Of a stretch of DNA of 64,000 bases, positions 1 to 64,000 are shown piece after piece. A model generated the notes under the pieces. It was not told the origin of the DNA and did not search any database. It worked only from the letters and a program-made list of their open reading frames with translations. Each line of letters starts with the position of its first letter. Position 1 is the first letter of the stretch. This DNA is from Cellulomonas fulva (GTDB lineage Bacteria; Actinomycetota; Actinomycetes; Actinomycetales; Cellulomonadaceae): contig NZ_JAHBOH010000001.1 in assembly GCF_018531375.1 (NCBI RefSeq), forward strand, positions 1,054,001-1,118,000, given 5' to 3'. Position numbers and translations under genes: made by a program.

Positions 1-361
1 GCCCGGCGAAGATCCGCAGCCCGGTGAACCGCCCGACCAGGTCGCTCGGGTCCGCGTCCAGGTCGACGAGCCCGAACTCGCCGGTGAAGCGGTCGACCAC
101 CGGCACGCCCTCGTCGGGCGTGACCGCGACGCCGATCGCGCCGTCGAGCCCGACCGGCCCGCCCTGGAACAGCCCACCCGGGACGCTGACGACGTCCTCC
201 CAGCCCGGCAGCACCGAGTCGACGTCCACCGGCAGGGGGCGGTTGAGGACCACGCCGAACGCGCCCTCGTCGTTGTGGTCGAGCAGCAGGACCACCGTGC
301 GGTGGAAGTTCGGGTCGAGCAGGAGCGGCGTGGCCACGAGCAACCGTCCGCTGAGCGTCAT
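1..361 (-). CDS. YqgE/AlgH family protein (UPF0301), 3' end outside window
   Basis: The first 120 residues of a minus-strand gene are visible, starting at an ATG at 361; the C-terminus lies beyond the left edge. The N-terminus carries the family pattern LLVATPLLLDPNFHRTVVLL followed by a HNDEGAFGVVLNRP stretch and GGP turns, which identifies the YqgE/AlgH (DUF179) family. Members are small cytosolic proteins of about 185-200 residues, so roughly two thirds is present. The biochemical role is not established; in Pseudomonas AlgH has been linked to transcriptional control, which need not hold here. It is followed upstream by an M50-like protease gene on the same strand, 24 bases away. Confidence 0.9.
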   Translation of the reverse strand, partial: MTLSGRLLVATPLLLDPNFHRTVVLLLDHNDEGAFGVVLNRPLPVDVDSVLPGWEDVVSVPGGLFQGGPVGLDGAIGVAVTPDEGVPVVDRFTGEFGLVDLDADPSDLVGRFTGLRIFAG

Positions 362-385
362 GCCCTCATCATCCGCGCTCGTCCG

Positions 386-1111
386 CTACACCTGCAGCCC
401 GACGAGCCACGCGGCGCCCAGCGCGAGGCCGGCGAGCGTGACCAGGCCCAGCACCGCCACCCACAACCCGCCGGGCGTGTGCGTGAGGCCGCCGAGCAGC
501 CCCGCGTCGGAGGTGTCGCGGCGCCCGCGTCGGCGGTCGGCTCGTCGTGCCGACTGCATCTCGACCACCGCGCGCGGGGCGCCGAGCAGGAAGAACCAGG
601 TGACCACGTACGCGAACCCGGCCTGCACCGCGGGCGTGCCCCAGACGGTCACCGCGACGAGCGCCGCGAGGCTCACCAGGACGGCCCACAGGCCGTACCA
701 GTTCCGGATGGAGACCAGGACCAGCACGACGAGCACGAGCAGCGACCACAGCAGCGCCAGGTCGTACCCGTGGGCCAGCAGCCAGGCCGCCCCGACGCCG
801 ACCACCGTCGGGGCGGGGTACCCCGCGAACGCCGTCGCGATCATCCCCGGCCCGCGCGGCCGCCCGCGCGACAGCGTCAGCCCCGACGTGTCCGAGTGGA
901 CGCGGATCCCCGACACCGTGCGGCCGACCAGGAGCGCCACGCCCGCGTGCCCGGCCTCGTGCACGATCGTCAGCGCGTGCCGGGCCACGTGCCACAGCCA
1001 CGGGACGACGAGCACGACGAGCACCGCAGCCGCCGCGGCGACCACCACCCACGTCTCCGGGACGGGGTTCGCCGTCGTCACGTCCGCCCAGGTGTCGCTC
1101 AGCCAGTCCAC
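386..1111 (-). CDS. M50-family-like membrane metalloprotease
   Basis: A 241-residue integral membrane protein starting at GTG 1111. After a first membrane segment (residues about 21-40) comes HEAGH at 51-55, the HExxH zinc-binding motif of peptidase M50-like proteins, placed at the start of a second hydrophobic stretch as in the M50B group. Several further segments follow (about 95-115, 120-145, 150-175, 212-238), with a cytosolic Arg-rich loop at 189-200. I infer an intramembrane or membrane-anchored metalloprotease; the substrate is unknown and no PDZ domain is present. The gene lies between the YqgE gene and a divergent oxidoreductase and is probably co-transcribed with yqgE. Confidence 0.8.
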   Translation of the reverse strand: MDWLSDTWADVTTANPVPETWVVVAAAAAVLVVLVVPWLWHVARHALTIVHEAGHAGVALLVGRTVSGIRVHSDTSGLTLSRGRPRGPGMIATAFAGYPAPTVVGVGAAWLLAHGYDLALLWSLLVLVVLVLVSIRNWYGLWAVLVSLAALVAVTVWGTPAVQAGFAYVVTWFFLLGAPRAVVEMQSARRADRRRGRRDTSDAGLLGGLTHTPGGLWVAVLGLVTLAGLALGAAWLVGLQV

Positions 1112-1161
1112 GCGCCGGAGCGTAGGGGAAGAACCTCCGCGCGCTCGCCGTTGCGCCAGAG

Positions 1162-2085
1162 ATGCGAGCCATCACCTACGACCGCTACGGCGGCAGCGAC
1201 GTCCTGCAGCTCACCGACCTGCCCACCCCCAAGGTCGGCCCCGACTCCGTCCTGGTCCGCGTCCGGGCCGCGTCGGTGAACCCCGTGGACTGGAAGGTCC
1301 GCGCCGGGTACCTCGACGGGCTCATGGACACCACCTTCCCCGTGGTCCCGGGCTGGGACGTCGCGGGTGTCGTCGAGAAGGTCGGGCTGGACACGCCCGA
1401 GCTGCAGGTGGGCGACGAGGTCTACGGCTACGTGCGCAAGGACTGGGTCCAGGGCGGGACCTTCGCGGAGCTGGTCGCGGCGCCCGTGCGCACCCTCGCG
1501 CGCAAGCCGGCGTCGCTCTCGTTCGAGGAGGCCGCGGCGGTGCCCCTGGCGGGGCTGACCGCGTTCCAGTCGCTCGAGCGCGCGGGGGTCCGCGCCGGCC
1601 AGACCGTGCTGGTGCACGCGGCGGCCGGGGGCGTGGGGCAGTTCGCCGTGCAGCTCGCGGTGGCCCGCGGCGCGCGCGTGATCGGCACGGCGTCGTCGGG
1701 CAACCACGAGTACCTGCGCGGGCTCGGGGCGGAGCCGGTGGCCTACGGCGAGGGTCTCGTCGAGCGCGTGCGTGCGCTCGCGCCGGCCGGCGTGGACGTC
1801 GTCCTGGACTACGGCTCCGACGACCTGGTCGCCACGACGCGTGCCGTCCTGGCGGACGGCGGCACCGTCGCGTCGATCGTCGACGCGGCCGCACGGGACG
1901 AGCTCGGCGGCCACTACGTCTGGGTGCGCCCGAGCGCGTCCGACCTCGCCGAGCTCGCGACGGTCATCGACTCCGGCCGCGTCACGGTCGACGTCGCGCA
2001 GGTCTTCGACCTCGCGGACGCCGCCGCGGCGCACGAGGCGAGCCAGACCGGCCACGTGCGTGGGAAGGTCGTCGTCCGGGTCTGA
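1162..2085 (+). CDS. NADP-dependent quinone-type oxidoreductase (MDR family)
   Basis: A 307-residue medium-chain dehydrogenase/reductase. The GroES-like N-terminal half contains NPVDWKVRAGY and VVPGWDVAGVVEKVG; the Rossmann half carries AAAGGVGQFAVQLA at 153-166, the nucleotide-binding signature. Zinc-binding cysteines of true alcohol dehydrogenases are absent, so this is of the zinc-free quinone oxidoreductase type (EC 1.6.5.5-like), reducing quinones or enones with NADPH in the cytosol. Length is typical for actinobacterial members. It stands alone, divergent from the M50 gene (50 bases between starts) and followed 49 bases later by a DUF1905 gene. The exact substrate cannot be read from sequence. 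Confidence 0.88.
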   Translation: MRAITYDRYGGSDVLQLTDLPTPKVGPDSVLVRVRAASVNPVDWKVRAGYLDGLMDTTFPVVPGWDVAGVVEKVGLDTPELQVGDEVYGYVRKDWVQGGTFAELVAAPVRTLARKPASLSFEEAAAVPLAGLTAFQSLERAGVRAGQTVLVHAAAGGVGQFAVQLAVARGARVIGTASSGNHEYLRGLGAEPVAYGEGLVERVRALAPAGVDVVLDYGSDDLVATTRAVLADGGTVASIVDAAARDELGGHYVWVRPSASDLAELATVIDSGRVTVDVAQVFDLADAAAAHEASQTGHVRGKVVVRV

Positions 2086-2134
2086 GCCCGGCGCACCGGC
2101 GCGCCTGTCGGTGGGCCGCGTCATGCTGGACCCC

Positions 2135-2428
2135 ATGGAGCTGTCCTTCTCCGGCGAGGTCTGGCACTGGCGCGGCCCGTCGCCGTTCCACTTCGTCACC
2201 GTGCCCGGGCCGGAGGCCGCGGAGATCGAGGCGGTCAAGAACCTGGTCACCTACGGCTGGGGGGTGATCCCCGCGCAGGTGCGGATCGGCGGCACGCGGT
2301 TCACCACGTCGCTCTTCCCCAAGGACGGCGGCTTCGTCGTGCCCGTGAAGGACGCCGTGCGCCGCGCGGAGGGCATCGAGCTCGGCGACACCGTCGCCGT
2401 CCGCCTGACGATCGAGGGCCCCCGCTGA
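2135..2428 (+). CDS. DUF1905 domain protein
   Basis: A 97-residue protein made up almost entirely of one DUF1905 domain, recognisable from MELSFSGEVWHWRGPSPFHF, the YGWGVIPAQVRIGGTRFTTSL strand pair and the GDTVAVRLTIE end. I chose ATG 2135 because family members begin at this point; an in-frame ATG at 2123 would add MLDP. The fold is a small beta-barrel found alone or fused to bacteriocin-protection-like domains; no reaction is known. It sits between an oxidoreductase and a VOC protein gene on the same strand with short gaps. Confidence 0.82.
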   Translation: MELSFSGEVWHWRGPSPFHFVTVPGPEAAEIEAVKNLVTYGWGVIPAQVRIGGTRFTTSLFPKDGGFVVPVKDAVRRAEGIELGDTVAVRLTIEGPR

Positions 2429-2460
2429 CCCGACGGCGCGGCGCGGGCTACGGTGCGCCC

Positions 2461-3249
2461 ATGGCGATCAGCTGGACCACCGCGATGCTGGACCTCCCGT
2501 GCGCGGCGCTCGACCCGGACCTCACCTTCTGGCGGCAGGTCACGGCCAGCGGCCTGTCGCCGTGGCGGGGCGAGCACGACGACTTCGCGACCCTGCTGGC
2601 GCCCGACGGCGACGACTTCCTGCGCGTGCAGCGGTTCGAGGCCGGCCCGCGGGTGCACCTGGACCTGCACGTCGGTGACGACGCGGCGGTGCGCGCCGGC
2701 CTGGTCCGCGCGCTCGCGCTCGGTGCCGGGCTCGAGCACGACGCGGGCACCCACGTGGTCCTGTCCTCGCCCGGCGGCTACGTGTTCTGCCTGGTCCGGG
2801 ACGCCGGCCACGCGCGCCGGCCGTCGCCCGTGCGGGTGGACGGCCCGGTGCGGGAGCCCGACGAGCCGGCGTCCGCGCTGGTCGACCAGCTCTGCCTCGA
2901 CGTCCCCGCGGGCCTGTTCGACGCGGAGGTCGCGTTCTGGTCGGCACTCACCGGCTGGGCGGCGCGCACCGGGAGCCGCAGCGAGTTCGTCGTGCTCGAG
3001 CGGCCGGCAGGGATGCCGCTGCGGCTCATGCTCCAGCGGCTGGGCGAGGACCCGCGGCGCGAGGTCTCCGCGCACCTGGACCTCGCGACGACGGCGCGGC
3101 CCGCCGTCGAGCGGGCGCACGTCGCCGCCGGTGCGCGCGTGGTGGGCGCCGGCCCGGGGTGGACCGTCATGGAGGACCCCGCCGGTCTGGCGTACTGCCT
3201 GACGGACCGCTCGCCCGCGACCGGCCTGCTGCCCTCGCCGCGGCCGTAG
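2461..3249 (+). CDS. VOC/glyoxalase-like double-domain protein
   Basis: A 262-residue cytosolic protein with two vicinal-oxygen-chelate modules in tandem. Residues about 1-120 and 130-250 each show the beta-alpha-beta-beta-beta plan, ending in GYVFCLV and GLAYCLTD, the usual last strand of Glyoxalase_6-type domains. No complete set of metal ligands is obvious, so catalytic activity is uncertain; many relatives are annotated only as VOC family. The start ATG 2461 lies 32 bases after the DUF1905 stop and directly after a GC-rich spacer. Function (for example binding a small ligand or antibiotic) cannot be assigned. Confidence 0.8.
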   Translation: MAISWTTAMLDLPCAALDPDLTFWRQVTASGLSPWRGEHDDFATLLAPDGDDFLRVQRFEAGPRVHLDLHVGDDAAVRAGLVRALALGAGLEHDAGTHVVLSSPGGYVFCLVRDAGHARRPSPVRVDGPVREPDEPASALVDQLCLDVPAGLFDAEVAFWSALTGWAARTGSRSEFVVLERPAGMPLRLMLQRLGEDPRREVSAHLDLATTARPAVERAHVAAGARVVGAGPGWTVMEDPAGLAYCLTDRSPATGLLPSPRP

Positions 3250-3277
3250 CCGGCGCGGGCCGCCGCGGAACGCCGCG

Positions 3278-3949
3278 CTACGAGGCCCGGCGGGAGGTCG
3301 TCGACGCGAAGCCCAGCCACGTGTGGCGGTTGCCCGCCCAGCACCAGCCGACCTTGGGCGCGTCCCGGCGCTCGCGGCCGTCGCGGCCCGTGCCGTTCGA
3401 GATCCACAGCGCGGGCGTGCGGGCGTCGAGCCGGCCGTCGGCCTTGCGCCGACGTGAGCCGATCGTCATGAAGCAGTGGTTGCGGTCGAGCGCCCCGGGC
3501 ACCTGGAGGAGCCAGTGCACGCCCTCGGCGAGCGTGAGCGGCGAGCGACCGCGGTGCTCGAGCTCGGGCAGGGCCTCGTCGGGCGACCAGCTCGCGAGGT
3601 CGTCGCCACGGTCGGGCGGGGCGATCACGTACAGCGGCGACTCCGGGACCGCGAGGCCGGCGATCGGCGCGAAGTCGTCGACGTCCGTCATGTCCGTGAC
3701 GACGAACCCCGGGCGGTCACCGCGGCGCAGCAGGGGCGCGAGCGCGGACACGGGGGCGAGCGAGGGGGCGACGACCAGGAGGCCCGACGAGCCCGCGCCG
3801 GCCGCCGCTGCGCGCACCTGGTCGTGCGCGAGGCCCGCGAGGTCGGCGACCCCGAGCTCGATCAGGCGCTCGGCCTGGGCGTCGAGCGTCGGGACGGCGG
3901 AGGGCAGGTCGAGCAGCGGCGGTCCGGTGGGCGAGGTCGTCGTCGGCAT
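3278..3949 (-). CDS. DUF5701 family protein
   Basis: A 223-residue cytosolic protein. The segment LDAQAERLIELGVADLAGL near the N-terminus, SGLLVVAPSLAPVSALAPLL, DVDDFAPI and the C-terminal NRHTWLGFAS tract with LALxxG-like spacing match the DUF5701 family of actinobacteria, for which no role is known. I chose ATG 3949 rather than an upstream frame extension to 4009, because the extension would run through a perfect terminator hairpin. The gene converges with the VOC gene (28 bases between stops) and lies downstream of the YCII-like gene. Confidence 0.72.
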   Translation of the reverse strand: MPTTTSPTGPPLLDLPSAVPTLDAQAERLIELGVADLAGLAHDQVRAAAAGAGSSGLLVVAPSLAPVSALAPLLRRGDRPGFVVTDMTDVDDFAPIAGLAVPESPLYVIAPPDRGDDLASWSPDEALPELEHRGRSPLTLAEGVHWLLQVPGALDRNHCFMTIGSRRRKADGRLDARTPALWISNGTGRDGRERRDAPKVGWCWAGNRHTWLGFASTTSRRAS

Positions 3950-3962
3950 ACCGGGCACAACG

Positions 3963-3996
3963 CCCCGGGTGCGCGGATCGTGCCGCGCACCCGGGG
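3963..3996 (-). terminator. Strong hairpin after YCII-like gene
   Basis: Perfect 14-bp inverted repeat (ccccgggtgcgcgg at 3963-3976 and its complement at 3983-3996) with a 6-base loop. It lies 24 bases beyond the YCII-like stop and just upstream of the DUF5701 start, so it probably separates the two transcripts. No T tract follows, as usual for GC-rich actinobacteria. Confidence 0.7.
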
Positions 3997-4019
3997 TGAA
4001 GGTCGCCACGGGTCCGGGC

Positions 4020-4460
4020 TCAGGTGCGGTCGGCGTCGGTGAGCCAGTCGGACATCGTGGCGGCGTCGCTCGGGGGCGCGCCGACGACCTCGCGGACCTG
4101 GATCGGCTGGCCGGTGGGGACGCCGCCGCGGCCCGGCACGGCGGAGACCAGCGCTGCGATCTCGAGCGCGCGCTCCTGCGACGCGACGTCGACCACCTGG
4201 AAGCCGGCGACCCACTCGCTGAACTCCGCGAACGGTCCCTCGGTCACGGTGGTCGAGCCCGCACCGCTCGAGCGGACGACGTGCGCGACGTCCGGGCCGG
4301 CCAGGATCTCGCCGCCCACGAGCTCGCCGGACGCCGTCAGCTCGTCGTTCAGGCGGCGGTAGTACGCCAGGTGCGCGTCGACCTCGTCGGGCGTCCACTC
4401 GTCCATGGGGGTCGGGTCGGCGCCGGACTGGAAGTCCACGATGAGCAGGTAACGGGGCAC
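4020..4460 (-). CDS. YCII-related (DGPF) domain protein
   Basis: A 146-residue protein with the YCII/DGPF pattern: YLLIVDFQ at the start, a middle VTEGPFAEFSEWVAGFQVVD segment (the DGPF-like turn written EGPF) and a last strand QPIQVREV. Start GTG 4460 is preceded by ggagacgacc, a good ribosome site; an upstream extension to 4553 is Arg/Glu rich and unconvincing. Such proteins are dimeric alpha/beta barrels; in actinobacteria they often accompany ECF sigma factors, but none is adjacent here. A role in small-molecule turnover is possible; no substrate can be named. Confidence 0.78.
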   Translation of the reverse strand: MPRYLLIVDFQSGADPTPMDEWTPDEVDAHLAYYRRLNDELTASGELVGGEILAGPDVAHVVRSSGAGSTTVTEGPFAEFSEWVAGFQVVDVASQERALEIAALVSAVPGRGGVPTGQPIQVREVVGAPPSDAATMSDWLTDADRT

Positions 4461-4721
4461 GGTCGTCTCCTCGCGCTGGTCGGTCTCGAAGTCGGATTCG
4501 CTTCGGATCTCGCTGTCACGAGCATGACGCGCGGCGCCGCGGGAAATCGACACGACGGGCTGTCGGACCCCGCCGGTAGAGTGCCGGAGGCCGCACGGTC
4601 GCGCGGGCCCGTACGGGCCCTGCGACGCCGGCGGTCACGCCCGGTCCACGGGCGGCGCGCGCCCCAGGTCCGGCCGACGACGGCGGGACCCGTCCGCGGC
4701 GCGGCGACAGGAGGGGGCTCC

Positions 4722-6782
4722 ATGGCTGCGCTGCGTCCGGTCCGGTGGTCGCTCGGCGGTCCGGCGGGCCGGCCGAGCGGCGGGAGGCGCGTCGTCGTCG
4801 GGGGCGCGGTGACGCTCGGCGTGGTCCTCGGGGCGCTGACCGGCTGCACGTCGGAGCCGCCCGGCCCGCAGGACGCGGCGGAGGCGCTCGCGGCGGGGCT
4901 GGCCGCAGGGGACCTCAGCGAGGTCGACCTCGTGGCGGGGACGACGCCGGCGCAGGCGCAGGACGGCCTGGCCTCCGCTTTCGAGGCGCTCGCCGCGGTC
5001 ACGCCCGCCGTCACGCTCCGTGACGCGCGCGTCGACGCGGCCGACGACGCGAGCGCGACCGCCACGCTCGACTTCGCATGGGACCTGGACGGCCCCGGCG
5101 GCGCCGAGCCGTGGACGTACGCGACGACGGCGCACCTGCAGCGCGACGACGAGGACGTGTGGCGCACCGCCTGGACCCCCGCGATCCTGGCGCCGGACCT
5201 GACGGCGGACGAGGCGCTCGTCGTGACCCGCGAGGCCGCGCCGCGGGCCGAGGTCCTGGGCGCCGACGACGAGGTGATCGTCGAGGCGCGGCCCGTGCAC
5301 CGCATCGGGATCGACAAGACGCGCGTGACGGCCGCCGACCAGGACGCGGCGGCGCGCGGGCTCGCCGCCGCGCTCGAGCTGGACGCGGACGCCTACGCCG
5401 AGCGCGTCGCCTCCGCGGGGGACAAGGCGTTCGTCGAGGCCATCGTCGTGCGGGACACCGACGACGAGTACGACGTCGACCGGCTGAGCCGGCTGCCCGG
5501 CGTCCTCGCGGTCGCCGACGAGCTGCCCCTGGCGCCGACGCGCGACTTCGCCCGCCCGGTGCTCGGGACGGTCGGCACCGCGACCGCGGAGATCATCGAG
5601 AAGTCGGGCGGCGCCGTCGCGGCGGGTGACCTCGCCGGCCTGTCGGGGCTGCAGCGCCAGTACGACGCGGTGCTCCGCGGCACGCCGGGACTGACCGTCG
5701 CCGCGCGCAGCGACGACGGTGACCGCGAGCTCATGACGATCGACCCGGTCGCGGGGCAGGACCTGCGCACGACGCTCGACGTGGACCTGCAGTCCGCCGC
5801 CGAGGACGTCCTCGCGGACGTCGCCCCCGCCTCGGCGCTCGTCGCGGTGCGGCCCTCCACGGGCGAGGTGCTCGCCGCGGCCAGCGGCCCGGGCGGCGAG
5901 GGCCTGTCCACGGCGACGCTGGGCCAGTACGCGCCGGGTTCGACGTTCAAGGTCGTCAGCACGCTCGCGCTGCTGCGCTCGGGCCTGGGTCCGGCGTCGA
6001 CCGTCAGCTGCCCCCCGTCGGTCGTCGTGGACGGCCGGCAGTTCGACAACTTCCCCGACTACCCCGCGGACGCGCTCGGCGAGGTGCCCCTGCGCACGGC
6101 GTTCGCGAACTCCTGCAACACGGCCTTCATCGGGCAGCGGGCAGCGGCGCCGCAGGACGCCCTGGTCGACGCGGCGGGGTCGCTGGGGCTCATGCCGGCG
6201 GAGTCGCTCGGCTTCTCGTCGTTCCTGGGCACCGTGCCGAGCGACTCCGACGGGACCGACCACGCGGCGACGATGATCGGCCAGGGCCGCGTGCTCGCCT
6301 CGCCGCTCGGGATGGCGACCGTCGCCGCCTCGGTCGCCGCCGGGCGCACGGTGACCCCCGTGCTCGTCGTGGACCCGCCGGCCGACGAGGACGGCGACAC
6401 GGCGACCGACGGTTCGGCGGGTTCCACGGAGACCTCGCCCGACGAGGACGGGAGCGACGACGCGTCGACGGGGACCGACGAGCCCCGGCCCCTCGTGCCG
6501 CTCGCCGCGGACGAGGCCGCGCAGCTCCGGGACCTGATGCGGGCCGTGGTCACCGACGGCGGGGCGTCCTTCCTGCAGGACGTCCCGGGCGCGGACGTGC
6601 TGGCCAAGACGGGCACTGCGCAGTTCGGGCCGCAGGAGGACCTGCGCAACCACGTGTGGATGATCGCGGTGCAGGGCGACCTGGCCGTGGCGGTGTTCGT
6701 CGACGAGGGCGAGTACGGCTCGACCACGGCGGGACCGCTCCTCACCCGGTTCCTCGAGGACCCGGCGGTGGCCCGGGGTTGA
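4722..6782 (+). CDS. Lipoprotein penicillin-binding protein (NTF2-like N-domain, transpeptidase)
   Basis: A 686-residue class B penicillin-binding protein that cross-links peptidoglycan at the outer membrane face. ATG 4722 follows acaggagggg. The N-terminal hydrophobic segment ends in LTGC, with Cys42 as likely lipidation site. Residues about 50-160 resemble the NTF2-like MecA_N domain, followed by a dimerisation region (about 170-340). The transpeptidase domain has all three motifs: S407-T-F-K410, S464-C-N466 and K629-T-G631. An acidic Ser/Thr-rich insert (about 560-590) precedes KTG. Its resemblance to PBP2a-like low-affinity enzymes is architectural only; resistance is not implied. Monocistronic by spacing, since the next gene starts 66 bases later with its own ribosome site. 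Confidence 0.93.
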   Translation: MAALRPVRWSLGGPAGRPSGGRRVVVGGAVTLGVVLGALTGCTSEPPGPQDAAEALAAGLAAGDLSEVDLVAGTTPAQAQDGLASAFEALAAVTPAVTLRDARVDAADDASATATLDFAWDLDGPGGAEPWTYATTAHLQRDDEDVWRTAWTPAILAPDLTADEALVVTREAAPRAEVLGADDEVIVEARPVHRIGIDKTRVTAADQDAAARGLAAALELDADAYAERVASAGDKAFVEAIVVRDTDDEYDVDRLSRLPGVLAVADELPLAPTRDFARPVLGTVGTATAEIIEKSGGAVAAGDLAGLSGLQRQYDAVLRGTPGLTVAARSDDGDRELMTIDPVAGQDLRTTLDVDLQSAAEDVLADVAPASALVAVRPSTGEVLAAASGPGGEGLSTATLGQYAPGSTFKVVSTLALLRSGLGPASTVSCPPSVVVDGRQFDNFPDYPADALGEVPLRTAFANSCNTAFIGQRAAAPQDALVDAAGSLGLMPAESLGFSSFLGTVPSDSDGTDHAATMIGQGRVLASPLGMATVAASVAAGRTVTPVLVVDPPADEDGDTATDGSAGSTETSPDEDGSDDASTGTDEPRPLVPLAADEAAQLRDLMRAVVTDGGASFLQDVPGADVLAKTGTAQFGPQEDLRNHVWMIAVQGDLAVAVFVDEGEYGSTTAGPLLTRFLEDPAVARG

Positions 6783-6848
6783 GCCGCGGCCCCGCGGGAC
6801 GCAGGATCGACCGTCGGCTTCGTCGTGCAGCACCCGTAGGAGGTCCTC

Positions 6849-7820
6849 GTGAGCACTGCCCCGTACGCGCCCGGTGAGCCCGGCTGGATCCGCCCGCTGC
6901 CGGGCACGGACCTGCGGGTCTCGGCCGTCGCGCTCGGCGGCGGTCCGCTCGGCAGCATGCCGGACCTGTTCGGGCGCGACGTCCCGGCCGACGAGGGCGT
7001 CGCGACGGTGCTGGCCGCGCTCGACTCGCCGATCCGGTTCGTGGACACCTCGAACGGCTACTCGGACGGCGAGAGCGAGCGTCGCATCGGTGCCGCGCTC
7101 CGGCTCGCGGGGGGCAAGCCGGCCGACCTCGTCGTCGCGACCAAGGTCGACCCGCGGGGGAGCGACTACTCGGGTGAGCGCGTGCGCGCGTCGGTCGCGG
7201 AGTCCCGGGAGCGGCTGGGGCTGGACGAGCTGCCGCTGGTCCACCTGCACGACCCGGAGTGGCACGACTTCGACGAGCTGACGGCACCGGGCGGCGCCGT
7301 CGCCACGCTGGTCGAGCTCCGGGAGCAGGGTGCCGTCGGCCGGATCGGCCTCGCGGGCGGCCGCGTCCAGGAGATCGCGCGGTACCTGGACCTCGGCGTG
7401 TTCGACGTGCTGCTGGTGCACAACCGGTGGACGCTGCTGGACCGCTCGGCCGGCCCGCTGATCGAGGAGGCGCGGCGGCGGGGGATGGGCGTGCTCAACG
7501 CCGCGGTCTTCGGCGGCGGGATCCTGGGCGCCCAGCAGGGCGGCCCGACGACGTACGGCTACCGTCCCGCGCCGCGGGAGGTGCTCGAGTCCGTCGCCCG
7601 GATGCGTGAGGCGTGCGCGGCGTACGGGACGGACATCGCGACCGCGGCCCTGCAGTTCTCGCTGCGCGACGAGCGGGTCGCGTCGACCATCGTCGGGATG
7701 AGCCGGCCGGCGCGCGTCGCGTCGACCGTCGAGGCGGCGGCACGGCCCGTCCCCGCCGCGCTCTGGCCCGAGCTCGAGTCGCTGCTGCCCCCGGCGCACG
7801 TGTGGCTCGACGCGGACTGA
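6849..7820 (+). CDS. Aldo/keto reductase
   Basis: A 323-residue cytosolic (alpha/beta)8 barrel oxidoreductase. The catalytic tetrad can be followed: Asp and Tyr in FVDTSNGYSDGESE, Lys in VVATKVD and His in PLVHLHDPE. The sequence is closest in style to the D-threo-aldose 1-dehydrogenase/L-fucose dehydrogenase subgroup (GGGPLG near the N-terminus, GVLNAAVFGGGIL late in the barrel), which oxidises sugars with NAD(P). The GTG start at 6849 follows taggaggtcctc. The stop codon is the beginning of an 18-bp tandem repeat (7816-7887). Confidence 0.88.
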   Translation: MSTAPYAPGEPGWIRPLPGTDLRVSAVALGGGPLGSMPDLFGRDVPADEGVATVLAALDSPIRFVDTSNGYSDGESERRIGAALRLAGGKPADLVVATKVDPRGSDYSGERVRASVAESRERLGLDELPLVHLHDPEWHDFDELTAPGGAVATLVELREQGAVGRIGLAGGRVQEIARYLDLGVFDVLLVHNRWTLLDRSAGPLIEEARRRGMGVLNAAVFGGGILGAQQGGPTTYGYRPAPREVLESVARMREACAAYGTDIATAALQFSLRDERVASTIVGMSRPARVASTVEAAARPVPAALWPELESLLPPAHVWLDAD

Positions 7821-7887
7821 GTGCTCGCCGTGGACCGAGTGCTCGCCGTGGACTGAGTGCTCGGCGTGGACCGAGTGCTCGGCGAGG
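7816..7887. repeat. 18-bp tandem repeat, four units
   Basis: Four head-to-tail 18-base units of actgagtgctcgccgtgg type begin at 7816, 7834, 7852 and 7870; units 1/3 start with actgag and 2/4 with accgag, and a truncated fifth unit (actgag) follows at 7888. The first unit contains the stop codon of the aldo/keto reductase, so the repeat grew from the gene's 3' end. It lies 170 bases upstream of the riboswitch aptamer. No hairpin or protein-binding role is evident. Confidence 0.9.
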
Positions 7888-7970
7888 ACTGAGCGTGGGC
7901 GGGAGCGATGACCGGCGTGGAACCGGTACCGGGTGCGTATCACGGGAGGCTGTCCGCCGCCCGTCCGACG

Positions 7971-7989
7971 CGTTGCTCCGAACGGGTGA
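7971..7989 (+). promoter_or_regulatory. Shared motif upstream of riboswitch unit
   Basis: The 19-base string cgttgctccgaacgggtga is repeated with one mismatch at 39669-39687, upstream of the secreted LamG-like gene. It lies 71 bases before the c-di-GMP aptamer, a sensible distance for a promoter or activator site. The function is inferred from conservation only. Confidence 0.45.
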
Positions 7990-8060
7990 TTCTGGGTCGT
8001 GGGCGTATTTGGGTGGTTCTGGGCACTTGGCCCAGGTAACAACCTGAACTACTGTCTGGG

Positions 8061-8148
8061 TTGTCAGCGAAACGGCAAACCCTCCGCGAGGAGGGGACGC
8101 AAAGCCACGGGACCCACGACTGGTCAGCCGGGCTACCGAACAGGACAG
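8061..8148 (+). ncRNA. Cyclic-di-GMP-I (GEMM-I) riboswitch aptamer
   Basis: The aptamer signatures are in order and correctly spaced: cggcaaacc (8073-8081), a stem ccctcc/ggaggg closed by a GNRA tetraloop gcga (8080-8095), the invariant gacgcaaagcc (8095-8105) and agccgggctaccga (8126-8139), which matches the 3' core agcggggttaccga of the Vibrio Vc2 aptamer at most positions. A short P1 can form between ttgtc (8061-8065) and gacag (8144-8148). The 3' strand of P1 touches the aggaag ribosome site (8147-8152) of the 48-residue peptide gene that starts at 8157, so translational control by c-di-GMP is the simplest model. Confidence 0.88.
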
Positions 8149-8156
8149 GAAGACCC

Positions 8157-8303
8157 ATGGACCAGACCGGGTTCCCCGCAGAGTCGTCGGCCTCCACCCC
8201 CGCCACCTCCCCCCTGGCCCGTGCTCAGGCGTGGGCGGCCCTCGCGGCCCGGCAGGGTGTGCTGGACCGCATCCCCGCGCAGCGCGAGCGCGCGGCCGCC
8301 TGA
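8157..8303 (+). CDS. Riboswitch-controlled 48-residue peptide
   Basis: ATG 8157 lies four bases after an aggaag ribosome site that abuts the c-di-GMP aptamer. The product is 48 residues: a polar Ser/Thr/Pro start (MDQTGFPAESSASTPATSP) and a C-terminal stretch (about 20-48, LARAQAWAALAARQGVLDRI) that would form an Ala-rich amphipathic helix. There is no signal peptide or membrane segment. A reading that starts further upstream would run through the aptamer and is not credible. A perfect hairpin at 8343-8374 ends the unit, making it monocistronic. I recognise no family; a regulatory or surface-associated role under c-di-GMP is inference from the riboswitch. Confidence 0.7.
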   Translation: MDQTGFPAESSASTPATSPLARAQAWAALAARQGVLDRIPAQRERAAA

Positions 8304-8342
8304 CCGACCGGCCCGCCACGCGGGCCGCTCCACGACATCACC

Positions 8343-8374
8343 GGACGCCGGTGCGCAGCCGCGCACCGGCGTCC
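8343..8374 (+). terminator. Terminator of the riboswitch-peptide unit
   Basis: Perfect 14-bp stem (ggacgccggtgcgc, 8343-8356) with loop agcc and its complement at 8361-8374. It begins 39 bases after the peptide stop codon and is not followed by a T tract. It would isolate the riboswitch unit from the SHOCT gene at 8526. Confidence 0.75.
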
Positions 8375-8525
8375 GTCGTCTGAGCCCCTCGCCGTCGCGC
8401 GGCGACGGTTGCCAGAGGCAGATCGTGCGGGTGTGGTGCATTCCTGCAGGTGCCCAGGTGGACTAGCGTCAGGGGCGATACCCGCACGGCGCGGGCTGCA
8501 CTTGGTCGAAAGGTCACGCACCGAC

Positions 8526-8900
8526 ATGGACTTCTGGCACTGGGTACTCGTTCTGCTCTGGTGGTTCCTCTTCTTCGCCTACCTGATCATCCTCTTCCAG
8601 ATCCTGGGCGACCTGTTCCGTGACCGCGACCTCGGCGGCTGGGGCAAGGCGGCCTGGATCGTCGGCCTGATCCTCCTGCCCTTCCTCACCGCCCTGATCT
8701 ACGTGATCGCGCGCGGCCGGGGCATGGCGGAGCGCCAGGTCGCCGCGGTCCAGCAGGCGAAGGCGGACACGGACACCTACATCCGCGAGGTCGCGGGCAA
8801 GTCGCCTGCGGACCACATCGCCGACGCGAAGGCGCTCCTGGACTCGGGCGCCATCAACCAGGCGGAGTTCGAGCAGCTCAAGGCGAAGGCGCTCGCCTGA
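8526..8900 (+). CDS. SHOCT domain membrane protein with PLDc_N-like head
   Basis: A 124-residue protein. Two N-terminal membrane segments (about 5-32 and 42-66) with aromatic-rich MDFWHWVLVLLWWFLFFAY resemble the PLDc_N two-helix module; a charged linker follows, and the C-terminus (about 98-124, DHIADAKALLDSGAINQAEF) is a SHOCT motif, a short helix pair common at protein ends. Such proteins are frequent in actinobacteria and have no known reaction; an oligomerisation or membrane-stress role is possible. ATG 8526 is preceded by gaaagg. It ends at a strong shared hairpin with the convergent flippase gene. Confidence 0.82.
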   Translation: MDFWHWVLVLLWWFLFFAYLIILFQILGDLFRDRDLGGWGKAAWIVGLILLPFLTALIYVIARGRGMAERQVAAVQQAKADTDTYIREVAGKSPADHIADAKALLDSGAINQAEFEQLKAKALA

Positions 8901-8915
8901 GCCTTCCGCTCGTCG

Positions 8916-8951
8916 GGACGGGCCGGTCACCTCACGGTGACCGGCCCGTCC
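8916..8951. terminator. Bidirectional terminator hairpin
   Basis: A 15-bp inverted repeat (ggacgggccggtcac at 8916-8930 and its complement at 8937-8951) around a 6-base loop, 15 bases after the SHOCT stop. The convergent large flippase-like gene ends at 9050, so the hairpin can serve both directions. Confidence 0.75.
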
Positions 8952-9049
8952 TGCGTCCGTGCCCTGCTCTGCCGCCGCGCCGTGTCCGGCTGGGCGGGCT
9001 CGTCCGGCCCGCCGCGACCGCCGCTCTGCGACCTGCCGACCCGGTCCGG

Positions 9050-11719
9050 TCAGAGCTCGCCGGTGCGCTGCAGGTAGCGCATCGCGACCCAGCCGATGGG
9101 GATGCGCACCCAGAACGTGACGACGCGGAACAGCACCGCGATGGAGGTCGCGACACCAGGGTTGATGCCGGTCACGGCCGTCAGCGAGGCGGCCAGCGCC
9201 ACCTCGATGGCGCCCATGCCGCCCGGCGTCGGGACCAGCGCCCCGGCGGTGTTGCCCGCCAGGTAGACGATCGCGACCTGGATGAGGCTCGCCTCCTGGC
9301 CGAACGCGGCGAGGCACGCGTCGAACGCGAGCACGTACCCGAGCGTCATGACCAGGTTGCCGGTCACGGCGACGACGAGGCGCCACGGCCGGCCCAGGAT
9401 GTCGACCAGCCGCGGCCAGATCTGCCGCAGCGTCGGCCGGATCTTCGCGAGCACCCACTGGCGCACCTTCGGCACCAGCAGCGACGCGGCGACGACGGCG
9501 GCCACCAGCGCGATGGCGAGCAGCACGGTCGGTGAGATCGGGAGCTCGGACTCCTGCCCGCCGGAGGCCAGCGAGAGCACGACCAGGAGCAGGATCGTGA
9601 CGACGAACTGGCTCACCTGGACCATGGCGACGGTCGCGGCCGCGAGCGTGGTCGACACCCCGCGGCGGGTCAGCAGCCGCAGGTTCAGCGCCGCCGGCCC
9701 GATGCCGGCGGGCGCGGCCAGGGCGACGAAGCTCGCGGCCGCCTGCACCACGTGCGTGAGCCAGACGGGGAGGCGCACGGGCGAGAACGCCATGAGGGCC
9801 AGGCTCGCCCCGACCAGGGTGAGCATCCCGAGCAGGAACGCGAGCACCGTGAAGCGCCAGTCGCTCGAGGCCAGCGCTGCGGAGATCTCGTCGATGTTGA
9901 CGCGCGTGACGACGAACAGGATCGCGACGATCGGCACGATGATCGTCAGGACGGTGCGGGCGCCGAACCGGACGAGCTGCTGCGGCTCGACGTCGGCCTC
10001 GGGGATGCGCGCGACGATCGCGGTGCGCAGGTCCTCGAGGACCTTCTTGTGCCCGCGGAGCTGGCTGCGCGTGAGCTCGGGCAGCGCGATGCCCTGCAGG
10101 AGCGGGCCGATCGCGGCGATGTCGTCGTCGGACAGCGAGTGCGCGGCGGACTGGAGCGCGCGGTCCACGCCGACGCGCAGCGCGAGCAGCGCCAGGAGCT
10201 GGGTCAGGTCCATGCGCCGCGCCAGCTCCGACGAGGCGACGTAGCCGGACTCCCAGCCCACGATCCACACCATCGGCCGTCCCACGACGTCCTCGACCAG
10301 GATCGTGTCCGACGAGAGCTCGCGGTGGGCGATGCCCGCGTCGTGGGCCGTGCGCAGCTGGGCCCAGACCTCGCGCAGCAGCTCGTCGCTGAGCACGTCG
10401 TCGGGCAGGTCGCTGAGCGGGACCGCGCGGCCGGGGCGCGCCTGCACCAGCAGCATCGAGTCGTCGACCTCGGCGACGCGCAGCAGCTCCGGCGTCCGCA
10501 CCCCGGCGGAGCGCGCGGCGTACCCGAGCAGGGCGGTGCGCTCGGCGGTCTGCCGCAGCGACTGCACCGAGCGTCCCTCGAGGCCGCGCAGCCGGATCGA
10601 GCGCCAGACGCGCGACACCATGCCGACGACCTGGCGGTCGCCGTCGATCACGACGAGGTCGAGCCGCTGGCCGTCCTCGGTGGAGAGCTCGTAGGCGCGG
10701 TAGCCGGTGGACCGCACGAGGGCGCGGGACGCGGCGTCGCCGTCGGCGCGCTCGGCGTGCTCGACCGTGTCGGCCAGGGTGCTGGCGGTGCTCGTCGGGC
10801 CGGCCACCGGCTCGTCGTCGGCCTCGTCGGACGCCGGCCGGTCCGGGTCGATGCGGCGCAGCCGGACGGGCTCGTAGCCCGCCCGGCGGATGCCGGCGAG
10901 CAGGCGGGCGCCGTAGGCGCGCTCGCTGCGCGCGCCGGAGACGTAGCGGACGCCCAGACCGGTCAGCCGCCCGATCAGCAGCGCCACCGCGAGGCCCGGC
11001 AGCGAGACGCCGGCGGTCACGAGCAGCACGGCGATCGCGACCCAGAGCAGGTTCCAGGACCAGGCGACGGTGCGGCGGCGGGACCGCGGGCCGCTCACCG
11101 TGAGCAGGCCGGCGAGCATCGCGACGTAGGGCGGGATGGTGAGCGTCCAGGTGCCGCTGAGCAGCACGGACATGCCGCGGACCAGCGCCTCGGAGCCGAC
11201 CTCCTGCACCAGCACGATCGCGAGCCAGGTCAGCACCACCGCGATCACCGCGGCGACCAGCGCCTCGATCAGCTGCCGGCCCAGGCGACGCACCGCGAGC
11301 TCGATGCCCACCGCGATCGGGACCGCGAGCGTCACCACGCCCTCGAGCACCTGCACGGGGACGAACAGGATGCGCCGCAGCAGCGCCGCGAACCCCTGCA
11401 CGTCCTCGGCCACACCCGTGGTGGTGTGCTGCGCGTAGGTGGCCAGGACCATGACGAGCGCGATGCCGAGGCCGGACATCACCGCGCCGATGAGGTCGCT
11501 CGGGTGGTGCACGCGCACGGTCGGCTGGTCGTCGACGACGATCCGGTCCGCCTCGGCGGCCGCGCGCTCGCGCTGCTGCTCGGGCGTCTCACCCTCGTCG
11601 GGCGGCTCGACCACCTGGCGGGCGGTCACCAGCTCCGGCAGGTCGACGTGGGCGTCGACGTGGGCGTCGGCCGCCGGCGAGGGCGCCGACGCGGCCCCCG
11701 GTGACCTGCGCGCAGACAT
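9050..11719 (-). CDS. Flippase-like (LPG synthase TM region) protein fused to a degenerate kinase domain
   Basis: An 889-residue membrane protein in three parts. Residues about 75-275 hold roughly seven membrane segments. Residues about 330-560 are kinase-like: TPELLRVAEVDDSMLLVQ, AHDAGIAHRELSSDTILVE and a following MVWIVGWESGY. In active kinases these would read HRDLxxxN and DFG; here the catalytic Asp is Glu467 next to His465, the Asn is Asp, and DFG is replaced by GWE, so phosphotransfer is unlikely. Residues about 585-885 are a lysylphosphatidylglycerol-synthase TM region/YbhN-type flippase domain with PTPGGMGAIE. I infer transport of a lipid or lipid-linked molecule, with the pseudokinase as a sensor or scaffold. 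Start ATG 11719. Confidence 0.85.
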   Translation of the reverse strand: MSARRSPGAASAPSPAADAHVDAHVDLPELVTARQVVEPPDEGETPEQQRERAAAEADRIVVDDQPTVRVHHPSDLIGAVMSGLGIALVMVLATYAQHTTTGVAEDVQGFAALLRRILFVPVQVLEGVVTLAVPIAVGIELAVRRLGRQLIEALVAAVIAVVLTWLAIVLVQEVGSEALVRGMSVLLSGTWTLTIPPYVAMLAGLLTVSGPRSRRRTVAWSWNLLWVAIAVLLVTAGVSLPGLAVALLIGRLTGLGVRYVSGARSERAYGARLLAGIRRAGYEPVRLRRIDPDRPASDEADDEPVAGPTSTASTLADTVEHAERADGDAASRALVRSTGYRAYELSTEDGQRLDLVVIDGDRQVVGMVSRVWRSIRLRGLEGRSVQSLRQTAERTALLGYAARSAGVRTPELLRVAEVDDSMLLVQARPGRAVPLSDLPDDVLSDELLREVWAQLRTAHDAGIAHRELSSDTILVEDVVGRPMVWIVGWESGYVASSELARRMDLTQLLALLALRVGVDRALQSAAHSLSDDDIAAIGPLLQGIALPELTRSQLRGHKKVLEDLRTAIVARIPEADVEPQQLVRFGARTVLTIIVPIVAILFVVTRVNIDEISAALASSDWRFTVLAFLLGMLTLVGASLALMAFSPVRLPVWLTHVVQAAASFVALAAPAGIGPAALNLRLLTRRGVSTTLAAATVAMVQVSQFVVTILLLVVLSLASGGQESELPISPTVLLAIALVAAVVAASLLVPKVRQWVLAKIRPTLRQIWPRLVDILGRPWRLVVAVTGNLVMTLGYVLAFDACLAAFGQEASLIQVAIVYLAGNTAGALVPTPGGMGAIEVALAASLTAVTGINPGVATSIAVLFRVVTFWVRIPIGWVAMRYLQRTGEL

Positions 11720-11796
11720 ACCCGCGAGTCTAGGCAGGTGGGCGCTACGGTGGCGCTCAGGAGGCCGCCGTGGCCCCGTGACTCGAGGAGGGCGTC

Positions 11797-12363
11797 GTGA
11801 CGACGATCGACGAGACGGGCCGCGAGCTGCGCGCCCTGTGGTGGCTTCCGGTCCTGCGCGGCGTGGTCCTGCTGCTGCTCGGTCTGCTCATGCTGTTCCA
11901 CCCGCTCGAGACGCTCGCGGCGATCACCTGGGTGTTCGGGGTGTTCGCGGTCCTGGACGGCGTGCTGATCCTGCTGCAGGCGTTCGTGGACCGCGCCAAG
12001 GGGGTCATGTGGTGGCAGGTCCTGGGCGGCCTGATCGTGATCGGGCTCGGCGTCGTCGTCATGGTCTGGCCCAAGCCGACCGTGCTCGTGCTGTTCTACC
12101 TGGTCGCCGCGTGGATCCTGGCCGTCGGCCTGTTCGGGCTGGTCGGGTCGGTGGTGCTGCACAAGCGCGCCGAGCAGACGTGGTTCGTCGCCCTCGCGTT
12201 CGGCCTGGTCAACCTGGTGATCGGCCTGCTGCTGGTGCTCAACCCGCAGACGTCCCTGTCCGTCGTGATGATCCTCACCGGCGTGTTCGCACTGGTTGGC
12301 GGCGTGCTCCTGCTGGTCAGCGGACTCGCGGCCCGCTCCCTCGGCAAGCAGCTGGCTCCCTGA
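11797..12363 (+). CDS. HdeD family membrane protein (DUF308)
   Basis: A 188-residue protein with six hydrophobic segments of about 20 residues separated by short loops, in the paired pattern of the HdeD/DUF308 family (GVVLLLLGLLMLFHPLETL, then WVFGVFAVLDGV and later repeats). HdeD in E. coli supports acid resistance at high cell density; in actinobacteria the family is widespread and its role untested. The GTG start at 11797 follows gaggagggcgtc. It is divergent from the flippase gene (77 bases between starts) and convergent with the CPBP gene. Confidence 0.88.
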   Translation: MTTIDETGRELRALWWLPVLRGVVLLLLGLLMLFHPLETLAAITWVFGVFAVLDGVLILLQAFVDRAKGVMWWQVLGGLIVIGLGVVVMVWPKPTVLVLFYLVAAWILAVGLFGLVGSVVLHKRAEQTWFVALAFGLVNLVIGLLLVLNPQTSLSVVMILTGVFALVGGVLLLVSGLAARSLGKQLAP

Positions 12364-12382
12364 CGGGACGGCGGCGGCCGGG

Positions 12383-13246
12383 TCAGTCGAGCCCGACCGC
12401 CGCGATCCAGTCCGGCGGGATGAGCGCGTAGCCGACGAAGACGGTCAGGTCCATGACGGTGTGGGCGACGACGAGCGGCATCACGCGCCGGGAGCGGTGG
12501 TAGTACCAGGCGAAGACGACGCCCATCACCACGTTCCCCGCGAACGCGCCCCAGCCCTGGTACAGGTGGTAGGTGCCGCGCAGCAGCGCGCTCGCGGCGA
12601 TGATCGCGGGAACCGACCAGCGCAGCGTGCGCAGCCGCTCCATGAGGTAGCCGACGACGACGACCTCCTCGAGCAGCGCGTTCTTCAGCGCGAGCAGGAT
12701 CAGCAGCGGGATGGTCCACCAGTGGTCGTCGATCGTCGTCGGCTGGACCTGGACGGTGATCCCCAGCACCCGCCCGATCGCGTACAGCCCCAGCCCGGGG
12801 ACGCCGATCGCGGCGGCCAGGCCCACGCCGATGCCCAGGTCGCGCCAGGGGCGGGCGAACGTCAGGCCGATCTGCCGCACGGCGGAGCGGCCGTGGGCGG
12901 ACAGCAGGTAGAGCGCGAGCGCGACGGGGACGAGCGCGAAGCCGATCGCCAGGAGCTGGTAGATCACGTCCAGCCAGGGCCGCGCGTTGATGGTCTGGTT
13001 GATCGTCGTCGACTGGTCGGCGAGCGGTGGGCCGGCGGTGAGCCGGTCGAGCATGTTGACCATCGCGTAGACCGCGGACCGGCCGAGGGACAGCCCCAGC
13101 ACGATCCAGATCTCGACGGTCAGGCGACGGCGCACCGCGCGCCCCGAGGGTGGCGGCGCTGAGGACGGCGGTGCTGAGGGCTGCAGGGCTGAGGGCTGCA
13201 GGGCTGAGGGCTGCGGCGCGGCCTCGTCGTCGCCCACCGTTCTCAT
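12383..13246 (-). CDS. CPBP family intramembrane protease-like protein
   Basis: A 287-residue membrane protein with about eight hydrophobic segments. The CPBP (CAAX protease/bacteriocin-processing) motifs are present: LLEEVVVVGYLMERL for motif 1, RGTYHLYQG for motif 2 and VAHTVMDL for motif 3. In motif 1 the usual Arg after EExxx is Val, a variant I recall from other actinobacterial members. The Glu pair and two His would form the active site. The N-terminal tail holds a 15-base repeat encoding QPSAL units, of no obvious function. ATG 13246 is preferred; a GTG at 13255 is possible. Substrate unknown. Confidence 0.85.
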   Translation of the reverse strand: MRTVGDDEAAPQPSALQPSALQPSAPPSSAPPPSGRAVRRRLTVEIWIVLGLSLGRSAVYAMVNMLDRLTAGPPLADQSTTINQTINARPWLDVIYQLLAIGFALVPVALALYLLSAHGRSAVRQIGLTFARPWRDLGIGVGLAAAIGVPGLGLYAIGRVLGITVQVQPTTIDDHWWTIPLLILLALKNALLEEVVVVGYLMERLRTLRWSVPAIIAASALLRGTYHLYQGWGAFAGNVVMGVVFAWYYHRSRRVMPLVVAHTVMDLTVFVGYALIPPDWIAAVGLD

Positions 13247-13307
13247 GCCTCGCACTGTAGGGCCGCATCCCGTGCGCCGATCATCTTGCGCGGGCCGGGC
13301 GGAATGT

Positions 13308-13321
13308 GCAAACTAGTTTGC
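13308..13321 (+). promoter_or_regulatory. Palindromic operator upstream of ABC exporter operon
   Basis: gcaaactagtttgc is a perfect 14-base palindrome, with a further half-site gttgcaaa at 13322-13329. It lies 43 bases before the first gene (13365) of an operon that encodes a winged-helix regulator, so autoregulation by that regulator is the likely purpose. An A/T-rich island of this kind stands out in the GC-rich background. Confidence 0.65.
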
Positions 13322-13364
13322 GTTGCAAAGTCCGACTGGCGGGCGGCACACCGAGGGGGACGAG

Positions 13365-13988
13365 ATGGACGACGAGCACCTGGCGCCGGACGACGCGCTG
13401 GCGATCATCGCGGGCCAGCGCGAGGTCTCGGCCCGCACCCAGCCCTCGTCCGCGTTGCTGTTCGGTGTGTGGGGCGCGGCGTGGCTCATCGGCTACGGGC
13501 TGATGTGGCTCACCGCGCTGGACGACGACACCCCGGCCGTCTGGGCCGCGGCGGTCGCCATCGGCGGCGGCGCGGGCGCGATCGCCTTCACGATCTGGCA
13601 CTCGATCCACCGCTCGTCGGGCATCCGGGGACGCAGCCCGCGCGAGGGGGCGATGTACGGCTGGGCGTGGGCGCTCGGCTTCCTGGCGCAGGGCATGATC
13701 GTCGCGGCGCTCGCCGAGGCGGGTGCCGAGCCGGTGGTCGTCAGCCTCGCGGCCAACGCGATGGCGACCATGGTCGCCGGGCTCCTGTACCTGGCGGGCG
13801 GGCTGCTCTGGCGGTCGACCCCGCTGTACGCGCTCGGTGCGTGGCTCCTGCTCACGGGCGCGGCCGGCGCGTTCGCCGGGCTCCCCGGGTCCTACGCGGT
13901 CATGGCGTTCGCGGGCGGCGGCGGGATGCTGGTCGCCGCGCTCGTCTCGCGCCTGACCGGGCGCCGGACCTGGGGCGACGGTGCCTGA
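13365..13988 (+). CDS. Integral membrane protein of regulator-ABC operon
   Basis: A 207-residue protein with six predicted membrane segments (starting about 28, 60, 95, 120, 145 and 170), no signal peptide and no recognised domain. Start ATG 13365 follows ccgaggggga. Its stop overlaps the start of the winged-helix regulator (13981), which in turn overlaps the ABC ATPase, so all four genes form one operon. Such membrane proteins commonly precede a small MarR/PadR-like regulator in actinobacteria; it may sense membrane state or assist the exporter. No function can be assigned from sequence. Confidence 0.75.
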   Translation: MDDEHLAPDDALAIIAGQREVSARTQPSSALLFGVWGAAWLIGYGLMWLTALDDDTPAVWAAAVAIGGGAGAIAFTIWHSIHRSSGIRGRSPREGAMYGWAWALGFLAQGMIVAALAEAGAEPVVVSLAANAMATMVAGLLYLAGGLLWRSTPLYALGAWLLLTGAAGAFAGLPGSYAVMAFAGGGGMLVAALVSRLTGRRTWGDGA

Positions 13989-14283
13989 CGACGACCTCGA
14001 CCCCGTCATCCACGCGCCGGCACGGCTCCGCGTGGTCGCGACGCTCGTCGGGCTCGGCCGGGGCGACAGCATCTCCTTCCCGCGGCTGCAGCAGCTGCTC
14101 GACATGACCGCGGGCAACCTGTCCACCCACCTGCGCAAGCTCGAGGAGGCGGAGTACGTGACGATCACCAAGACGTTCGAAGGACGCCAGCCGGCGACGT
14201 TCGTGGCGCTGACGGAGACCGGGCGGGGCGCGTTCGAGCGCTACTCGCGCCGGCTCCGCGCGCTGCTGGGGGACGCGTCATGA
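13981..14283 (+). CDS. Winged-helix transcriptional regulator
   Basis: A 100-residue DNA-binding protein of the small MarR/ArsR-like type (HTH_34-like). Residues about 12-80 form the winged helix: RLRVVATLVGLGRGDSISF, a recognition helix MTAGNLSTHLRKLEEAEYV and a wing KTFEGRQPATFVALTETG. It has no metal-binding cysteines or effector domain. Start GTG 13981 overlaps the preceding gene by eight bases and its stop overlaps the ABC ATPase start (ATGA). The perfect palindrome at 13308 is the likely operator, so it probably represses its own operon. Confidence 0.85.
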   Translation: MPDDDLDPVIHAPARLRVVATLVGLGRGDSISFPRLQQLLDMTAGNLSTHLRKLEEAEYVTITKTFEGRQPATFVALTETGRGAFERYSRRLRALLGDAS

Positions 14284-15278
14284 GCGCGCCGGTCGTGGAG
14301 CTCGCCGGCGTGACGCGCCGGTTCGGGCCCGTGGTCGCGCTCGACGACGTGTCGCTGAGCATCCGGCCCGGCGAGCTCGTCGGGCTGCTGGGACCCAACG
14401 GCGCCGGCAAGACGACGCTGCTCAGCCTGGTCAGCGGGCTCCGCAAGCCCGACGCGGGAACGGTCCGGCTGTTCGGGGGCGACCCGCGCGACGCGGCGTC
14501 CCGGCTCGCGCTCGGCACCACGCCGCAGGAGACCGGCCTGCCCCAGACGCTGCGCGTGTCCGAGGTGATCGCCCTGGTCGCCGGGCACTACCCGGACCCG
14601 ATGACGACGGCGGAGGTGCTCGAGCGGTTCGGGCTCGAGGGCCTCGCGCGCCGGCAGACCGGCGGCCTGTCCGGCGGTCAGAAGCGGCGCCTGGCCGTGG
14701 CGCTCGCCCTCGTCGGGCGCCCGCGCCTGGTCCTGCTCGACGAGCCGACCACCGGCCTGGACGTCGAGGCCCGGCACATCCTGTGGCAGGCGCTGCGGGA
14801 CTACCACGCGGACGGCGCGACCGTGGTGCTGACCAGCCACTACCTCGAGGAGGTCGAGGCGCTGGCCCGCCGCGTCGTGGTCGTCGGGCAGGGCCGCGTG
14901 CTCGCCGACGGCGACCTGCCGTCCGTCCTCGCGCTCGTCGCGCGCCGGCGCGTGCTGGTCACCGTGCCCGCCGCGGCACGCGCCACGGTCGCCGCGCTGC
15001 CGGGCGCGGGCGACGTGGAGGCGCAGCCGCCGGGCGCGGGAGGCGCCGCCGAGCCGGCGGGGCACGACGAGGTCCGCCTGACGGTGCTCGCCGCGGACGC
15101 CGACGCGCTGGTGCGCGGGCTCGTCGGGACGGGCGTGCCGTTCCGCGACCTCGAGGTGCGCGGCGCGTCGCTCGAGGAGGCGTTCCTGACCCTCACCGCG
15201 CCGGACGCGGCCGCGCGCCCGGCCCCGCACGGGACCAGGCCGGGCGTGGCCGCGGACGACCTGGAGGTGACCCGATGA
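14280..15278 (+). CDS. ABC transporter ATP-binding protein
   Basis: A 332-residue ATPase of a multidrug/antibiotic-type exporter (CcmA/DrrA-like). Walker A GPNGAGKTT is at 38-46, the signature LSGGQ at 130-134 and Walker B LVLLDEP at 150-156, followed by the H-loop region LTSHYLEEVEAL. A C-terminal extension of about 100 residues is typical of DrrA-like subunits. It overlaps the regulator upstream and the permease downstream by four bases each, indicating translational coupling. The transported substrate is not predictable. Confidence 0.93.
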   Translation: MSAPVVELAGVTRRFGPVVALDDVSLSIRPGELVGLLGPNGAGKTTLLSLVSGLRKPDAGTVRLFGGDPRDAASRLALGTTPQETGLPQTLRVSEVIALVAGHYPDPMTTAEVLERFGLEGLARRQTGGLSGGQKRRLAVALALVGRPRLVLLDEPTTGLDVEARHILWQALRDYHADGATVVLTSHYLEEVEALARRVVVVGQGRVLADGDLPSVLALVARRRVLVTVPAAARATVAALPGAGDVEAQPPGAGGAAEPAGHDEVRLTVLAADADALVRGLVGTGVPFRDLEVRGASLEEAFLTLTAPDAAARPAPHGTRPGVAADDLEVTR

Positions 15279-16075
15279 CCGCGGAGCGGACGACAGCGAG
15301 GACCCCCGCCGCAGCGCGCACGCGGCCGTTCTGGCGGCTCGCGATCCTGCACGCCCGGCTCGGCTTCGTCGAGACGATCCGCATCCCGATCGCCGTGCTG
15401 GGCAACCTGCTGTTCCCGGCGCTCGCGCTGATCTTCTTCGTCGTGCCGCAGCGCGCGATCGCGGACGACCCCGTGCTGGCCACCGCGGCCGTCGCGCAGC
15501 TCGGCGTGTTCGCGGTCATGTCCACGTGCCTGTTCTCGTTCGGCGCCGGCGTCTCGGAGGACCGCCAGCAGCCGTTCGACCCCTACCTGCGCACGCTTCC
15601 CGCCGGCCCCGGCCCGCGCCTGACGGGCCGCGTGCTGAACGGACTGGTGTGGTCGTACATCGCGCTCGTCCCGGTGGTGCTCGTGGGCTGGCTCCTCACG
15701 GCCGCGAGCATGTCCCCGGCGCAGGCGCTCGCCACCGTCGTGCTCGTCGTCGGCGCCGCGGTGCCGTTCCTGCTCCTCGGCCTCGCGATCGGCTACCGGC
15801 TCTCCGCCAAGGCGGCGATCGCCGTGGTGCAGGCGGTGCTGTTCCCGCTGGCGTTCGCCGGCGGGCTGTTCATGCCGCCCGAGGTGTTCCCCGACTGGCT
15901 GGACGCGCTGTCGAAGGCGCTGCCCTCGCGGGCCCTGCGCGACCTCGTCGTCCAGGTCACCACGGGCGTCGACGCGTACGCGCTCGCGGTGCCCGTGCTG
16001 GTGGGCTGGACGCTGGTGTTCGCCGCGCTCGCGGCGGCGGCCTACCGCGCGGACGAGGGGCGCCGCTTCCGCTGA
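15275..16075 (+). CDS. ABC transporter permease
   Basis: A 266-residue ABC-2 type permease with six membrane segments (from about 37, 70, 115, 150, 180 and 235) and the conserved turn GGLFMPPEVFPDWL before the last segments, usual in DrrB-like subunits. Start ATG 15275 overlaps the ATPase stop and is preceded by ctggaggtgaccc. With the ATPase it would form an exporter of lipid, peptide or drug-like molecules. The gene converges with copA (21 bases between stops). Confidence 0.9.
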   Translation: MTAERTTARTPAAARTRPFWRLAILHARLGFVETIRIPIAVLGNLLFPALALIFFVVPQRAIADDPVLATAAVAQLGVFAVMSTCLFSFGAGVSEDRQQPFDPYLRTLPAGPGPRLTGRVLNGLVWSYIALVPVVLVGWLLTAASMSPAQALATVVLVVGAAVPFLLLGLAIGYRLSAKAAIAVVQAVLFPLAFAGGLFMPPEVFPDWLDALSKALPSRALRDLVVQVTTGVDAYALAVPVLVGWTLVFAALAAAAYRADEGRRFR

Positions 16076-16096
16076 CGCCCCCCGCCCGCGCGCGGG

Positions 16097-18541
16097 TCAC
16101 CGGTCGAACCGGCGCAGGCGCAGCGAGTTGCCGACGACGAGCACGGACGAGAACGCCATGGCGGCGCCCGCGATCATCGGGTTGAGGAGCCCGAGCGCCG
16201 CGAGCGGGATCGCCGCGACGTTGTACGCGAACGCCCAGAACAGGTTCTGCCGGATCACGCGCAGCGTGCGCCGGGAGAGGCGGATCGCCTGCGCGGCCGA
16301 GCGCAGGTCGCCGCGGACCAGGGTCACGTCGGCCGCCTCGATCGCCACGTCGGTGCCGGTGCCCATGGCGAGGCCCAGGTCGGCGGTGGCCAGCGCGGCG
16401 GCGTCGTTCACGCCGTCGCCGACCATGGCCACCGTGCGCCCCTCGCGCTGCAGGCGCTCGACGACGTCGACCTTGTCCTCCGGCAGCACCTGCGCGACCA
16501 CGTCCTCGATGCCGACCTGGTGCGCGACCGCGCGGGCCGCGCCCTCGTTGTCGCCCGTGAGCAGCACGGGCCGCAGCCCGAGCGCGCGCAGCTCGTCGAC
16601 GGCCTGCCGGGAGGTGTCCTTGAGCGGGTCCCGCACGACGAGCGTGGCGCGCGCGGTGCCGTCCCACGCGACCATCACGGCCGTCGCGCCGTCACGCTCG
16701 GCCTCGTCGAACCCGGCGTGCAGCGCGACCGTCTCGACGCCCTTCTCCGCGAGCCAGGACGGCCGCCCGACGAGCACGCGCCGGCCCAGGCCGACGCCGG
16801 AGTGGGCGGTCCGGACGATGCCCTCCACCCCGCGGCCCGCGGCCGAGGAGAAGTCGTGGACCTCGTCGGACCCGATCGGTACGCCGTCCGCACCGACGCT
16901 CGTGCCGCCCGCCGGTGCCGGCTCGCCCGCCTGCGCCCACGCGGCCACGACCGCGTGCGCGATCGGGTGCTCCGCGCGCGCCTCGACCGCGGCCGCGAAG
17001 CGCAGCGCCTCGGTGCGGGCGTCGTCGGCGTGCTGCGTGCCCGCCGGGAGCAGGACGTCGGTCAGCGCCATCCGGCCCTGCGTCACCGTGCCGGTCTTGT
17101 CGAGCACCACCGTGTCCACCCGGCGCGTGCGCTCCAGGATCTCCGGGCCCTTGATGAGGATGCCGAGCTGTGCGCCCCGGCCGGTGCCGACCAGCAGCGC
17201 CGTCGGGGTGGCCAGGCCCAGCGCGCAGGGGCAGGCGATGATCAGCACGGCCACGGCCGCGGTGAACGCCTGCTGGGCGCTGGCACCGGACAGCAGCCAG
17301 GCGGCCAGCGTGCCCGCCGCGAGCACCAGCACCACGGGCACGAACACCGCGGAGATCCGGTCCGCGAGGCGCTGGACGGGAGCCTTGCCCGTCTGCGCGC
17401 GGGCGACCAGCCGGCCGATCTGCGCCAGGCGCGTGTCCGCGCCCACCGCGGACGCCCGCACGACGAGCGAGCCCGAGGTGTTGATGGTCGCACCGGTGAC
17501 CTGGTCGCCCGGGCCGACCTCGACCGGCACCGGCTCGCCCGTGAGGAGCGAGGTGTCCAGGGCGGACTCGCCCGTGAGCACCACGCCGTCGGTCGCGACC
17601 TTCTCGCCGGGGCGGACGACGAACTCGTCGTCGACCCGCAGCCGGTCGACCGGCACGCGCTGCTCCGTGCGCCGGCCGTCGGCGCCGGTCACCAGGACCG
17701 CGACGTCCTTCGCGCCCAGGTCCAGCAGGGAGCGCAGCGCGTCCCCCGCGCGGCGGCGGGAGCGGTGCTCGGCGTAGCGGCCGGCCAGCAGGAACGTGGT
17801 GACGACCGCGGCGACCTCGAAGTAGAGCTCCGGCGCCGCCCCCTCGTGCGCGGCGCGCGGCCACAGCGAGGGCGTCATCGTCATGCCGAGCTCGCCCGCC
17901 CCGCCGAGCAGCAGGGCCCACAGCGACCACCCGGTCGCCGCGACGATCCCGATGCTGACCAGCGTGTCCATGGTCGAGGCGCCGTGCCGGGCGGCGCGTG
18001 CCGCGGCCCGGTGGAACGGCCACGCGGCCCACGTCACCACCGGCAGCGCCAGCGCGGCGACCAGCCACTGCCACCCGGTCAGCTGCAGGGCTGGGACCAT
18101 CGAGAGCAGCAGCACGGGGACCGTGAGCACGGACGCGACGACGAGCCGGCGCCGCAGGTCCGCGCCGCGGCCGTCGGTGGGGGCCGAGGTGTCCTCGTCG
18201 GGCTCCATGTGGTGCCCGGGCGCCATCGAGTGCCCGGACAGCGCGTGCTCCGCACCGTGCTCGTCGTCGTGCTCGTCGTCGTGCTCGTCGTCGTGCTCTG
18301 CCGGAGCGGAGTGCGAGGTCGACGTGACGCGCGCCTGGTACCCCGCGGCGGCGACGGCCGCGACCAGGTCGTCGGACGTGACGGCCGGGTCGGAGGACTC
18401 CACGTGCGCGGACTCGAGCGGCAGGTTGACGGAGGCGGTCACGCCCGGCAGGCGCTGCAGGCGCTTCTCCACCCGCGCGACGCACGAGGCGCAGGTCATG
18501 CCCTCGACCGCCAGGTCGACGACCAGGGGCTCGTTGCTCAT
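16097..18541 (-). CDS. copA: Copper-exporting P1B-type ATPase CopA
   Basis: An 814-residue heavy-metal ATPase that pumps Cu(I) out of the cytosol. The N-terminal metal-binding domain has GMTCASC with Cys17 and Cys20. A His/Asp/Glu-rich linker (about 78-115, with repeated EHDDEHDD units) follows and may bind metal. The transmembrane Cu site C437-P-C439, phosphorylation motif D481-KTGT and the hinge GDGVNDAAAL are intact. The start ATG 18541 follows ggaaggaactgcc; an extension to 18646 would run through a palindromic repeat. It is the last gene of csoR-copZ-copA and should be induced when CsoR binds copper. Confidence 0.95.
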   Translation of the reverse strand: MSNEPLVVDLAVEGMTCASCVARVEKRLQRLPGVTASVNLPLESAHVESSDPAVTSDDLVAAVAAAGYQARVTSTSHSAPAEHDDEHDDEHDDEHGAEHALSGHSMAPGHHMEPDEDTSAPTDGRGADLRRRLVVASVLTVPVLLLSMVPALQLTGWQWLVAALALPVVTWAAWPFHRAAARAARHGASTMDTLVSIGIVAATGWSLWALLLGGAGELGMTMTPSLWPRAAHEGAAPELYFEVAAVVTTFLLAGRYAEHRSRRRAGDALRSLLDLGAKDVAVLVTGADGRRTEQRVPVDRLRVDDEFVVRPGEKVATDGVVLTGESALDTSLLTGEPVPVEVGPGDQVTGATINTSGSLVVRASAVGADTRLAQIGRLVARAQTGKAPVQRLADRISAVFVPVVLVLAAGTLAAWLLSGASAQQAFTAAVAVLIIACPCALGLATPTALLVGTGRGAQLGILIKGPEILERTRRVDTVVLDKTGTVTQGRMALTDVLLPAGTQHADDARTEALRFAAAVEARAEHPIAHAVVAAWAQAGEPAPAGGTSVGADGVPIGSDEVHDFSSAAGRGVEGIVRTAHSGVGLGRRVLVGRPSWLAEKGVETVALHAGFDEAERDGATAVMVAWDGTARATLVVRDPLKDTSRQAVDELRALGLRPVLLTGDNEGAARAVAHQVGIEDVVAQVLPEDKVDVVERLQREGRTVAMVGDGVNDAAALATADLGLAMGTGTDVAIEAADVTLVRGDLRSAAQAIRLSRRTLRVIRQNLFWAFAYNVAAIPLAALGLLNPMIAGAAMAFSSVLVVGNSLRLRRFDR

Positions 18542-18567
18542 GGCAGTTCCTTCCCTACCGCCGACCA

Positions 18568-18700
18568 CGTCATGTCTCCGGCTCTGAGGTGTGGATCCCG
18601 GAGTGATGACGTGGTCGTCGGGTGGTGTGGCTGGCGAGAACGTCATGTCTCCGGCTCTGGGGTGTGGGACCGGAGTGATGACGTGGTCGTCGGGTGGTGT
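18568..18700. repeat. Two tandem copies of a palindromic intergenic repeat
   Basis: Two near-identical units of about 61 bases (18568-18628 and 18641-18700) fill the gap between copZ and copA. The first is bounded by gaccacgtcat (18563-18573) and its exact complement atgacgtggtc (18606-18616), with inner arms ctccgg/ccggag. A third member of the family lies at 34573-34642. Being inside a transcribed operon, the units could shape mRNA stability; origin as a REP-like or MITE-like element is inference. Confidence 0.85.
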
Positions 18701-18709
18701 CGTGGGGGG

Positions 18710-18961
18710 TCAGAGGAGGGAGCGGCGGGGCGTGACCGCGTAGCCGGCCTCCGTGACGGCCGCGGCGATCGCGCCGTCGGCGAGGGGCTCGTCGGACGTC
18801 ACCGAGACGCGCGACGAGCCGCCGACGACGAGGTCGACGTCGACCCCGGTGACGCCGGGGAGCGCCTGGAGCTCGGTGGTCACGGCGTGCACGCAGTGAC
18901 CGCACGTCATGCCGTCGACGCCGAACGTGGTGGTGCCGGGGGTGGGGGTGGTCTGGCTCAT
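18710..18961 (-). CDS. copZ: Copper chaperone, heavy-metal-associated domain (CopZ-like)
   Basis: An 83-residue protein consisting of one heavy-metal-associated domain: TFGVDGMTCGHCVHAVTTEL carries the MxCxxC copper-binding loop, followed by the betaalphabeta-betaalphabeta continuation ending in AAAVTEAGYAV. It should bind Cu(I) in the cytosol and pass it to the CopA N-terminal domain. ATG 18961 follows caggagacaccc. It lies between csoR (35 bases upstream) and copA (168 bases downstream, occupied by palindromic repeats). Confidence 0.93.
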   Translation of the reverse strand: MSQTTPTPGTTTFGVDGMTCGHCVHAVTTELQALPGVTGVDVDLVVGGSSRVSVTSDEPLADGAIAAAVTEAGYAVTPRRSLL

Positions 18962-18996
18962 GGGTGTCTCCTGCCGGTGTCGCTCGGGGTTGGGGT

Positions 18997-19278
18997 TCAG
19001 CTGCGGACCAGGCGGGCGATCGCATCGGCCGCCTCGCGGACCTTCTCCTCGCCCTCCTGCGGCGAGCGGCGCGCCGCGTCGACGACGCAGTGCCCCAGGT
19101 GGTCCTCGACGAGCCCGATGCTCACGGCCTGCAGCGCCTTGGTGACGGCGGCGATCTGCGTGAGGACGTCGATGCAGTACGTGTCCTCGTCCACCATGCG
19201 CGCGATGCCGCGTACCTGGCCCTCGATGCGCCGCAGCCGCTTGAGGTAGTCGTCCTTGTCGGTGGTGTAGCCGTGCAC
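18997..19278 (-). CDS. csoR: Copper-sensing repressor CsoR
   Basis: A 93-residue all-helical repressor of the CsoR/RcnR family. YLKRLRRIEGQVRGI is the family's first helix; the Cu(I) ligands Cys35, His60 and Cys64 (in DTYCIDVL and EDHLGHCVVDA) are all present, which separates it from the formaldehyde or nickel branches. GTG 19278 follows gggaggaccc. The pseudo-palindrome at 19311-19327 just upstream is its operator, so it represses its own csoR-copZ-copA operon until copper binds. Confidence 0.95.
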   Translation of the reverse strand: MHGYTTDKDDYLKRLRRIEGQVRGIARMVDEDTYCIDVLTQIAAVTKALQAVSIGLVEDHLGHCVVDAARRSPQEGEEKVREAADAIARLVRS

Positions 19279-19310
19279 GGGTCCTCCCGGGGTTCGCCTC
19301 CCTCAGCAAC

Positions 19311-19327
19311 ATACCCCCCATGGGTAT
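19311..19327 (-). promoter_or_regulatory. CsoR operator
   Basis: ATACCC-N5-GGGTAT (atacccccatgggtat type, here with a five-base centre) matches the known CsoR box of GC-rich actinobacteria. It lies 33 bases upstream of the csoR start codon and 142 bases before the divergent giant-protein operon. Confidence 0.85.
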
Positions 19328-19414
19328 TCCCGGCGGCGGCGGAAGGTCCCGGGTGCCATCGCGGGCGCCGCGGACTTCGCCCGGGTGAGACGGCGGGAAA
19401 GGGCTGGCACGGAC

Positions 19415-19430
19415 TCACCCGTCTGGGTGA
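19415..19430 (+). promoter_or_regulatory. Inverted repeat before the giant-protein operon
   Basis: tcacccgtctgggtga is a perfect inverted repeat with 6-base arms, 39 bases ahead of the first giant gene's start. Another gggtga lies at 19383-19388. Similar gggtga strings occur upstream of the riboswitch unit, the LamG gene and the sigma-factor gene. Use as an operator is inference. Confidence 0.4.
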
Positions 19431-19468
19431 CGATGGGGACGAATCGGACACTCAGCGAAGAGGCCGCC

Positions 19469-22400
19469 ATGCCACCGAAGCCCCGCGACGACGAGCTCGA
19501 CGTCCGGCTCCTGCGCGCCGAGGACCTGCTGGTCGCGCGCCTCACCGCCACCGGCTGCCGGCTGGTCGAGACGGGCGCCGGACCGATGCTGGAGGCCGGC
19601 GACGAGGGCGGCCTCCTGGTGCTGCACCTGCCCCCGCAGCACATCGGCGAGCAGGCCGTGCCGGAGCCGTCGGTCGAGGACCCGTCCCGGGTCACGGGCC
19701 ACCGCGCGGCGGAGCCGTCGCGGCTGGTCTACGTGCTCCCGGCCGGCACGACGATCCCCTTCACGACCGCCGGCGTGCTGGCGGCGCTGCCGACGCTCAT
19801 GCTCAAGGTCGCCGCGCACGCGACGCCGGCCTCGACGAGTGGACCAGGACCGGGGCTGCGTCCCGGGCGTCCGCCCTGGGTGCTGGTGGGGCGGGGGCTC
19901 GCGTCGGCGGGGGCGCTCGCGGAGCACGTGCTCGGGGAGGGGCGCGCGGCCGCGTTCGCCTCGACTCGGCTCACCGAGCCCGCCGCCACCGTGCTCCAGC
20001 ACGCGCAGGCGGTCCGGCTGGTGCGGGGCGTCCGCACGCCGGGGGACACCCTGGGCCCGCGCGACCGGATCCGCCCGCCGGTGCTGGTCGACCCCCCGGT
20101 GCGCGTCGAGCCGCCCGTGCGCGTCGAGCCGCCCGTGCTCGTCGAACCGCCCGTGCTCGTCGAACCCCCCGTCCGCGTGCCGCCGGTGCGTCCCCGCGGC
20201 CGCGCGCCCGTGGCGCCCGCGCCCGACGAGACGGCGATCGAGGCGCCGTACCGCCTCACGGTCTCGCCCTCGGCGCGCGGGGCATTCCGCCACCCGGCCG
20301 AGCCGGTGCGGGACACGGCCGACGGGACGCGCGTCGAGCTGTGGCGCACGCACCTGACGGTGCGCGTCGAGGACGACGAGGGCACCTTCGTCGGGCACGA
20401 CGACGGCGACGAGACCCAGCGCGTGGTGCGCGCGGTCTGGACCCGCGACCTGGGCCCGCTCGACGCGGGCGCGCTCGCCGACCCGCCCGCGATCGCGCCG
20501 CAGTCGCTCACGCCGTTGCACCGGCGCGCGGTGGTCCGGCAGAGCGCGGACACCCGGCTGCCGAAGGCGCCGGTGCCCATCCCGGTGCGGCGGCTCGCGC
20601 TCTCCAGCCTCGGGGCGTGGATCGACTGGACCGGGACGTGGGCCGAGGCGGACATCGCCGGTCCGCCCCCGGACACCGCCATGGTCACGCTCTACAAGCA
20701 CCAGGCGGTGATGGGCCGTGACACGTACGTGCGCGTCGAGGAGCCGGGGTTCCTGTTCCCGTTCGGGCACAAGTGCGTCTTCGTCACCGTCACCGAGCGC
20801 AAGATCACGGGCCGCGCGCCCGCCACGGCGTTCCTGTGGCAGCGCAAGTTCATCATCGTGCGGCAGCCGACGCGCGACTACGACGGGCACGACAGCCCGC
20901 TCGCCCAGGTGACGCTCGAGCCCCTGGTCACGCCGAACCTGGACGATCCCGGGCCGTTGACCACGCCGTTCGTGCCGACCCGGGACGGCGGGCAGCCGTT
21001 CCCGTTCACGCTCGTGGGCGTCGACCGCGCGGGGCGGGTGTCGACGTTTTCGGCGCCGCTGGTGTTCGTGCCGTCGGCGATCGTCGCGCAGCCGTCCGTG
21101 CAGGCCGACGCCGAGAGCGCGTACGCGCCGGTGCGGCGGATCGACGGGCGGGCGCAGAGCGTCTCGCTCGCGACCGAGGCCACGTCCGGGGACACCTCGC
21201 TGGACCTCAACCGCCTCGAGTTCACGGGCACCGTGCAGCCCGCGGACTTCACGTCCCGGCCCCGCCTCGTCGGGGTCAACGCGGTGGTGCCCGCGATGCG
21301 GCACCTCGCGCCGCAGGCCCCCGGCGTGGACCTGGCGTACGCGCCGCAGTTCCTCGCGGCGTCGGAGGGCGGCTTCGGGCCGACGAACCCCGGCCAGGTG
21401 TTCCTGGCGCTCACCGGGCCCGCGCCCGCGGTCGACTTCTCGGGCGGCACCGACCGGTCGGGCGGGTTCCTCTCCCCGAGCTTCGCGGTGCGCGCGCTGT
21501 CGCGGACGCTCGGTGCCGTCGGCGACGCGGGCACCGCCCCGGACTCGGGGCTCAAGGACGGTCGGTTCAGCCCGGAGAAGTTCCTCGAGGGCGCGTTCCC
21601 CAAGCTCTTCGGGCTGTTCTCCCTGCTCGACCTCCTGGACGCGATCGGGATCGGGCTCGATGACGCCCCGGACTTCGTCACCGAGGCGCTCGACACGGTG
21701 AGCGCGATCGTCGGCGCCGCGGACCGGCTGCGCGAGCGTGCTCAGGAGACCGGGCCGCGGCTGGCGAAGGAGCTGGCGAACGCCGCGCACGGCGGTGCCC
21801 AGGCGGCGCTGCAGGAGGCCAAGGACGCGCTCGACGCCGCGATCGGCCCGCTGGTCGCCGCGCTCGACGCGCTGGTCACCGCGATCGAGGAGCTCCCGGA
21901 CGCGCCGGACGTGCCGAGCGCGATCACGCAGCTCACCGGCCGGCTGAGCGACGTCGCGGACGCCGTCGACGCGCTGCTGGCCCGCGTGGGCGCGCCGCAG
22001 ATCCCGTCCCAGGTCCGCGCCGAGCTCGAGCGTCCCGCGAAGGTGCTGCGGGAGCTCACGGCCGCGGCGGAGACCCTGACGGCGCTCGCGGACTTCGCGG
22101 AGCAGCTGCTCTCGCCGGACACGTCGATCACCGCACGCTTCGAGTGGCGCCCGCAGATCGCGAGCTGGCCGGACGAGGCGAAGCCCGTGCTGAAGGTGAA
22201 CGACACGCGCGGCCTGCGCCTCGCGATCGAGGTGGTCGCGTCCACCGACTCCGCACCCGCGGTCGACATCGCGGCCGAGCTCGCGGACTTCGCGCTGGTC
22301 CTGCTGCCCGGCGCCCCGCTCATGGGGCTGGCGTTCCAGCGCATCGGGTTCCGGGCGTCGTCGGCCGGCAAGGTCGAGGTCGACGTCGTGTTCGGCGGCA

Positions 22401-23137
22401 TCGAGTTCCTGGGCGCGCTGGAGTTCGTCGAGACGCTGCGGCGGATGATCCCGTTCGACGGGTTCGCGGACCCGCCGTCCGTCGACGTCTCGCCCGAGGG
22501 CGTGACCGCGGGGTTCGACGTGGCGCTGCCGAGCGTCTCGATCGGCGTGTTCAGCCTCGAGAACATCTCGCTGGGCGCCGACGCCCGCGTGCCGTTCCTG
22601 GGCGACGCGGTCACGGTCGGCTTCCACTTCTGCCGCAAGGACTCGCCGTTCCGGATGACGGTGATGTGCATCGGCGGCGGGGGCTGGGTGGAGCTGCGCG
22701 TCTCACCGAAGGGCATGGTGCTCCTCGAGGTGGGCCTCGAGGCGACCGCGTGCCTCTCGGTGGACCTGGGCGTCGCCTCGGGGTCGGTGTCGATCGCGGT
22801 CGGCGTCTACATCCGCATGGAGGCCGCGAAGGGCCTGCTCACGGCCTACTTCCGGATCCGCGGCGAGGTCGACGTCCTCGGGCTGATCTCCGCGTCCATC
22901 ACGCTCGAGCTGTCCCTGACGTACCACTTCGAGACGGGCAAGCTCGTCGGGCGCGCGTCGCTCGTCGTCGAGGTCGAGGTGCTGTTCTTCTCGGCCTCCG
23001 TCGAGATCACGGTCGAGAAGAAGCTCGCCGGGTCCAAGGGTGACCCGACGCTCAAGGACGTCCTGCCACCCGCGCCCGACGGCAGCAACGCCGACTGGTC
23101 CGCCTACTGCGAGGCGTTCGCGCCTCTGCCCGCCTGA
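19469..23137 (+). CDS. Giant protein A (1222 residues), function unknown
   Basis: A large cytosolic-looking protein with no signal peptide. I see an N-terminal alpha/beta part (1-190), a Pro/Val-rich repeat (about 205-245, units of VEPPVR or VEPPVL from an 18-base DNA repeat), a beta-rich middle with MGRDTYVRVEEPGFLFPFGH and FTLVGVDRAGRVS, a long helical and probably coiled-coil part (about 740-880, Ala/Leu/Glu rich), and a C-terminal region (about 890-1190) of alternating polar/hydrophobic strands such as SVSIAVGVYIRMEA that could build an amphipathic barrel or groove. The middle resembles uncharacterised proteins I have met in other phyla, but no characterised relative. ATG 19469 follows cgaagagg. 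The 18-base gap to gene B shows they form one operon. Confidence 0.75.
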   Translation: MPPKPRDDELDVRLLRAEDLLVARLTATGCRLVETGAGPMLEAGDEGGLLVLHLPPQHIGEQAVPEPSVEDPSRVTGHRAAEPSRLVYVLPAGTTIPFTTAGVLAALPTLMLKVAAHATPASTSGPGPGLRPGRPPWVLVGRGLASAGALAEHVLGEGRAAAFASTRLTEPAATVLQHAQAVRLVRGVRTPGDTLGPRDRIRPPVLVDPPVRVEPPVRVEPPVLVEPPVLVEPPVRVPPVRPRGRAPVAPAPDETAIEAPYRLTVSPSARGAFRHPAEPVRDTADGTRVELWRTHLTVRVEDDEGTFVGHDDGDETQRVVRAVWTRDLGPLDAGALADPPAIAPQSLTPLHRRAVVRQSADTRLPKAPVPIPVRRLALSSLGAWIDWTGTWAEADIAGPPPDTAMVTLYKHQAVMGRDTYVRVEEPGFLFPFGHKCVFVTVTERKITGRAPATAFLWQRKFIIVRQPTRDYDGHDSPLAQVTLEPLVTPNLDDPGPLTTPFVPTRDGGQPFPFTLVGVDRAGRVSTFSAPLVFVPSAIVAQPSVQADAESAYAPVRRIDGRAQSVSLATEATSGDTSLDLNRLEFTGTVQPADFTSRPRLVGVNAVVPAMRHLAPQAPGVDLAYAPQFLAASEGGFGPTNPGQVFLALTGPAPAVDFSGGTDRSGGFLSPSFAVRALSRTLGAVGDAGTAPDSGLKDGRFSPEKFLEGAFPKLFGLFSLLDLLDAIGIGLDDAPDFVTEALDTVSAIVGAADRLRERAQETGPRLAKELANAAHGGAQAALQEAKDALDAAIGPLVAALDALVTAIEELPDAPDVPSAITQLTGRLSDVADAVDALLARVGAPQIPSQVRAELERPAKVLRELTAAAETLTALADFAEQLLSPDTSITARFEWRPQIASWPDEAKPVLKVNDTRGLRLAIEVVASTDSAPAVDIAAELADFALVLLPGAPLMGLAFQRIGFRASSAGKVEVDVVFGGIEFLGALEFVETLRRMIPFDGFADPPSVDVSPEGVTAGFDVALPSVSIGVFSLENISLGADARVPFLGDAVTVGFHFCRKDSPFRMTVMCIGGGGWVELRVSPKGMVLLEVGLEATACLSVDLGVASGSVSIAVGVYIRMEAAKGLLTAYFRIRGEVDVLGLISASITLELSLTYHFETGKLVGRASLVVEVEVLFFSASVEITVEKKLAGSKGDPTLKDVLPPAPDGSNADWSAYCEAFAPLPA

Positions 23138-23155
23138 GGCCGAGGGGAGCCCCTG

Positions 23156-26100
23156 GTGACCACCGCACGTGTCCTGCTGACGGCCCTGCCGCGCACGCTC
23201 GACGAGACCGCCGAGCACCACCTGACCGCGTACGTCACGCACAAGCTCGAGACCGACGGGGACGACGAGACGCTCGCCGCCTTCCCCGCGGTCGCCGACT
23301 GGGTGACGACACTGCAGGGCTCCCGCCTCGAGCTGGTGCACGACGCCGGCGCGCCCGTCCCGCTCACCGTGGTGTCCGTCCCCGACCAGGACGCGTGGGC
23401 CGCCGTGCTCCCGCCGACGACGAGGGTCGCGGGCTACCCGAAGCCCGCGGTCGCGGCCGCGCCGTGGGAGTCCTTCCCCGCGCACCGGCTGAGCGACCAC
23501 GCGGTGGACCTGCACCTCATGTCCCTGACCGCGAACCCCACGCACCGCCCGCCCGTGCTCGGCGACCCGGTGATGGCGGGCTTCCTGGACCGGCTCGCCC
23601 AGTTCTCCCGCTCGGCGGGGCAGATCCGGGAGCTGGCGCAGCAGCGTGCGACCCGCGGCGCCCGGCTGCTCGCTCGTCGGACCCAGGAGGCCCAGGCCAG
23701 CCTGGGGGCGACCGGCGTGCGGGGGCGGCCGGCCTACGTGACCGACGGGCAGGACGTGCGCTCGCCGATCGAAGTGCTCCTCGCGGACACGGACGCCGAC
23801 GAGCGCGTCACGACGTACCTCGACGGCCAGCGCGGCGTCGACCACGCGGCGGACCCCGAGCTGCAGCTGATGGCGGACGCGCACGCGGCGCGCCGCTACT
23901 ACGAGCGCCCCGAGGAGCAGACGGAGTACCGCGAGCACCCGGTCGAGGGCGCCACGCTCCCGCGGCCCGACAAGCCGGACCCGGACTTCCACCAGCGCGC
24001 CGCGCACCTGGCCGACACGCCCGCGCTGCTGCGTCCGCTGGGTCTCGCGCTCGACCTGCGCATCGACTCGGCCGACGACCGTGCGGCGCTCGCGCGCGCG
24101 ACGTGGGTCGCGGTCCGGCTGGTGACCACCGCCGACGTGGTGCGCCTGGCCCCGCCGCGCACGCAGGTGGTGGTGCGCGGCGACCGGTTCGACGCGGTCT
24201 CGTCGGACGCGTGGGTGGGCGGCGCGGTCCCGCTGGGCGACGACTCCTACGTGGTGCTGGACCTCGATCCCGACGCGTCGGGGCTCAAGCTCGACCAGCA
24301 CGTGCGCTCGCTGCCGGCGCTGGCCGCGAGCGAGACCAACGGCGACGAGACCTCATCGGCCCCCGGCACGCTGCGCACGTCCGGGTTCGGCATCGCGCGC
24401 ACGGACCGCGTCGGCACGACGAGGGCGCGCGTCCAGGCCGCCGAGGCGATGACCACCCCCGACGACGGTCCCGACGACGGACCGGGCGACGCCGGCCCCC
24501 TGCTGCGGTACGACGACCTGGTCCGCGGCCTGCGCCTCGAGGTGTGGGACGACCGCACGCGCGCGTGGCACTCGCTGCACGAGCGGCGCGTGGACGTGAC
24601 GGCCGACCCGGGCACCGGGCCGCGGCCCGTGCTGACGGACGCGCCGGACGTGGGGTTCCTGCAGCTCTCGGGGCTCAACCGAGTGCCCGGGTCGTCGCAC
24701 TACTACCTGCACGAGGTGGTCGCGGGCTGGGACGGGTGGAGCCTGTCGGCGCCCCGGCCGGGCCGCGTGATCGTCGACGAGGTGCACCCGCCGGCCGAGG
24801 TGCCGGAGGACGCCGAGGTCACGGGCGTGCACGTCACGACGCGCGTCGAGCCGGGCTCGCTGCCGCGGCTGCGGTGGGGGTGGTCGTACGCGTTCCGGCT
24901 GGTCGGCGTGGACCTCGCGGGCGGCTCGGTGCCGCGCACGACGACGCTGCGCCCGCTGCCCGAGCGGCTGGCGGGTCCCGCGCGCAGCGCCGCGCGCGAG
25001 CACCTGGACCACCTGCGTGACCGGTACGCCGCGCGCGACGAGCAGGGGCTGCTGCGCGCGGTCCGGGACCGGGTGCTGGCCGCGCTGCCCGCACCCGACG
25101 CGGGGCCCGGCACCGGCGCGGAGCCCGGACGCGACGCGGAGTGGCTCGGCGACCTCGTGGATCGCTCGGCCGCCGTGCGGCCCGTGCTGACGCGCGAGGA
25201 GCTCGCCGAGCAGGTGCCGGCCGAGCTGCGCACGGGCGACCTCGACCTCGACGCGGTCGTCGGCGGACGACTGGTCGCGACGCGCCGGGCGGCGGCGGAC
25301 GTCGCCGCGCAGTCGCGGGTCGCGGGCCGGCGGGGGGCGAGCGCGCGGGGCGTCGACGAGGCTGGCGCGGGCCGGTCGGACGGGCCTTCGTCGGACGGGC
25401 GTTCGTCGGCCGGACCCGCGCAGGGGCTGACCGAGCCGGTGGCTGCGCTGGCCGGCGACGCCGCGCGGTCGGCGTTCGCGCGCGTCGCCGCGGCGTCGCG
25501 CGTGCTCGCGGCAGCGGCCTCGTCGTGGCGCGTGCGCCCGCAGCTCGCGATCGACCCGGACGCGTTCGCGGACCTGGCTGCCGTCCCGGACCTGGCGGTG
25601 CCCGACGAGGTGCGCGTGGGCCGGCGGCCCGTGGTCACCACGCCGCGGCCCTACCTGCGCTGGACGCCCGTGCCGCCGCCGACGCTCGTCGCGCAGGCCG
25701 GCCTGGGGACGGGGGAGCAGCTCGCGCGGCTCGTCGTGCGGACGGGCCTGCCGGACGGGCACCCGGACGCGATCACGACGAGCGCGCGGCACGTGGTCCC
25801 GCCCAAGGCGACGCAGCTCGAGGCCGAGACGGACGGGAAGTTCGACCTGGCGATCGGCTCGACCGACGCCGACGTGCAGAAGGCGCAGTACGCGATCGCG
25901 CTCGCGGAGCGCGGGACCCTGCTGGACCGGCGCCGCCCGTCGCTCGACGACGCGAACGCGACCGAGGAGCAGCCGGGCATCGCGCTGCTCGCGCGGCCGG
26001 GCGCTGACCCGGACGCGGCGGTCACGCTCGACGACATCGAGGCCCGCCGCGACACCCCGCTGGGCGAGGGCCAGTACGTGGTGCACGGCACCGACGAGCT

Positions 26101-28090
26101 CACGCTGCCCTACCTGCCGGACCCGCACGCGGCGGGCGTCGCGCTCGTCTTCTACGACGCGGGCGCGCCCCACCTGCTGCCCGAGCCGCGCGTGCTGCAG
26201 GCCGTGGTGCTGCCGTTCCCCGGTGACTGGCCGCGCGTCGAGCCGCTGCGGCTGGTGCTCGAGCGCGGCGAGACGCTGGGCGCGCGGCTCGACGGACGGG
26301 ACGTGCGCGTCACGCTGCCGCCCGGCGAGCAGGTGCGCGTCGCGATGTCGTCGTCGCTGCGGGGCGTCGACCTGGACGACTTCGGCCTGTGGCGCTCGCA
26401 CCTGGCCTCCACGGTGGACCCCGACGGTGACGGGCAGTCCACCCAGGAGCAGGTGATCGCGGCGGCGGTGCTGCTGCGCGCGGCCGTCGCGGGCTGGACG
26501 TGGTGGCTCACGCCCGCCACCGACCTGCGCCTGGTGCACGCCGTGCCCGCGCCCGTGCTGCCGCCGCACCTGCGGGACCTGCGCGTGCTGCTGCGTCCCG
26601 CGGGGCTCCCGGTCGCGCTGCTCGGCGGGCTCGTGGACGTGCACGGACCCAGCACCGACCAGCTCGTCGTGCGCGCGTCCTGGACCGAGTGGGTGGACGA
26701 CGTGGCGGCGGCCGGGCCCGTGCAGGTGACGCGGGAGGACGTCGTCGTGCGGTCGACGGTCTGGCCGGGCGAGCGGCTGGGTCTGCTCTGGCTCGTCGAC
26801 CACGTCCCGTCCGGGACGGACGCGCTGGGCGACGCGGACGTCGGCGTCCACCAGGCCCTGCAGACGTTCCCCGACACGCACCACCGCGAGGTCACCTACA
26901 CGCCCAGCGGCACGACGAGGTACGCCGAGCTGTTCGCCCCCGAGGACGTCCCCGCGCCCGACGACCCCGTCCTGGCCGGCGCCCCGCGCACGCTCACCGT
27001 CCTGTCCTCCGCGCGGCCCGCGGGTGCCGAGGTCGTCGACACCGTGCCGCTGCTGCGGTGGGAGACCGGGACCGAGCCGGACCAGCCGTTCGCGGTCCGC
27101 CGCGTGCGGCGCTCGGGCGTGCGGGTCTGGCTGCGGCGGCCGTGGTTCTCGTCGGGCGACGGCGAGCTGCTGGGCGTGCTCGTCGGACCGGGGTCCGACC
27201 TGCCCGCCGACACCATCAGCCTGTGGGGCCGCGACCCGATCGTGCACGGTGCGCACGTCGCGCAGGGCACGATGCCGCCGCTCGTCGAGCCCGCGCACCT
27301 GTCCGTCGCGCTCGCGTCCGGCGGGTCCTGGGTGGACCGGCCCGCGCGGCCGGCGCGGTTCCCCGCCACCGTGCCGCTGCTGGACGTGAAGGGCCGGCCG
27401 GGGGCGCAGGTGTACGGCTACCGGCCCGAGTTCCACCCGGACCGCGGCCAGTGGTACGTCGACGTGGCGCTCGACGACGGGCCGGCGCTGTGGCCGTTCG
27501 TCCGGCTCGCGGTCGCGCGCTACCAGCCGTCCTCGATCGCGGACTGCGAGCTGTCGCCCGTCGGGCTGACCGCCTGGGCGCAGCCCCTGCCGACCCGCAC
27601 CGCGACCGTCAGCCGCCCCGACCCGGACCACGTCCGCGTCACGGTGACCGGCGCTGTCGGCTTCTACCGCACGCGGCCTCGGCGGGGCCTCCCGGTGCCG
27701 AGCCTGCCCGACGAGCCCGCGGACCTGCTCGACGCCGACACCCCGACCGGTCAGGTGCAGGAGCTCGACGAGCTGCTGCGCCTGTCCCGGGTGATGCGCG
27801 CGAGCGTCCAGGTGCTCGACGAGGGCGCGAGCGACCTGCAGTGGCGCACGGTCGCGACGCGGCGGCTGCCGGCGGTGGGGTTCGGCGACGAGACGACGTT
27901 CCGCGTCACCTGGACCGGTGAGCTGCCCTGCCCGGGCGTCCCCTTGGCGACCCCGGGCTCGTCGGAGACGTGGCGCGTCCTGGTCGAGGAGTCCGAGCTC
28001 CTGGACGCCGACGCCCCGGACGCCCCCAACGCCGACGGCCGCACCGTCCTCATCCCGCGCACGGTCTACCTGGACTCCATCCCCCTCTGA
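23156..28090 (+). CDS. Giant protein B (1644 residues), function unknown
   Basis: Starts at GTG 23156 after cgaggggagcccct. It lacks a signal peptide, membrane segments and any enzyme motif I recognise. The first 330 residues are mixed alpha/beta with a PDFHQRAAHLADTPALLRPL segment that recurs in uncharacterised large proteins; residues about 450-600 are beta-rich and include YAFRLVGVDLAGGS, which parallels TLVGVDRAGR in protein A; a low-complexity helical region (about 615-800, Ala/Asp/Arg) follows; the last 800 residues are rich in beta strands and Trp (WTWWLTPATDLRL, RVWLRRPWFSSG). The shared motif, tight spacing and matching scale suggest A and B act together, perhaps in a large assembly. 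This is inference. Confidence 0.75.
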   Translation: MTTARVLLTALPRTLDETAEHHLTAYVTHKLETDGDDETLAAFPAVADWVTTLQGSRLELVHDAGAPVPLTVVSVPDQDAWAAVLPPTTRVAGYPKPAVAAAPWESFPAHRLSDHAVDLHLMSLTANPTHRPPVLGDPVMAGFLDRLAQFSRSAGQIRELAQQRATRGARLLARRTQEAQASLGATGVRGRPAYVTDGQDVRSPIEVLLADTDADERVTTYLDGQRGVDHAADPELQLMADAHAARRYYERPEEQTEYREHPVEGATLPRPDKPDPDFHQRAAHLADTPALLRPLGLALDLRIDSADDRAALARATWVAVRLVTTADVVRLAPPRTQVVVRGDRFDAVSSDAWVGGAVPLGDDSYVVLDLDPDASGLKLDQHVRSLPALAASETNGDETSSAPGTLRTSGFGIARTDRVGTTRARVQAAEAMTTPDDGPDDGPGDAGPLLRYDDLVRGLRLEVWDDRTRAWHSLHERRVDVTADPGTGPRPVLTDAPDVGFLQLSGLNRVPGSSHYYLHEVVAGWDGWSLSAPRPGRVIVDEVHPPAEVPEDAEVTGVHVTTRVEPGSLPRLRWGWSYAFRLVGVDLAGGSVPRTTTLRPLPERLAGPARSAAREHLDHLRDRYAARDEQGLLRAVRDRVLAALPAPDAGPGTGAEPGRDAEWLGDLVDRSAAVRPVLTREELAEQVPAELRTGDLDLDAVVGGRLVATRRAAADVAAQSRVAGRRGASARGVDEAGAGRSDGPSSDGRSSAGPAQGLTEPVAALAGDAARSAFARVAAASRVLAAAASSWRVRPQLAIDPDAFADLAAVPDLAVPDEVRVGRRPVVTTPRPYLRWTPVPPPTLVAQAGLGTGEQLARLVVRTGLPDGHPDAITTSARHVVPPKATQLEAETDGKFDLAIGSTDADVQKAQYAIALAERGTLLDRRRPSLDDANATEEQPGIALLARPGADPDAAVTLDDIEARRDTPLGEGQYVVHGTDELTLPYLPDPHAAGVALVFYDAGAPHLLPEPRVLQAVVLPFPGDWPRVEPLRLVLERGETLGARLDGRDVRVTLPPGEQVRVAMSSSLRGVDLDDFGLWRSHLASTVDPDGDGQSTQEQVIAAAVLLRAAVAGWTWWLTPATDLRLVHAVPAPVLPPHLRDLRVLLRPAGLPVALLGGLVDVHGPSTDQLVVRASWTEWVDDVAAAGPVQVTREDVVVRSTVWPGERLGLLWLVDHVPSGTDALGDADVGVHQALQTFPDTHHREVTYTPSGTTRYAELFAPEDVPAPDDPVLAGAPRTLTVLSSARPAGAEVVDTVPLLRWETGTEPDQPFAVRRVRRSGVRVWLRRPWFSSGDGELLGVLVGPGSDLPADTISLWGRDPIVHGAHVAQGTMPPLVEPAHLSVALASGGSWVDRPARPARFPATVPLLDVKGRPGAQVYGYRPEFHPDRGQWYVDVALDDGPALWPFVRLAVARYQPSSIADCELSPVGLTAWAQPLPTRTATVSRPDPDHVRVTVTGAVGFYRTRPRRGLPVPSLPDEPADLLDADTPTGQVQELDELLRLSRVMRASVQVLDEGASDLQWRTVATRRLPAVGFGDETTFRVTWTGELPCPGVPLATPGSSETWRVLVEESELLDADAPDAPNADGRTVLIPRTVYLDSIPL

Positions 28091-28199
28091 CCCCCGCCCC
28101 TGTCCGGCCCAGGGCGACTGCTACGTTCGCGGTGGCTGGTTCGTCGCCTCGAGGGGAACGTGCAGGGTGCGTGACGCGGGGCAGAGTGGGACGCCGTCG

Positions 28200-28628
28200 A
28201 TGACGGGCGTCGAGGTGTACGGCCGCGGACTCCTGCTCGGTGCGTGCACCGGATCGGCCGCGGGTGCCGTGGGCGGGTTCGTGCTGATGCTCGCGTCGTA
28301 CGACGCGCTCGGCGGCCTGGCGGTCGGTGGGATGGCCGGGCTCGTCGTCGGCGCGCTCGCCGCCGCGTGTCTCGGTCCGCTCCTCGTGCGTCGAGCGCGC
28401 GCCCGCGCCGGCGCGCCGACGCGTGCGGACCGCGCGGCGTTCGCGGCACTCACGCTGCTCGTGTCGGTCGGTGTCTGGCTCTTCGTGACCGCCGGCGCCG
28501 ACGAGCTGGAGCCGCTAGCGGTCGTCGCGGGTGCCCTCTCGACGGCCGTGGCGGTCGCCAGCATCACGTTCGGCCTGACCTGGGCGATGTGCCCCACCAC
28601 CACCCGCCCGATCCGCGCGCTCACCTGA
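28200..28628 (+). CDS. Small four-helix membrane protein
   Basis: A 142-residue protein with four hydrophobic segments (about 7-30, 36-60, 80-101 and 106-130) rich in Gly and Ala; no domain recognised. ATG 28200 has only a weak ribosome site. It lies 109 bases after giant protein B on the same strand; the gap makes membership in that operon uncertain. Function unknown. Confidence 0.6.
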   Translation: MTGVEVYGRGLLLGACTGSAAGAVGGFVLMLASYDALGGLAVGGMAGLVVGALAAACLGPLLVRRARARAGAPTRADRAAFAALTLLVSVGVWLFVTAGADELEPLAVVAGALSTAVAVASITFGLTWAMCPTTTRPIRALT

Positions 28629-28708
28629 GCCGCTCCACCCGAGTCCCGGTCGATGCGGGCAGTCAGGTCGACGCTGTCGAGCTCTTCCGCAAGACGGAGC
28701 GCCGCTCG

Positions 28709-28801
28709 TCAATAGAAATCGGCGAGGACCACGCCGTTGCGCCGTGCGGCGGTGCCGAAGCGCTCGGCCTGGTCACGGCTGAGCTCGATCGCAACCCACA
28801 T
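28709..28801 (-). CDS. Possible 30-residue ORF or gene remnant
   Basis: A minus-strand frame from ATG 28801 to TGA 28709 encodes MWVAIELSRDQAERFGTAAR and ten further residues. The composition is protein-like (helix-forming, amphipathic) and codon third positions are mostly G/C, but it is short and has only a weak ribosome site. It may be a remnant of a longer gene. It lies between the small membrane protein and the sigma-factor partner. Confidence 0.25.
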   Translation of the reverse strand: MWVAIELSRDQAERFGTAARRNGVVLADFY

Positions 28802-28834
28802 GTCGCTGGTTGTGCCCCGCAGGGATCGAGTGGC

Positions 28835-29404
28835 TCAGCGTCCATCGGGCACCTCGATCACGACGGAGGGTTCGCCGTCGGGGGCGTAGCCGACGGGCAG
28901 CGCGATGACGAACGTCTGGGGAACGCTGTCCGCCGTGCAGACGAGCACGCCCTCGGGGGGTGGGGTCACGCGGTCCGTGCTGAAGGTGACGTGAACTGTC
29001 GACCCGGACGCGCGAACCCACTCCGGCGACTCGAAGCAGCTTGAGGACGTCGTGGTCCAGACGGTCACGGTCCCGGCCTCGAGGTCGACGACGCCGCCCT
29101 CGCTCGTGTCCACAGCGACGTCGGTCGGCCAGCCGCGGTAGGAGTCGAGGATCTCGGCCGGTGTGCTCGCCGCGCTCGCGAACGAGCCGCGGTCGGCGGT
29201 CGGCGTCGGCGTTCCGCGCTCCACCTGGCCGAGGACGGTGCCGGCGGCGAGGAAGACGGCCAGGACGCAGCTCCCGCGAACGAGTGCCCGCCGGCGACGT
29301 GCACGGCGGCCGAGCGCGAGAACCGCATCGGCGTCGAGAGGCGGGACAGGCGCGGTGCTGCTGACGTCGCGGAGGCGCGACACCACGTCGTGCTCGGAGG
29401 TCAT
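28835..29404 (-). CDS. Membrane-anchored partner of SigE-type sigma factor
   Basis: A 189-residue protein: a cytosolic head (1-42, MTSEHDVVSRLRDVSS then Arg-rich), one membrane segment (about 43-60) and a Thr/Ser-rich outer domain of about 125 residues with two Cys (in SSSCFESPEW and VLVCTADS) that could form a disulfide. It starts at ATG 29404 inside the sigma-factor stop (ATGA overlap), so it is co-translated. Position and topology suggest an anti-sigma factor or a sigma-linked sensor, but no ZAS-type zinc motif is present. The outer domain is not one I recognise. Confidence 0.7.
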   Translation of the reverse strand: MTSEHDVVSRLRDVSSTAPVPPLDADAVLALGRRARRRRALVRGSCVLAVFLAAGTVLGQVERGTPTPTADRGSFASAASTPAEILDSYRGWPTDVAVDTSEGGVVDLEAGTVTVWTTTSSSCFESPEWVRASGSTVHVTFSTDRVTPPPEGVLVCTADSVPQTFVIALPVGYAPDGEPSVVIEVPDGR

Positions 29405-29958
29405 CGATCGCTCCCGTCGTCCGGCGTCGTGTCCAGTGCGTGGCGCAGCTGCGCGAGGCCGCGCGACGCGGCGGACTTCACTGCTCCAACGCTGATCCCG
29501 AGCATCTCGGCGACCTCCAGCTCAGGGAGCCCGACCGCGTAGCGGAGCACCACGACGCGGCGTCGCTGCAAGGGAAGCTCCGCGAGAGATCGGAGCATCG
29601 CGTCGTCTCCCGTGAACTCGTGGCGCGACAGGCGTCCCGGTTCGGGCATCGACTCGGGCGCGGTGAGGACCTCCCGGCGGCGTGACCGCCAGGTGTCGAT
29701 ACGGGCGTTCGCCAGCACGCGACGCGCGTAGGCGAGGGGCTCGCCCCGCCGGGCCGACCGCCACGCGATGTAGGTCTTCACGAGGGCCGCCTGCGTGAGC
29801 TCGTCCGCCCGGTCGAGGTTGCCGCAGAGCAGACGTGCCATGCGGTGCAGCGAGGGGCCGTCCGCCACGACGAACGCGGCGAACTCGGCGTCGTGATCGG
29901 CCTTCGTCAGGTTGAGCTGATGCTCGCCCTGGAGCGCCACGTAGGTGTCGTCGGGCAC
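29401..29958 (-). CDS. SigE family ECF RNA polymerase sigma factor
   Basis: A 185-residue sigma-70 family factor with region 2 (about 20-85, LHRMARLLCGNLDRADELTQ then KTYIAWRSA) and region 4 (about 125-175, ELPLQRRRVVVLRYAVGLPE and a helix-turn-helix EVAEMLGISVGAVKSAASRG). This pattern is the SigE group of actinobacterial ECF factors. GTG 29958 follows gggaggcgttgcc; an extension to 30081 has no ribosome site. It overlaps the membrane partner gene by four bases. The inverted repeat at 30041-30055 lies in its upstream region. Confidence 0.88.
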   Translation of the reverse strand: MPDDTYVALQGEHQLNLTKADHDAEFAAFVVADGPSLHRMARLLCGNLDRADELTQAALVKTYIAWRSARRGEPLAYARRVLANARIDTWRSRRREVLTAPESMPEPGRLSRHEFTGDDAMLRSLAELPLQRRRVVVLRYAVGLPELEVAEMLGISVGAVKSAASRGLAQLRHALDTTPDDGSDR

Positions 29959-30040
29959 GGCAACGCCTCCCGAGATGAGGGATGGACTCACAGGGTGTTC
30001 ACGATCCACGACCCGTCTGACGTTGCTCGTCGGGCTCGAT

Positions 30041-30055
30041 TCACCCGAAAGGGTG
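30041..30055 (-). promoter_or_regulatory. Inverted repeat upstream of sigma-factor gene
   Basis: tcacccgaaagggtg is an inverted repeat with 5-base arms (cacccg.. / gggtg), 83 bases before the sigma start codon. It resembles the repeat at 19415-19430 and the gggtga ends of the motifs at 7971 and 39669. A regulatory role is inference. Confidence 0.35.
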
Positions 30056-30149
30056 CCGCACGGCGATCGCTCGGAGTCCACCGAGGGTCACTTCGTGGAC
30101 ACGCCTGGACATCGGAGACGTCGATATCGGTAATATGCCGAGCGTTCTG

Positions 30150-30164
30150 ATCGGGTAACTCGGA
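30150..30164 (+). promoter_or_regulatory. Putative Rrf2-type operator before sulfate operon
   Basis: atcgggtaactcgga lies 38 bases before the sulfate-binding protein's start. A related string, atcgggttatccggt, lies at 35195-35209 before the TauE/SafE gene (11 of 15 bases equal), and tcggtaatatgccga at 30127-30141 is a similar inverted repeat. The two Rrf2 regulators encoded between these operons are the natural candidates. Confidence 0.5.
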
Positions 30165-30201
30165 ATAAGCCGAGCCCCGCCTCCGACCAGGGAGCTCACC
30201 G

Positions 30202-31260
30202 ATGAAGTCCACCCCCCGCGGGCCACTGACCCGCACGTCGTCGCGCATCGCCGCGGTCCTCGTCGCCGCGTCGCTCCTGGCCGTGGCCGGGTGCTCCTCG
30301 TCCGACGACGACGGCGAGACGAGCGCCGACGGCACGCAGGGCGCGGGGGGCGGCGACACCAGCATCGACCTCGTCGGCTTCGCCGTGATCCAGTCCGCCT
30401 ACGACGACCTCGCGGACGCGTTCGCCGCGACGGACGAGGGCAAGGGCGTCACGGTCGCCGGCTCGTTCGGGGCGTCGGGTGCCCAGAGCCGCGCGGTGAT
30501 CGCCGGCCAGGACGCCGACCTCGTCGCGCTCTCGCTCACCCCGGACGTCCAGAACATCGCCGACGAGGGTCTGATCGCGCCGGACTGGGCGTCGGACGAG
30601 CACCAGGGCATCGTGTCCGACTCGGTCGTCGTGCTCGCGGTCCGCCCCGGCAACCCCAAGAACATCCAGGGCTGGGACGACCTCATCCAGCCTGGGGTCG
30701 GCATCGTCACGGCCGACCCGGGTACCTCCGGCTCGGCCAAGTGGAACCTGCTCGGCGCGTACAGCCAGGCGCTCGGGGACAGCAACGACACCGCGGCGGC
30801 CGAGGCGTACCTGGGCAAGTTCATCGACAACGTCGTGTCCTGGAACGACTCGGGCCGCACCGCGACGGACGCGTTCGTCAAGGGCACGGGCGACGTGCTG
30901 ATCTCCTACGAGAACGAGGCGATCGCGGCCCGCGCGTCGGGCGTCGAGCTCGACTACGTCGTCCCGGACACCACGTTCCTGATCGAGAACCCGGCGGCGG
31001 TCACGACGACCGCGTCGCAGGCGGCCAAGGACTTCCTCGACTACGTCCGCAGCGACGCCGGCCAGGAGATCCTGATCGCGCACGGCTTCCGGTCGGTCTC
31101 GGGCGTCACGCCGTCGGCGGACGTCGAAGGCGCCAACGACCCCGCCAACCCGTTCCCGGACGTCACGATCATCACGGTCGAGGACCTCGGCGGCTGGTCC
31201 ACGGTGAACGACGAGCTGTTCGACAAGGAGAACGGCCTCGTCACGCAGCTGCGGGGCTGA
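30202..31260 (+). CDS. Sulfate ABC transporter substrate-binding lipoprotein
   Basis: A 352-residue secreted lipoprotein: positively charged start, hydrophobic core and lipobox LAVAGC with Cys31, then an acidic Ser/Asp linker. The body has the Sbp/CysP pattern, including FGASGAQSRAVIAGQDADLV, VTADPGTSGSAKWNLL, LISYENEAIAA and SGVTPSADV, which line the oxyanion-binding cleft. It captures sulfate (or thiosulfate) outside the membrane for the permease. It is first in a four-gene operon with the two permeases and the ATPase, two bases before the first permease. Confidence 0.93.
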   Translation: MKSTPRGPLTRTSSRIAAVLVAASLLAVAGCSSSDDDGETSADGTQGAGGGDTSIDLVGFAVIQSAYDDLADAFAATDEGKGVTVAGSFGASGAQSRAVIAGQDADLVALSLTPDVQNIADEGLIAPDWASDEHQGIVSDSVVVLAVRPGNPKNIQGWDDLIQPGVGIVTADPGTSGSAKWNLLGAYSQALGDSNDTAAAEAYLGKFIDNVVSWNDSGRTATDAFVKGTGDVLISYENEAIAARASGVELDYVVPDTTFLIENPAAVTTTASQAAKDFLDYVRSDAGQEILIAHGFRSVSGVTPSADVEGANDPANPFPDVTIITVEDLGGWSTVNDELFDKENGLVTQLRG

Positions 31261-31262
31261 TC

Positions 31263-32111
31263 GTGTCCCTCGTCGGCCAGGTCGACCGGGCGACGTCCTC
31301 CGCCAGGGGGCGGGGACGTCGCCCGGGCGAGCTCACGCGGGGCGCGGGCCTCGGCCTCGGCGTGGGCGTGCTGTGGCTCAGCCTGCTGGTGCTGCTGCCG
31401 ATCGCGGCGATCGTCTCGACCGCGTTCGACGAGGGTCTCGCCGGGTTCTGGGACGCCGTCACCGACCGTGAGGCGCTCGCGGCGATCCAGTTCACGGTGG
31501 GCGCCGCGGCGCTCGTGACGGTCGTGAACGCGGTCGTCGGGACCTTGATCGCCTGGGTCCTGGTGCGTGACCGGTTCCCCGGCAAGCGGATCCTCGAGGT
31601 CGTCATCGACATCCCGTTCGCGCTGCCGACGATCGTCGCGGGCCTGGTCCTCATCACGTTGTACGGGCCGAGCGGGCCGTTCGGCATCAACCTGGTCGGC
31701 ACGCGCGCGGGGGTCGTGCTCGCGCTGCTGTTCGTGACGCTCCCGTTCGTCGTGCGGTCCGTGCAGCCCGTCCTGATCGACGCGGACCGCGAGGTCGAGC
31801 AGGCCGCGGCGTCGCTGGGCGCGAGCGGGTTCACGATCTTCCGCCGCGTGATCCTGCCGACCGTCACGCCGGCCGTCGTGTCCGGCGCCGCGCTCAGCTT
31901 CGCCCGCGCGCTCGGCGAGTTCGGGTCCGTGATCCTCATCTCCGCCAACCTCATCGGGAAGACCCAGGTGTCGTCGTCCTACATCCTCAAGATGATCGAG
32001 TCGCAGGAGACGCAGTCTGCCGCCGCCGTCGCGACGCTGCTGCTCGTCGTCGCCGTCGTCGTGCTGGTCCTGCTCGACGGCGTCCAGCGCCGGACGGCCC
32101 GCCGTGGTTGA
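31263..32111 (+). CDS. cysT: Sulfate ABC transporter permease CysT
   Basis: A 282-residue permease with six membrane segments and the CysT pattern DIPFALPTIVAGLVLITLYG, followed by the EAA-like loop EVEQAAASLGASGFTIFRRV that docks to the ATPase. GTG 31263 lies two bases after the binding-protein stop, and the end overlaps cysW by eight bases. Pairs with CysW to form the sulfate channel. Confidence 0.93.
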   Translation: MSLVGQVDRATSSARGRGRRPGELTRGAGLGLGVGVLWLSLLVLLPIAAIVSTAFDEGLAGFWDAVTDREALAAIQFTVGAAALVTVVNAVVGTLIAWVLVRDRFPGKRILEVVIDIPFALPTIVAGLVLITLYGPSGPFGINLVGTRAGVVLALLFVTLPFVVRSVQPVLIDADREVEQAAASLGASGFTIFRRVILPTVTPAVVSGAALSFARALGEFGSVILISANLIGKTQVSSSYILKMIESQETQSAAAVATLLLVVAVVVLVLLDGVQRRTARRG

Positions 32112-32982
32112 CACGCTCGCGCGTCCGGCCGCGCCTCCCGCCGTGCACCCCCAGGTCCGACGAGCGCGTCGGCGCACCACCCGCACGGCGTGGGTCCTGC
32201 GGCTCGTCGCGATCGGGTACGTCCTCGCGCTCGTCGCGCTCCCGGTCGTGTCGGTGGTCCAGCACACGTTCGCCGACGGTCTCGCACCCGTGTGGGAGGT
32301 GCTGACGTCCGACGACTTCCTGGCGGCGCTGCGGCTCACCGCGGTCGTCGCGGGCATCGCCGTGGTGCTCAACACGGTCTTCGGTGTGGGGATGGGCGTG
32401 CTGCTGGTGCGCTACCGGTTCTGGGGCCGGCGGTTCGTCTCCGCCGTGATCGACCTGCCGGTCTCCATCTCGCCGATCGTCGTGGGCGTCGCCCTGATCC
32501 TGGTCTACGGCACGTACGGCTGGTTCGGCGGCGCGCTCGAGGACGCCGGCTTCCGCGTGATCTTCGCCGTCCCGGGCATGGTCCTGGCGACGGTCCTGGT
32601 CTCGCTCCCGCTCGTGCTGCGCGAGATCGTCCCGACGCTCGAGGAGGCCGGGATCGAGCAGGAGAAGGCCGCGCAGTCGCTCGGTGCGAACGCGTGGCAG
32701 CGGTTCTGGCGCGTCACGCTCCCGACGATCAAGTGGGCCCTGGCCTACGGCGTCGCGCTGAGCCTCGCCCGCTCGATGGGCGAGTTCGGCGCGGTGCGCG
32801 TCGTCTCCGGCTCGGTCGCCGGGCAGTCCCAGACCCTCACGCTCTACGTCAACGACTCGTACCAGGAGTTCGGGCCGGACGCGCAGCGGCAGGCGTTCGC
32901 CGCCGCGTTCGTGCTCATGGCGATCGCCGTCGTGCTGATCGTCGTCATCGCCGCGCTGCGGCCCAAGGAGGACAGGTCATGA
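32104..32982 (+). CDS. cysW: Sulfate ABC transporter permease CysW
   Basis: A 292-residue permease with six membrane segments. The [20 protein letters not shown] stretch and the EAA loop [20 protein letters not shown] define the CysW subunit; [15 protein letters not shown] near the end is also conserved. GTG 32104 lies inside the cysT end, and the stop overlaps cysA (ATGA), so translation is coupled. Confidence 0.93.
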
Positions 32983-34109
32983 CCCAGCTCGAGCAGCACC
33001 GGCCGCACCGCCGGCACGGCGACGCGCCGGCGGGTGACCCGTCGGGCATCGTCGTGCGCGGCGTGCACCGCTCGTTCGGCGACTTCGTCGCGCTCGACGA
33101 CATCGACCTGGAGGTGCGGCCGGGCGGGCTGACCGCGCTGCTGGGACCCAGCGGTGGCGGCAAGTCCACCCTCCTGCGGATCATCGCCGGCCTCGACTAC
33201 CCCGACCGCGGGACGGTCGAGATCGCCGGGCGGGACGCGACGTTCCTGCCGCCGCAGCGCCGGTCCGTCGGGTTCGTGTTCCAGCACTACGCCGCGTTCA
33301 AGCACCTGACGACCGCGCGCAACGTGGCCTTCGGGCTCGAGATCCGGCGCCGGCCCAAGGCGGAGATCCGCGACCGGGTCGCCGAACTGCTCGAGCTGGT
33401 GCACCTCGAGCAGTTCGCCGAGCGTCTGCCCTCGCAGCTGTCCGGTGGCCAGCGCCAGCGCATGGCCCTGGCGCGCGCGCTCGCCGTCCAACCGGAGGTG
33501 CTGCTGCTCGACGAGCCGTTCGGCGCGCTGGACGCCAAGGTGCGCAAGGAGCTGCGGGACTGGCTGCGCCGCCTGCACGACGAGGTCCACGTGACCACGC
33601 TGTTCGTCACGCACGACCAGGAGGAGGCGCTGGAGGTCGCCGACGAGATCGTCGTGATCAACGGCGGCCGTATCGAGCAGGTCGGCTCGCCCGCGGACCT
33701 GTACGACCACCCCGCGAACGCGTTCGTCATGTCCTTCCTGGGCCCGGTCACGCGCCTGGCGGGGTCGCTGGTGCGGCCGCACGACCTCGAGGTGCTGACC
33801 GACGAGCGGGCGGGGGCGGTGCAGGCGACCGTGACCCGGCTGCAGCGCGTCGGCTACGAGGTGCGGGTCGAGGCGCGCACCGCCGACGGCTCGACGCCGT
33901 GGGTGCAGCTGACGCGCGCCCAGGTCGAGGAGCTCGGCCTGGCCGTCGGGCAGACCGTGTGGCTGCGCGCGCTCGTCGCGACGCACTTCTCCGTCGGGGA
34001 GGCCGACGCGGCGCTCGCGGCCGCGCGCCCGGGTGACCCGTCGGGCTCGTCGGACGTGGCGGGCGCACCTGGCACGGACGTGCTGCCGACGACTACCGTG
34101 CGGGCCTGA
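32979..34109 (+). CDS. cysA: Sulfate ABC transporter ATPase CysA
   Basis: A 376-residue ATPase energising CysT/CysW. Walker [10 protein letters not shown] is at 56-64, the signature LSGGQ at 154-158 and Walker B LLLDEP at 175-180; [13 protein letters not shown] holds the switch His. The C-terminal TOBE-like region (about 255-345) matches CysA length and style. An acidic, Ser/Pro-rich tail ends the protein. ATG 32979 follows aaggaggacaggtc and overlaps cysW. Confidence 0.94.
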
Positions 34110-34118
34110 GGCGCGGCC

Positions 34119-34562
34119 GTGCACATCTCCGCCAAGGTGGACTACGCCGTGCGCGCGCTCCTGCTGCTGGCGCAGCACGAGCCCGAGCTGGTGACCGCCG
34201 AGACGTTGAGCGCCGAGCAGGACCTGCCGCGCGAGTACGCCGAGACGATCCTCACGGACCTGCGCAAGCTCGGGTACGTGGTGAGCAAGCGGGGCGCCGG
34301 GGGAGGGTTCCAGCTCGCGCGGCCGGCCGCGCAGATCCTCGTCGGACCCGTGGTCGCCGCCCTGGAGGGGCCGTTCGTCACCGTGCGGGCCTCGCCGCCC
34401 GACGCGCTCGCCTACCGCGGCGTGGCGCAGCACCTGCCCAGCCTGTGGGGCGCGCTCGACCACTCGCTGCACGGCGTCCTGGACCAGGTGACCCTCGCCG
34501 ACCTCCTCACGGGCGACCTCCCGACCCCAGGCTCCCACCCACCCCCCACCCTGGTGAGCTGA
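34119..34562 (+). CDS. Rrf2 family transcriptional regulator (first copy)
   Basis: A 147-residue Rrf2 winged-helix protein: MHISAKVDYAVRALLLLAQ, LPREYAETILTDLRKLGYV for the recognition helix and KRGAGGGFQLARPA for the wing. The three Fe-S cysteines of IscR are absent, so it resembles CymR/CysR-type sulfur regulators rather than Fe-S sensors. GTG 34119 lies nine bases after the sulfate ATPase, which makes it the last gene of the sulfate operon. Its likely targets carry the atcgggt motif noted before the operon. Confidence 0.88.
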   Translation: MHISAKVDYAVRALLLLAQHEPELVTAETLSAEQDLPREYAETILTDLRKLGYVVSKRGAGGGFQLARPAAQILVGPVVAALEGPFVTVRASPPDALAYRGVAQHLPSLWGALDHSLHGVLDQVTLADLLTGDLPTPGSHPPPTLVS

Positions 34563-34572
34563 CCCCGCCCCA

Positions 34573-34642
34573 CCTCCGCCGACCACGCGATGTCTCCGGC
34601 TTGGCGGGCTCATACCCGGAGAGATCGCGTGGTCGGCGGAGG
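34573..34642. repeat. Palindromic intergenic repeat (family of 18568)
   Basis: Arms of 19 bases (cctccgccgaccacgcgat at 34573-34591 and its exact complement at 34624-34642) with inner ctccgg/ccggag arms. The core, gaccacg..atgtctccggct..cccggag.gat..cgtggtc, is shared with the two units at 18568-18700. It sits between the two Rrf2 genes and can form a long hairpin. Confidence 0.85.
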
Positions 34643-34683
34643 GTGCGCCGGGGGCGGGGCGCGCGGGCGGGCAGAATGGGGGG

Positions 34684-35142
34684 ATGCGGGTCTCGGCGAA
34701 GGCGGACTATGCGGTGCGGGCGTGCGCCGAGCTGGCGGTCAGCGCGCCGGGTGAGGCGATCGCGGTGGACACGCTCGCCGCCGGCCAGGGGCTGCCGACC
34801 AGCTTCCTCGAGCGGATCCTGGGCGACCTGCGGCGCGGCGGCGTCGTCGCGAGCGTGCGTGGCCGGTCTGGTGGGTACCGCCTGGCGCGGCCCGCCGAGG
34901 AGATCACGCTGGCCGACGTCATGCGCGCGGTCGAGGGTCCGCTGGTGACGGTGCGAGACGAGCGCCCGCCCTCGTTGTCCTACGAGGGCTCGGCCGCAGC
35001 ACTTCTCGACGTGTGGGTCGCGTTGCGGGTCAGCGTGCGGGACGTGCTCGACGAGGTGACGATCGCGCAGCTCGCGCAGGGGACGCTCCCGACGCCGGTG
35101 ACGGCCATGCTGCAGCGCGCGGACGCGTGGGAGAACCCCTGA
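34684..35142 (+). CDS. Rrf2 family transcriptional regulator (second copy)
   Basis: A 152-residue paralogue of the preceding gene (MRVSAKADYAVRACAELAVS, LPTSFLERILGDLRRGGVV, VRGRSGGYRLARPAEEITLA). It also lacks the IscR cysteine triplet. ATG 34684 follows a tract of G (gaatggggg). Between the sulfate operon and the TauE/SafE exporter, it is well placed to control sulfur traffic; which of the two regulators acts on which site cannot be told. Confidence 0.88.
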   Translation: MRVSAKADYAVRACAELAVSAPGEAIAVDTLAAGQGLPTSFLERILGDLRRGGVVASVRGRSGGYRLARPAEEITLADVMRAVEGPLVTVRDERPPSLSYEGSAAALLDVWVALRVSVRDVLDEVTIAQLAQGTLPTPVTAMLQRADAWENP

Positions 35143-35194
35143 GTCGTCTCACATCGTGATCACTCCTTGAATAGCGAGTCTGTCGGTCGGGATT

Positions 35195-35209
35195 ATCGGG
35201 TTATCCGGT
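35195..35209 (+). promoter_or_regulatory. Putative Rrf2-type operator before TauE/SafE gene
   Basis: atcgggttatccggt shares 11 of 15 bases with atcgggtaactcgga at 30150-30164 before the sulfate operon. It lies 31 bases upstream of the exporter start, in an unusually A/T-rich stretch. Confidence 0.5.
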
Positions 35210-35240
35210 CCCGTTCGCTTCTCGCACCCCGAGGTCTCCG

Positions 35241-36182
35241 ATGCCCCAGCTCCTCCTCCTCGCCGTCGTCGGCCTGGCCGCCCAGCTCGTCGACGGCGCG
35301 CTCGGCATGGCCTACGGCGTCACGTCCACCACGCTGCTCCTGGCGATCGGCACCAACCCGGCCGCCGCGTCCGCGACCGTCCACCTGGCGGAGATCGGCA
35401 CGACGCTCGCGTCGGGCGTCAGCCACTGGAAGTTCGGCAACGTCGACTGGAAGGTGGTCTGGCGGGTCGGCGTCCCCGGCGCGGTCGGCGCGTTCCTGGG
35501 TGCCACCGTCCTGTCGAAGCTCGCGACCGACGCGGCCGCGCCAGTCATGGCCGGCATCCTGCTGGCGCTGGGCACCTACATCCTGATCCGGTTCACGTTC
35601 AAGGGACTGCGCAAGGACCGGCTCGGGATGCCGGTGCGCAAGCGGTTCCTGGCGCCGCTCGGCCTGTTCGCCGGCTTCGTCGACGCGACCGGTGGCGGCG
35701 GCTGGGGCCCGGTCGGCACGCCCGCGCTGCTCGCGTCCGGCCGCATGGAGCCGCGCAAGGTCATCGGCTCGATCGACACGTCCGAGTTGCTGGTCGCGAT
35801 CGCCGCGTCGCTGGGCTTCCTGTTCTCGCTCGGCTCGCAGGGCATCGACTTCGCGTGGGTGCTCGCGCTCCTCATCGGCGGCCTGATCGCCGCTCCGATC
35901 GCGGCATGGCTGGTCCGGATCGTGCCGCCGCGCATCCTCGGGTCCGCGGTCGGTGGCGTGATCGTCCTGACCAACACGCGCACGATCATCCGGTCCGACT
36001 GGGTCGGCCTGAAGGGCACCCCCGCCCAGGCCTGGGTCCTCGCCGCGATCGCGGTCGTCTGGGTCTTCGCGATCGTCTGGTCGGTCCGCGCCTACCGCCG
36101 CGAGCGCGCCGCGGAGCTCGCCGCCGAGCAGGAGCTCGCCGCGATCACCGCCGCCACCGACCGCCCGGTCCCAACGGCCTGA
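35241..36182 (+). CDS. Sulfite exporter TauE/SafE family protein
   Basis: A 313-residue membrane protein with about eight hydrophobic segments in two homologous halves, each with the TauE/SafE pattern: VDGALGMAYGVTSTTLLL and FVDATGGGGWGPVGTPALLA. These transporters move sulfite, sulfoacetate or related C2/S anions across the membrane. The neighbouring sulfate importer and Rrf2 regulators point to sulfite or another sulfur anion here. ATG 35241 follows cgaggtctccg. The C-terminal tail (about 285-313) is a charged helix. Confidence 0.88.
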   Translation: MPQLLLLAVVGLAAQLVDGALGMAYGVTSTTLLLAIGTNPAAASATVHLAEIGTTLASGVSHWKFGNVDWKVVWRVGVPGAVGAFLGATVLSKLATDAAAPVMAGILLALGTYILIRFTFKGLRKDRLGMPVRKRFLAPLGLFAGFVDATGGGGWGPVGTPALLASGRMEPRKVIGSIDTSELLVAIAASLGFLFSLGSQGIDFAWVLALLIGGLIAAPIAAWLVRIVPPRILGSAVGGVIVLTNTRTIIRSDWVGLKGTPAQAWVLAAIAVVWVFAIVWSVRAYRRERAAELAAEQELAAITAATDRPVPTA

Positions 36183-36185
36183 CAA

Positions 36186-36412
36186 CCAGTCCCACCCCAC
36201 CCCACCCCACCCCACCCCCCTCCCTCCCCCGAGCGCGGACGTCGCGCACCGACCGCACCCCTTGAGCGGGCGCGCTCACGCCGCACCGTCCGCGCTCGCG
36301 CCACGTCCGCGGGCGCGGACGGTGTGCGCGGTCGCGGTGGGTCGCGAGTGCGGACGTCGTGGGCCGGGTGCGGTCCTTGAACGGGCGCGATCGGGGCGGA
36401 GCGTCCGCGCTC
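36186..36412. repeat. C-rich tract and two 67-bp palindromic units
   Basis: The 331-base gap after the TauE/SafE gene holds no gene. It begins with a tandem caccc tract (36191-36230). Two related 67-base units follow, at 36231-36297 and 36346-36412; each opens with gagcgcggacgtc or gagtgcggacgtc, contains ccttgagcgggcgcg or ccttgaacgggcgcg, and closes with cgtccgcgctc, so each can fold back on itself. Between them, cgtccgcgggcgcggacg is a smaller palindrome. Related gcggacgtc palindromes lie inside hemY. Confidence 0.8.
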
Positions 36413-36470
36413 GGTGGTGAGGGGTGGGTGAGGGTGAGACGGGGGTTGGGGTGAGGGCGGGGGAGTGAGA

Positions 36471-36487
36471 AGGTTAGCCTCGCCTAA
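36471..36487 (+). promoter_or_regulatory. IdeR/DtxR-type iron box
   Basis: aggttagcctcgcctaa fits the ttaggttag-sctaacctaa family of IdeR/DtxR/DmdR sites and lies 26 bases before the start of the siderophore-binding lipoprotein, so Fe(II)-IdeR would silence the operon in iron plenty. Confidence 0.75.
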
Positions 36488-36513
36488 GTCCCTCCTCCGG
36501 AAGGAACCTCTTC

Positions 36514-37521
36514 GTGTCTCGTCGTCTCGGCGCCCTCGCGGTCGCTGCCGCACTGCTGCTGTCCGCCTGCTCGTCGGGCACGGATCCGGACGGCGAGCCC
36601 GCCGACGGTGGGACGGCCGGCGAGGCCGGCTGGTCCTACGTCTCCGGTGACGGCAAGACCTACACGGCCGACGAGGTCCCGACGCGGATCGTGGCGCACG
36701 CCTACGCGGCCAAGGCGCTCCTGAGCTACGGCATCACGCCGGTCGCGGTGTACGCGGACGGGCCCATCGCGTCGGACGTCGGCCTCCAGGGCGTCGACCT
36801 CACCGGCGTCGAGGTGCTGTCCGAGGAGTGGGGCGTGATCGACGTCGAGAAGGCGGCGACGCTCCAGCCGGACCTGATCGTCGGCGACTGGTGGCCGGCC
36901 GAGGACGCCTACTCCGGGATGGAGGGCGGCGTCGAGGAGGAGAGCAAGAAGCTCGCCGACCTCGCGCCCGTCGTCGGCCCCTCCCAGGGCGACTCGATCG
37001 TCGACCTGGTCGAGGGCTACGCCACTCTCGCCAAGTCGCTCGGCGCGGACACGGCGGTCGTCGACCAGCAGCGCACCGACTTCGACGCGGCCGTGGCGGC
37101 GTTCGAGGAGGCGACTGCCGCGAAGCCCGGGCTCACGGCCCTCGCGATCAGCCCGTACGAGGACACGTACGCGGTGGCGGTCCCGGAGTACGCGCCCGAG
37201 CTGCTCGACCTGCAGTCGTGGGGGCTCGACGTGATCGTGCCGACGACGCCGGACCCCGACTTCCCGTACTGGCAGTCCCTGAGCTTCGAGAACGCGGACA
37301 CCTACCAGCCCGACCTGCTGATGTTCGACGACCGCAATCACCCGGGCAACGAGGACACACTCACGGCGCAGCCGATCGCGAGCAGCATCAAGGCGTACGC
37401 GGCGGGCGCGACCACGACGTGGCCCGCGTACTGGCTGCACACCTACCCGGACTACGCGGCGCAGCTCGAGCGCCTGACGACGGTGGTCGAGCAGGCCGAC
37501 GAGAACGTCGGAGACGCGTGA
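36514..37521 (+). CDS. Iron-siderophore ABC transporter substrate-binding lipoprotein
   Basis: A 335-residue secreted lipoprotein with lipobox LLLSAC (Cys19). The body is a FepB/FhuD-type two-lobed periplasmic-binding fold: VPTRIVAHAYAAKALLSYGI, DVEKAATLQPDLIVGD, and late TYQPDLLMFDDRNHPG. It binds an Fe(III)-siderophore complex outside the membrane. GTG 36514 follows ccggaaggaacc. The IdeR box 26 bases upstream makes iron control likely. It overlaps the first permease by four bases (GTGA). Confidence 0.9.
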   Translation: MSRRLGALAVAAALLLSACSSGTDPDGEPADGGTAGEAGWSYVSGDGKTYTADEVPTRIVAHAYAAKALLSYGITPVAVYADGPIASDVGLQGVDLTGVEVLSEEWGVIDVEKAATLQPDLIVGDWWPAEDAYSGMEGGVEEESKKLADLAPVVGPSQGDSIVDLVEGYATLAKSLGADTAVVDQQRTDFDAAVAAFEEATAAKPGLTALAISPYEDTYAVAVPEYAPELLDLQSWGLDVIVPTTPDPDFPYWQSLSFENADTYQPDLLMFDDRNHPGNEDTLTAQPIASSIKAYAAGATTTWPAYWLHTYPDYAAQLERLTTVVEQADENVGDA

Positions 37522-38597
37522 CCCGAGCCCTCCTCGACGGATCCGACGCCCCGGTCGACGACGCGCCGGCCGGGGCGTCGCGTGCGACGTCCGTCCGACG
37601 ACGAGCGGGCCTGACCCTCGGCCTCGCCGCCGCCGTCGCGGTGCTCGTCGTCGTGTGCTTCGTGTCGGTGGCGCTCGGCTCGCGCGACGTCACGCCGTCG
37701 ACCGTCCTGCACGCGTTCACCGCGTTCGACCCGACGAGCACCGAGCACACCGTGATTCGCGAGATGCGGGTGCCGCGCACGCTGCTCGGGCTGCTCGCGG
37801 GAGCCGCGCTGGGCCTGGGCGGCGCGCTGCTGCAGGGCGTCGCCCGCAACCCGCTGGCCGACCCGGGCGTGATGGGGGTCAACGCCGGCGCGGCGGTCGC
37901 GATCGTCGTGGCGATCATGACGCTCGGCGTGCAGGACGCGCAGGGCTACGTCTGGTTCGCGTTCCTCGGGGCCGGGGTCGCGACCGTCGTCGTGTACGGC
38001 ATCGCGGCCGTGGGGCGGGACGGCGCCACGCCCGTGAAGCTCGCGCTCGCGGGCGTCGCGGTCACCGCCGCGCTGTCCTCCGTGACCTCGGCCGTGCTGC
38101 TGACCCGCACCGACGTGCTGCAGGAGATGCGCCTGTGGCAGGTCGGGTCGCTCGCCGGCCGGTACGGCCCGGTGCTCGGGCAGCTCGCGCCGTACCTCGT
38201 CGTCGGCATCATCGTGGCGCTCGGGTTCGGGAGGGCGCTCAACGGGCTCGCGCTCGGCGACGACGTCGCGCGCGGGCTCGGGCAGCGGGTCGGGCTGACG
38301 CGCGGCCTGGCGTTCGCTGTCGTCGCGGTGCTGTGCGGGGCGGCGACCGCCGCGTGCGGGCCGATCGTGTTCCTGGGGCTCGTCGTGCCGCACGCCGCCC
38401 GCCTGGTCTGCGGGCCCGACTACCGCTGGATCCTGCCGTGGACGCTGGTGCTCGCGCCGACGCTGCTGCTGGTGTGCGACGTCGTCGGGCGCGTCGTCGT
38501 GGCGCCGGGTGAGCTGCAGGTCGGTGTCGTGCTCGGGATCATCGGAGCGCCCGTGTTCGTCGCGCTCGTGCGGTACCGCCGGACGGTCGCGCTGTGA
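37518..38597 (+). CDS. Siderophore ABC transporter permease (FecCD, first)
   Basis: A 359-residue FecCD-family permease with about nine membrane segments and the family marks REMRVPRTLLGLLAGAALGL, QGVARNPLADPGVMGVNAG and GPIVFLGLVVPHAARL. With the next permease it should form the siderophore channel. GTG 37518 overlaps the binding protein and its end overlaps the second permease by four bases. Confidence 0.93.
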   Translation: MTRALLDGSDAPVDDAPAGASRATSVRRRAGLTLGLAAAVAVLVVVCFVSVALGSRDVTPSTVLHAFTAFDPTSTEHTVIREMRVPRTLLGLLAGAALGLGGALLQGVARNPLADPGVMGVNAGAAVAIVVAIMTLGVQDAQGYVWFAFLGAGVATVVVYGIAAVGRDGATPVKLALAGVAVTAALSSVTSAVLLTRTDVLQEMRLWQVGSLAGRYGPVLGQLAPYLVVGIIVALGFGRALNGLALGDDVARGLGQRVGLTRGLAFAVVAVLCGAATAACGPIVFLGLVVPHAARLVCGPDYRWILPWTLVLAPTLLLVCDVVGRVVVAPGELQVGVVLGIIGAPVFVALVRYRRTVAL

Positions 38598-39667
38598 CGG
38601 CCCCCGTGACGGTGCCTGCGACGACCGTCGACCGGCCCGCCCCGGGCGTGCTCGTCGCGAGGGCCCGACGACGACGGCACACGCTGGGCGCCGCGGTCAC
38701 CGCGGGTCTCGCGCTCGCGGTCGTCGTGGTGCTCGCGTGGACGCTCACGCTCGGGTCCGCGGGGATCTCGCCCTGGGACGCGCTGCGCTCCGCGCTGCAC
38801 CTCGGGTCCGACCCGGCGACCGACTTCATCGTCCGCGAGCTGCGTCTGCCGCGGGCGCTCACGTCGGTGCTCGTCGGACTCGCGCTCGGCGTGGCCGGGA
38901 CCGTGTTCCAGCGTCTGCTGGGCAACACGCTCGCGTCGCCCGATGTGCTCGGCATCTCCGCCGGTGCCGGCACCGCCGCGGTCGCGGCACTGGTGCTCGC
39001 CGACCTCGCGGGCGTCGGCGTCTCGCTGCTCGCACTCGTCGGCGCGCTCGGCACCGCCCTGCTGGTGTACGTGCTCGCCTGGCGCCGTGGGGTCCAGGGC
39101 TACCGGTTCATCCTGGTCGGCGTGGGCGTGGCGGCGTTCCTCTCCTCGATCACCTCCTACCTGGTCTCGCGCGCGGAGATCTCCGACGCGCGCGCCGCGA
39201 TGCTGTGGCTCACCGGGTCGTCGGGCCTCGCGGGGCCCGCGCAGATCGCGACGCTCGCCGCCGGGCTCGTCGTGCTGCTGCCGCTCGCGCTCGTGCTCGA
39301 GCGCCGGCTCGTCGTGATCGAGCTGGGCGACGACGCCGCGCTCGCGCTCGGCGTGCACGTCGAGCGGGACCGGCGCGCGCTCATGCTGCTGGGCGTCGCG
39401 CTCGTCGCGCTGGCGACCGCGGCGGCCGGGCCGATCGCGTTCGTCGCGCTCATGGCGGGACCGGTGGCGCGGCGGCTCGTCGGCGGCCGGACGGGGGACG
39501 TGCTGGCGGCCGCGTGCGTCGGCGCGCTCCTGATGCAGCTCGCCGACGTCGTGGCCCAGGAGGTCATGCCGTCGCCGCTGCCGACCGGCGTGGTCACCGG
39601 GCTCGTCGGCGCGCCGTACGTGATCTGGCTCCTGCTGGCCGCCAACCGCCGCGGCTCCGCCGCCTGA
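38594..39667 (+). CDS. Siderophore ABC transporter permease (FecCD, second)
   Basis: A 357-residue FecCD permease paralogous to the preceding one (RELRLPRALTSVLVGLALGV, QRLLGNTLASPDVLGISAGA, GPIAFVALMAGPVARRL), with about nine membrane segments. GTG 38594 overlaps the first permease. No FepC-type ATPase follows: the next gene is an unrelated secreted protein, so the ATPase must be supplied from elsewhere in the genome. Confidence 0.93.
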   Translation: MTAPVTVPATTVDRPAPGVLVARARRRRHTLGAAVTAGLALAVVVVLAWTLTLGSAGISPWDALRSALHLGSDPATDFIVRELRLPRALTSVLVGLALGVAGTVFQRLLGNTLASPDVLGISAGAGTAAVAALVLADLAGVGVSLLALVGALGTALLVYVLAWRRGVQGYRFILVGVGVAAFLSSITSYLVSRAEISDARAAMLWLTGSSGLAGPAQIATLAAGLVVLLPLALVLERRLVVIELGDDAALALGVHVERDRRALMLLGVALVALATAAAGPIAFVALMAGPVARRLVGGRTGDVLAAACVGALLMQLADVVAQEVMPSPLPTGVVTGLVGAPYVIWLLLAANRRGSAA

Positions 39668-39668
39668 C

Positions 39669-39687
39669 CGTTGCTCCGGACGGGTGA
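39669..39687 (+). promoter_or_regulatory. Shared motif upstream of LamG-like gene
   Basis: cgttgctccggacgggtga matches the string at 7971-7989 in 18 of 19 positions. It lies one base after the permease stop and 102 bases before the LamG-like gene's start, so the LamG gene is probably transcribed separately from the iron operon. Confidence 0.45.
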
Positions 39688-39789
39688 GGCGCCGACGCGC
39701 ATCTCCGCCGGGGAGTACCGTGCGCGGGTGGACCACAGGGGCCGCGGCCCGCGCACCGTGCGCGGGAGCTCGAGTGCAGGGGGCAACAG

Positions 39790-41187
39790 ATGCGCGTCCT
39801 CCCAGGTCGGCCCACGCAGGTGCGCGTCGGCGTGGTGCTCCTCGCGGGTGTGCTGCTCGCTGCCGGGAGCAGCCCCGCCGTTGCGGCCGACGCACCGCAG
39901 CCGCCGACGCGGCTGACTGTCGGCGGCCACGCCTGCGGCGTGGGTGGCGCCGGCTACGTGAACGACCGGACCCCCGTGCTGACCGCGACGACACGGGGGA
40001 GCGCCTCCGGGCCGCGGCAGGCGGTGCTCTTCCAGGTCGTCCGCGTCTCCTCGGGTGCGGTGGTCTGGTCCCAGCGGAGCCTGGCCGGCACGGCAGGTTC
40101 CACGCCGAAGGCGACCGTCGGCTCGAAGCTCGCCCGAGGAGTGGCGCTCGAGCTCCGGGTCCGCGCCAGCAACGTCGGCGGGGGCACGAGCCCCGTGGCC
40201 TCCTGCCGCTTCGCCGTCGACGACGTCGACCCCGGTCCGGTGCGGATCGTGCCGCTGTCCCCCGCGGACACGCCGGTCGGCACGCCGCGGGAGTTCCGGC
40301 TCGTCGGCGACGAGGACGCGGTCGCGTTCCGGTTCGACGAGAGGGAGCTCCCCGACGACGGCGGTGAGGTCCCGGCGACGAACGGACGCGCGGTGGTCAG
40401 CGTCACGCCCCGATCGTCCGGGCCTACCACGCTCGTCGCGCAGGCCATCGATCGCGCCGGCAACTCCGGGCCGGAGGTGAGCTATCGGCTGGACGTCCCG
40501 ACCGCGAAGGCGACCCACAAGTGGCGGTTCGACGAGGGTGCGGGCCGGGTCGCCGCCGACTCCTACGGCGCCCAGCCGCTCGCGGTCACGTCCAGCACGC
40601 AGTGGGTGGCGGAGACGCAGGACACGGGCACGCTGCTGCGCTTCGACGCCGCCGCCGACGCGGCGACCGCGCCCGCGGTGGTCGACACGACGACGAGCTT
40701 CGGGCTGGCGGCCACCCTGGTGCCCGCCACGCGCGACGCACGGATCGCGGTGAGCCAGGCCTCGTCGGAGGTCACGGCGGTTGCGCTCGGCGTCGTGCGC
40801 GACGCGCGCTGCCCCACCGGCGACGGAGTGTGCTTCTCGCTGTCGCTGCGCGCGAGCGATCGCGCCGGGGCCGCGCGGTCCCGGGTGATGTCCGGCGTCC
40901 ACGTGGTGCCCGGCAACCGGTACCGCGTCGTCGCGACCTGGAACGCCGGTGCGCACGACGCCTCGATCTGGGTCTTCGACGAGGACGGGGACCAGTGGGA
41001 CGAGCGAGAGCCGGTGACCGTCCCGGTCCGAGCCGTGGCGCCGTCCTCGGGCGTGTTCCGGGTGGGCTCGGCCAAGCTGGACGGCGAGGTGGTCGCGCCG
41101 TGGCGCGGCAAGGTCGACGACGTGGTGGTCCTCACCGGCGCGGTGGACGACGTCCTCGCGCAGACCATGTCCTCGATCTACGACTGA
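39790..41187 (+). CDS. Secreted LamG-like (jelly-roll) domain protein
   Basis: A 465-residue exported protein: signal peptide (1-33, ending SSPAVAADA), an Ig-like/Big-type module (about 35-235) with the typical SCRFAVDDVDPGPV and VAQAIDRAGNSGPEVSYRLD strands, then a concanavalin-like LamG/jelly-roll domain (about 245-465) starting KWRFDEGAGRVAADS and ending GKVDDVVVLTGAV. Domains of this kind bind carbohydrates or extracellular ligands; no catalytic residues or anchor are visible. ATG 39790 follows cagggggcaacag. The upstream motif shared with the riboswitch unit hints at joint control. It converges with the heme locus. Confidence 0.82.
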   Translation: MRVLPGRPTQVRVGVVLLAGVLLAAGSSPAVAADAPQPPTRLTVGGHACGVGGAGYVNDRTPVLTATTRGSASGPRQAVLFQVVRVSSGAVVWSQRSLAGTAGSTPKATVGSKLARGVALELRVRASNVGGGTSPVASCRFAVDDVDPGPVRIVPLSPADTPVGTPREFRLVGDEDAVAFRFDERELPDDGGEVPATNGRAVVSVTPRSSGPTTLVAQAIDRAGNSGPEVSYRLDVPTAKATHKWRFDEGAGRVAADSYGAQPLAVTSSTQWVAETQDTGTLLRFDAAADAATAPAVVDTTTSFGLAATLVPATRDARIAVSQASSEVTAVALGVVRDARCPTGDGVCFSLSLRASDRAGAARSRVMSGVHVVPGNRYRVVATWNAGAHDASIWVFDEDGDQWDEREPVTVPVRAVAPSSGVFRVGSAKLDGEVVAPWRGKVDDVVVLTGAVDDVLAQTMSSIYD

Positions 41188-41190
41188 CCT

Positions 41191-41218
41191 GTCCCGGAGC
41201 CCGTCGAGCGGCTGGGAC
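41191..41218. terminator. Hairpin between LamG gene and hemL
   Basis: gtccc/gggac outer arms (41191-41195 and 41214-41218) and agcc/ggct inner arms around cgtcgagc. It lies between the LamG stop (41187) and the hemL stop (41221) and can act in both directions. Confidence 0.55.
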
Positions 41219-41220
41219 GC

Positions 41221-42540
41221 TCAGGCGGTGGTGGCCTCGGCCGCTGCGCGCGCGGCGGCCGGGAGCGCCTCCTCGATGCGGGACAGGGCCTCGTCGTCGT
41301 GCGCCGCGGAGACGAACCACGCCTCGAACGGGGACGGCGGGGCGCTCACCCCGGCCTGGAGCAGGGCGTGGAAGAACGGCCCGTACCGCCAGTGCTCGGT
41401 CGCCTGCACCGCGGCGTAGTCCTTCGCGCCGCCCGCGGCGGCGTCGGGCCCGAACATGATCGAGAACAGCGAGCCGGCCCACTGCAGCGCGTGCGGGACG
41501 CCCGCGTTGGCGAGCTCCTTGGTCACGGCGTCGCGCAGACGAGCAGCGGCCTCGTCGACCCGCCGGTACACCTCGGCGTCGGCCAGCCGCAGCGTCGCCA
41601 GGCCCGCGGCCGTCGCCACCGGGTTCCCGGACAGCGTGCCCGCCTGGTACACCGGGCCGAGCGGAGCGAGGAAGGCCATGACGTCGCGCCGGCCACCGAC
41701 CGCCGCGACGGGCAGCCCGCCGCCGACGACCTTGCCGAACGTGAACAGGTCGGGCGACCACCCCTCGCGCAGGCCCTCGAGCCCCCACCAGCCGGAGTAG
41801 CCGACGCGGAAGCCCGTCAGCACCTCGTCCTGGATCAGCAGCGCGCCGTGCTCGTGCGTGAGCCGGCGCAGCGCGGCGTTGAAGCCGGGCACCGGCGGGA
41901 CCACGCCCATGTTGGCGGGCGCGGCCTCGGTGATGACGGCCGCGATCTGCGTCCCGCGCTCGGCGAAGACGGCCTCGAGCGCGGCGACGTCGTTGTACGG
42001 CACGACGATCGTCTCGGCCGCGACGGCCGCGGGCACGCCCGCGGAGCCGGGCAGGGCCAGCGTCGCCAGGCCGGAGCCGGCCTGGGCGAGCAGCGAGTCG
42101 ACGTGCCCGTGGTAGCAGCCGGCGAACTTCACGACGAGGTCGCGCCCCGTGTACCCGCGCGCCAGCCGCAGGGCGGTCATGGTCGCCTCGGTGCCGGTCG
42201 AGACGAGGCGGACCTGCTCGGCCGAGGGGACCCGGTGCCGGATCGCCTCGACGAGCTCGACCTCCGTGGTGGTGGGCGCGCCGAAGCCGAGCCCGCGCGC
42301 GGCCGCCTCCTGGACCGCCGCGACCACCTCCGGGTGCGCGTGGCCCAGCAGTGCCGGCCCCCACGACCCGACGAGGTCGACGTACTCGCGCCCCTCGACG
42401 TCCGTGACGTACGCACCGCGGGCGGACGCGAGGAACGGCGGCGTCCCGCCCACCGACCCGTACGCGCGCACGGGCGAGTTCACCCCGCCCGGGATCACGG
42501 CCTGCGCGTGCGCGAACGCCTCGGCATTCGTCGGGCTCAT
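41221..42540 (-). CDS. hemL: Glutamate-1-semialdehyde 2,1-aminomutase HemL
   Basis: A 439-residue PLP enzyme that turns glutamate-1-semialdehyde into 5-aminolevulinate in the C5 heme pathway. The start has the family's [32 protein letters not shown] binds the cofactor phosphate and Lys270 ([12 protein letters not shown]) forms the Schiff base. ATG 42540 overlaps the hemB stop by four bases. Last gene of the minus-strand heme group; its substrate comes from HemA, encoded divergently at 48509. Confidence 0.96.
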
Positions 42541-43535
42541 CGGTACTCCTCCGCCAGCCATCCGGCCAGCTCCGTCGCGTGGTACGTCAGCACATGATCG
42601 GCACCCGCGCGGCGGATGCTGAGCACGGACTCACGAATCGCCCGTTCGCGCTCGATCCAGCCCGCCGCGGCGGCTGCCTCGATCATCGCGTACTCACCCG
42701 ACACGGCATAGGCCGCCACCGGGACGGGGCTGCTCGCCGCGACGTCCGCGAGCACGTCGAGGTAGGCCAGCGCGGGCTTCACCATGACGACGTCGGCGCC
42801 CTCCGCGACGTCGATCGCGACCTCGCGCGCGGCCTCGCGCCGGTTCGCGGGGTCCATCTGGTAGGTCCGGCGGTCGCCCTCGAGCTGCGACTCGACGGCG
42901 TCCCGGAAGGGGCCGTAGAACGCGCTGGCGTACTTGGCCGCATAGGCCAGCACGGCGACCTCGTCGGCCCCGGCCTGGTCCAGCGCGTCCCGCACGACGC
43001 CCGTCTGGCCGTCCATCATGCCGGACAGGCCGACGAGGTCCGCGCCCGCAGCCGCCTGCGCGAGCGCCATCTCGGCGTACCGCGTGAGCGTCGCGTCGTT
43101 GTCGACGCGCCCGTCCGCGGTGAGCACGCCGCAGTGGCCGTGGTCCGTGAACTCGTCCAGGCAGAGGTCCGCCTGCACGACGAGGGCGCCGCCCGCCTCC
43201 CGCGCGGCGACGGCGATCGCGCGGTTGAGGATGCCGTCCGACGCGGTCGCCTGGGTGCCGGTCGCGTCCCGGAGCTCGGGCACCGCGAACAGCATCACGC
43301 CACCCAGACGGGCGTCCGCCGCCTGGGCGACGGCGGCCGGCAGCGACTCGAGCGTGTGCTGGACGACGCCCGGCATCGACGCGATGGGACGCGGCTCCGC
43401 CAGCCCCTCACGGACGAACAGGGGCAGCACCAGCTGACGCGGCTGCACGTCGACCTCGCCGACCAGGCGGCGCATGGCGGGGGTGGCGCGCAGGCGGCGG
43501 GGACGGACGCGGCCCGGGTGCGGGTGCTCGGTCAC
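42537..43535 (-). CDS. hemB: Delta-aminolevulinic acid dehydratase HemB
   Basis: A 332-residue porphobilinogen synthase joining two 5-aminolevulinates. The Schiff-base lysines are in [16 protein letters not shown] and [11 protein letters not shown]. The metal loop reads [14 protein letters not shown]: two of the three zinc cysteines remain and the middle one is Asp, a mixed state between zinc and magnesium enzymes. GTG 43535 overlaps the hemD stop and follows gaggagtcacc. Confidence 0.95.
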
Positions 43536-44482
43536 GGTGACTCCTCGTCGGGGTTCGGGTCGGGGGCGTCCGCCGCGGCCCGCGCGAGCGCGGCGACCAG
43601 CGCGGACATGGTCTGCTCGTCGGCGGTCGCGGCCAGCGGCAGGCCCCGGCGGCGGGCCTCGGCGGCCGTCGTCGGGCCGATCGCGACGAGCAGCGTGCCG
43701 GCCGGCGGCGCACCGAGGTGCTCGACGAGCGCGCGCACCGTGCTCGCGGAGGTCAGCAGGGCAGCCCGGATGCGACCCGCGCGCCAGTCGTCCCGCACGT
43801 CGTCGGGCGGCGGCGGTGCGGTCACGGTCCGGTACGCGACGACCTCGTCGACCTGCCAGCCGCGGGCGCGCAGCCCGTCGGCGACGGTGGACGCGGCCAG
43901 GTCCCCGCGCGCGAACAGCACCCGCGCCGGCCGCTCGTCGCCCGCCGCAGCGTCCGTGCCGGCGCCCGGCTCGGCGGGGGGCGCGGGCGGCCACTGCGCC
44001 GCCAGCGCGGCGCCCGTGGACGGGCCGCGTGGCGTCAGGTCGGTGGCGACGTCCGCCTCCGCGAGCGCGCGCGCCGTCCCGGGGCCGACCGCGGCGACCT
44101 GCGTCCGGCCGTCCGCGACGAGCGCGGCGAGCGTGCGCCCGGCGGCAGCCGCCCGGTCCGCGAGCACCGGGACCGCCGCACCGCTGGTCACGACGAGCCA
44201 GCGGTACCACCCGGCACCGAGCGCGAGCAGCGCGTCGTCGAGCGGGCCGGTCTCCTCGGGGGGGTCGATGGCGATGAGCGGGACGAGCTCGGGCGCGGCG
44301 CCCGCCGCGGCGAGGGCGACCGCCGCTCCGGACTGCCCGGCCGTCGGCCGGGGGACCAGCACGCGCCAGCCGCGCAGCGGACCGCGCCCCGCGGTGCTCG
44401 CGAGCGCGGCGACGGTCGCCTCCGCGCCGCAGATCCCGTCGTCGGCTCGCGCGTCCGTACGGTCGTCGGTGCGGTCGCTCAT
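43532..44482 (-). CDS. hemD: Uroporphyrinogen-III synthase HemD
   Basis: A 316-residue enzyme that closes hydroxymethylbilane into uroporphyrinogen III with ring D inverted. Sequence is variable in this family; [17 protein letters not shown] at the start, [27 protein letters not shown] and [16 protein letters not shown] are the recognisable parts of the two alternating domains. The Asp-rich N-terminal 30 residues are extra. ATG 44482 overlaps the hemC stop by four bases. Confidence 0.9.
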
Positions 44483-45504
44483 GCGCTCGGTCCCACCGGG
44501 GCGAGCTCGGCCGCACCCGCGGCCAGGAGCAGGTCGGCGAGCTCGGTGCCCGCAGCGGCAGCCCCGCGCTCGTCGAGCCTTGCCTCGCTCGCTGCCGGGC
44601 TCGCGGAGCCACGCAAGGCCTCGTCCGCTGCCACCGTCAGCTCGCGACGGAGCGTGGCCGTCCCGTCGGTCCGCGCCACCACCGCCTGGACGCGCAGCGA
44701 CTCGCCCGCGTGGCCGGTCCCGCCGCTCGCGAGCGAGGCCAGGGCGCCGACGGGAGCGGCGCAGCCGGCCTCGAGCCGGCCGAGCAGGGCGCGCTCGGCG
44801 GCGACGGCGAGCCGCGTCGGCCGGTCGTCGAGGGCCGCGAGCGCCGAGGCCAGGGGCGTGGCCGGTCCGGTCAGGTCCGCGGTGCGGACCTCGACGGCGA
44901 GCGCGCCCTGGCCGGGCGCGGGGAGCATCACGTCGCCGTCGAGCTCCTCGGTGACCGCGTCGAGCCGGCCCAGCCGCGCCAGGCCCGCGCGGGCCAGCAC
45001 CACGGCGTCGAGGTCGCCCGGTCCGTGGCCCGCTCCGGCCACGCGTCCCAGGCGGGTGTCGACGTTGCCGCGGATGTCCACCACCTCGAGGTCGGGCCGG
45101 GTGGCGAGCAGCTGCGCGGCGCGGCGCGGCGACCCGGTGCCGACGCGCGCGCCGGGCGGCAGCGTGCGCAGGGTCAGGCCGTCCCGCGCGCACAGGGCGT
45201 CGCGCGGGTCCTGGCGCACGGGGACGGCGGCGATCGTCAGGCCGGGCGCGGGCGCGGTCGGCAGGTCCTTGAGGGAGTGGACCGCGACGTCGCAGCGACC
45301 GTCGAGCAGCGCGTCCCGCAGCGCGGTGACGAACACCCCCGTGCCGCCCAGGCTCGCCAGGCTGCCCGTGAGCCGGTCGCCCTCGGTGCGCACGTGCACC
45401 GTCTCGATCTCGAGCCCGCCGAGCCGCGCGAGGTCCTGCGCCACGTGGCCGGTCTGTGTGAGCGCCAGCGTGGACGCACGTGTACCGATCCGGACCACCG
45501 CCAT
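44479..45504 (-). CDS. hemC: Hydroxymethylbilane synthase HemC
   Basis: A 341-residue porphobilinogen deaminase. [44 protein letters not shown] and [12 protein letters not shown] match the family; the Cys of [12 protein letters not shown] anchors the dipyrromethane cofactor. ATG 45504 follows gggagagactgcaggc. It starts the group hemC-hemD-hemB-hemL, after a 215-base gap from hemY. Confidence 0.95.
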
Positions 45505-45719
45505 GCCTGCAGTCTCTCCCGCGGTGCCGTCGGGTGTCGAAATGAGGGGACGAGCAGGTGCAGAAGGGCGGGGAACGGGAGGCCCAGAAGGTTCTGACGG
45601 ACTGTCATGAAATAGCGTGCGGTGCATTTCCCGGCGCCCGCGAAATGCGCAGCAAGCCTTGCCCGGATCGAATTGTGTGAGCCTTTCCCGACGTCCTGTC
45701 AGAACGATCGAGACGCGAA
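45505..45719. other. Gap between hemY and hemC
   Basis: No gene is seen in these 215 bases. The stretch is less GC-rich than its surroundings and contains an inverted repeat, gcatttc (45624-45630) with gaaatgc (45642-45648), that may serve as an operator or hairpin, and probably the promoter of the hemC group. Confidence 0.5.
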
Positions 45720-47399
45720 TCACGTCGCGCGGAGCACCGAGCGGGCCGCGGCGGCGGCGTCCGGCAGCACCGACGCCAGCCCGTTGCCCGCCAACCAGGC
45801 GCCGCAGGCCGCGACGCGCGCGCCGCCCGGCCGGGACGCGTGCTCCGCCAGCGAGGCGCGCACCGTCGCGACGGCGTCGCGGTGCTGCGCGCTCGGCCGG
45901 GGGAGTGCCTGGGTCCAGCGCACGACGGCGCTCGCCACCACCTGCTCCTCGGCCAGGGGCACTCCCAACAGCGTCGACGCGTCGGCCAGCGCCCGGCGCA
46001 CGAGGGCGTCGTCGTCGCTCGGAGCCCGCGGGCCGGGCGCCGCGGCGGCATCGTCCGAGGCGGCATCGCCCGACGCACCATCACCCGCTAGCGCAGCATC
46101 GTCCGCCGGCGCAGCATCACCCGCTGGCGCGTCGTCGCCGCGCCCGTAGGACAGCCGGACCACGTGCCGGCCCGGCCCGGTGCGCTCGGCCAGCCACGGC
46201 CACTTCGCGGTCGCGTGCGTGAGGGCCTTCGCGACGACGTCCGTCGCCTCGCGCGCGACGAGCACGCCCGTCCCGCGCGGCGCGGCGTCCAGCGCCGGCG
46301 CGTCGAGCACCAGGGTCACGAGCCGCACGTCGGCCCCGGCGTCGAGCCCGACGCTCGTTCCGGGGAGCAGCGACGCGAGCAGCCCGGCCGCCTCCGGCGT
46401 CGCCACCACCACCCGCTGCGCCCGCACCACCGACCCGTCGGACAGCTCGATCCCCACCTCGTCCGGCCCCACCCCGTCCGTCCCCACCCCGTCCAGCCCC
46501 ACCCCGTCGACTGCGGACGCTGCGTCCCCACCGCGGACGTCGAGCGGCCGCGCTCGGGTCGGGACGTCCGCGGTGGGCGGGGGGATCAGGCGGAGCGCGC
46601 GGGTGCGGGTCCGGACCTGCGCCCCGTGGGCGGCGAGGTCCGCCTCGAGCGCGGTGACCAGCGTGTGCATCCCGCCGACGAGGCCCTGCACGGCCGACCC
46701 GGCGGGTGCCGCCGCCCGGAGCGTCCGGACCGCGCGGGCCAGGGAGCGGTGCTCGGCGAGCGCGGCGGGCAGCCCCGGCGCGACGGCGTCGACCGCCAGC
46801 TCGTCGGGCTCGGCGGCGTGCACCCCCGCGACCACCGGCCGGACCAGACGGTCCACGACGCGGGAGCCCATGCGGGCACGGACCAGGCCGCCGAGGCTCG
46901 TCGTCCCCGCGCCCACCCGGCGCGGCAGCACCAGGTCCAGCGCGGCGCGCGCGGCCCCGACCGTCCCGAGCGTGCGCCGCACGTCCCGCGACCACGGCGA
47001 CGACGGGATGCCGAGCAGCCCGGTGCGCGGCAGCGGCCCGTCGCCGGTGGGCAGGTGCACCCACGAGCCCAGCGGGGCGGGCGAGGTGATGCGGTCGGTG
47101 AGGCCCAGGTCCGCCAGGTACGCGGCGACGGTGCCGCCGCGCGTGGCGAACGACTCGGCACCCGCGTCGAGCTCGAGGCCGCCGACGACGTGCCCGCGCA
47201 CGGCACCGCCGACCCGGTCGCGCGCCTCGACGACGAGCACGCGCAGCCCGGCCGAGGCCAGCTCCCGCGCAGCCACGAGCCCGGCCACCCCGCCGCCGAC
47301 CACGACGGCGCCCCAGCTCCGCGCCGAGGACGTCGGTTCCGCGCGACCTCGTCGGGAAGGACCGACGTCCTCGGCGGGAACCGACGCGCTCGCGGGCAT
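45720..47399 (-). CDS. hemY: Protoporphyrinogen/coproporphyrinogen oxidase HemY-type
   Basis: A 559-residue FAD flavoprotein oxidising coproporphyrinogen III (coproporphyrin-dependent pathway of actinobacteria) or protoporphyrinogen. The dinucleotide fold AVVVGGGVAGLVAARE and VEARDRVGGAVRG lie near residues 30-70; the C-terminus has LAGNGLASVLPDA. Three unusual inserts: an N-terminal tail (about 8-28) over an inverted repeat (47323-47378), a linker (about 275-315) holding DGVG repeats and another inverted repeat (46527-46577), and an Ala/Asp repeat (about 418-455). ATG 47399 shares one base with the hemE stop. The family usually has about 460-490 residues. Confidence 0.9.
   Translation of the reverse strand: MPASASVPAEDVGPSRRGRAEPTSSARSWGAVVVGGGVAGLVAARELASAGLRVLVVEARDRVGGAVRGHVVGGLELDAGAESFATRGGTVAAYLADLGLTDRITSPAPLGSWVHLPTGDGPLPRTGLLGIPSSPWSRDVRRTLGTVGAARAALDLVLPRRVGAGTTSLGGLVRARMGSRVVDRLVRPVVAGVHAAEPDELAVDAVAPGLPAALAEHRSLARAVRTLRAAAPAGSAVQGLVGGMHTLVTALEADLAAHGAQVRTRTRALRLIPPPTADVPTRARPLDVRGGDAASAVDGVGLDGVGTDGVGPDEVGIELSDGSVVRAQRVVVATPEAAGLLASLLPGTSVGLDAGADVRLVTLVLDAPALDAAPRGTGVLVAREATDVVAKALTHATAKWPWLAERTGPGRHVVRLSYGRGDDAPAGDAAPADDAALAGDGASGDAASDDAAAAPGPRAPSDDDALVRRALADASTLLGVPLAEEQVVASAVVRWTQALPRPSAQHRDAVATVRASLAEHASRPGGARVAACGAWLAGNGLASVLPDAAAAARSVLRAT
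46527..46577. repeat. Palindromic repeat inside hemY (linker)
   Basis: cccaccgcggacgtc (46527-46541) and its exact complement (46563-46577) lie within hemY, next to a tandem ccccaccccgtcc repeat (about 46460-46510) that encodes the DGVG units. The gcggacgtc core recalls the palindromes at 36231 and 36346. Confidence 0.8.
47323..47378. repeat. Palindromic repeat inside hemY (N-terminal tail)
   Basis: gccgaggacgtcggttcc (47323-47340) pairs with ggaccgacgtcctcggc (47359-47375) with one bulge. It encodes the extra N-terminal residues of HemY, before the FAD fold. Confidence 0.75.
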
Positions 47400-48463
47400 C
47401 AGAGGCTGTGGACCAGGGCGGTCAGGCGCGTCAGGGTCTCGGCGTCCGTGGTCGGCGGGACGCCGTGGCCCAGGTTGACCACGTGCGCCGGTGCGGCGCG
47501 GCCACGGTCGACGACGTCGCGGACGTGGGCCTCGAGGACGGGCCAGGGCGCGGCGAGCAGGGCGGGGTCGATGTTGCCCTGCAGCGGCACGTCCCCGACC
47601 CGCCGCGCGGCCTCGTCGAGCGGGATGCGGTAGTCGACCCCGACGACGTCGGCGCCCGCGTCCCGCATCGCCGCCAGGAGCTCGCCCGTACCGGTGCCGA
47701 AGTGCACGGTCCGCACGCCCTGCTCGCGCAGGTCGGCGACGGCCGCGAGCGCGCGCGCGGACCAGGGCGCGACGTGCGCGGTGTAGTCCGCGAGCGACAG
47801 GGAGCCGGCCCAGGAGTCGAAGAGCTGCGCGGCCGAGGCGCCGGCGAGCACCTGCGCCCGCAGGAAGGCACCGGTCACGTCCGCGGCCCAGGTCATCAGC
47901 GCGTGCCAGGTCTCCGGGTCCGCGTGCATGAGCGCGCGGGCGGCCAGGTGGTCGCGCGACGGCCCGCCCTCGACCAGGTACGCGGCGAGCGTGAACGGCG
48001 CACCGGCGAAGCCGATCAGCGGCGTCGACCCCAGCTCGGCGACGGTCAGCGCGACGCCCTCGGCGACCGGCGCGAGCGCCTCGTCGGACAGCGTCGCGGC
48101 GGCCAGGCGCGCCACGTCGTCCGCCGTCCGCACGGGGGCGCCCATGACCGGGCCGACGCCGGGCGTGATCTCGACGTCCACCCCGGCGAGCTTGAGCGGG
48201 ACGACGATGTCCGAGAAGAAGATCCCCGCGTCCACGCCGTGGCGACGCACCGGCTGCAGCGTGATCTCGGACGCCATGGCCGGGTCCAGGCACGCGTCGA
48301 GCATCCGGGTGCCCGTCCGCAGCTCGCGGTACTCCGGCAGCGACCGCCCCGCCTGGCGCATGAACCACACCGGCAGGCGGTCGCTGCGCCGGCCGGAATA
48401 TGCGCTCACGAGCGCCGAATGTGACGTACGCCCGTCGACGAGCGGGTGTGAGGAAGAAAGCAC
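47399..48463 (-). CDS. hemE: Uroporphyrinogen decarboxylase HemE
   Basis: A 354-residue enzyme removing four carboxyls from uroporphyrinogen III to give coproporphyrinogen III. LPVWFMRQAGRSLPEYRELR near the start and the FFSDIVVPLK, GFAGAPFTLAAYL and LGHGVPPTTDAE segments are family marks. GTG 48463 gives the usual HPLVDGRTS beginning; an ATG is not available nearby. It is divergent from hemA, whose start is only 45 bases away, and overlaps hemY by one base. Confidence 0.93.
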   Translation of the reverse strand: MLSSSHPLVDGRTSHSALVSAYSGRRSDRLPVWFMRQAGRSLPEYRELRTGTRMLDACLDPAMASEITLQPVRRHGVDAGIFFSDIVVPLKLAGVDVEITPGVGPVMGAPVRTADDVARLAAATLSDEALAPVAEGVALTVAELGSTPLIGFAGAPFTLAAYLVEGGPSRDHLAARALMHADPETWHALMTWAADVTGAFLRAQVLAGASAAQLFDSWAGSLSLADYTAHVAPWSARALAAVADLREQGVRTVHFGTGTGELLAAMRDAGADVVGVDYRIPLDEAARRVGDVPLQGNIDPALLAAPWPVLEAHVRDVVDRGRAAPAHVVNLGHGVPPTTDAETLTRLTALVHSL

Positions 48464-48508
48464 CCGCCGATTGTGCCCGACAAATACCGGGGTGGCAGAA
48501 TCACGCAC

Positions 48509-49765
48509 GTGGTGCTGCTGTCGCTCGTCGCGTCGCACCGCGATCTCGACCTCACCGTGCTCGAGCGTCTCTCGTCGGACGTGCACGCCGTGGGTCGCGA
48601 GCTCGTGGCGGCGTCCCCCTCGATCGCCGGTGCCGTCGTGCTCGCGACGTGCAACCGGTTCGAGCTGTACCTGGACGTCGACGACGCGGCGCACACCCCG
48701 GAGGCGCGCACCGCGGTGGCCGGGACCGTGGCGGCACGCTCGGGCTACGACGCGGAGCGCGTGGCGGCGCACCTCGCGGTGCAGACCGGCACCGACTCCG
48801 CCGCGCACCTCTTCGCCGTGGCGAGCGGGCTCGAGTCGATGGTGGTGGGGGAGCGGGAGATCGCGGGCCAGGTGCGGCGCGCGCTCACCACGGCCCGCAC
48901 CGACGGCACGACGACGAGCGCGCTCGAGGGCCTGTTCCAGGCGGCCTCCCGTGTGTCCCGCGCGGTCGAGGCGAGCACGGGCCTGGGCTCGACCGGGCGC
49001 TCGGTGGTCGGCGTCGCGCTCGACATCGCTGAGCGCGAGCTCGCCGACTGGTCCGACGTGCGGTGCGTGCTGGTCGGCACCGGCTCCTACGCCGGCGCGT
49101 CGCTCGCGGCGCTCAAGGCGCGCGGCTGCCGCGACGTCCGGGTGTACTCCCCGAGCGGCCGCGCGGCGCCCTTCGCCGCGGCGCGCGGGGTCGCGGCCGT
49201 CCCCGCCGACGTCGAGCTGGCCGACGAGCTCGCGGGGGTCGACCTGGTGGTCGCGTGCTCCGGCGCGGCCGGGGCGGTGCTCACGGTCGACGCGCTGGCC
49301 GAGGCCCGCGCGGGATCGGCGACGCCCCTGACCGTGGTGGACCTCGCGCTGCGGCACGACGTGGACCCCGGCGTGCGCGCCCTGCCCGGGGTGCGGCTGG
49401 TCTCGCTGACCACCGTCGCCGAGCACGCCCCGGCCGAGCACGGCGCCGTCCTGGAGGCGCGCCGCGTGGTCGAGTCCGCGGCGCGGGCCTACGAGGCCGA
49501 GCGGCGGGTGCGCGAGTGGAACCCCGCGGTGCTCGCGGAGCGCACGCGGGTGCTGGGCGGGCTGGAGTCCGCCCTGACGGCCCTGCCCGACGAGGCCCGC
49601 GACGAGCGTGCCGAGCGCGCGCTGCGCCGGCGGACCCGCTCCGCGCTGCACGGCCCCACGGTCCAGGCGCGCGAGGCCGCCCGGGCGGGCGACGCCGCGG
49701 CCTACGCAGCGGCCCTGGCCGAGCTCGCGGCGATCCCGGTCCCCGCGCTCACCCCCACCCGCTAG
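48509..49765 (+). CDS. hemA: Glutamyl-tRNA reductase HemA
   Basis: A 418-residue NADPH enzyme that reduces glutamyl-tRNA to glutamate-1-semialdehyde, first step of the pathway. Catalytic Cys48 is in VVLATCNRFELYLDV; SGLESMVVGEREIAGQV and VGTGSYAGASLAALKARGC (NADP site) follow. GTG 48509 matches the normal start VVLLSLVASHRDLDL; an upstream start at 48473 would add 12 residues without support. Divergent from hemE. Confidence 0.94.
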   Translation: MVLLSLVASHRDLDLTVLERLSSDVHAVGRELVAASPSIAGAVVLATCNRFELYLDVDDAAHTPEARTAVAGTVAARSGYDAERVAAHLAVQTGTDSAAHLFAVASGLESMVVGEREIAGQVRRALTTARTDGTTTSALEGLFQAASRVSRAVEASTGLGSTGRSVVGVALDIAERELADWSDVRCVLVGTGSYAGASLAALKARGCRDVRVYSPSGRAAPFAAARGVAAVPADVELADELAGVDLVVACSGAAGAVLTVDALAEARAGSATPLTVVDLALRHDVDPGVRALPGVRLVSLTTVAEHAPAEHGAVLEARRVVESAARAYEAERRVREWNPAVLAERTRVLGGLESALTALPDEARDERAERALRRRTRSALHGPTVQAREAARAGDAAAYAAALAELAAIPVPALTPTR

Positions 49766-49942
49766 CGCCCGCCGCAACCCGGCCGCCCCTCGCCACCCGG
49801 CTCGCGCCGCCGGGTCGTCAGATGTTCCGCGCCTCGTCAGTGATCTCTGACGATCCACTGATCGCCGGACGACCTCGCGGGGCTCCGACGAGCTCGCTGG
49901 GTCGGGACGACGGGTTGGCGAGGGGTGGCCGGGCGGGCTGGC

Positions 49943-50007
49943 GGCCCGGCCGTCGTCGGAGCATGCCCGCACGCAGGGGCAGCGGGCAGGCTCCGACGAC
50001 GGGGCCG
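49943..50007. terminator. Long inverted repeat after hemA
   Basis: ggcccggccgtcgtcggagc... (49943-49970) and the near-complement ending ctccgacgacggggcc (49982-50007) make a stem of over 20 base pairs with small mismatches. It lies between the convergent hemA (stop 49765) and the gene ending at 50061, in a 295-base gap with no gene, and is likely a terminator or a repeat used as one. A short palindrome, cgtcagtgatctctgacg, lies at about 49836-49853. Confidence 0.6.
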
Positions 50008-50060
50008 GTGGTGGTCGGCGCGGCGCGGGCCGTGGGGCGGCGCGGCGTCGACCCGGGGGG

Positions 50061-50927
50061 TCAGCGGGCCTGGACGGTCGGCCGGCGCAGGCCGGCCGCG
50101 GGTCCGGGGGCCCAGGTGTGCGGCACCACCTGGTTGGTCTGGATGTCCGTGAGCTCGGCGGCGTAGACGACGGCCTCGTAGACGCCCGCCTCGACGCGGT
50201 CCAGCCGCAGGTGCTCGGCGTGGTCCAGGTCGTCGCCCAGGTGGGAGATGCGCGCCACCACGTACCGCTGCGCGTCCTGCCACTGGTCGACGACGCGCAC
50301 CGACAGGCCGTTCCACCGGGCCGTCAGGTCGAGCTCGAACAGCTCGCTGACGTCCTCGCGCGGCACGCGCCGGAACCACCGGCCCGACGGTGCCTGCTGG
50401 AACCCGGTCTCCGCGAGCGGCGGGTTGGCCAGCGCGAGCACCACCGTGTGGCCGCCGTCGACGACGTCTGCCTCGAGGTACGCGCTGTGCCACTTGGCCA
50501 CGGGGCCGACGCACCGCGAGAGCGACGCCAGCGCGGGTCGGTGACCCAGCTGCGTCACCGACCAGGCGGTGCCGACGTCGCCGTAGCGGGCGAGCAGCGT
50601 CGTCGACCCGTCCGCGAAGACCCGCACCAGCTCCGCGCCGGGCGTGACCCGCGAGTGCCGCAGCCACCACAGGGGGACGATGTAGCCGGGGACGTCGCGG
50701 TACTGCAGCTGCGGCCCGGACTCGAACCGCAGCAGGTCCAGGTACGGCGCGTCCGGGGAGAACGGCGAGCCGGGGTAGCCCAGGCCGTGCACCTCGAAGA
50801 GCTGCGCGGGCGTGGTCGCGAACGCCACGTCGTCGGCCCGCACCACGTAGCCCGCCATGCGGTCGTACCCCGCCTGGACATGGGCCCGCGACTGCGCGGG
50901 CGTGATCGCCTTCTGCATCAGGGTCAC
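50061..50927 (-). CDS. Hypothetical protein of 288 residues
   Basis: A soluble protein with no signal peptide or membrane segment. It is rich in Trp/Tyr and short strands (LQYRDVPGYIVPLWWLRHS, GRWFRRVPREDVSELFELDL) and keeps even codon use with G/C in third positions, so it is real. I recognise no domain. GTG 50927 is the longest start; ATG 50918 is an alternative. Its upstream region holds two 28-base direct repeats (50958, 51004). It follows purB on the same strand, 284 bases away. Confidence 0.65.
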   Translation of the reverse strand: MTLMQKAITPAQSRAHVQAGYDRMAGYVVRADDVAFATTPAQLFEVHGLGYPGSPFSPDAPYLDLLRFESGPQLQYRDVPGYIVPLWWLRHSRVTPGAELVRVFADGSTTLLARYGDVGTAWSVTQLGHRPALASLSRCVGPVAKWHSAYLEADVVDGGHTVVLALANPPLAETGFQQAPSGRWFRRVPREDVSELFELDLTARWNGLSVRVVDQWQDAQRYVVARISHLGDDLDHAEHLRLDRVEAGVYEAVVYAAELTDIQTNQVVPHTWAPGPAAGLRRPTVQAR

Positions 50928-50957
50928 GGGCGCCTGCCTACGACTCGGGGGGAACCG

Positions 50958-51031
50958 GGGCCCGATCCCGCAGGAGAACGAGATCGGGTAAATCGGACGG
51001 ATCGGGCCCGATTGTGCAGGAGAACCCGATC
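50958..51031. repeat. Pair of 28-bp direct repeats upstream of hypothetical gene
   Basis: gggcccgatcccgcaggaga... at 50958-50985 and gggcccgattgtgcaggaga... at 51004-51031 differ at only a few positions and lie 46 bases apart. Each has inner cccgat and gatc ends, and atcgggcccgat (51001-51012) is a perfect palindrome. They could be operator sites for the gene starting at 50927. The rest of the 284-base gap (to 51211) has three gtgcttcccgc-type units near 51122-51155 and no gene. Confidence 0.65.
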
Positions 51032-51211
51032 ACTTGTCCAGATCGCCTGCTCACGGGTTCGTGCCGCGTCATCCTGCGGAGGGACCGCTCCCACGGCGCG
51101 CCCCGGCCGCCCCCCTGTCCCGCGTGCTTCCCCGCGTGCTTCCCGCGTGCTTCCCGCGGCCTTCCCTCGTCCTTCGCCCGGCCCGGCCCGGCGTCCGTGC
51201 CGGGCGGCGTG

Positions 51212-52645
51212 TCAGTCGTCCAGGTGCGCGACGAGGGCCGCGGCCAGGCCGGTGTAACCGGCCGGCGTGAGCTGCTGCAGGCGCGCGGCGACGTCGGCCG
51301 GCAGGCCCAGGCCGCCGATGAACTCCCGCATGTCGTCGGCGGTGAGCCGTCGGCCGCGCGTGAGCTCCTTGAGCCGCTCGTACGGGTTCTCCATGCCGGT
51401 GACGCCCGCGACCGAGGCGGCGCGCATGGCCGACTGCACGGGCTCGCCCAGCACCTCCCAGTTCTCGTCCAGCTCGCGCGCGAGCAGGTCCGCGTCGACG
51501 GACAGGGCGCGCAGGCCCCGTCGTACGTTGTCGATCGCGAGCAGGCCGTGGCCGAACGCGGGACCGATGTTGCGCTGCGTGGTGGAGTCCGTGAGGTCGC
51601 GCTGCAGCCGCGACGTGACCAGCGTGGCGGCGAGCGTGTCCAGCAGGGCCGACGAGATCTCGAGGTTGGCCTCGGCGTTCTCGAACCGGATCGGGTTGAC
51701 CTTGTGCGGCATGGTCGACGAGCCGGTGGCGCCCGCGACGGGGATCTGCGTGAACACCCCGCGCGAGATGTACGTCCACACGTCGGTGGCCAGGTTGTGC
51801 AGCACGCGGTTGAACCGTGCGACGTCGGCGTACAGCTCGGCCTGCCAGTCGTGCGACTCGATCTGCGTGGTCAGCGGGTTCCAGGTCAGGCCCAGGTGCT
51901 CGACGAACGTGCGCGAGACCTGCTCCCAGTCGGCACCCGGCACCGCGACGACGTGCGCGCCGTACGTGCCGGTCGCGCCGTTGACCTTGCCCAGGAACTC
52001 GTCGGCCCCGATGCGGCGCAGCTGCCGGCGCAGGCGGTGGGCCAGCACCGCGAGCTCCTTGCCGAGCGTGGTCGGCGTGGCGGGCTGGCCGTGGGTCAGG
52101 GCGAGCAGCGGCTGCTCGGCGTGCTCGCGGGCCAGGGCCGCGACCTCGTCGGACAGGGCCGTGGCCGCCGGCAGCCAGACCTCCTGCACCGCGCCGCGGA
52201 CCATGAGCGCGTAGGACAGGTTGTTGACGTCCTCGCTGGTGCACGCGAAGTGCACCAGCTCGCCGACGGACGGCAGGACGGTCTCGCCCAGCACGCCCGG
52301 CGCGGCCTCGAGGCGGCGCTTGAGGAAGTACTCGACGGCCTTCACGTCGTGCACGGTGACGCGCTCGATCTCGGCCAACTCGGCGATCTCGTCGGGCCCG
52401 AACGTCGCGACGACGTCCCGCAGGTACGCCTGCTCGGCGTCGCTCAGCGCCGGGGCGCCGGGGACCACGGCGTGCGTGGTCAGGTGGATCAGCCACTCGA
52501 CCTCGACGTGCACGCGCGCCCGGTTGAGCGCGGCCTCGGACAGGTGGTCGACGAGCGGGGCCACCGCCGGGCGGTAGCGGCCGTCGAGCGGGCCCAGGGC
52601 GATCGGCGGGGTCACGTCGGCGAGGCTCACGCGCGCGGAGGTCAT
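51212..52645 (-). CDS. purB: Adenylosuccinate lyase PurB
   Basis: A 477-residue fumarase-superfamily enzyme acting twice in purine synthesis (SAICAR to AICAR and adenylosuccinate to AMP). GSSTMPHKVNPIRFENAE is the superfamily signature; CTSEDVNNLSYAL, LTHGQPATPTTLGKEL and SRLQRDLTDSTTQRN supply active-site residues. Length and the LGPLDGRYRP start fit the E. coli PurB type. ATG 52645 was chosen over upstream frame extension, which is low-complexity. It is divergent from the DUF4129 operon. Confidence 0.95.
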   Translation of the reverse strand: MTSARVSLADVTPPIALGPLDGRYRPAVAPLVDHLSEAALNRARVHVEVEWLIHLTTHAVVPGAPALSDAEQAYLRDVVATFGPDEIAELAEIERVTVHDVKAVEYFLKRRLEAAPGVLGETVLPSVGELVHFACTSEDVNNLSYALMVRGAVQEVWLPAATALSDEVAALAREHAEQPLLALTHGQPATPTTLGKELAVLAHRLRRQLRRIGADEFLGKVNGATGTYGAHVVAVPGADWEQVSRTFVEHLGLTWNPLTTQIESHDWQAELYADVARFNRVLHNLATDVWTYISRGVFTQIPVAGATGSSTMPHKVNPIRFENAEANLEISSALLDTLAATLVTSRLQRDLTDSTTQRNIGPAFGHGLLAIDNVRRGLRALSVDADLLARELDENWEVLGEPVQSAMRAASVAGVTGMENPYERLKELTRGRRLTADDMREFIGGLGLPADVAARLQQLTPAGYTGLAAALVAHLDD

Positions 52646-52768
52646 GCGGTCATCATCCCAGGCGGCCCGGGGGCCGGGCGGCGGGCGTCCGCGGGCCAGA
52701 CGCACCGGGGTGATTCGCCCGCGGTGTCGTCGGGTGTGGGCGGGGGTCGTTACGGTGGGCCGCCGGGA

Positions 52769-52841
52769 CGACGAGGCAGCACGACGAGGCAGCACGACGA
52801 GGCGGGTCGACGAGCCGGAGGACGAGCCGGAGGACGAGCCG
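52769..52841. repeat. Short tandem repeats upstream of DUF4129 operon
   Basis: A 13-base unit cacgacgaggcag (about 2.5 copies, 52769-52803) is followed by a 12-base unit gacgagccggag (about 3 copies, 52809-52841). They lie in the 231-base gap between purB and the DUF4129 operon, which holds no gene. Confidence 0.7.
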
Positions 52842-52876
52842 GTCGACGGACCGGTCCACGAGGCAGGGAGCGCCAG

Positions 52877-53677
52877 GTGCCGAGGGACGCACGACGAGCG
52901 GTGCTGCTCGCGGGCGTGCTCGTGGCCCTCGCGGTGCTCGGTGCGGCGCTCGCGGGTCCGCTGGAGCTGCGGTCGCGGCCCGGCGCCCTGATCTCGATCC
53001 CCGTGGACCTGCCGACGCGCGAGGTGCCCACGCCGCGGCCGCGGCCCACCGCGGTGGAGCTCACCGACGCGACCACGGACATGCCGCCGTGGCTCTCGGC
53101 GCTGGTGCTCGTTGTGCTGCTGTCGATCATCGCGTTCGTGGGCGCGAAGGCCGCGCGGCGCGTGCGGCAGTGGCTCGAGGACCAGCGCGTCCCGGCGGTG
53201 GACGACGACGCGCCTCCCGGCGACCTGCTCGGCGACGTGGCCGACCTGGCGCGTCCCGCGCTGTCCGCGGGGCTCGACCACGCGGTGCTCGAGCTCGACC
53301 GCGACGTGCCGCCGAGCGACGCCGTGGTCGCCGCGTGGATCGCGCTCGAGGGGTCGGCCGAGCGCAGCGGCCTCGTGCGCGACCCCGCGCAGACCGCGTC
53401 GGAGTTCACGCTCGACCTGCTGGACGCGACCGAGGCCGACGGCGCGGCGAGCCGCGAGCTGCTGGGCCTGTACCTGGCCGCCCGGTTCTCCGAGCACCCG
53501 CTCGAGGCGGCGGACGTCGCGCGCGCTCGTCGTGCGCTCGAGGTGATCGGACGCGGCGTGCGGCGGCTGCGCCACGAGGTCTCGGCGGAGCCGGGCGGCA
53601 CCACGTCCGACGAGGCCGCTCCCGCCGCCGTGCACGAGGACCACGCGCCCGGGGCCGGCCCGCGGGGGTCGTCGTGA
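52877..53677 (+). CDS. DUF4129 domain membrane protein
   Basis: A 266-residue protein with an N-terminal membrane helix (about 8-28), a second one (about 73-95) and a cytosolic C-terminal DUF4129 region (about 140-245) with VVAAWIALEGSAERSGLVRD and ASEFTLDLLDA. DUF4129 typically accompanies MoxR and DUF58 proteins, and often a transglutaminase, in cell-envelope clusters. GTG 52877 follows ggcagggagcgcc. Translationally coupled to the next gene (GTGA). Confidence 0.82.
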   Translation: MPRDARRAVLLAGVLVALAVLGAALAGPLELRSRPGALISIPVDLPTREVPTPRPRPTAVELTDATTDMPPWLSALVLVVLLSIIAFVGAKAARRVRQWLEDQRVPAVDDDAPPGDLLGDVADLARPALSAGLDHAVLELDRDVPPSDAVVAAWIALEGSAERSGLVRDPAQTASEFTLDLLDATEADGAASRELLGLYLAARFSEHPLEAADVARARRALEVIGRGVRRLRHEVSAEPGGTTSDEAAPAAVHEDHAPGAGPRGSS

Positions 53678-54273
53678 CCGGGCCGGGGGCGCGGCCGGCG
53701 CCGCGCGGCCTCGGCCGGTGGTGGCGGCGGTGGTGGCGCGAGGTCGTGACGTTCGTCGTCACCTTCGGCGTGTGCCTGGGCTTCTCGTTCACCGTCGCGT
53801 CCGCGCTGGTGGTGGCAGTCGCGGTCGGGGTGCTGGCGATGATCGTGGTCCGGCTCGAGACGGACGTCGAGCCCGACCCGGAGCCCGAGCAGCGGATCTC
53901 GCGCGACGGCTCGCGCGGCGACCTGCAGGACCTCGCGTGGGCGATGGTCGGTCGCGACGGCCGGGCCGGCGAGCGTGCGCTGCGTCGGCTGCGGGAGATC
54001 GCGCGCGTGCGCCTCGCCCGGCACGGCGCGGACCTCGACGACCCCGCCGACGACGAGCGGCTGCGCGCCCTGGTCGGCGGCCGGGGGCTGGCGACGCTGC
54101 GCCGGCGCACCGCCCCGCTGCCCTCCGTGGGCGACCTGACGGCCACCCTCGCGGCCCTGGAACGCCTCGGACCTCGCCCGGTCGATCGCCCGGTCGAGCA
54201 TTCCGCGGAGGGGCCGTCCCCCGATCCCGCCGGCCGCCCCGCCCGCACCCGCCTCACCAGGAGGAACCGATGA
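53674..54273 (+). CDS. Membrane protein of MoxR-DUF58 operon
   Basis: A 199-residue protein: a Trp/Arg-rich start (GRWWRRWWREVV), two close membrane segments (about 23-60) and a cytosolic tail with an Arg-rich helix (about 80-115). No domain recognised, but such a gene commonly sits between DUF4129 and MoxR in actinobacteria. GTG 53674 overlaps the preceding stop; its end overlaps the MoxR start by four bases. Confidence 0.75.
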   Translation: MTGPGARPAPRGLGRWWRRWWREVVTFVVTFGVCLGFSFTVASALVVAVAVGVLAMIVVRLETDVEPDPEPEQRISRDGSRGDLQDLAWAMVGRDGRAGERALRRLREIARVRLARHGADLDDPADDERLRALVGGRGLATLRRRTAPLPSVGDLTATLAALERLGPRPVDRPVEHSAEGPSPDPAGRPARTRLTRRNR

Positions 54274-55349
54274 CCCAGCCGACCGTGCCCGAGCCGGCGA
54301 TGCCCGAGCCGGCTGTGCCCGAGCCAGCGGTGACCCAGCCTGCGGTGGCCCAGTCCGCGCTGCCCGTCCCGGAGGTCGCCGAGCGCGGCCGGGCGGTGCT
54401 CGACGAGGTCGCCACCGCGGTCGTCGGGATGCGCGAGCCCCTGACCGTCGCGCTCGCCGCGATCCTGGCCGGCGGCCACGTGCTGTTCGAGGACGTGCCC
54501 GGGCTCGGCAAGACGCTCGCGGCCCGCTCGCTGGCCACCGCGCTCGGCCTCGACTTCCACCGGGTGCAGTGCACGCCGGACCTGCTGCCGTCGGACATCA
54601 CGGGGTCCTCGGTGTTCGACCCGGCGACGACGTCGTTCGAGTTCCGCCCCGGCCCCGTCTTCGCCGGCCTGCTGCTCGCCGACGAGATCAACCGGACGGC
54701 GCCCAAGACCCAGTCCGCGCTGCTCGAGGCGATGGCCGAGCGGCAGGTCACGGTCGACGGGGTGACGCGGCGGCTGCCGGACCCGTTCCACGTGGTCGCC
54801 ACGTCCAACCCGGTCGAGTACGAGGGGACCTACCCGCTGCCGGAGGCGCAGCTCGACCGCTTCATGGTCCGGCTGGCCGTCGGCTACCCGGAGCACGGCG
54901 CGGAGGTCGACGTGCTCGCGCGGCGGTTGGCCCGGCGCCAGGAGGCGGCACCCGTGCGGCAGGTGGTCGACGCCGCCACGCTGCGCGCGATGCAGGCCGG
55001 GGTGGAGGCCGTGACGGTCGACCACGACGTGCTGGCCTACTGCGTCGACCTCGCCGCGGCCACGCGGCGGCACGAGGCCGTCGAGGTCGGCGCGTCGCCG
55101 CGTGGCTCCCAGGCGCTCGTGCTCGTCGCGCGCGCCGTGGCCGTGCTCGCGGGTCGCGACTTCGTGGCTCCCGAGGACGTGAAGGCCGTCGGCGTCGCGA
55201 CGCTCGCGCACCGGCTGTCGCTCACGCCTCAGGCGTGGGCGAGCGGCCTGGCCCCGCAGCGCGTGGTCGGCGAGGTGCTGCAGCACGTACCGGGGCCGAC
55301 GACCGCGCGCCGGGCGGGCGACGCCGGCGGGGTGGGCGCCGCGCGATGA
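54270..55349 (+). CDS. MoxR family AAA+ ATPase
   Basis: A 359-residue MoxR-type ATPase (AAA_3), thought to act as a chaperone in activating envelope or secreted complexes. Walker A DVPGLGKT is at 75-82, Walker B LLLADEI at 134-140, followed by NRTAPKTQSALLEAMAE and the sensor region ATSNPVEYEGTYPLPEAQLDR. The first 35 residues are a PEP/PAV-rich tail made of a short DNA repeat. ATG 54270 follows accaggaggaaccg and overlaps the upstream gene. Confidence 0.93.
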   Translation: MTQPTVPEPAMPEPAVPEPAVTQPAVAQSALPVPEVAERGRAVLDEVATAVVGMREPLTVALAAILAGGHVLFEDVPGLGKTLAARSLATALGLDFHRVQCTPDLLPSDITGSSVFDPATTSFEFRPGPVFAGLLLADEINRTAPKTQSALLEAMAERQVTVDGVTRRLPDPFHVVATSNPVEYEGTYPLPEAQLDRFMVRLAVGYPEHGAEVDVLARRLARRQEAAPVRQVVDAATLRAMQAGVEAVTVDHDVLAYCVDLAAATRRHEAVEVGASPRGSQALVLVARAVAVLAGRDFVAPEDVKAVGVATLAHRLSLTPQAWASGLAPQRVVGEVLQHVPGPTTARRAGDAGGVGAAR

Positions 55350-56677
55350 CGACCTCCGGCACGCGCCTGCCCGACCGCGGCCACGGGCCGTGGTCGCGGT
55401 CGCGCACGACCGCGCTCGGCGCGATCGTCGGGGGCGTGCTGCTGGTCGCCGGTGCGCTCGGCGGCCGGCCGGACCTCGCGGCACTCGGCGCGCCGCTCGT
55501 CGTCTGGGCCGTCTGGGCGTGGTCGCGGCGGCCGGCGACGGACGTGGTGGTGCGGCTGGGGCCGCCCGACGAGGCGCGCGGGGAGTCGGGCGACCTGCGC
55601 GCGGCGGTGCGCCTGGACGCGCCGCCGGGGACGGGCGCGGTGGTGCTCACCGTGCGCCGCAGCAACCGGCGCCAGGCCGAGGCGGTCGTGCGCGTGCGCG
55701 GCAGCCGGACCGTGCCGCTCGCGGTGCACACCGTGCGGACCGGGCCGCAGACGGTCGCCGAGGTCGACGCGATCGGGCTGGGCGTGGGCGCGGCGAGCGT
55801 CTCCGAGCCGGTGGACCCGGCCGCGAGCTCCGCCCTGGTACTGCCCGCGCCCCGGCCGCTCGGCGCGCTGCCCCTGCCGCCGCGGCTGCGGGGGCTGTCC
55901 GGCGGGCACGAGTCGCGTCGGCCCGGGGAGGGCGGCGGCCTGCGGGACGTGCACCCCTACACGCCGGGCGACCGGCTGCGCCGCATCGACTGGCGCGTCA
56001 CCGCGCGGCGGTCCCCGCAGCTGCAGGAGCTGTACGTGCGGCGCGAGCACGCGCTCGCGGAGGCCGTCGTCGTGCTCGTCGTCGACTCGCGGGACGACGT
56101 GGGACCCGACCCGCGCACCTGGCGCGGCTCGGTGCGGCCGCGCGCGCAGGACCCGACGTCGCTCGACCTGGCACGGCAGGCCGCGACCTCGGTCGCGCAG
56201 GCGTTCCTCGAGCAGGGGGACCGCGTGGGGCTGGACGACCTGGGCGCGGTGCGTCGCCCGCTGCCGCCCGGCGGGGGCCGACGGCAGCTCGACCGGATCC
56301 GCAACGCGCTCGCGCTGACCCACCCGGAGGGCGAGCCGATGCGCCGCGTCCGGGCACCCCAGCTGCCGTCCGGCGCGCTGGTCCTGGTGTTCTCCACGTT
56401 CCTCGACGACGCGGCGGCACTGGCCGCGGCGCAGTGGCGCCGGGCCGGGCACCGGGTGGTCGCCGTCGACGTCCTGCCGACGCTGCGCGAGGGCGCCCTG
56501 CACGACCGCGAGCGTCTGGCGATGCGGTTCGTGCGGATGGCGCGCGAGGACCGGCTGGCGGCCGTGACCGACGCCGACGTCGAGCTCGTCACCTGGCGGG
56601 ACGCCCCGCAGGTCGCGCTCGCCGGGCTCGCCCGGCGCACGCACCGTCGCGCGGGCGCCGGGGCGGGGGCGCGGTGA
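55346..56677 (+). CDS. DUF58 domain protein
   Basis: A 443-residue protein with two N-terminal membrane segments (about 25-65) and a DUF58 core at about 215-260: GEGGGLRDVHPYTPGDRLRR then IDWRVTARR, followed by a VWA-like domain (AVVVLVVDSRDDVG) that ends by residue 425. Partner of MoxR ATPases in these operons; the metal-binding VWA fold may receive the MoxR action. ATG 55346 overlaps moxR by four bases. Confidence 0.92.
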   Translation: MTTSGTRLPDRGHGPWSRSRTTALGAIVGGVLLVAGALGGRPDLAALGAPLVVWAVWAWSRRPATDVVVRLGPPDEARGESGDLRAAVRLDAPPGTGAVVLTVRRSNRRQAEAVVRVRGSRTVPLAVHTVRTGPQTVAEVDAIGLGVGAASVSEPVDPAASSALVLPAPRPLGALPLPPRLRGLSGGHESRRPGEGGGLRDVHPYTPGDRLRRIDWRVTARRSPQLQELYVRREHALAEAVVVLVVDSRDDVGPDPRTWRGSVRPRAQDPTSLDLARQAATSVAQAFLEQGDRVGLDDLGAVRRPLPPGGGRRQLDRIRNALALTHPEGEPMRRVRAPQLPSGALVLVFSTFLDDAAALAAAQWRRAGHRVVAVDVLPTLREGALHDRERLAMRFVRMAREDRLAAVTDADVELVTWRDAPQVALAGLARRTHRRAGAGAGAR

Positions 56678-57222
56678 GCGCCTGGACCCGCGTGCGCGGG
56701 GGCGGTGCGCCGCCGGAGGCCGAGCTCGAGCTGGACCGCGCCGTGCCGGCCGCCGTGGTGCACGCCGGCACCGTGCTGCTGGTCGCCGCGATGCTGCTCG
56801 TGGGGTGGAGCACCGCACGCCCGCTCGGTGCGGCGGCCGTGCTCGTCGCCCTGGTGCTGGGGGCCGTCGTCGTCCTGCTGCCGCGCGCGGCGCTCGCGGG
56901 CGGGGCGCTCGTGCTCGTCGGGGTCGAGGTGCTGGTCGGCTCGCCGTCGGTGCCCCAGGTGCTGGCCCTGGTGCTGCTGGTGCACGCCGCCGTCTGGGCG
57001 TGCTCGCTCGCCGCGCGGGTCCCGCGCCGCGCCCGGGTCGAGGTGGGCGTGCTCGTCGACGGCGCGCGCGAGGCGCTGCCGGTGCAGGTGGGCGCCCAGG
57101 TGCTCGCGCTCGTCGCGCTGCTGCTGGGCGGCGCGGACGTGGTGGCGGGCGACGTGTGGCGCGTCGTCGGCCTCGCGGCGGTGGCGGGCGCGGTGCTGCT
57201 GGTCCTCCCGCGCCTCGACTGA
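56674..57222 (+). CDS. Membrane protein, last gene of MoxR-DUF58 operon
   Basis: A 182-residue protein with about six Ala/Val/Leu-rich membrane segments (from about 28, 50, 72, 92, 132 and 158). No family recognised. GTG 56674 overlaps the DUF58 stop by four bases, so it belongs to the operon. The usual transglutaminase-like member is not present. The gene converges with the holin-family gene; a short hairpin (gccggcg/cgccggc, 57238-57255) lies between the two. Confidence 0.7.
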   Translation: MSAWTRVRGGGAPPEAELELDRAVPAAVVHAGTVLLVAAMLLVGWSTARPLGAAAVLVALVLGAVVVLLPRAALAGGALVLVGVEVLVGSPSVPQVLALVLLVHAAVWACSLAARVPRRARVEVGVLVDGAREALPVQVGAQVLALVALLLGGADVVAGDVWRVVGLAAVAGAVLLVLPRLD

Positions 57223-57244
57223 GCCGAGCCGGAACCGGCCGGCG

Positions 57245-57631
57245 TCAGCGCCGGCGGCTCTCCGGGATCAGGATCGACAGGGCGAAGCTGACGATCGAGA
57301 TGATCAGCGCGCCGCCGACCGCCCACCAGAAGCTCTCGATCTGCAGGCCCCAGTCGGTGAACTCGGTGATCCACGCCGTGAGCATGAGCATCAGCGCGTT
57401 GACGACGAGCGTGAACAGCCCGAGCGTGAGGATGTAGAGCGGGATCGACAGGATCTGCACGATCGGCTTGACCACCGCGTTGACGATCCCGAACACCAGC
57501 GCGATGCCGAGGATGATCAGCGCCTTCTTGCCGGCGTCACCGTCGTCGCCGACGACGTCGAGGCCGGACAGCAGGAGCGTGGCGAGCCAGATGGCGACGC
57601 CGTTGATGAGGACGCGGATGACGAAGGCCAT
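57245..57631 (-). CDS. Phage holin family 4_2-like membrane protein
   Basis: A 128-residue protein with four membrane segments and the pattern of the chromosomal holin-4_2 (YvlD-like) group: LINGVAIWLATLLLSGLDV, ALVFGIVNAVVKPIVQILSI and FTLVVNALMLMLTAWI. Despite the name, it is a common chromosomal membrane protein in actinobacteria, and no phage genes are near. Role unknown, perhaps membrane stress. Start ATG 57631 is close to the divergent hisC. Confidence 0.88.
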   Translation of the reverse strand: MAFVIRVLINGVAIWLATLLLSGLDVVGDDGDAGKKALIILGIALVFGIVNAVVKPIVQILSIPLYILTLGLFTLVVNALMLMLTAWITEFTDWGLQIESFWWAVGGALIISIVSFALSILIPESRRR

Positions 57632-57714
57632 GCCCCGATCCTGCCAGGCGACGGCCCCGCCCGTGCGGTGACCGGGTGGGCGGGCGCGGCGGCCCGGGCT
57701 GGCATGCTGAGCGC

Positions 57715-58782
57715 GTGAGTCGCGTCCCGCTGCGCCGTGCCCTGTCCGACCTGCCCCCGTACGTCCCGGGCGGGCGCGCCCCGGTCGGCGCCGCGGCGTT
57801 CAAGCTCTCGTCGAACGAGAACCCGTACCCGCCGCTGCCGTCGGTCATGGCGGCCATCGCCGACGCCGCGGTCGACGTCAACCGCTACCCCGACATGTAC
57901 GCGACCGAGCTCACCGAGGCGATCGCGACCCGGCTGGGCGTGGCGCCGGAGGCCGTGGTTGCCGGGTGCGGGTCGGTGGCGGTGCTGGGTCACGTGCTGG
58001 CGACGGTGTGCGAGGCGGGCGACGAGGTCGTCTTCCCGTGGCGGTCGTTCGAGGCCTACCCCATCGCGGTCTCCCTCGCGGGGGCCGTGGGGGTGCGGGT
58101 GCCCGTCGCCGACGACGGCCGTCTCGACCTGCCTGCGCTGGCCGCGGCGGTGACGCCGCGCACGCGCGTGGTCCTGGTCTGCACGCCCAACAACCCGACC
58201 GGGCCGGCCGTGCACGCCGACGAGCTCGACGCGTTCCTCGACGCCGTCCCCTCCGACGTGCTCGTCGTGCTCGACGAGGCGTACGTCGAGTTCGTCCGCG
58301 ACCCGCAGGCGCCCGACGGGCTCGCCGTCTTCGCGGCCCACCCCAACGTCGTCCTGGTGCGCACCTTCTCCAAGGCGTACGGGCTGGCCGGGCTGCGCGT
58401 CGGCTACGCGGTGGCGCGGCCGCGGCTGGCGGCCGGCATCCGCGCGGCGTCCACGCCGTTCGGCGTCTCGCACGTCGCGCAGCTGGCCGGGGTCGCGTCG
58501 CTGCGGGCGCACGACGAGCTGATGGTGCGGGTCGAGGCGATCGTCGGGGAGCGCGCGCGGATGCTCATCGGGCTGCGCGCGCAGGGCTGGACCGTGCCGG
58601 ACTCGCAGGCGAACTTCGTCTGGCTGCCGCTCGGCGAGCGCTCCGCCGCGTTCGCGGACCAGTGCGCCCGGGCGGGCGTGATCGTGCGCCCGTTCGCCGG
58701 TGACGGCGTCCGGATCAGCGTCGGCGAGCCCGAGGCCACCGACCTCCTCCTCGAGTTCACGGCCACCACCACCCCCCGCTGA
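57715..58782 (+). CDS. hisC: HisC-like aminotransferase (histidinol-phosphate or phenylalanine)
   Basis: A 355-residue class I/II PLP aminotransferase. LSSNENPYPPLPSVMAAIA at the start, CTPNNPTGPAVHADEL, LDEAYVEFVRD and the cofactor lysine K220 in RTFSKAYGLAGLRVGY are all present. In actinobacteria this second HisC-type copy can act on phenylalanine (Pat), and such a gene commonly lies beside a 2-oxoacid dehydrogenase operon, as here; a role in aromatic or branched 2-oxoacids is therefore plausible. GTG 57715 follows gctgagcgc. Substrate choice is not proven. Confidence 0.85.
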   Translation: MSRVPLRRALSDLPPYVPGGRAPVGAAAFKLSSNENPYPPLPSVMAAIADAAVDVNRYPDMYATELTEAIATRLGVAPEAVVAGCGSVAVLGHVLATVCEAGDEVVFPWRSFEAYPIAVSLAGAVGVRVPVADDGRLDLPALAAAVTPRTRVVLVCTPNNPTGPAVHADELDAFLDAVPSDVLVVLDEAYVEFVRDPQAPDGLAVFAAHPNVVLVRTFSKAYGLAGLRVGYAVARPRLAAGIRAASTPFGVSHVAQLAGVASLRAHDELMVRVEAIVGERARMLIGLRAQGWTVPDSQANFVWLPLGERSAAFADQCARAGVIVRPFAGDGVRISVGEPEATDLLLEFTATTTPR

Positions 58783-58800
58783 CCCCGCCCCGGACCCAGC

Positions 58801-59340
58801 GCCTCGAGCTCGTCTGCTGGGTGCGAGAGCGCGGGTGTAGCGCGCGTTCTGGGACGAGGGTGACGACCTCGGCGGGTGGCGGGTGCGTGCTCGTCAGTTC
58901 CGCGCGGTGGGCGGCGAGGTCGTCAACTGGGTGCGAGAGCGCGGGTGTGGCGCGCGTTCTGGAGCGGGGGTGACGAGGTCGGCGGGTGGCGGGTGCGTGC
59001 TCGTCAGTTCCGCGCGGTGGGCGGCGAGGTCGTCAGCTGGGTGCGAGAGCGCGGGTGTGGCGCGCGATCTCGCGCGGGGGTGACGAGGTCGGCGGGTGGG
59101 GGCGTGAGCTCGTCAGTTCCGCGCGGTGGGGGGCGAGGTCGTCAGCTGGGTGCGAGAGCGCGGGTGCGGCGCGCGTTCTGGAGCGGGGGTGACGAGCTCG
59201 GCGCGTGGGGGCGCGTGCTCGTCAGTTCCGCGCGGTGGGGGGTGAGGTCGTCAGCTGGGTGCGAGAGCGCGGGTGCGGCGCGCGTTCTGGGACGAGGGTG
59301 ACGAGCTCGGCGGGTGGGGGTGCGAGCGCGTCAGCTGGGG
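58801..59340. repeat. 110-bp tandem repeat array
   Basis: About five direct copies of a 109-110 base unit. The string gtgcgagagcgcgggtg begins at 58821, 58931, 59041, 59150 and 59259, so the spacing is 110, 110, 109 and 109. Each unit also holds a tgacgag(g/c)tcggcg block and ctcgtcagttccgcgcg. The units drift by a few bases, and their length is not a multiple of three, so they are not coding. The 736-base gap between hisC and the E1alpha gene has no gene: the array fills most of it. Confidence 0.92.
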
Positions 59341-59417
59341 GCGGTCGGTGCGGCTCGACCGGTGCTGTGGTGGGTGGACAAGTCCGGCGGTAGAACGTTG
59401 TGGGAGGGCTTGCGCCT

Positions 59418-59452
59418 AACCTACGGATGCGTAGGCTACGGTGACGTAGGTT
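59418..59452 (+). promoter_or_regulatory. Multi-half-site operator before E1alpha gene
   Basis: aacctacg (59418-59425) is matched by its complement cgtaggtt (59445-59452), with further half-sites cgtagg at 59430-59435 and ctacg at 59436-59440. The nested palindromes of cctacg/cgtagg type resemble TetR-family operators of lipid and branched-acid metabolism in actinobacteria. It lies about 67 bases upstream of the start. No regulator gene is in view. Confidence 0.65.
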
Positions 59453-59518
59453 GGGTGATCGACCCCGCCCCACACGTCCGGCGCGGCCCACCGGCCGCCG
59501 CACGCGAAGGAGTACCGC

Positions 59519-60928
59519 GTGAGCACGTCCGGCTACCCCCACGCCGACACCGTCGCCCCGCTCACCGCAGGACCGGCCCCTCAGACCCCCGCTGCCACCC
59601 CCAGCGGGCCGGCCGCGGCCCCCGCCCCCACCACGGGCGGGCCGGCCGCGGCCCACTCACCCACCGCCCCGTCGCGGTCCTCGCAGGAGGCAGCCGCGCC
59701 CGCCACGGTTGTGTCGGCCCCGGCTACGCCCGCACCGGCTGCGCCGGCCGAGGCGCCGGTCGCCGGCGTCGCGCCCGCGGCCGGGCCGCTGTCCGACGAG
59801 GACCTGGTCCAGCTGCTGACGCCCGCGGGCGAGCGCGTGGCGCACCCGGTCTACGACGCGTTCGTCGAGGACCTGACGGACGACGACCTGCGCGGCATGT
59901 ACCGCGACATGGTCCTGGTGCGGCGGTTCGACACCGAGGCCACCGCGTTGCAGCGCCAGGGCGAGCTCGCGCTGTTCGCGCAGGCGCTGGGCCAGGAGGC
60001 GGCGCAGATCGGCTCCGGCCGCGCCCTCAAGACGCAGGACCACGTGTTCCCGAGCTACCGGGAGCACGGGGTGGCGCACGTGCGCGGCGTGGACCTGGCC
60101 GACGTGCTGCGGCTGTTCCGCGGCGTCGACCACGGCGGCTGGGACCCGGTCGCGCACGGCTTCCACCTGTACACGCTGGTCATCGGCTCGCACGCGCTGC
60201 ACGCGACGGGCTACGCGATGGGCGTCCAGCGCGACGGCCTCGTCGGGACGGGCGACGACGAGCGGGACGCGGCGGTGGTCGCGTACTTCGGCGACGGCGC
60301 CACCTCGCAGGGCGACGTCAACGAGGCGCTCGTGTTCGCCGCGGTGAACCAGGCGCCCGTGGTGCTGTTCTGCCAGAACAACCAGTGGGCCATCTCCGAG
60401 CCGACGACGCTGCAGGCCAGGGCGCCGCTCGCGGCCCGCGCGCCGGGCTTCGGCGTGCCGTCCGTGCGCGTGGACGGCAACGACGTGCTCGCGAGCTACG
60501 CGGTGACGCAGGAGGCGCTGCAGCGGGCGCGGTCCGGCGGCGGCCCGACGTTCGTCGAGGCGTTCACGTACCGCATGGGCGCGCACACCACGTCCGACGA
60601 CCCGTCCCGCTACCGCTCGTCGGAGCAGGAGGAGCACTGGCGCCGGCGCGACCCGATCGACCGCCTGCGCGCGTACCTGACGGCGCGCGGCGCGCTGCCG
60701 CAGACCTTCGTCGACGAGCTCGCGGCCGAGGCGGACGCGCTCGGCGAGCGGATCCGCACCACGGTGCGCGCGATGGGCCACCCCTCGCCCGCGTCGATGT
60801 TCGACCACGTCTACGCCACGCGGCACTCCGGCGTCGAGGCGGACCGCGCGTGGTTCGAGCGGTACGAGTCCTCGTTCCTCGACCACGAGCACGGACAGCA
60901 GCAGCCGCGCGAGGGGAGCCACCGATGA
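59519..60928 (+). CDS. 2-oxoacid dehydrogenase E1 component alpha subunit
   Basis: A 469-residue thiamine-diphosphate subunit of a pyruvate or branched-chain 2-oxoacid dehydrogenase. The TPP motif runs from GDG (258-260, FGDGATSQGDVNEALV) to N287 in QNNQWAIS; RYRSSEQEEHWRRRDPIDRL is the usual phosphorylation-loop region. The first 95 residues are an Ala/Pro/Thr-rich tail not found in short-form relatives. GTG 59519 follows cgaaggagtaccgc. Overlaps the beta gene (ATGA). Pyruvate versus branched-chain specificity cannot be settled from sequence. Confidence 0.9.
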   Translation: MSTSGYPHADTVAPLTAGPAPQTPAATPSGPAAAPAPTTGGPAAAHSPTAPSRSSQEAAAPATVVSAPATPAPAAPAEAPVAGVAPAAGPLSDEDLVQLLTPAGERVAHPVYDAFVEDLTDDDLRGMYRDMVLVRRFDTEATALQRQGELALFAQALGQEAAQIGSGRALKTQDHVFPSYREHGVAHVRGVDLADVLRLFRGVDHGGWDPVAHGFHLYTLVIGSHALHATGYAMGVQRDGLVGTGDDERDAAVVAYFGDGATSQGDVNEALVFAAVNQAPVVLFCQNNQWAISEPTTLQARAPLAARAPGFGVPSVRVDGNDVLASYAVTQEALQRARSGGGPTFVEAFTYRMGAHTTSDDPSRYRSSEQEEHWRRRDPIDRLRAYLTARGALPQTFVDELAAEADALGERIRTTVRAMGHPSPASMFDHVYATRHSGVEADRAWFERYESSFLDHEHGQQQPREGSHR

Positions 60929-62064
60929 GCACCACGACGCACGCGCACCCGCGCACCGTCACCTCCGGCGCGCACGCGACGACGAGCGCGACCGCCCCGG
61001 CCGAGGCGCCGGGCACGGCTGCGCCCGCGGCCTCGTCGTCGTCGGCCGTCCCGCCGTTCCCGACCGGGACCCAGCGCCTGACGTTCGCCAAGGCGATCAC
61101 GCTCGGAATGCGCCGCGCGCTCGCGGAGGACGACAAGGTCCTCCTGATGGGCGAGGACATCGGCCGCCTGGGCGGCGTCTTCCGCGTCACGGACGGGCTG
61201 CAGGCGGAGTTCGGAGCCGACCGCGTGGTCGACACGCCGCTCGCGGAGTCCGGCATCGTCGGCACCGCGATCGGGCTCGCGATGCGCGGCTACCGGCCCG
61301 TCTGCGAGATCCAGTTCGACGGCTTCATCTTCCCGGCGTACGACCAGATCACGACGCAGCTGGCCAAGATGCACTACAGGTCGCACGGGCGCATCGACCT
61401 GCCCGTCGTGATCCGGGTGCCCTTCGGCGGCGGGATCGGGGCGGTGGAGCACCACTCCGAGTCGCCCGAGGTGCTGTTCGCGCACACCGCCGGCCTGCGC
61501 GTGGTCTCCCCGTCCAGCCCGGCGGAGGCGTTCACGCTCATCCAGCAGGCGATCGCGTCGCCGGACCCGGTGCTGTTCTTCGAGCCCAAGGGCCGGTACT
61601 GGGAGAAGGGCGACGTCGACCTCGACGCCCCCGCGGCCGCGCCGCACGCCGGCGGGACGGGGATGGACACCGCGCGCGTGGTCCGGCCGGGCACCGACGT
61701 CACCGTCGTGGCCTACGGGCCGACCGTCGCGACGGCGGTCAAGGCCGCCGAGGCCGCCGCGACCGAGGGCACCAGCATCGAGGTGATCGACCTGCGCACG
61801 CTGTCGCCGCTCGACACCGCGACCGTCGCCGAGTCCGTGCGCCGCACGGGGCGCTGCGTCGTGGTGCACGAGGCGCCCGTGACGTACGGCAGCGGGGCCG
61901 AGGTCGCCGCGCGGATCACCGAGGAGTGCTTCTTCCACCTGCAGGCGCCGGTCCTGCGCGTCGGCGGGTTCCACATCCCGTACCCCGTCGCGAAGATCGA
62001 GCACGACTACCTGCCCGGGCTAGACCGCGTCCTCGAGGCCGTGGACCGCGCGCTCGCCTTCTGA
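60925..62064 (+). CDS. 2-oxoacid dehydrogenase E1 component beta subunit
   Basis: A 379-residue transketolase-like subunit that pairs with E1alpha. LTFAKAITLGMRRALAEDDK, LMGEDIGRLGGVFRVTDGL, PFGGGIGAVEHHSESPEVLF and VVHEAPVTYGSGAEVAARI mark the family. As in E1alpha, the first 48 residues are a Thr/Ala/Ser-rich tail. ATG 60925 follows gaggggagccacc and overlaps E1alpha. The 122-base gap to E2 is made largely of cccgacgacc-type short repeats. Confidence 0.92.
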   Translation: MSTTTHAHPRTVTSGAHATTSATAPAEAPGTAAPAASSSSAVPPFPTGTQRLTFAKAITLGMRRALAEDDKVLLMGEDIGRLGGVFRVTDGLQAEFGADRVVDTPLAESGIVGTAIGLAMRGYRPVCEIQFDGFIFPAYDQITTQLAKMHYRSHGRIDLPVVIRVPFGGGIGAVEHHSESPEVLFAHTAGLRVVSPSSPAEAFTLIQQAIASPDPVLFFEPKGRYWEKGDVDLDAPAAAPHAGGTGMDTARVVRPGTDVTVVAYGPTVATAVKAAEAAATEGTSIEVIDLRTLSPLDTATVAESVRRTGRCVVVHEAPVTYGSGAEVAARITEECFFHLQAPVLRVGGFHIPYPVAKIEHDYLPGLDRVLEAVDRALAF

Positions 62065-62186
62065 CGCGGCCGCCCCGCCGCTCGCCGCGCCGACCTGACC
62101 CGAGCCGCAGACCCGACCCGACCCGACGACCTGACCCGACGACCCCGACCCGACGACCAGGCCCCCCGACCGGCCGAGGAGACACC

Positions 62187-63782
62187 GTGCCGACGTTCCA
62201 GCAGTTCCCGCTCCCCGACGCGGGCGAGGGCCTGACCGAGGCCGAGATCGTGACGTGGCACGTCGCGGTGGGTGACACCGTCGAGGTGAACCAGACGATC
62301 GTCGAGATCGAGACGGCCAAGTCGCTCGTCGACCTGCCCTGCCCGTGGGCGGGGGTCGTCACGCGCCTGCTCGTCGAGCCCGGGACCACGGTCGACGTCG
62401 GCACGCCGATCATCGAGATCGACACCGACCCGCAGGGTGCGGCCCCGGTGACGGGCGGGACCGCGGGCGGGGCCGGGGGTTCCGACGAGGCCGCGGGTTC
62501 CGACGAGGCCGCGGGCTCCGACGAGGCCGCGGTGTCCGACGAGCCCGCCGGGTCCGACGAGCCCGCGCCCACGACCGGTGCGGTGCGGCACGTCGGCGGT
62601 GCGCAGCGGCACCACGGCGTCGAGCCGGGCGGGTCCGACGAGATCGAGGCCGCCCGGTCGGCGGCGCAGCCCGCGAGCGGGGCGACAGCCGGGCAGCAGC
62701 GCGAGGCCGTGCTCGTCGGGTACGGCCTGGCCGAGCCCGGGACGGCCCGCCGGCCGCGCGGCGGCGACGCGCCGGCCTCGTCGGGAACGGCGACCGCCGC
62801 GACCACGACCACCGCGACCACGACCGCCGCGACCACGACCGCCGCGACCACGACGACCCCGGCCCCCGCGCGGCCGACGCACGCGCTCGCCAAGCCGCCC
62901 GTCCGCAAGCTCGCGCGCGAGCTCGGCGTGGACCTCGACTCGGTCACGCCGACCGGCCCGGGCGGGATCGTGACCCGGGAGGACGTGCTCGCGCGCGCCG
63001 CTCAGGCCGAGGCCCGCACGCTCGCCACGTACCCCGGCGACGACCAGCCGTGGCTCGCGTCCGGCACGGTCTCGGCGGACGGCCGCCAGACCCGCGTGCC
63101 GGTGAAGTCGGTGCGCAAGCGCACCGCCGAGGCCATGGTCACCTCGGCCTTCACCGCACCGCACGTGACCGTGTTCCACACCGTCGACGTCACGCGCACC
63201 ATGCGCCTGGTCGAGCGGCTGCGGGCCGACCGCGAGTTCGCCGACGTCCGGGTCACGCCGCTGCTCGTCGCCGCGAAGGCCCTGCTCCTGGCGGTCAACC
63301 GGCACCCGGACATCAACGCGAGCTGGGACGAGGCTGCGCAGGAGATCGTCTACAAGCACTACGTGAACCTCGGCATCGCGGCGGCGACGCCCCGCGGGCT
63401 CGTCGTGCCGAACGTGAAGGACGCGCACCGGCTGGGGCTGCACGAGCTCGCCGCCGCGCTGGGCGAGCTCACCTCGACCGCACGCGCCGGGCGGACCACG
63501 CCCGCCGACATGGCCGACGGCACCATCACGCTCACCAACGTCGGCGTGTTCGGGATCGACACCGGCACGCCGATCCTCAACCCGGGCGAGGCGGCGATCC
63601 TCGCGTTCGGCGCCATCCGGCAGCAGCCGTGGGTGCACAAGGGCAAGATCAAGGTCCGCCACGTGACTCAGCTCGCGCTGAGCTTCGACCACCGGCTGGT
63701 CGACGGCGAGCTTGGCTCGCGGGTGCTCGCGGACGTCGCCGCCGTGCTGGCCGACCCGGCGCAGGGACTGGTCTGGGGCTGA
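62187..63782 (+). CDS. 2-oxoacid dehydrogenase E2 (dihydrolipoyl acyltransferase)
   Basis: A 531-residue core protein of the complex. One lipoyl domain (1-78) with Lys45 in IETAKSLVD; a linker with GSDEAA/GSDEPA repeats (about 92-130); a second Ala/Thr linker (about 195-228); a peripheral-subunit-binding domain (about 235-270, PVRKLARELGVDLDSVTPTG); and the catalytic acyltransferase domain (about 300-531), with His502 in SFDHRLVDGE. GTG 62187 follows gaggagacacc. No E3 gene follows, so a shared lipoamide dehydrogenase must be used. Confidence 0.93.
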   Translation: MPTFQQFPLPDAGEGLTEAEIVTWHVAVGDTVEVNQTIVEIETAKSLVDLPCPWAGVVTRLLVEPGTTVDVGTPIIEIDTDPQGAAPVTGGTAGGAGGSDEAAGSDEAAGSDEAAVSDEPAGSDEPAPTTGAVRHVGGAQRHHGVEPGGSDEIEAARSAAQPASGATAGQQREAVLVGYGLAEPGTARRPRGGDAPASSGTATAATTTTATTTAATTTAATTTTPAPARPTHALAKPPVRKLARELGVDLDSVTPTGPGGIVTREDVLARAAQAEARTLATYPGDDQPWLASGTVSADGRQTRVPVKSVRKRTAEAMVTSAFTAPHVTVFHTVDVTRTMRLVERLRADREFADVRVTPLLVAAKALLLAVNRHPDINASWDEAAQEIVYKHYVNLGIAAATPRGLVVPNVKDAHRLGLHELAAALGELTSTARAGRTTPADMADGTITLTNVGVFGIDTGTPILNPGEAAILAFGAIRQQPWVHKGKIKVRHVTQLALSFDHRLVDGELGSRVLADVAAVLADPAQGLVWG

Positions 63783-63795
63783 GTCCCCGCGGGCG

Positions 63796-63999
63796 TCAGG
63801 CGGTGCGGCGCTCCGCGGCGATCGCCGCGAGGCCGCCGACGATCGCGATGCCCTCGGTGATCGCGGAGACCAGCTCCGGCCAGTCGCCCCACATCGACAT
63901 CACGCCGAACAGCCCGTCCGGCAGGTAGACCGCGAGCAGGAAGCCGCCCAGCGTCCCGATGCCGAAGGCCACCGCGCCCAGGAGCGGGAGCACCGAGCG
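63796..63999 (-). CDS. Small membrane protein, 5' end outside window
   Basis: The C-terminal 66 or so residues of a minus-strand gene with two hydrophobic segments (LPLLGAVAFGIGTLGGFLLA and SAITEGIAIVGGLAAIA). The frame is open to the right edge; a GTG at 63993 could also be the start. No family recognised. It converges with E2 (13 bases between stops). Confidence 0.5.
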   Translation of the reverse strand, partial: RSVLPLLGAVAFGIGTLGGFLLAVYLPDGLFGVMSMWGDWPELVSAITEGIAIVGGLAAIAAERRTA

Positions 64000-64000
64000 C

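Follow-up and report, generated by a model that had tools for sequence, protein, structure and literature searches.

Why should a c-di-GMP-I riboswitch stand in front of a stand-alone gene of only 48 codons? GEMM-I riboswitches usually precede genes for motility, adhesion or c-di-GMP enzymes, and at a locus of Cellulomonas fulva, within the 64,000-nt stretch of DNA analyzed here (hereafter the window, with positions counted from its first letter), the aptamer is followed by a small protein without a described family. The questions are hence whether the RNA is a genuine c-di-GMP aptamer, whether the short reading frame is a gene, and what its product could do.

The preliminary description of the locus had read a c-di-GMP-I aptamer with a GNRA-capped stem from the letters, and both parts stand. 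In a cmscan of the whole 64-kb window, RF03167 (c-di-GMP-I-GGC) was the sole RNA family above its gathering score, with 61.2 bits against 59 (E 5.2e-12) across the aptamer given in Table 1, a 76-nt span that ends 15 nt upstream of the gene; the parent family RF01051 (c-di-GMP-I) scores 67.0 bits at this site (gathering 35), and the loop in question is GCGA, a GNRA loop. RF03167 is the best Rfam label by E-value, but the G at Vc2 position 47, a feature of its consensus, is absent and A8101 is found instead. The Vc2 position map is our own, drawn from the structure line and consensus of the RF03167 model, and that "GGC" denotes positions 20, 47 and 92 is likewise our reading of the consensus and not taken from a paper. 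By this map the pocket nucleotides are G8074 (G20), A8101 (A47) and C8136 (C92), and it is through G20, A47 and C92 that the Vc2 riboswitch contacts c-di-GMP (PMC4744006). A47 occurs in all of the 151 distinct aptamer contexts (loci L001-L178), which form a non-random sample as peptide loci were fetched deliberately, and the C92 equivalent in 149, the site not being located in the other two; G20 is uninformative across these contexts because the search pattern demanded it. Since A47 is universal in the contexts read, as in the Vc2 pocket, we class the RNA as a c-di-GMP-I aptamer of the canonical type with c-di-GMP as its predicted ligand. In an alignment from which contexts more than 92% identical had been thinned (78 kept, 62 peptide and 16 BldC), both partners of 7 of the 17 consensus pairs have changed with the pairing preserved. 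RF03167 was found in 79/81 Cellulomonas genomes and 0/14 control genomes, and the C. fulva genome encodes six GGDEF domains. At two loci not captured by the pattern that demands G20, L123 (about 500-610, plus strand, G071:C207) and L133 (minus strand, G075:C49), the peptide's aptamer has A at Vc2 G20 (GAGCAAACC); in other GEMM-I RNAs, A for G20 moves specificity toward 3',3'-cGAMP.

Table 1. Features of the riboswitch locus and its neighbor in the window, with the basis of each assignment
Feature	Position	Strand	Basis or remark
Promoter-like CTTGGC-18 nt-TACTGT	8026..8055	+	read from sequence; weak
UUGUC, 5' strand of possible extended P1	8061..8065	+	could pair with GACAG 8144-8148
c-di-GMP-I aptamer	8066..8141	+	covariance models, pocket, covariation
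Shine-Dalgarno AGGAAG	8147..8152	+	read from sequence; 4 nt before ATG
48-aa protein gene, ATG 8157, stop 8301-8303	8157..8303	+	ORF and relatives
15-bp perfect hairpin, loop AGCC, probable terminator	8342..8375	+	read from sequence
Neighbor gene, 124-aa membrane protein, PLDc_N and SHOCT domains	8526..8900	+	Pfam; outside the unit

The reported order of a stand-alone 48-residue gene followed by a perfect hairpin was recovered as described. From the promoter-like element, which has a similar CTTGGC...TACC counterpart upstream of the relatives L015 and L026, the transcript would start near the 5' strand of P1; a consensus scan found no sigma-70-type promoter at the locus. The hairpin, with arms at 8342-8356 and 8361-8375, is without a T run, and a scan that requires a T run called no terminator at the locus. 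A homolog of the PLDc_N/SHOCT neighbor occurs at 21 of the 32 distinct peptide loci tested (duplicate loci removed). The aptamer heads what has the look of an mRNA with a single gene, that of a conserved small protein. Further upstream, at 7805-7893, about five copies of the 18-nt repeat GCTCGCCGTGGACTGAGT lie at and after the end of an aldo/keto reductase gene.

Because a terminator would not fit into the 15 nt that separate the aptamer from the ATG, the aptamer likely controls the translation of the peptide gene. GACAG, the possible partner of an extended P1, lies beside and reaches into the Shine-Dalgarno sequence, which an extended P1 might in principle sequester; many relatives have lost this 3' strand, and the alignment fold does not predict the pairing. 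Duplexes between the flanks of the 82 peptide contexts reach -8.92 kcal/mol vs. -8.36 kcal/mol permuted, with 1/200 permutations as good, in a test on related and not independent sequences. The count is 0/200 for all 130 contexts, 52/200 for the 24 BldC contexts and 36/200 for the 24 others, where one BldC row with an empty 3' segment shifts the BldC and overall energies by a constant. As to the sign of the switch, forcing the aptamer lowers Shine-Dalgarno access relative to the free fold in 23 and raises it in 3 of the 94 peptide contexts with 18 nt downstream (31 lower, 13 higher with 60 nt), the corresponding figures for 21 BldC contexts being 9 and 3 (13 and 3), while P1 alone forced gives 34 lower and 16 higher among 98 contexts. 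The differences are small and mixed; the forced-aptamer folding leans slightly and weakly to OFF at high c-di-GMP, a sign that would suit those aptamer targets that are sigma or hydrolase genes. The minimum-energy fold at the window locus pairs P3 of the aptamer with the first codons, as would be expected if the switch were ON; its stability is no better than that of shuffles (z -1.22).

The preliminary description had named in advance an outcome that would speak against it, namely relatives that keep the aptamer and lose the peptide frame. What we found within the genus is the pair, in 77/81 Cellulomonas genomes, with the peptide (profile A1, consisting of 12 peptides, E 0.01) behind the aptamer in each. 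Altogether, 81 of the 86 matches to this profile sit behind an aptamer. For 77 of them this follows from coordinates, with 75 at 6-21 nt and two at 63 nt (measured from aptamer to matched part, against 156 listed aptamers of which six came from an order-wide scan); for the other four the aptamer was seen in the DNA before the peptide (G069, G026, G078 and G013; L131, L150, L161 and L166). The remaining five matches are weak (E 7e-4 to 5e-3), and their host genomes also have the true peptide. The genomes without the peptide are G004, in which the aptamer is absent too, G033 and G064 (the latter 89% complete), each with a single aptamer in front of BldC, and G063 (61% complete). Judged from sequence, the unit is a near genus-wide predicted c-di-GMP riboswitch joined to a small-protein family outside the libraries searched, and because the pairing is kept in nearly all Cellulomonas genomes examined, the small protein is probably a genuine functional component of c-di-GMP signaling.

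How far does the pair reach? It had been proposed for actinobacteria, and this holds for Cellulomonas and some relatives within the family; in the order-wide sample it does not hold for actinobacteria at large. We collected 22 further peptide contexts outside Cellulomonas, in the genera g2, g4, g11 and the more divergent g18 of its family (examples are MGDF...VPPQVLARWAALAG...LPTQ from g2 and MDQYG...RLQAWAGLAASLASRIDYVPAQR from g11), all of which keep [VIL]P.Q and 17 of which keep the W. RF03167 itself was found in 116/221 genomes and 7/25 genera of the family, and in 41/396 genomes and 16/109 genera of the order-wide sample. In the latter, peptide profile A2 at E 1e-3 has a match in 20/396 genomes; its 18 strong matches (E <1e-9) are all from Cellulomonas or g2, and five further matches are weak (E 5e-5 to 9e-4). 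On the order-wide sample, the peptide is a within-family addition to a more widespread aptamer. The g2 genomes (G081-G099) carry two to nine RF03167 copies each, several before different peptide paralogs. Also in g2, aptamer-led ORFs of 26-31 aa lack the peptide core (L083, L084, L089, L071 and L079) and, with small secreted-looking proteins behind some of them, possibly represent a second small-ORF class; together with L086, L094 and L169 these make up the eight short aptamer-led ORFs that visual inspection excluded from the peptide family.

The peptide bears the marks of a coding gene. It consists of an MDQ.G N-terminus, a Pro/Ser/Thr-rich linker, a helix at residues 19-34 and the tail IPAQRERAAA, with a core made up of R...W...A within the predicted helix and then a [VIL]PxQ tail; the relatives read are 38-66 aa long. 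Among 78 Cellulomonas contexts (66 distinct sequences), the helix residues R, W and A and the tail P are invariant, and the tail Q is kept in 76; the pattern [VIL]P.Q is matched in 76/78 and the strict [VIL]P.QR in 64/78. Differences at codon positions 1:2:3 number 1744:1358:3755 in 253 close pairs, and this third-position excess is the pattern of a coding gene. The median dN/dS of 0.76 over 2228 pairs (77% below 1) is not strongly low, so that parts of the peptide evolve fast, the linker among them. The claim that the peptide belongs to no known family is borne out by Pfam, NCBIfam and PHROGs: the window peptide has no match up to E 10 in Pfam or NCBIfam, and 43 members gave single-member matches only (best E 0.097 in Pfam, 0.038 in PHROGs). 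A plasmid search and the weak profile matches inside long ORFs likewise gave no lead on the peptide. The supposed amphipathic C-terminal helix has to be revised, as AlphaFold with 43 relatives places one helix centrally (residues 19-34) and leaves the rest flexible, including a non-helical C-terminal tail (mean pLDDT 73, pTM 0.37); the helix is weakly amphipathic (moment 0.24-0.31, mean hydrophobicity 0.11-0.18).

The peptide had further been regarded as the only target, which does not hold for the aptamer family. The second aptamer of C. fulva precedes a BldC-family gene (NF033787, 100.4 bits vs. a cut-off of 77), and at least 60 of the 79 listed non-peptide aptamers in Cellulomonas are followed by a BldC domain at a distance of 20-120 nt, the other 19 carrying no assignment in this comparison. 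This aptamer-led BldC is a second paralog; 19 classic BldC genes are without an aptamer in the stretches of 501-601 nt that were fetched. Two Cellulomonas genomes have the aptamer directly before a FliA/WhiG-type sigma gene that scores above the family cut-off (L179 and L180). In g2, an EAL phosphodiesterase gene lies directly behind the aptamer (L096 by Pfam, L091 by eye), possibly forming a feedback loop. Secreted targets carry GH26-like or PKD domains in Cellulomonas, DUF4214 in g2 and PKD in g18, and receiver-domain proteins are among the targets in other families of the order. Taken together, the EAL, sigma, BldC and secreted targets are, by their annotation, of the kind expected for c-di-GMP. 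The receiver genes are those of response regulators and follow the aptamer at L225 (Pfam), L226, L228 and L230; at the last three, the reported start codon lies 164-309 nt past the GACGC core, with a 36-aa ORF in between at L226.

Some of these targets share a short motif with the tail of the peptide. In L164 and L165 (G048 and G028), one aptamer precedes the peptide and a FliA-type sigma ORF that begins 5 nt past the peptide stop and matches TIGR02479 at E ~1e-49, below the family cut-off. The sigma factors of L179 and L180 carry GVIPTQR or GVIPAQR at their N-terminus. The motif is present in 33/33 sigma N-termini (the 30 best-scoring loci, L179, L180 and C. fulva's own), 25 with [VIL]P.Q and eight with the P variant only. 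The motif of L179 and L180 is thus like that of an ordinary stand-alone sigma factor and need not derive from the peptide, and we discarded these two loci as evidence for a peptide-sigma fusion. The tails of the 19 classic BldC proteins all fit [VIL]P.[QP] by eye, that of C. fulva fitting this broader pattern only, and the motif is present in 11 and absent in three of the 14 readable FliN linkers (30 loci). A link of the peptide to flagella was likewise rejected, as FliN occurs in 54/81 genomes vs. 77/81 for the peptide.

How much weight can the motif bear? A PDB search with the peptide profile yielded six matches with E values of up to 10, with the tail of BldC (6ama) third at E 2.3, a match that is not significant alone and stands among five unrelated ones, two of which score better; the set searched contained two BldC sequences (6ama and 6amk), and 6AMA is assigned to BldC in PMC5859096. 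As background, [VIL]P.QR occurs once among 38 roughly called window genes with 16,293 residues in total. At the DNA level, a pattern for [VIM]P[AT]QR hits 23 sites in the genome vs. 15 with the reversed pattern; about seven of the 23 lie in real coding frames (frame bias, by eye), and these comprise the peptide, FliN (identified by Pfam FliMN_C) and the sigma factor as well as unrelated proteins such as a LacI-like protein and a methyltransferase-like tail. Composition shuffles of single C. fulva proteins reach the five-residue motif at 0.002-0.02, and none of 20,000 such shuffles reached the two copies in the sigma N-terminus. We regard the [VI]P.[QP]R link among the peptide, BldC tails, sigma N-termini and some FliN linkers as suggestive, not proved.

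From these observations we tentatively favor, as a serious possibility and not as a settled matter, a c-di-GMP-gated small protein whose translation is controlled by the aptamer and which acts through its tail as a cytosolic adaptor or competitor. Binding of c-di-GMP would alter access to the ribosome site. Less certainly, the helix of the peptide would present the C-terminal [VIL]PxQ(R) tail; the same motif is found at the end of BldC and within the N-terminal extension of FliA/WhiG-type sigma factors, and when c-di-GMP permits translation the peptide could compete with or modulate BldC and the sigma factor at a shared partner. One may go further and speculate, although we consider it unlikely in this specific form, that Cellulomonadaceae dose tail mimics of about 50 aa that compete with BldC and FliA/WhiG sigma for one hub protein by the shared [VI]PxQR short linear motif, FliN being a further competitor where flagella exist. 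If true, competition by these peptides would link c-di-GMP to the transcription of development and motility.

Among the other explanations, regulated proteolysis is a doubtful one that nonetheless deserves mention. The peptide would be an adaptor or substrate with an Ala-Ala C-terminus, a ClpXP-type end, and would either deliver partners or be rapidly cleared. A helix with a disordered tail is what the structure prediction gives, and 58 of the 78 Cellulomonas contexts end in AA, but just 3/22 contexts from other genera do so, and BldC shares the tail motif without the AA ending in the 19 classic genes read. We give less credit to the idea that translation of the ORF alone matters, as a leader peptide or mRNA-stability element, and that its product is functionless. 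The ORF is short, lies directly behind a riboswitch and has a fast-evolving linker, and the 5-nt spacing to the sigma ORF in L164 and L165 would suit translational coupling. Residue invariants and third-position bias in the 78 Cellulomonas contexts, the conservation of [VIL]P.Q and, mostly, W in the other genera, and a window hairpin preceded by no other ORF with that aptamer all argue against it.

More improbable again is a secreted or membrane-active peptide that would serve as a signal, an adhesion aid or a toxin-like agent: secreted proteins are among the other riboswitch targets, but inspection by eye reveals no hydrophobic stretch resembling a signal peptide, and the helix combines low hydrophobicity with a weak moment. 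That the aptamer belongs to a variant family with another ligand, as its Rfam E-value and the A at position 20 of L123 and L133 could be taken to indicate, is hardly credible, since the A at pocket position 47 led us to reject this reading of the RF03167 label, C92 is retained, G20 is present in the window and an EAL gene is among the targets.

Returning to the favored reading of a c-di-GMP-gated, tail-acting small protein, its role as a small effector of c-di-GMP signaling, which the preliminary description had suggested, is plausible. The locus adds a small-protein family that is present in almost every Cellulomonas genome examined and has a defined regulator, a c-di-GMP riboswitch; it places BldC genes under such a riboswitch as well, and it offers BldC and the FliA/WhiG sigma factor as candidate partners that can be tested. 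In the full-text literature, with most subscription papers outside the search, c-di-GMP riboswitch and BldC were not found together, nor was Cellulomonas found with a c-di-GMP riboswitch or with c-di-GMP and WhiG, and among the matches listed from the small-protein literature, with the same coverage, a c-di-GMP riboswitch was not mentioned.

Compared with known systems, the window aptamer resembles RF01051 c-di-GMP-I RNAs in sequence, fold and the ligand contacts G20, A47 and C92, but differs from them in its target, an undescribed small-protein family instead of the usual genes, whereas it passes the covariance threshold of RF03167 with an A for the consensus G47. In BldC (NF033787; 6ama), as in the peptide, a C-terminal helix leads into a [VI]PxQ tail, and one BldC paralog is under the same kind of aptamer, but the MerR-like winged-helix DNA-binding domain of BldC is absent from the peptide (0 NCBIfam and 0 Pfam matches). 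In Streptomyces, c-di-GMP acts on BldD (PMC5859096), and in the RsiG-(c-di-GMP)-WhiG switch it is bound by the RsiG protein together with WhiG (PMC8325347). If an RNA input doses a small protein aimed at BldC- or sigma-type regulators in Cellulomonas, this would form a new layer beside BldD and RsiG-WhiG. The likeness is that c-di-GMP acts on a FliA/WhiG-type sigma factor, as the proposed peptide-sigma link would have it; unlike RsiG-WhiG, the link suggested here comes from two genomes with peptide and sigma gene in one operon and from a motif common to both proteins.
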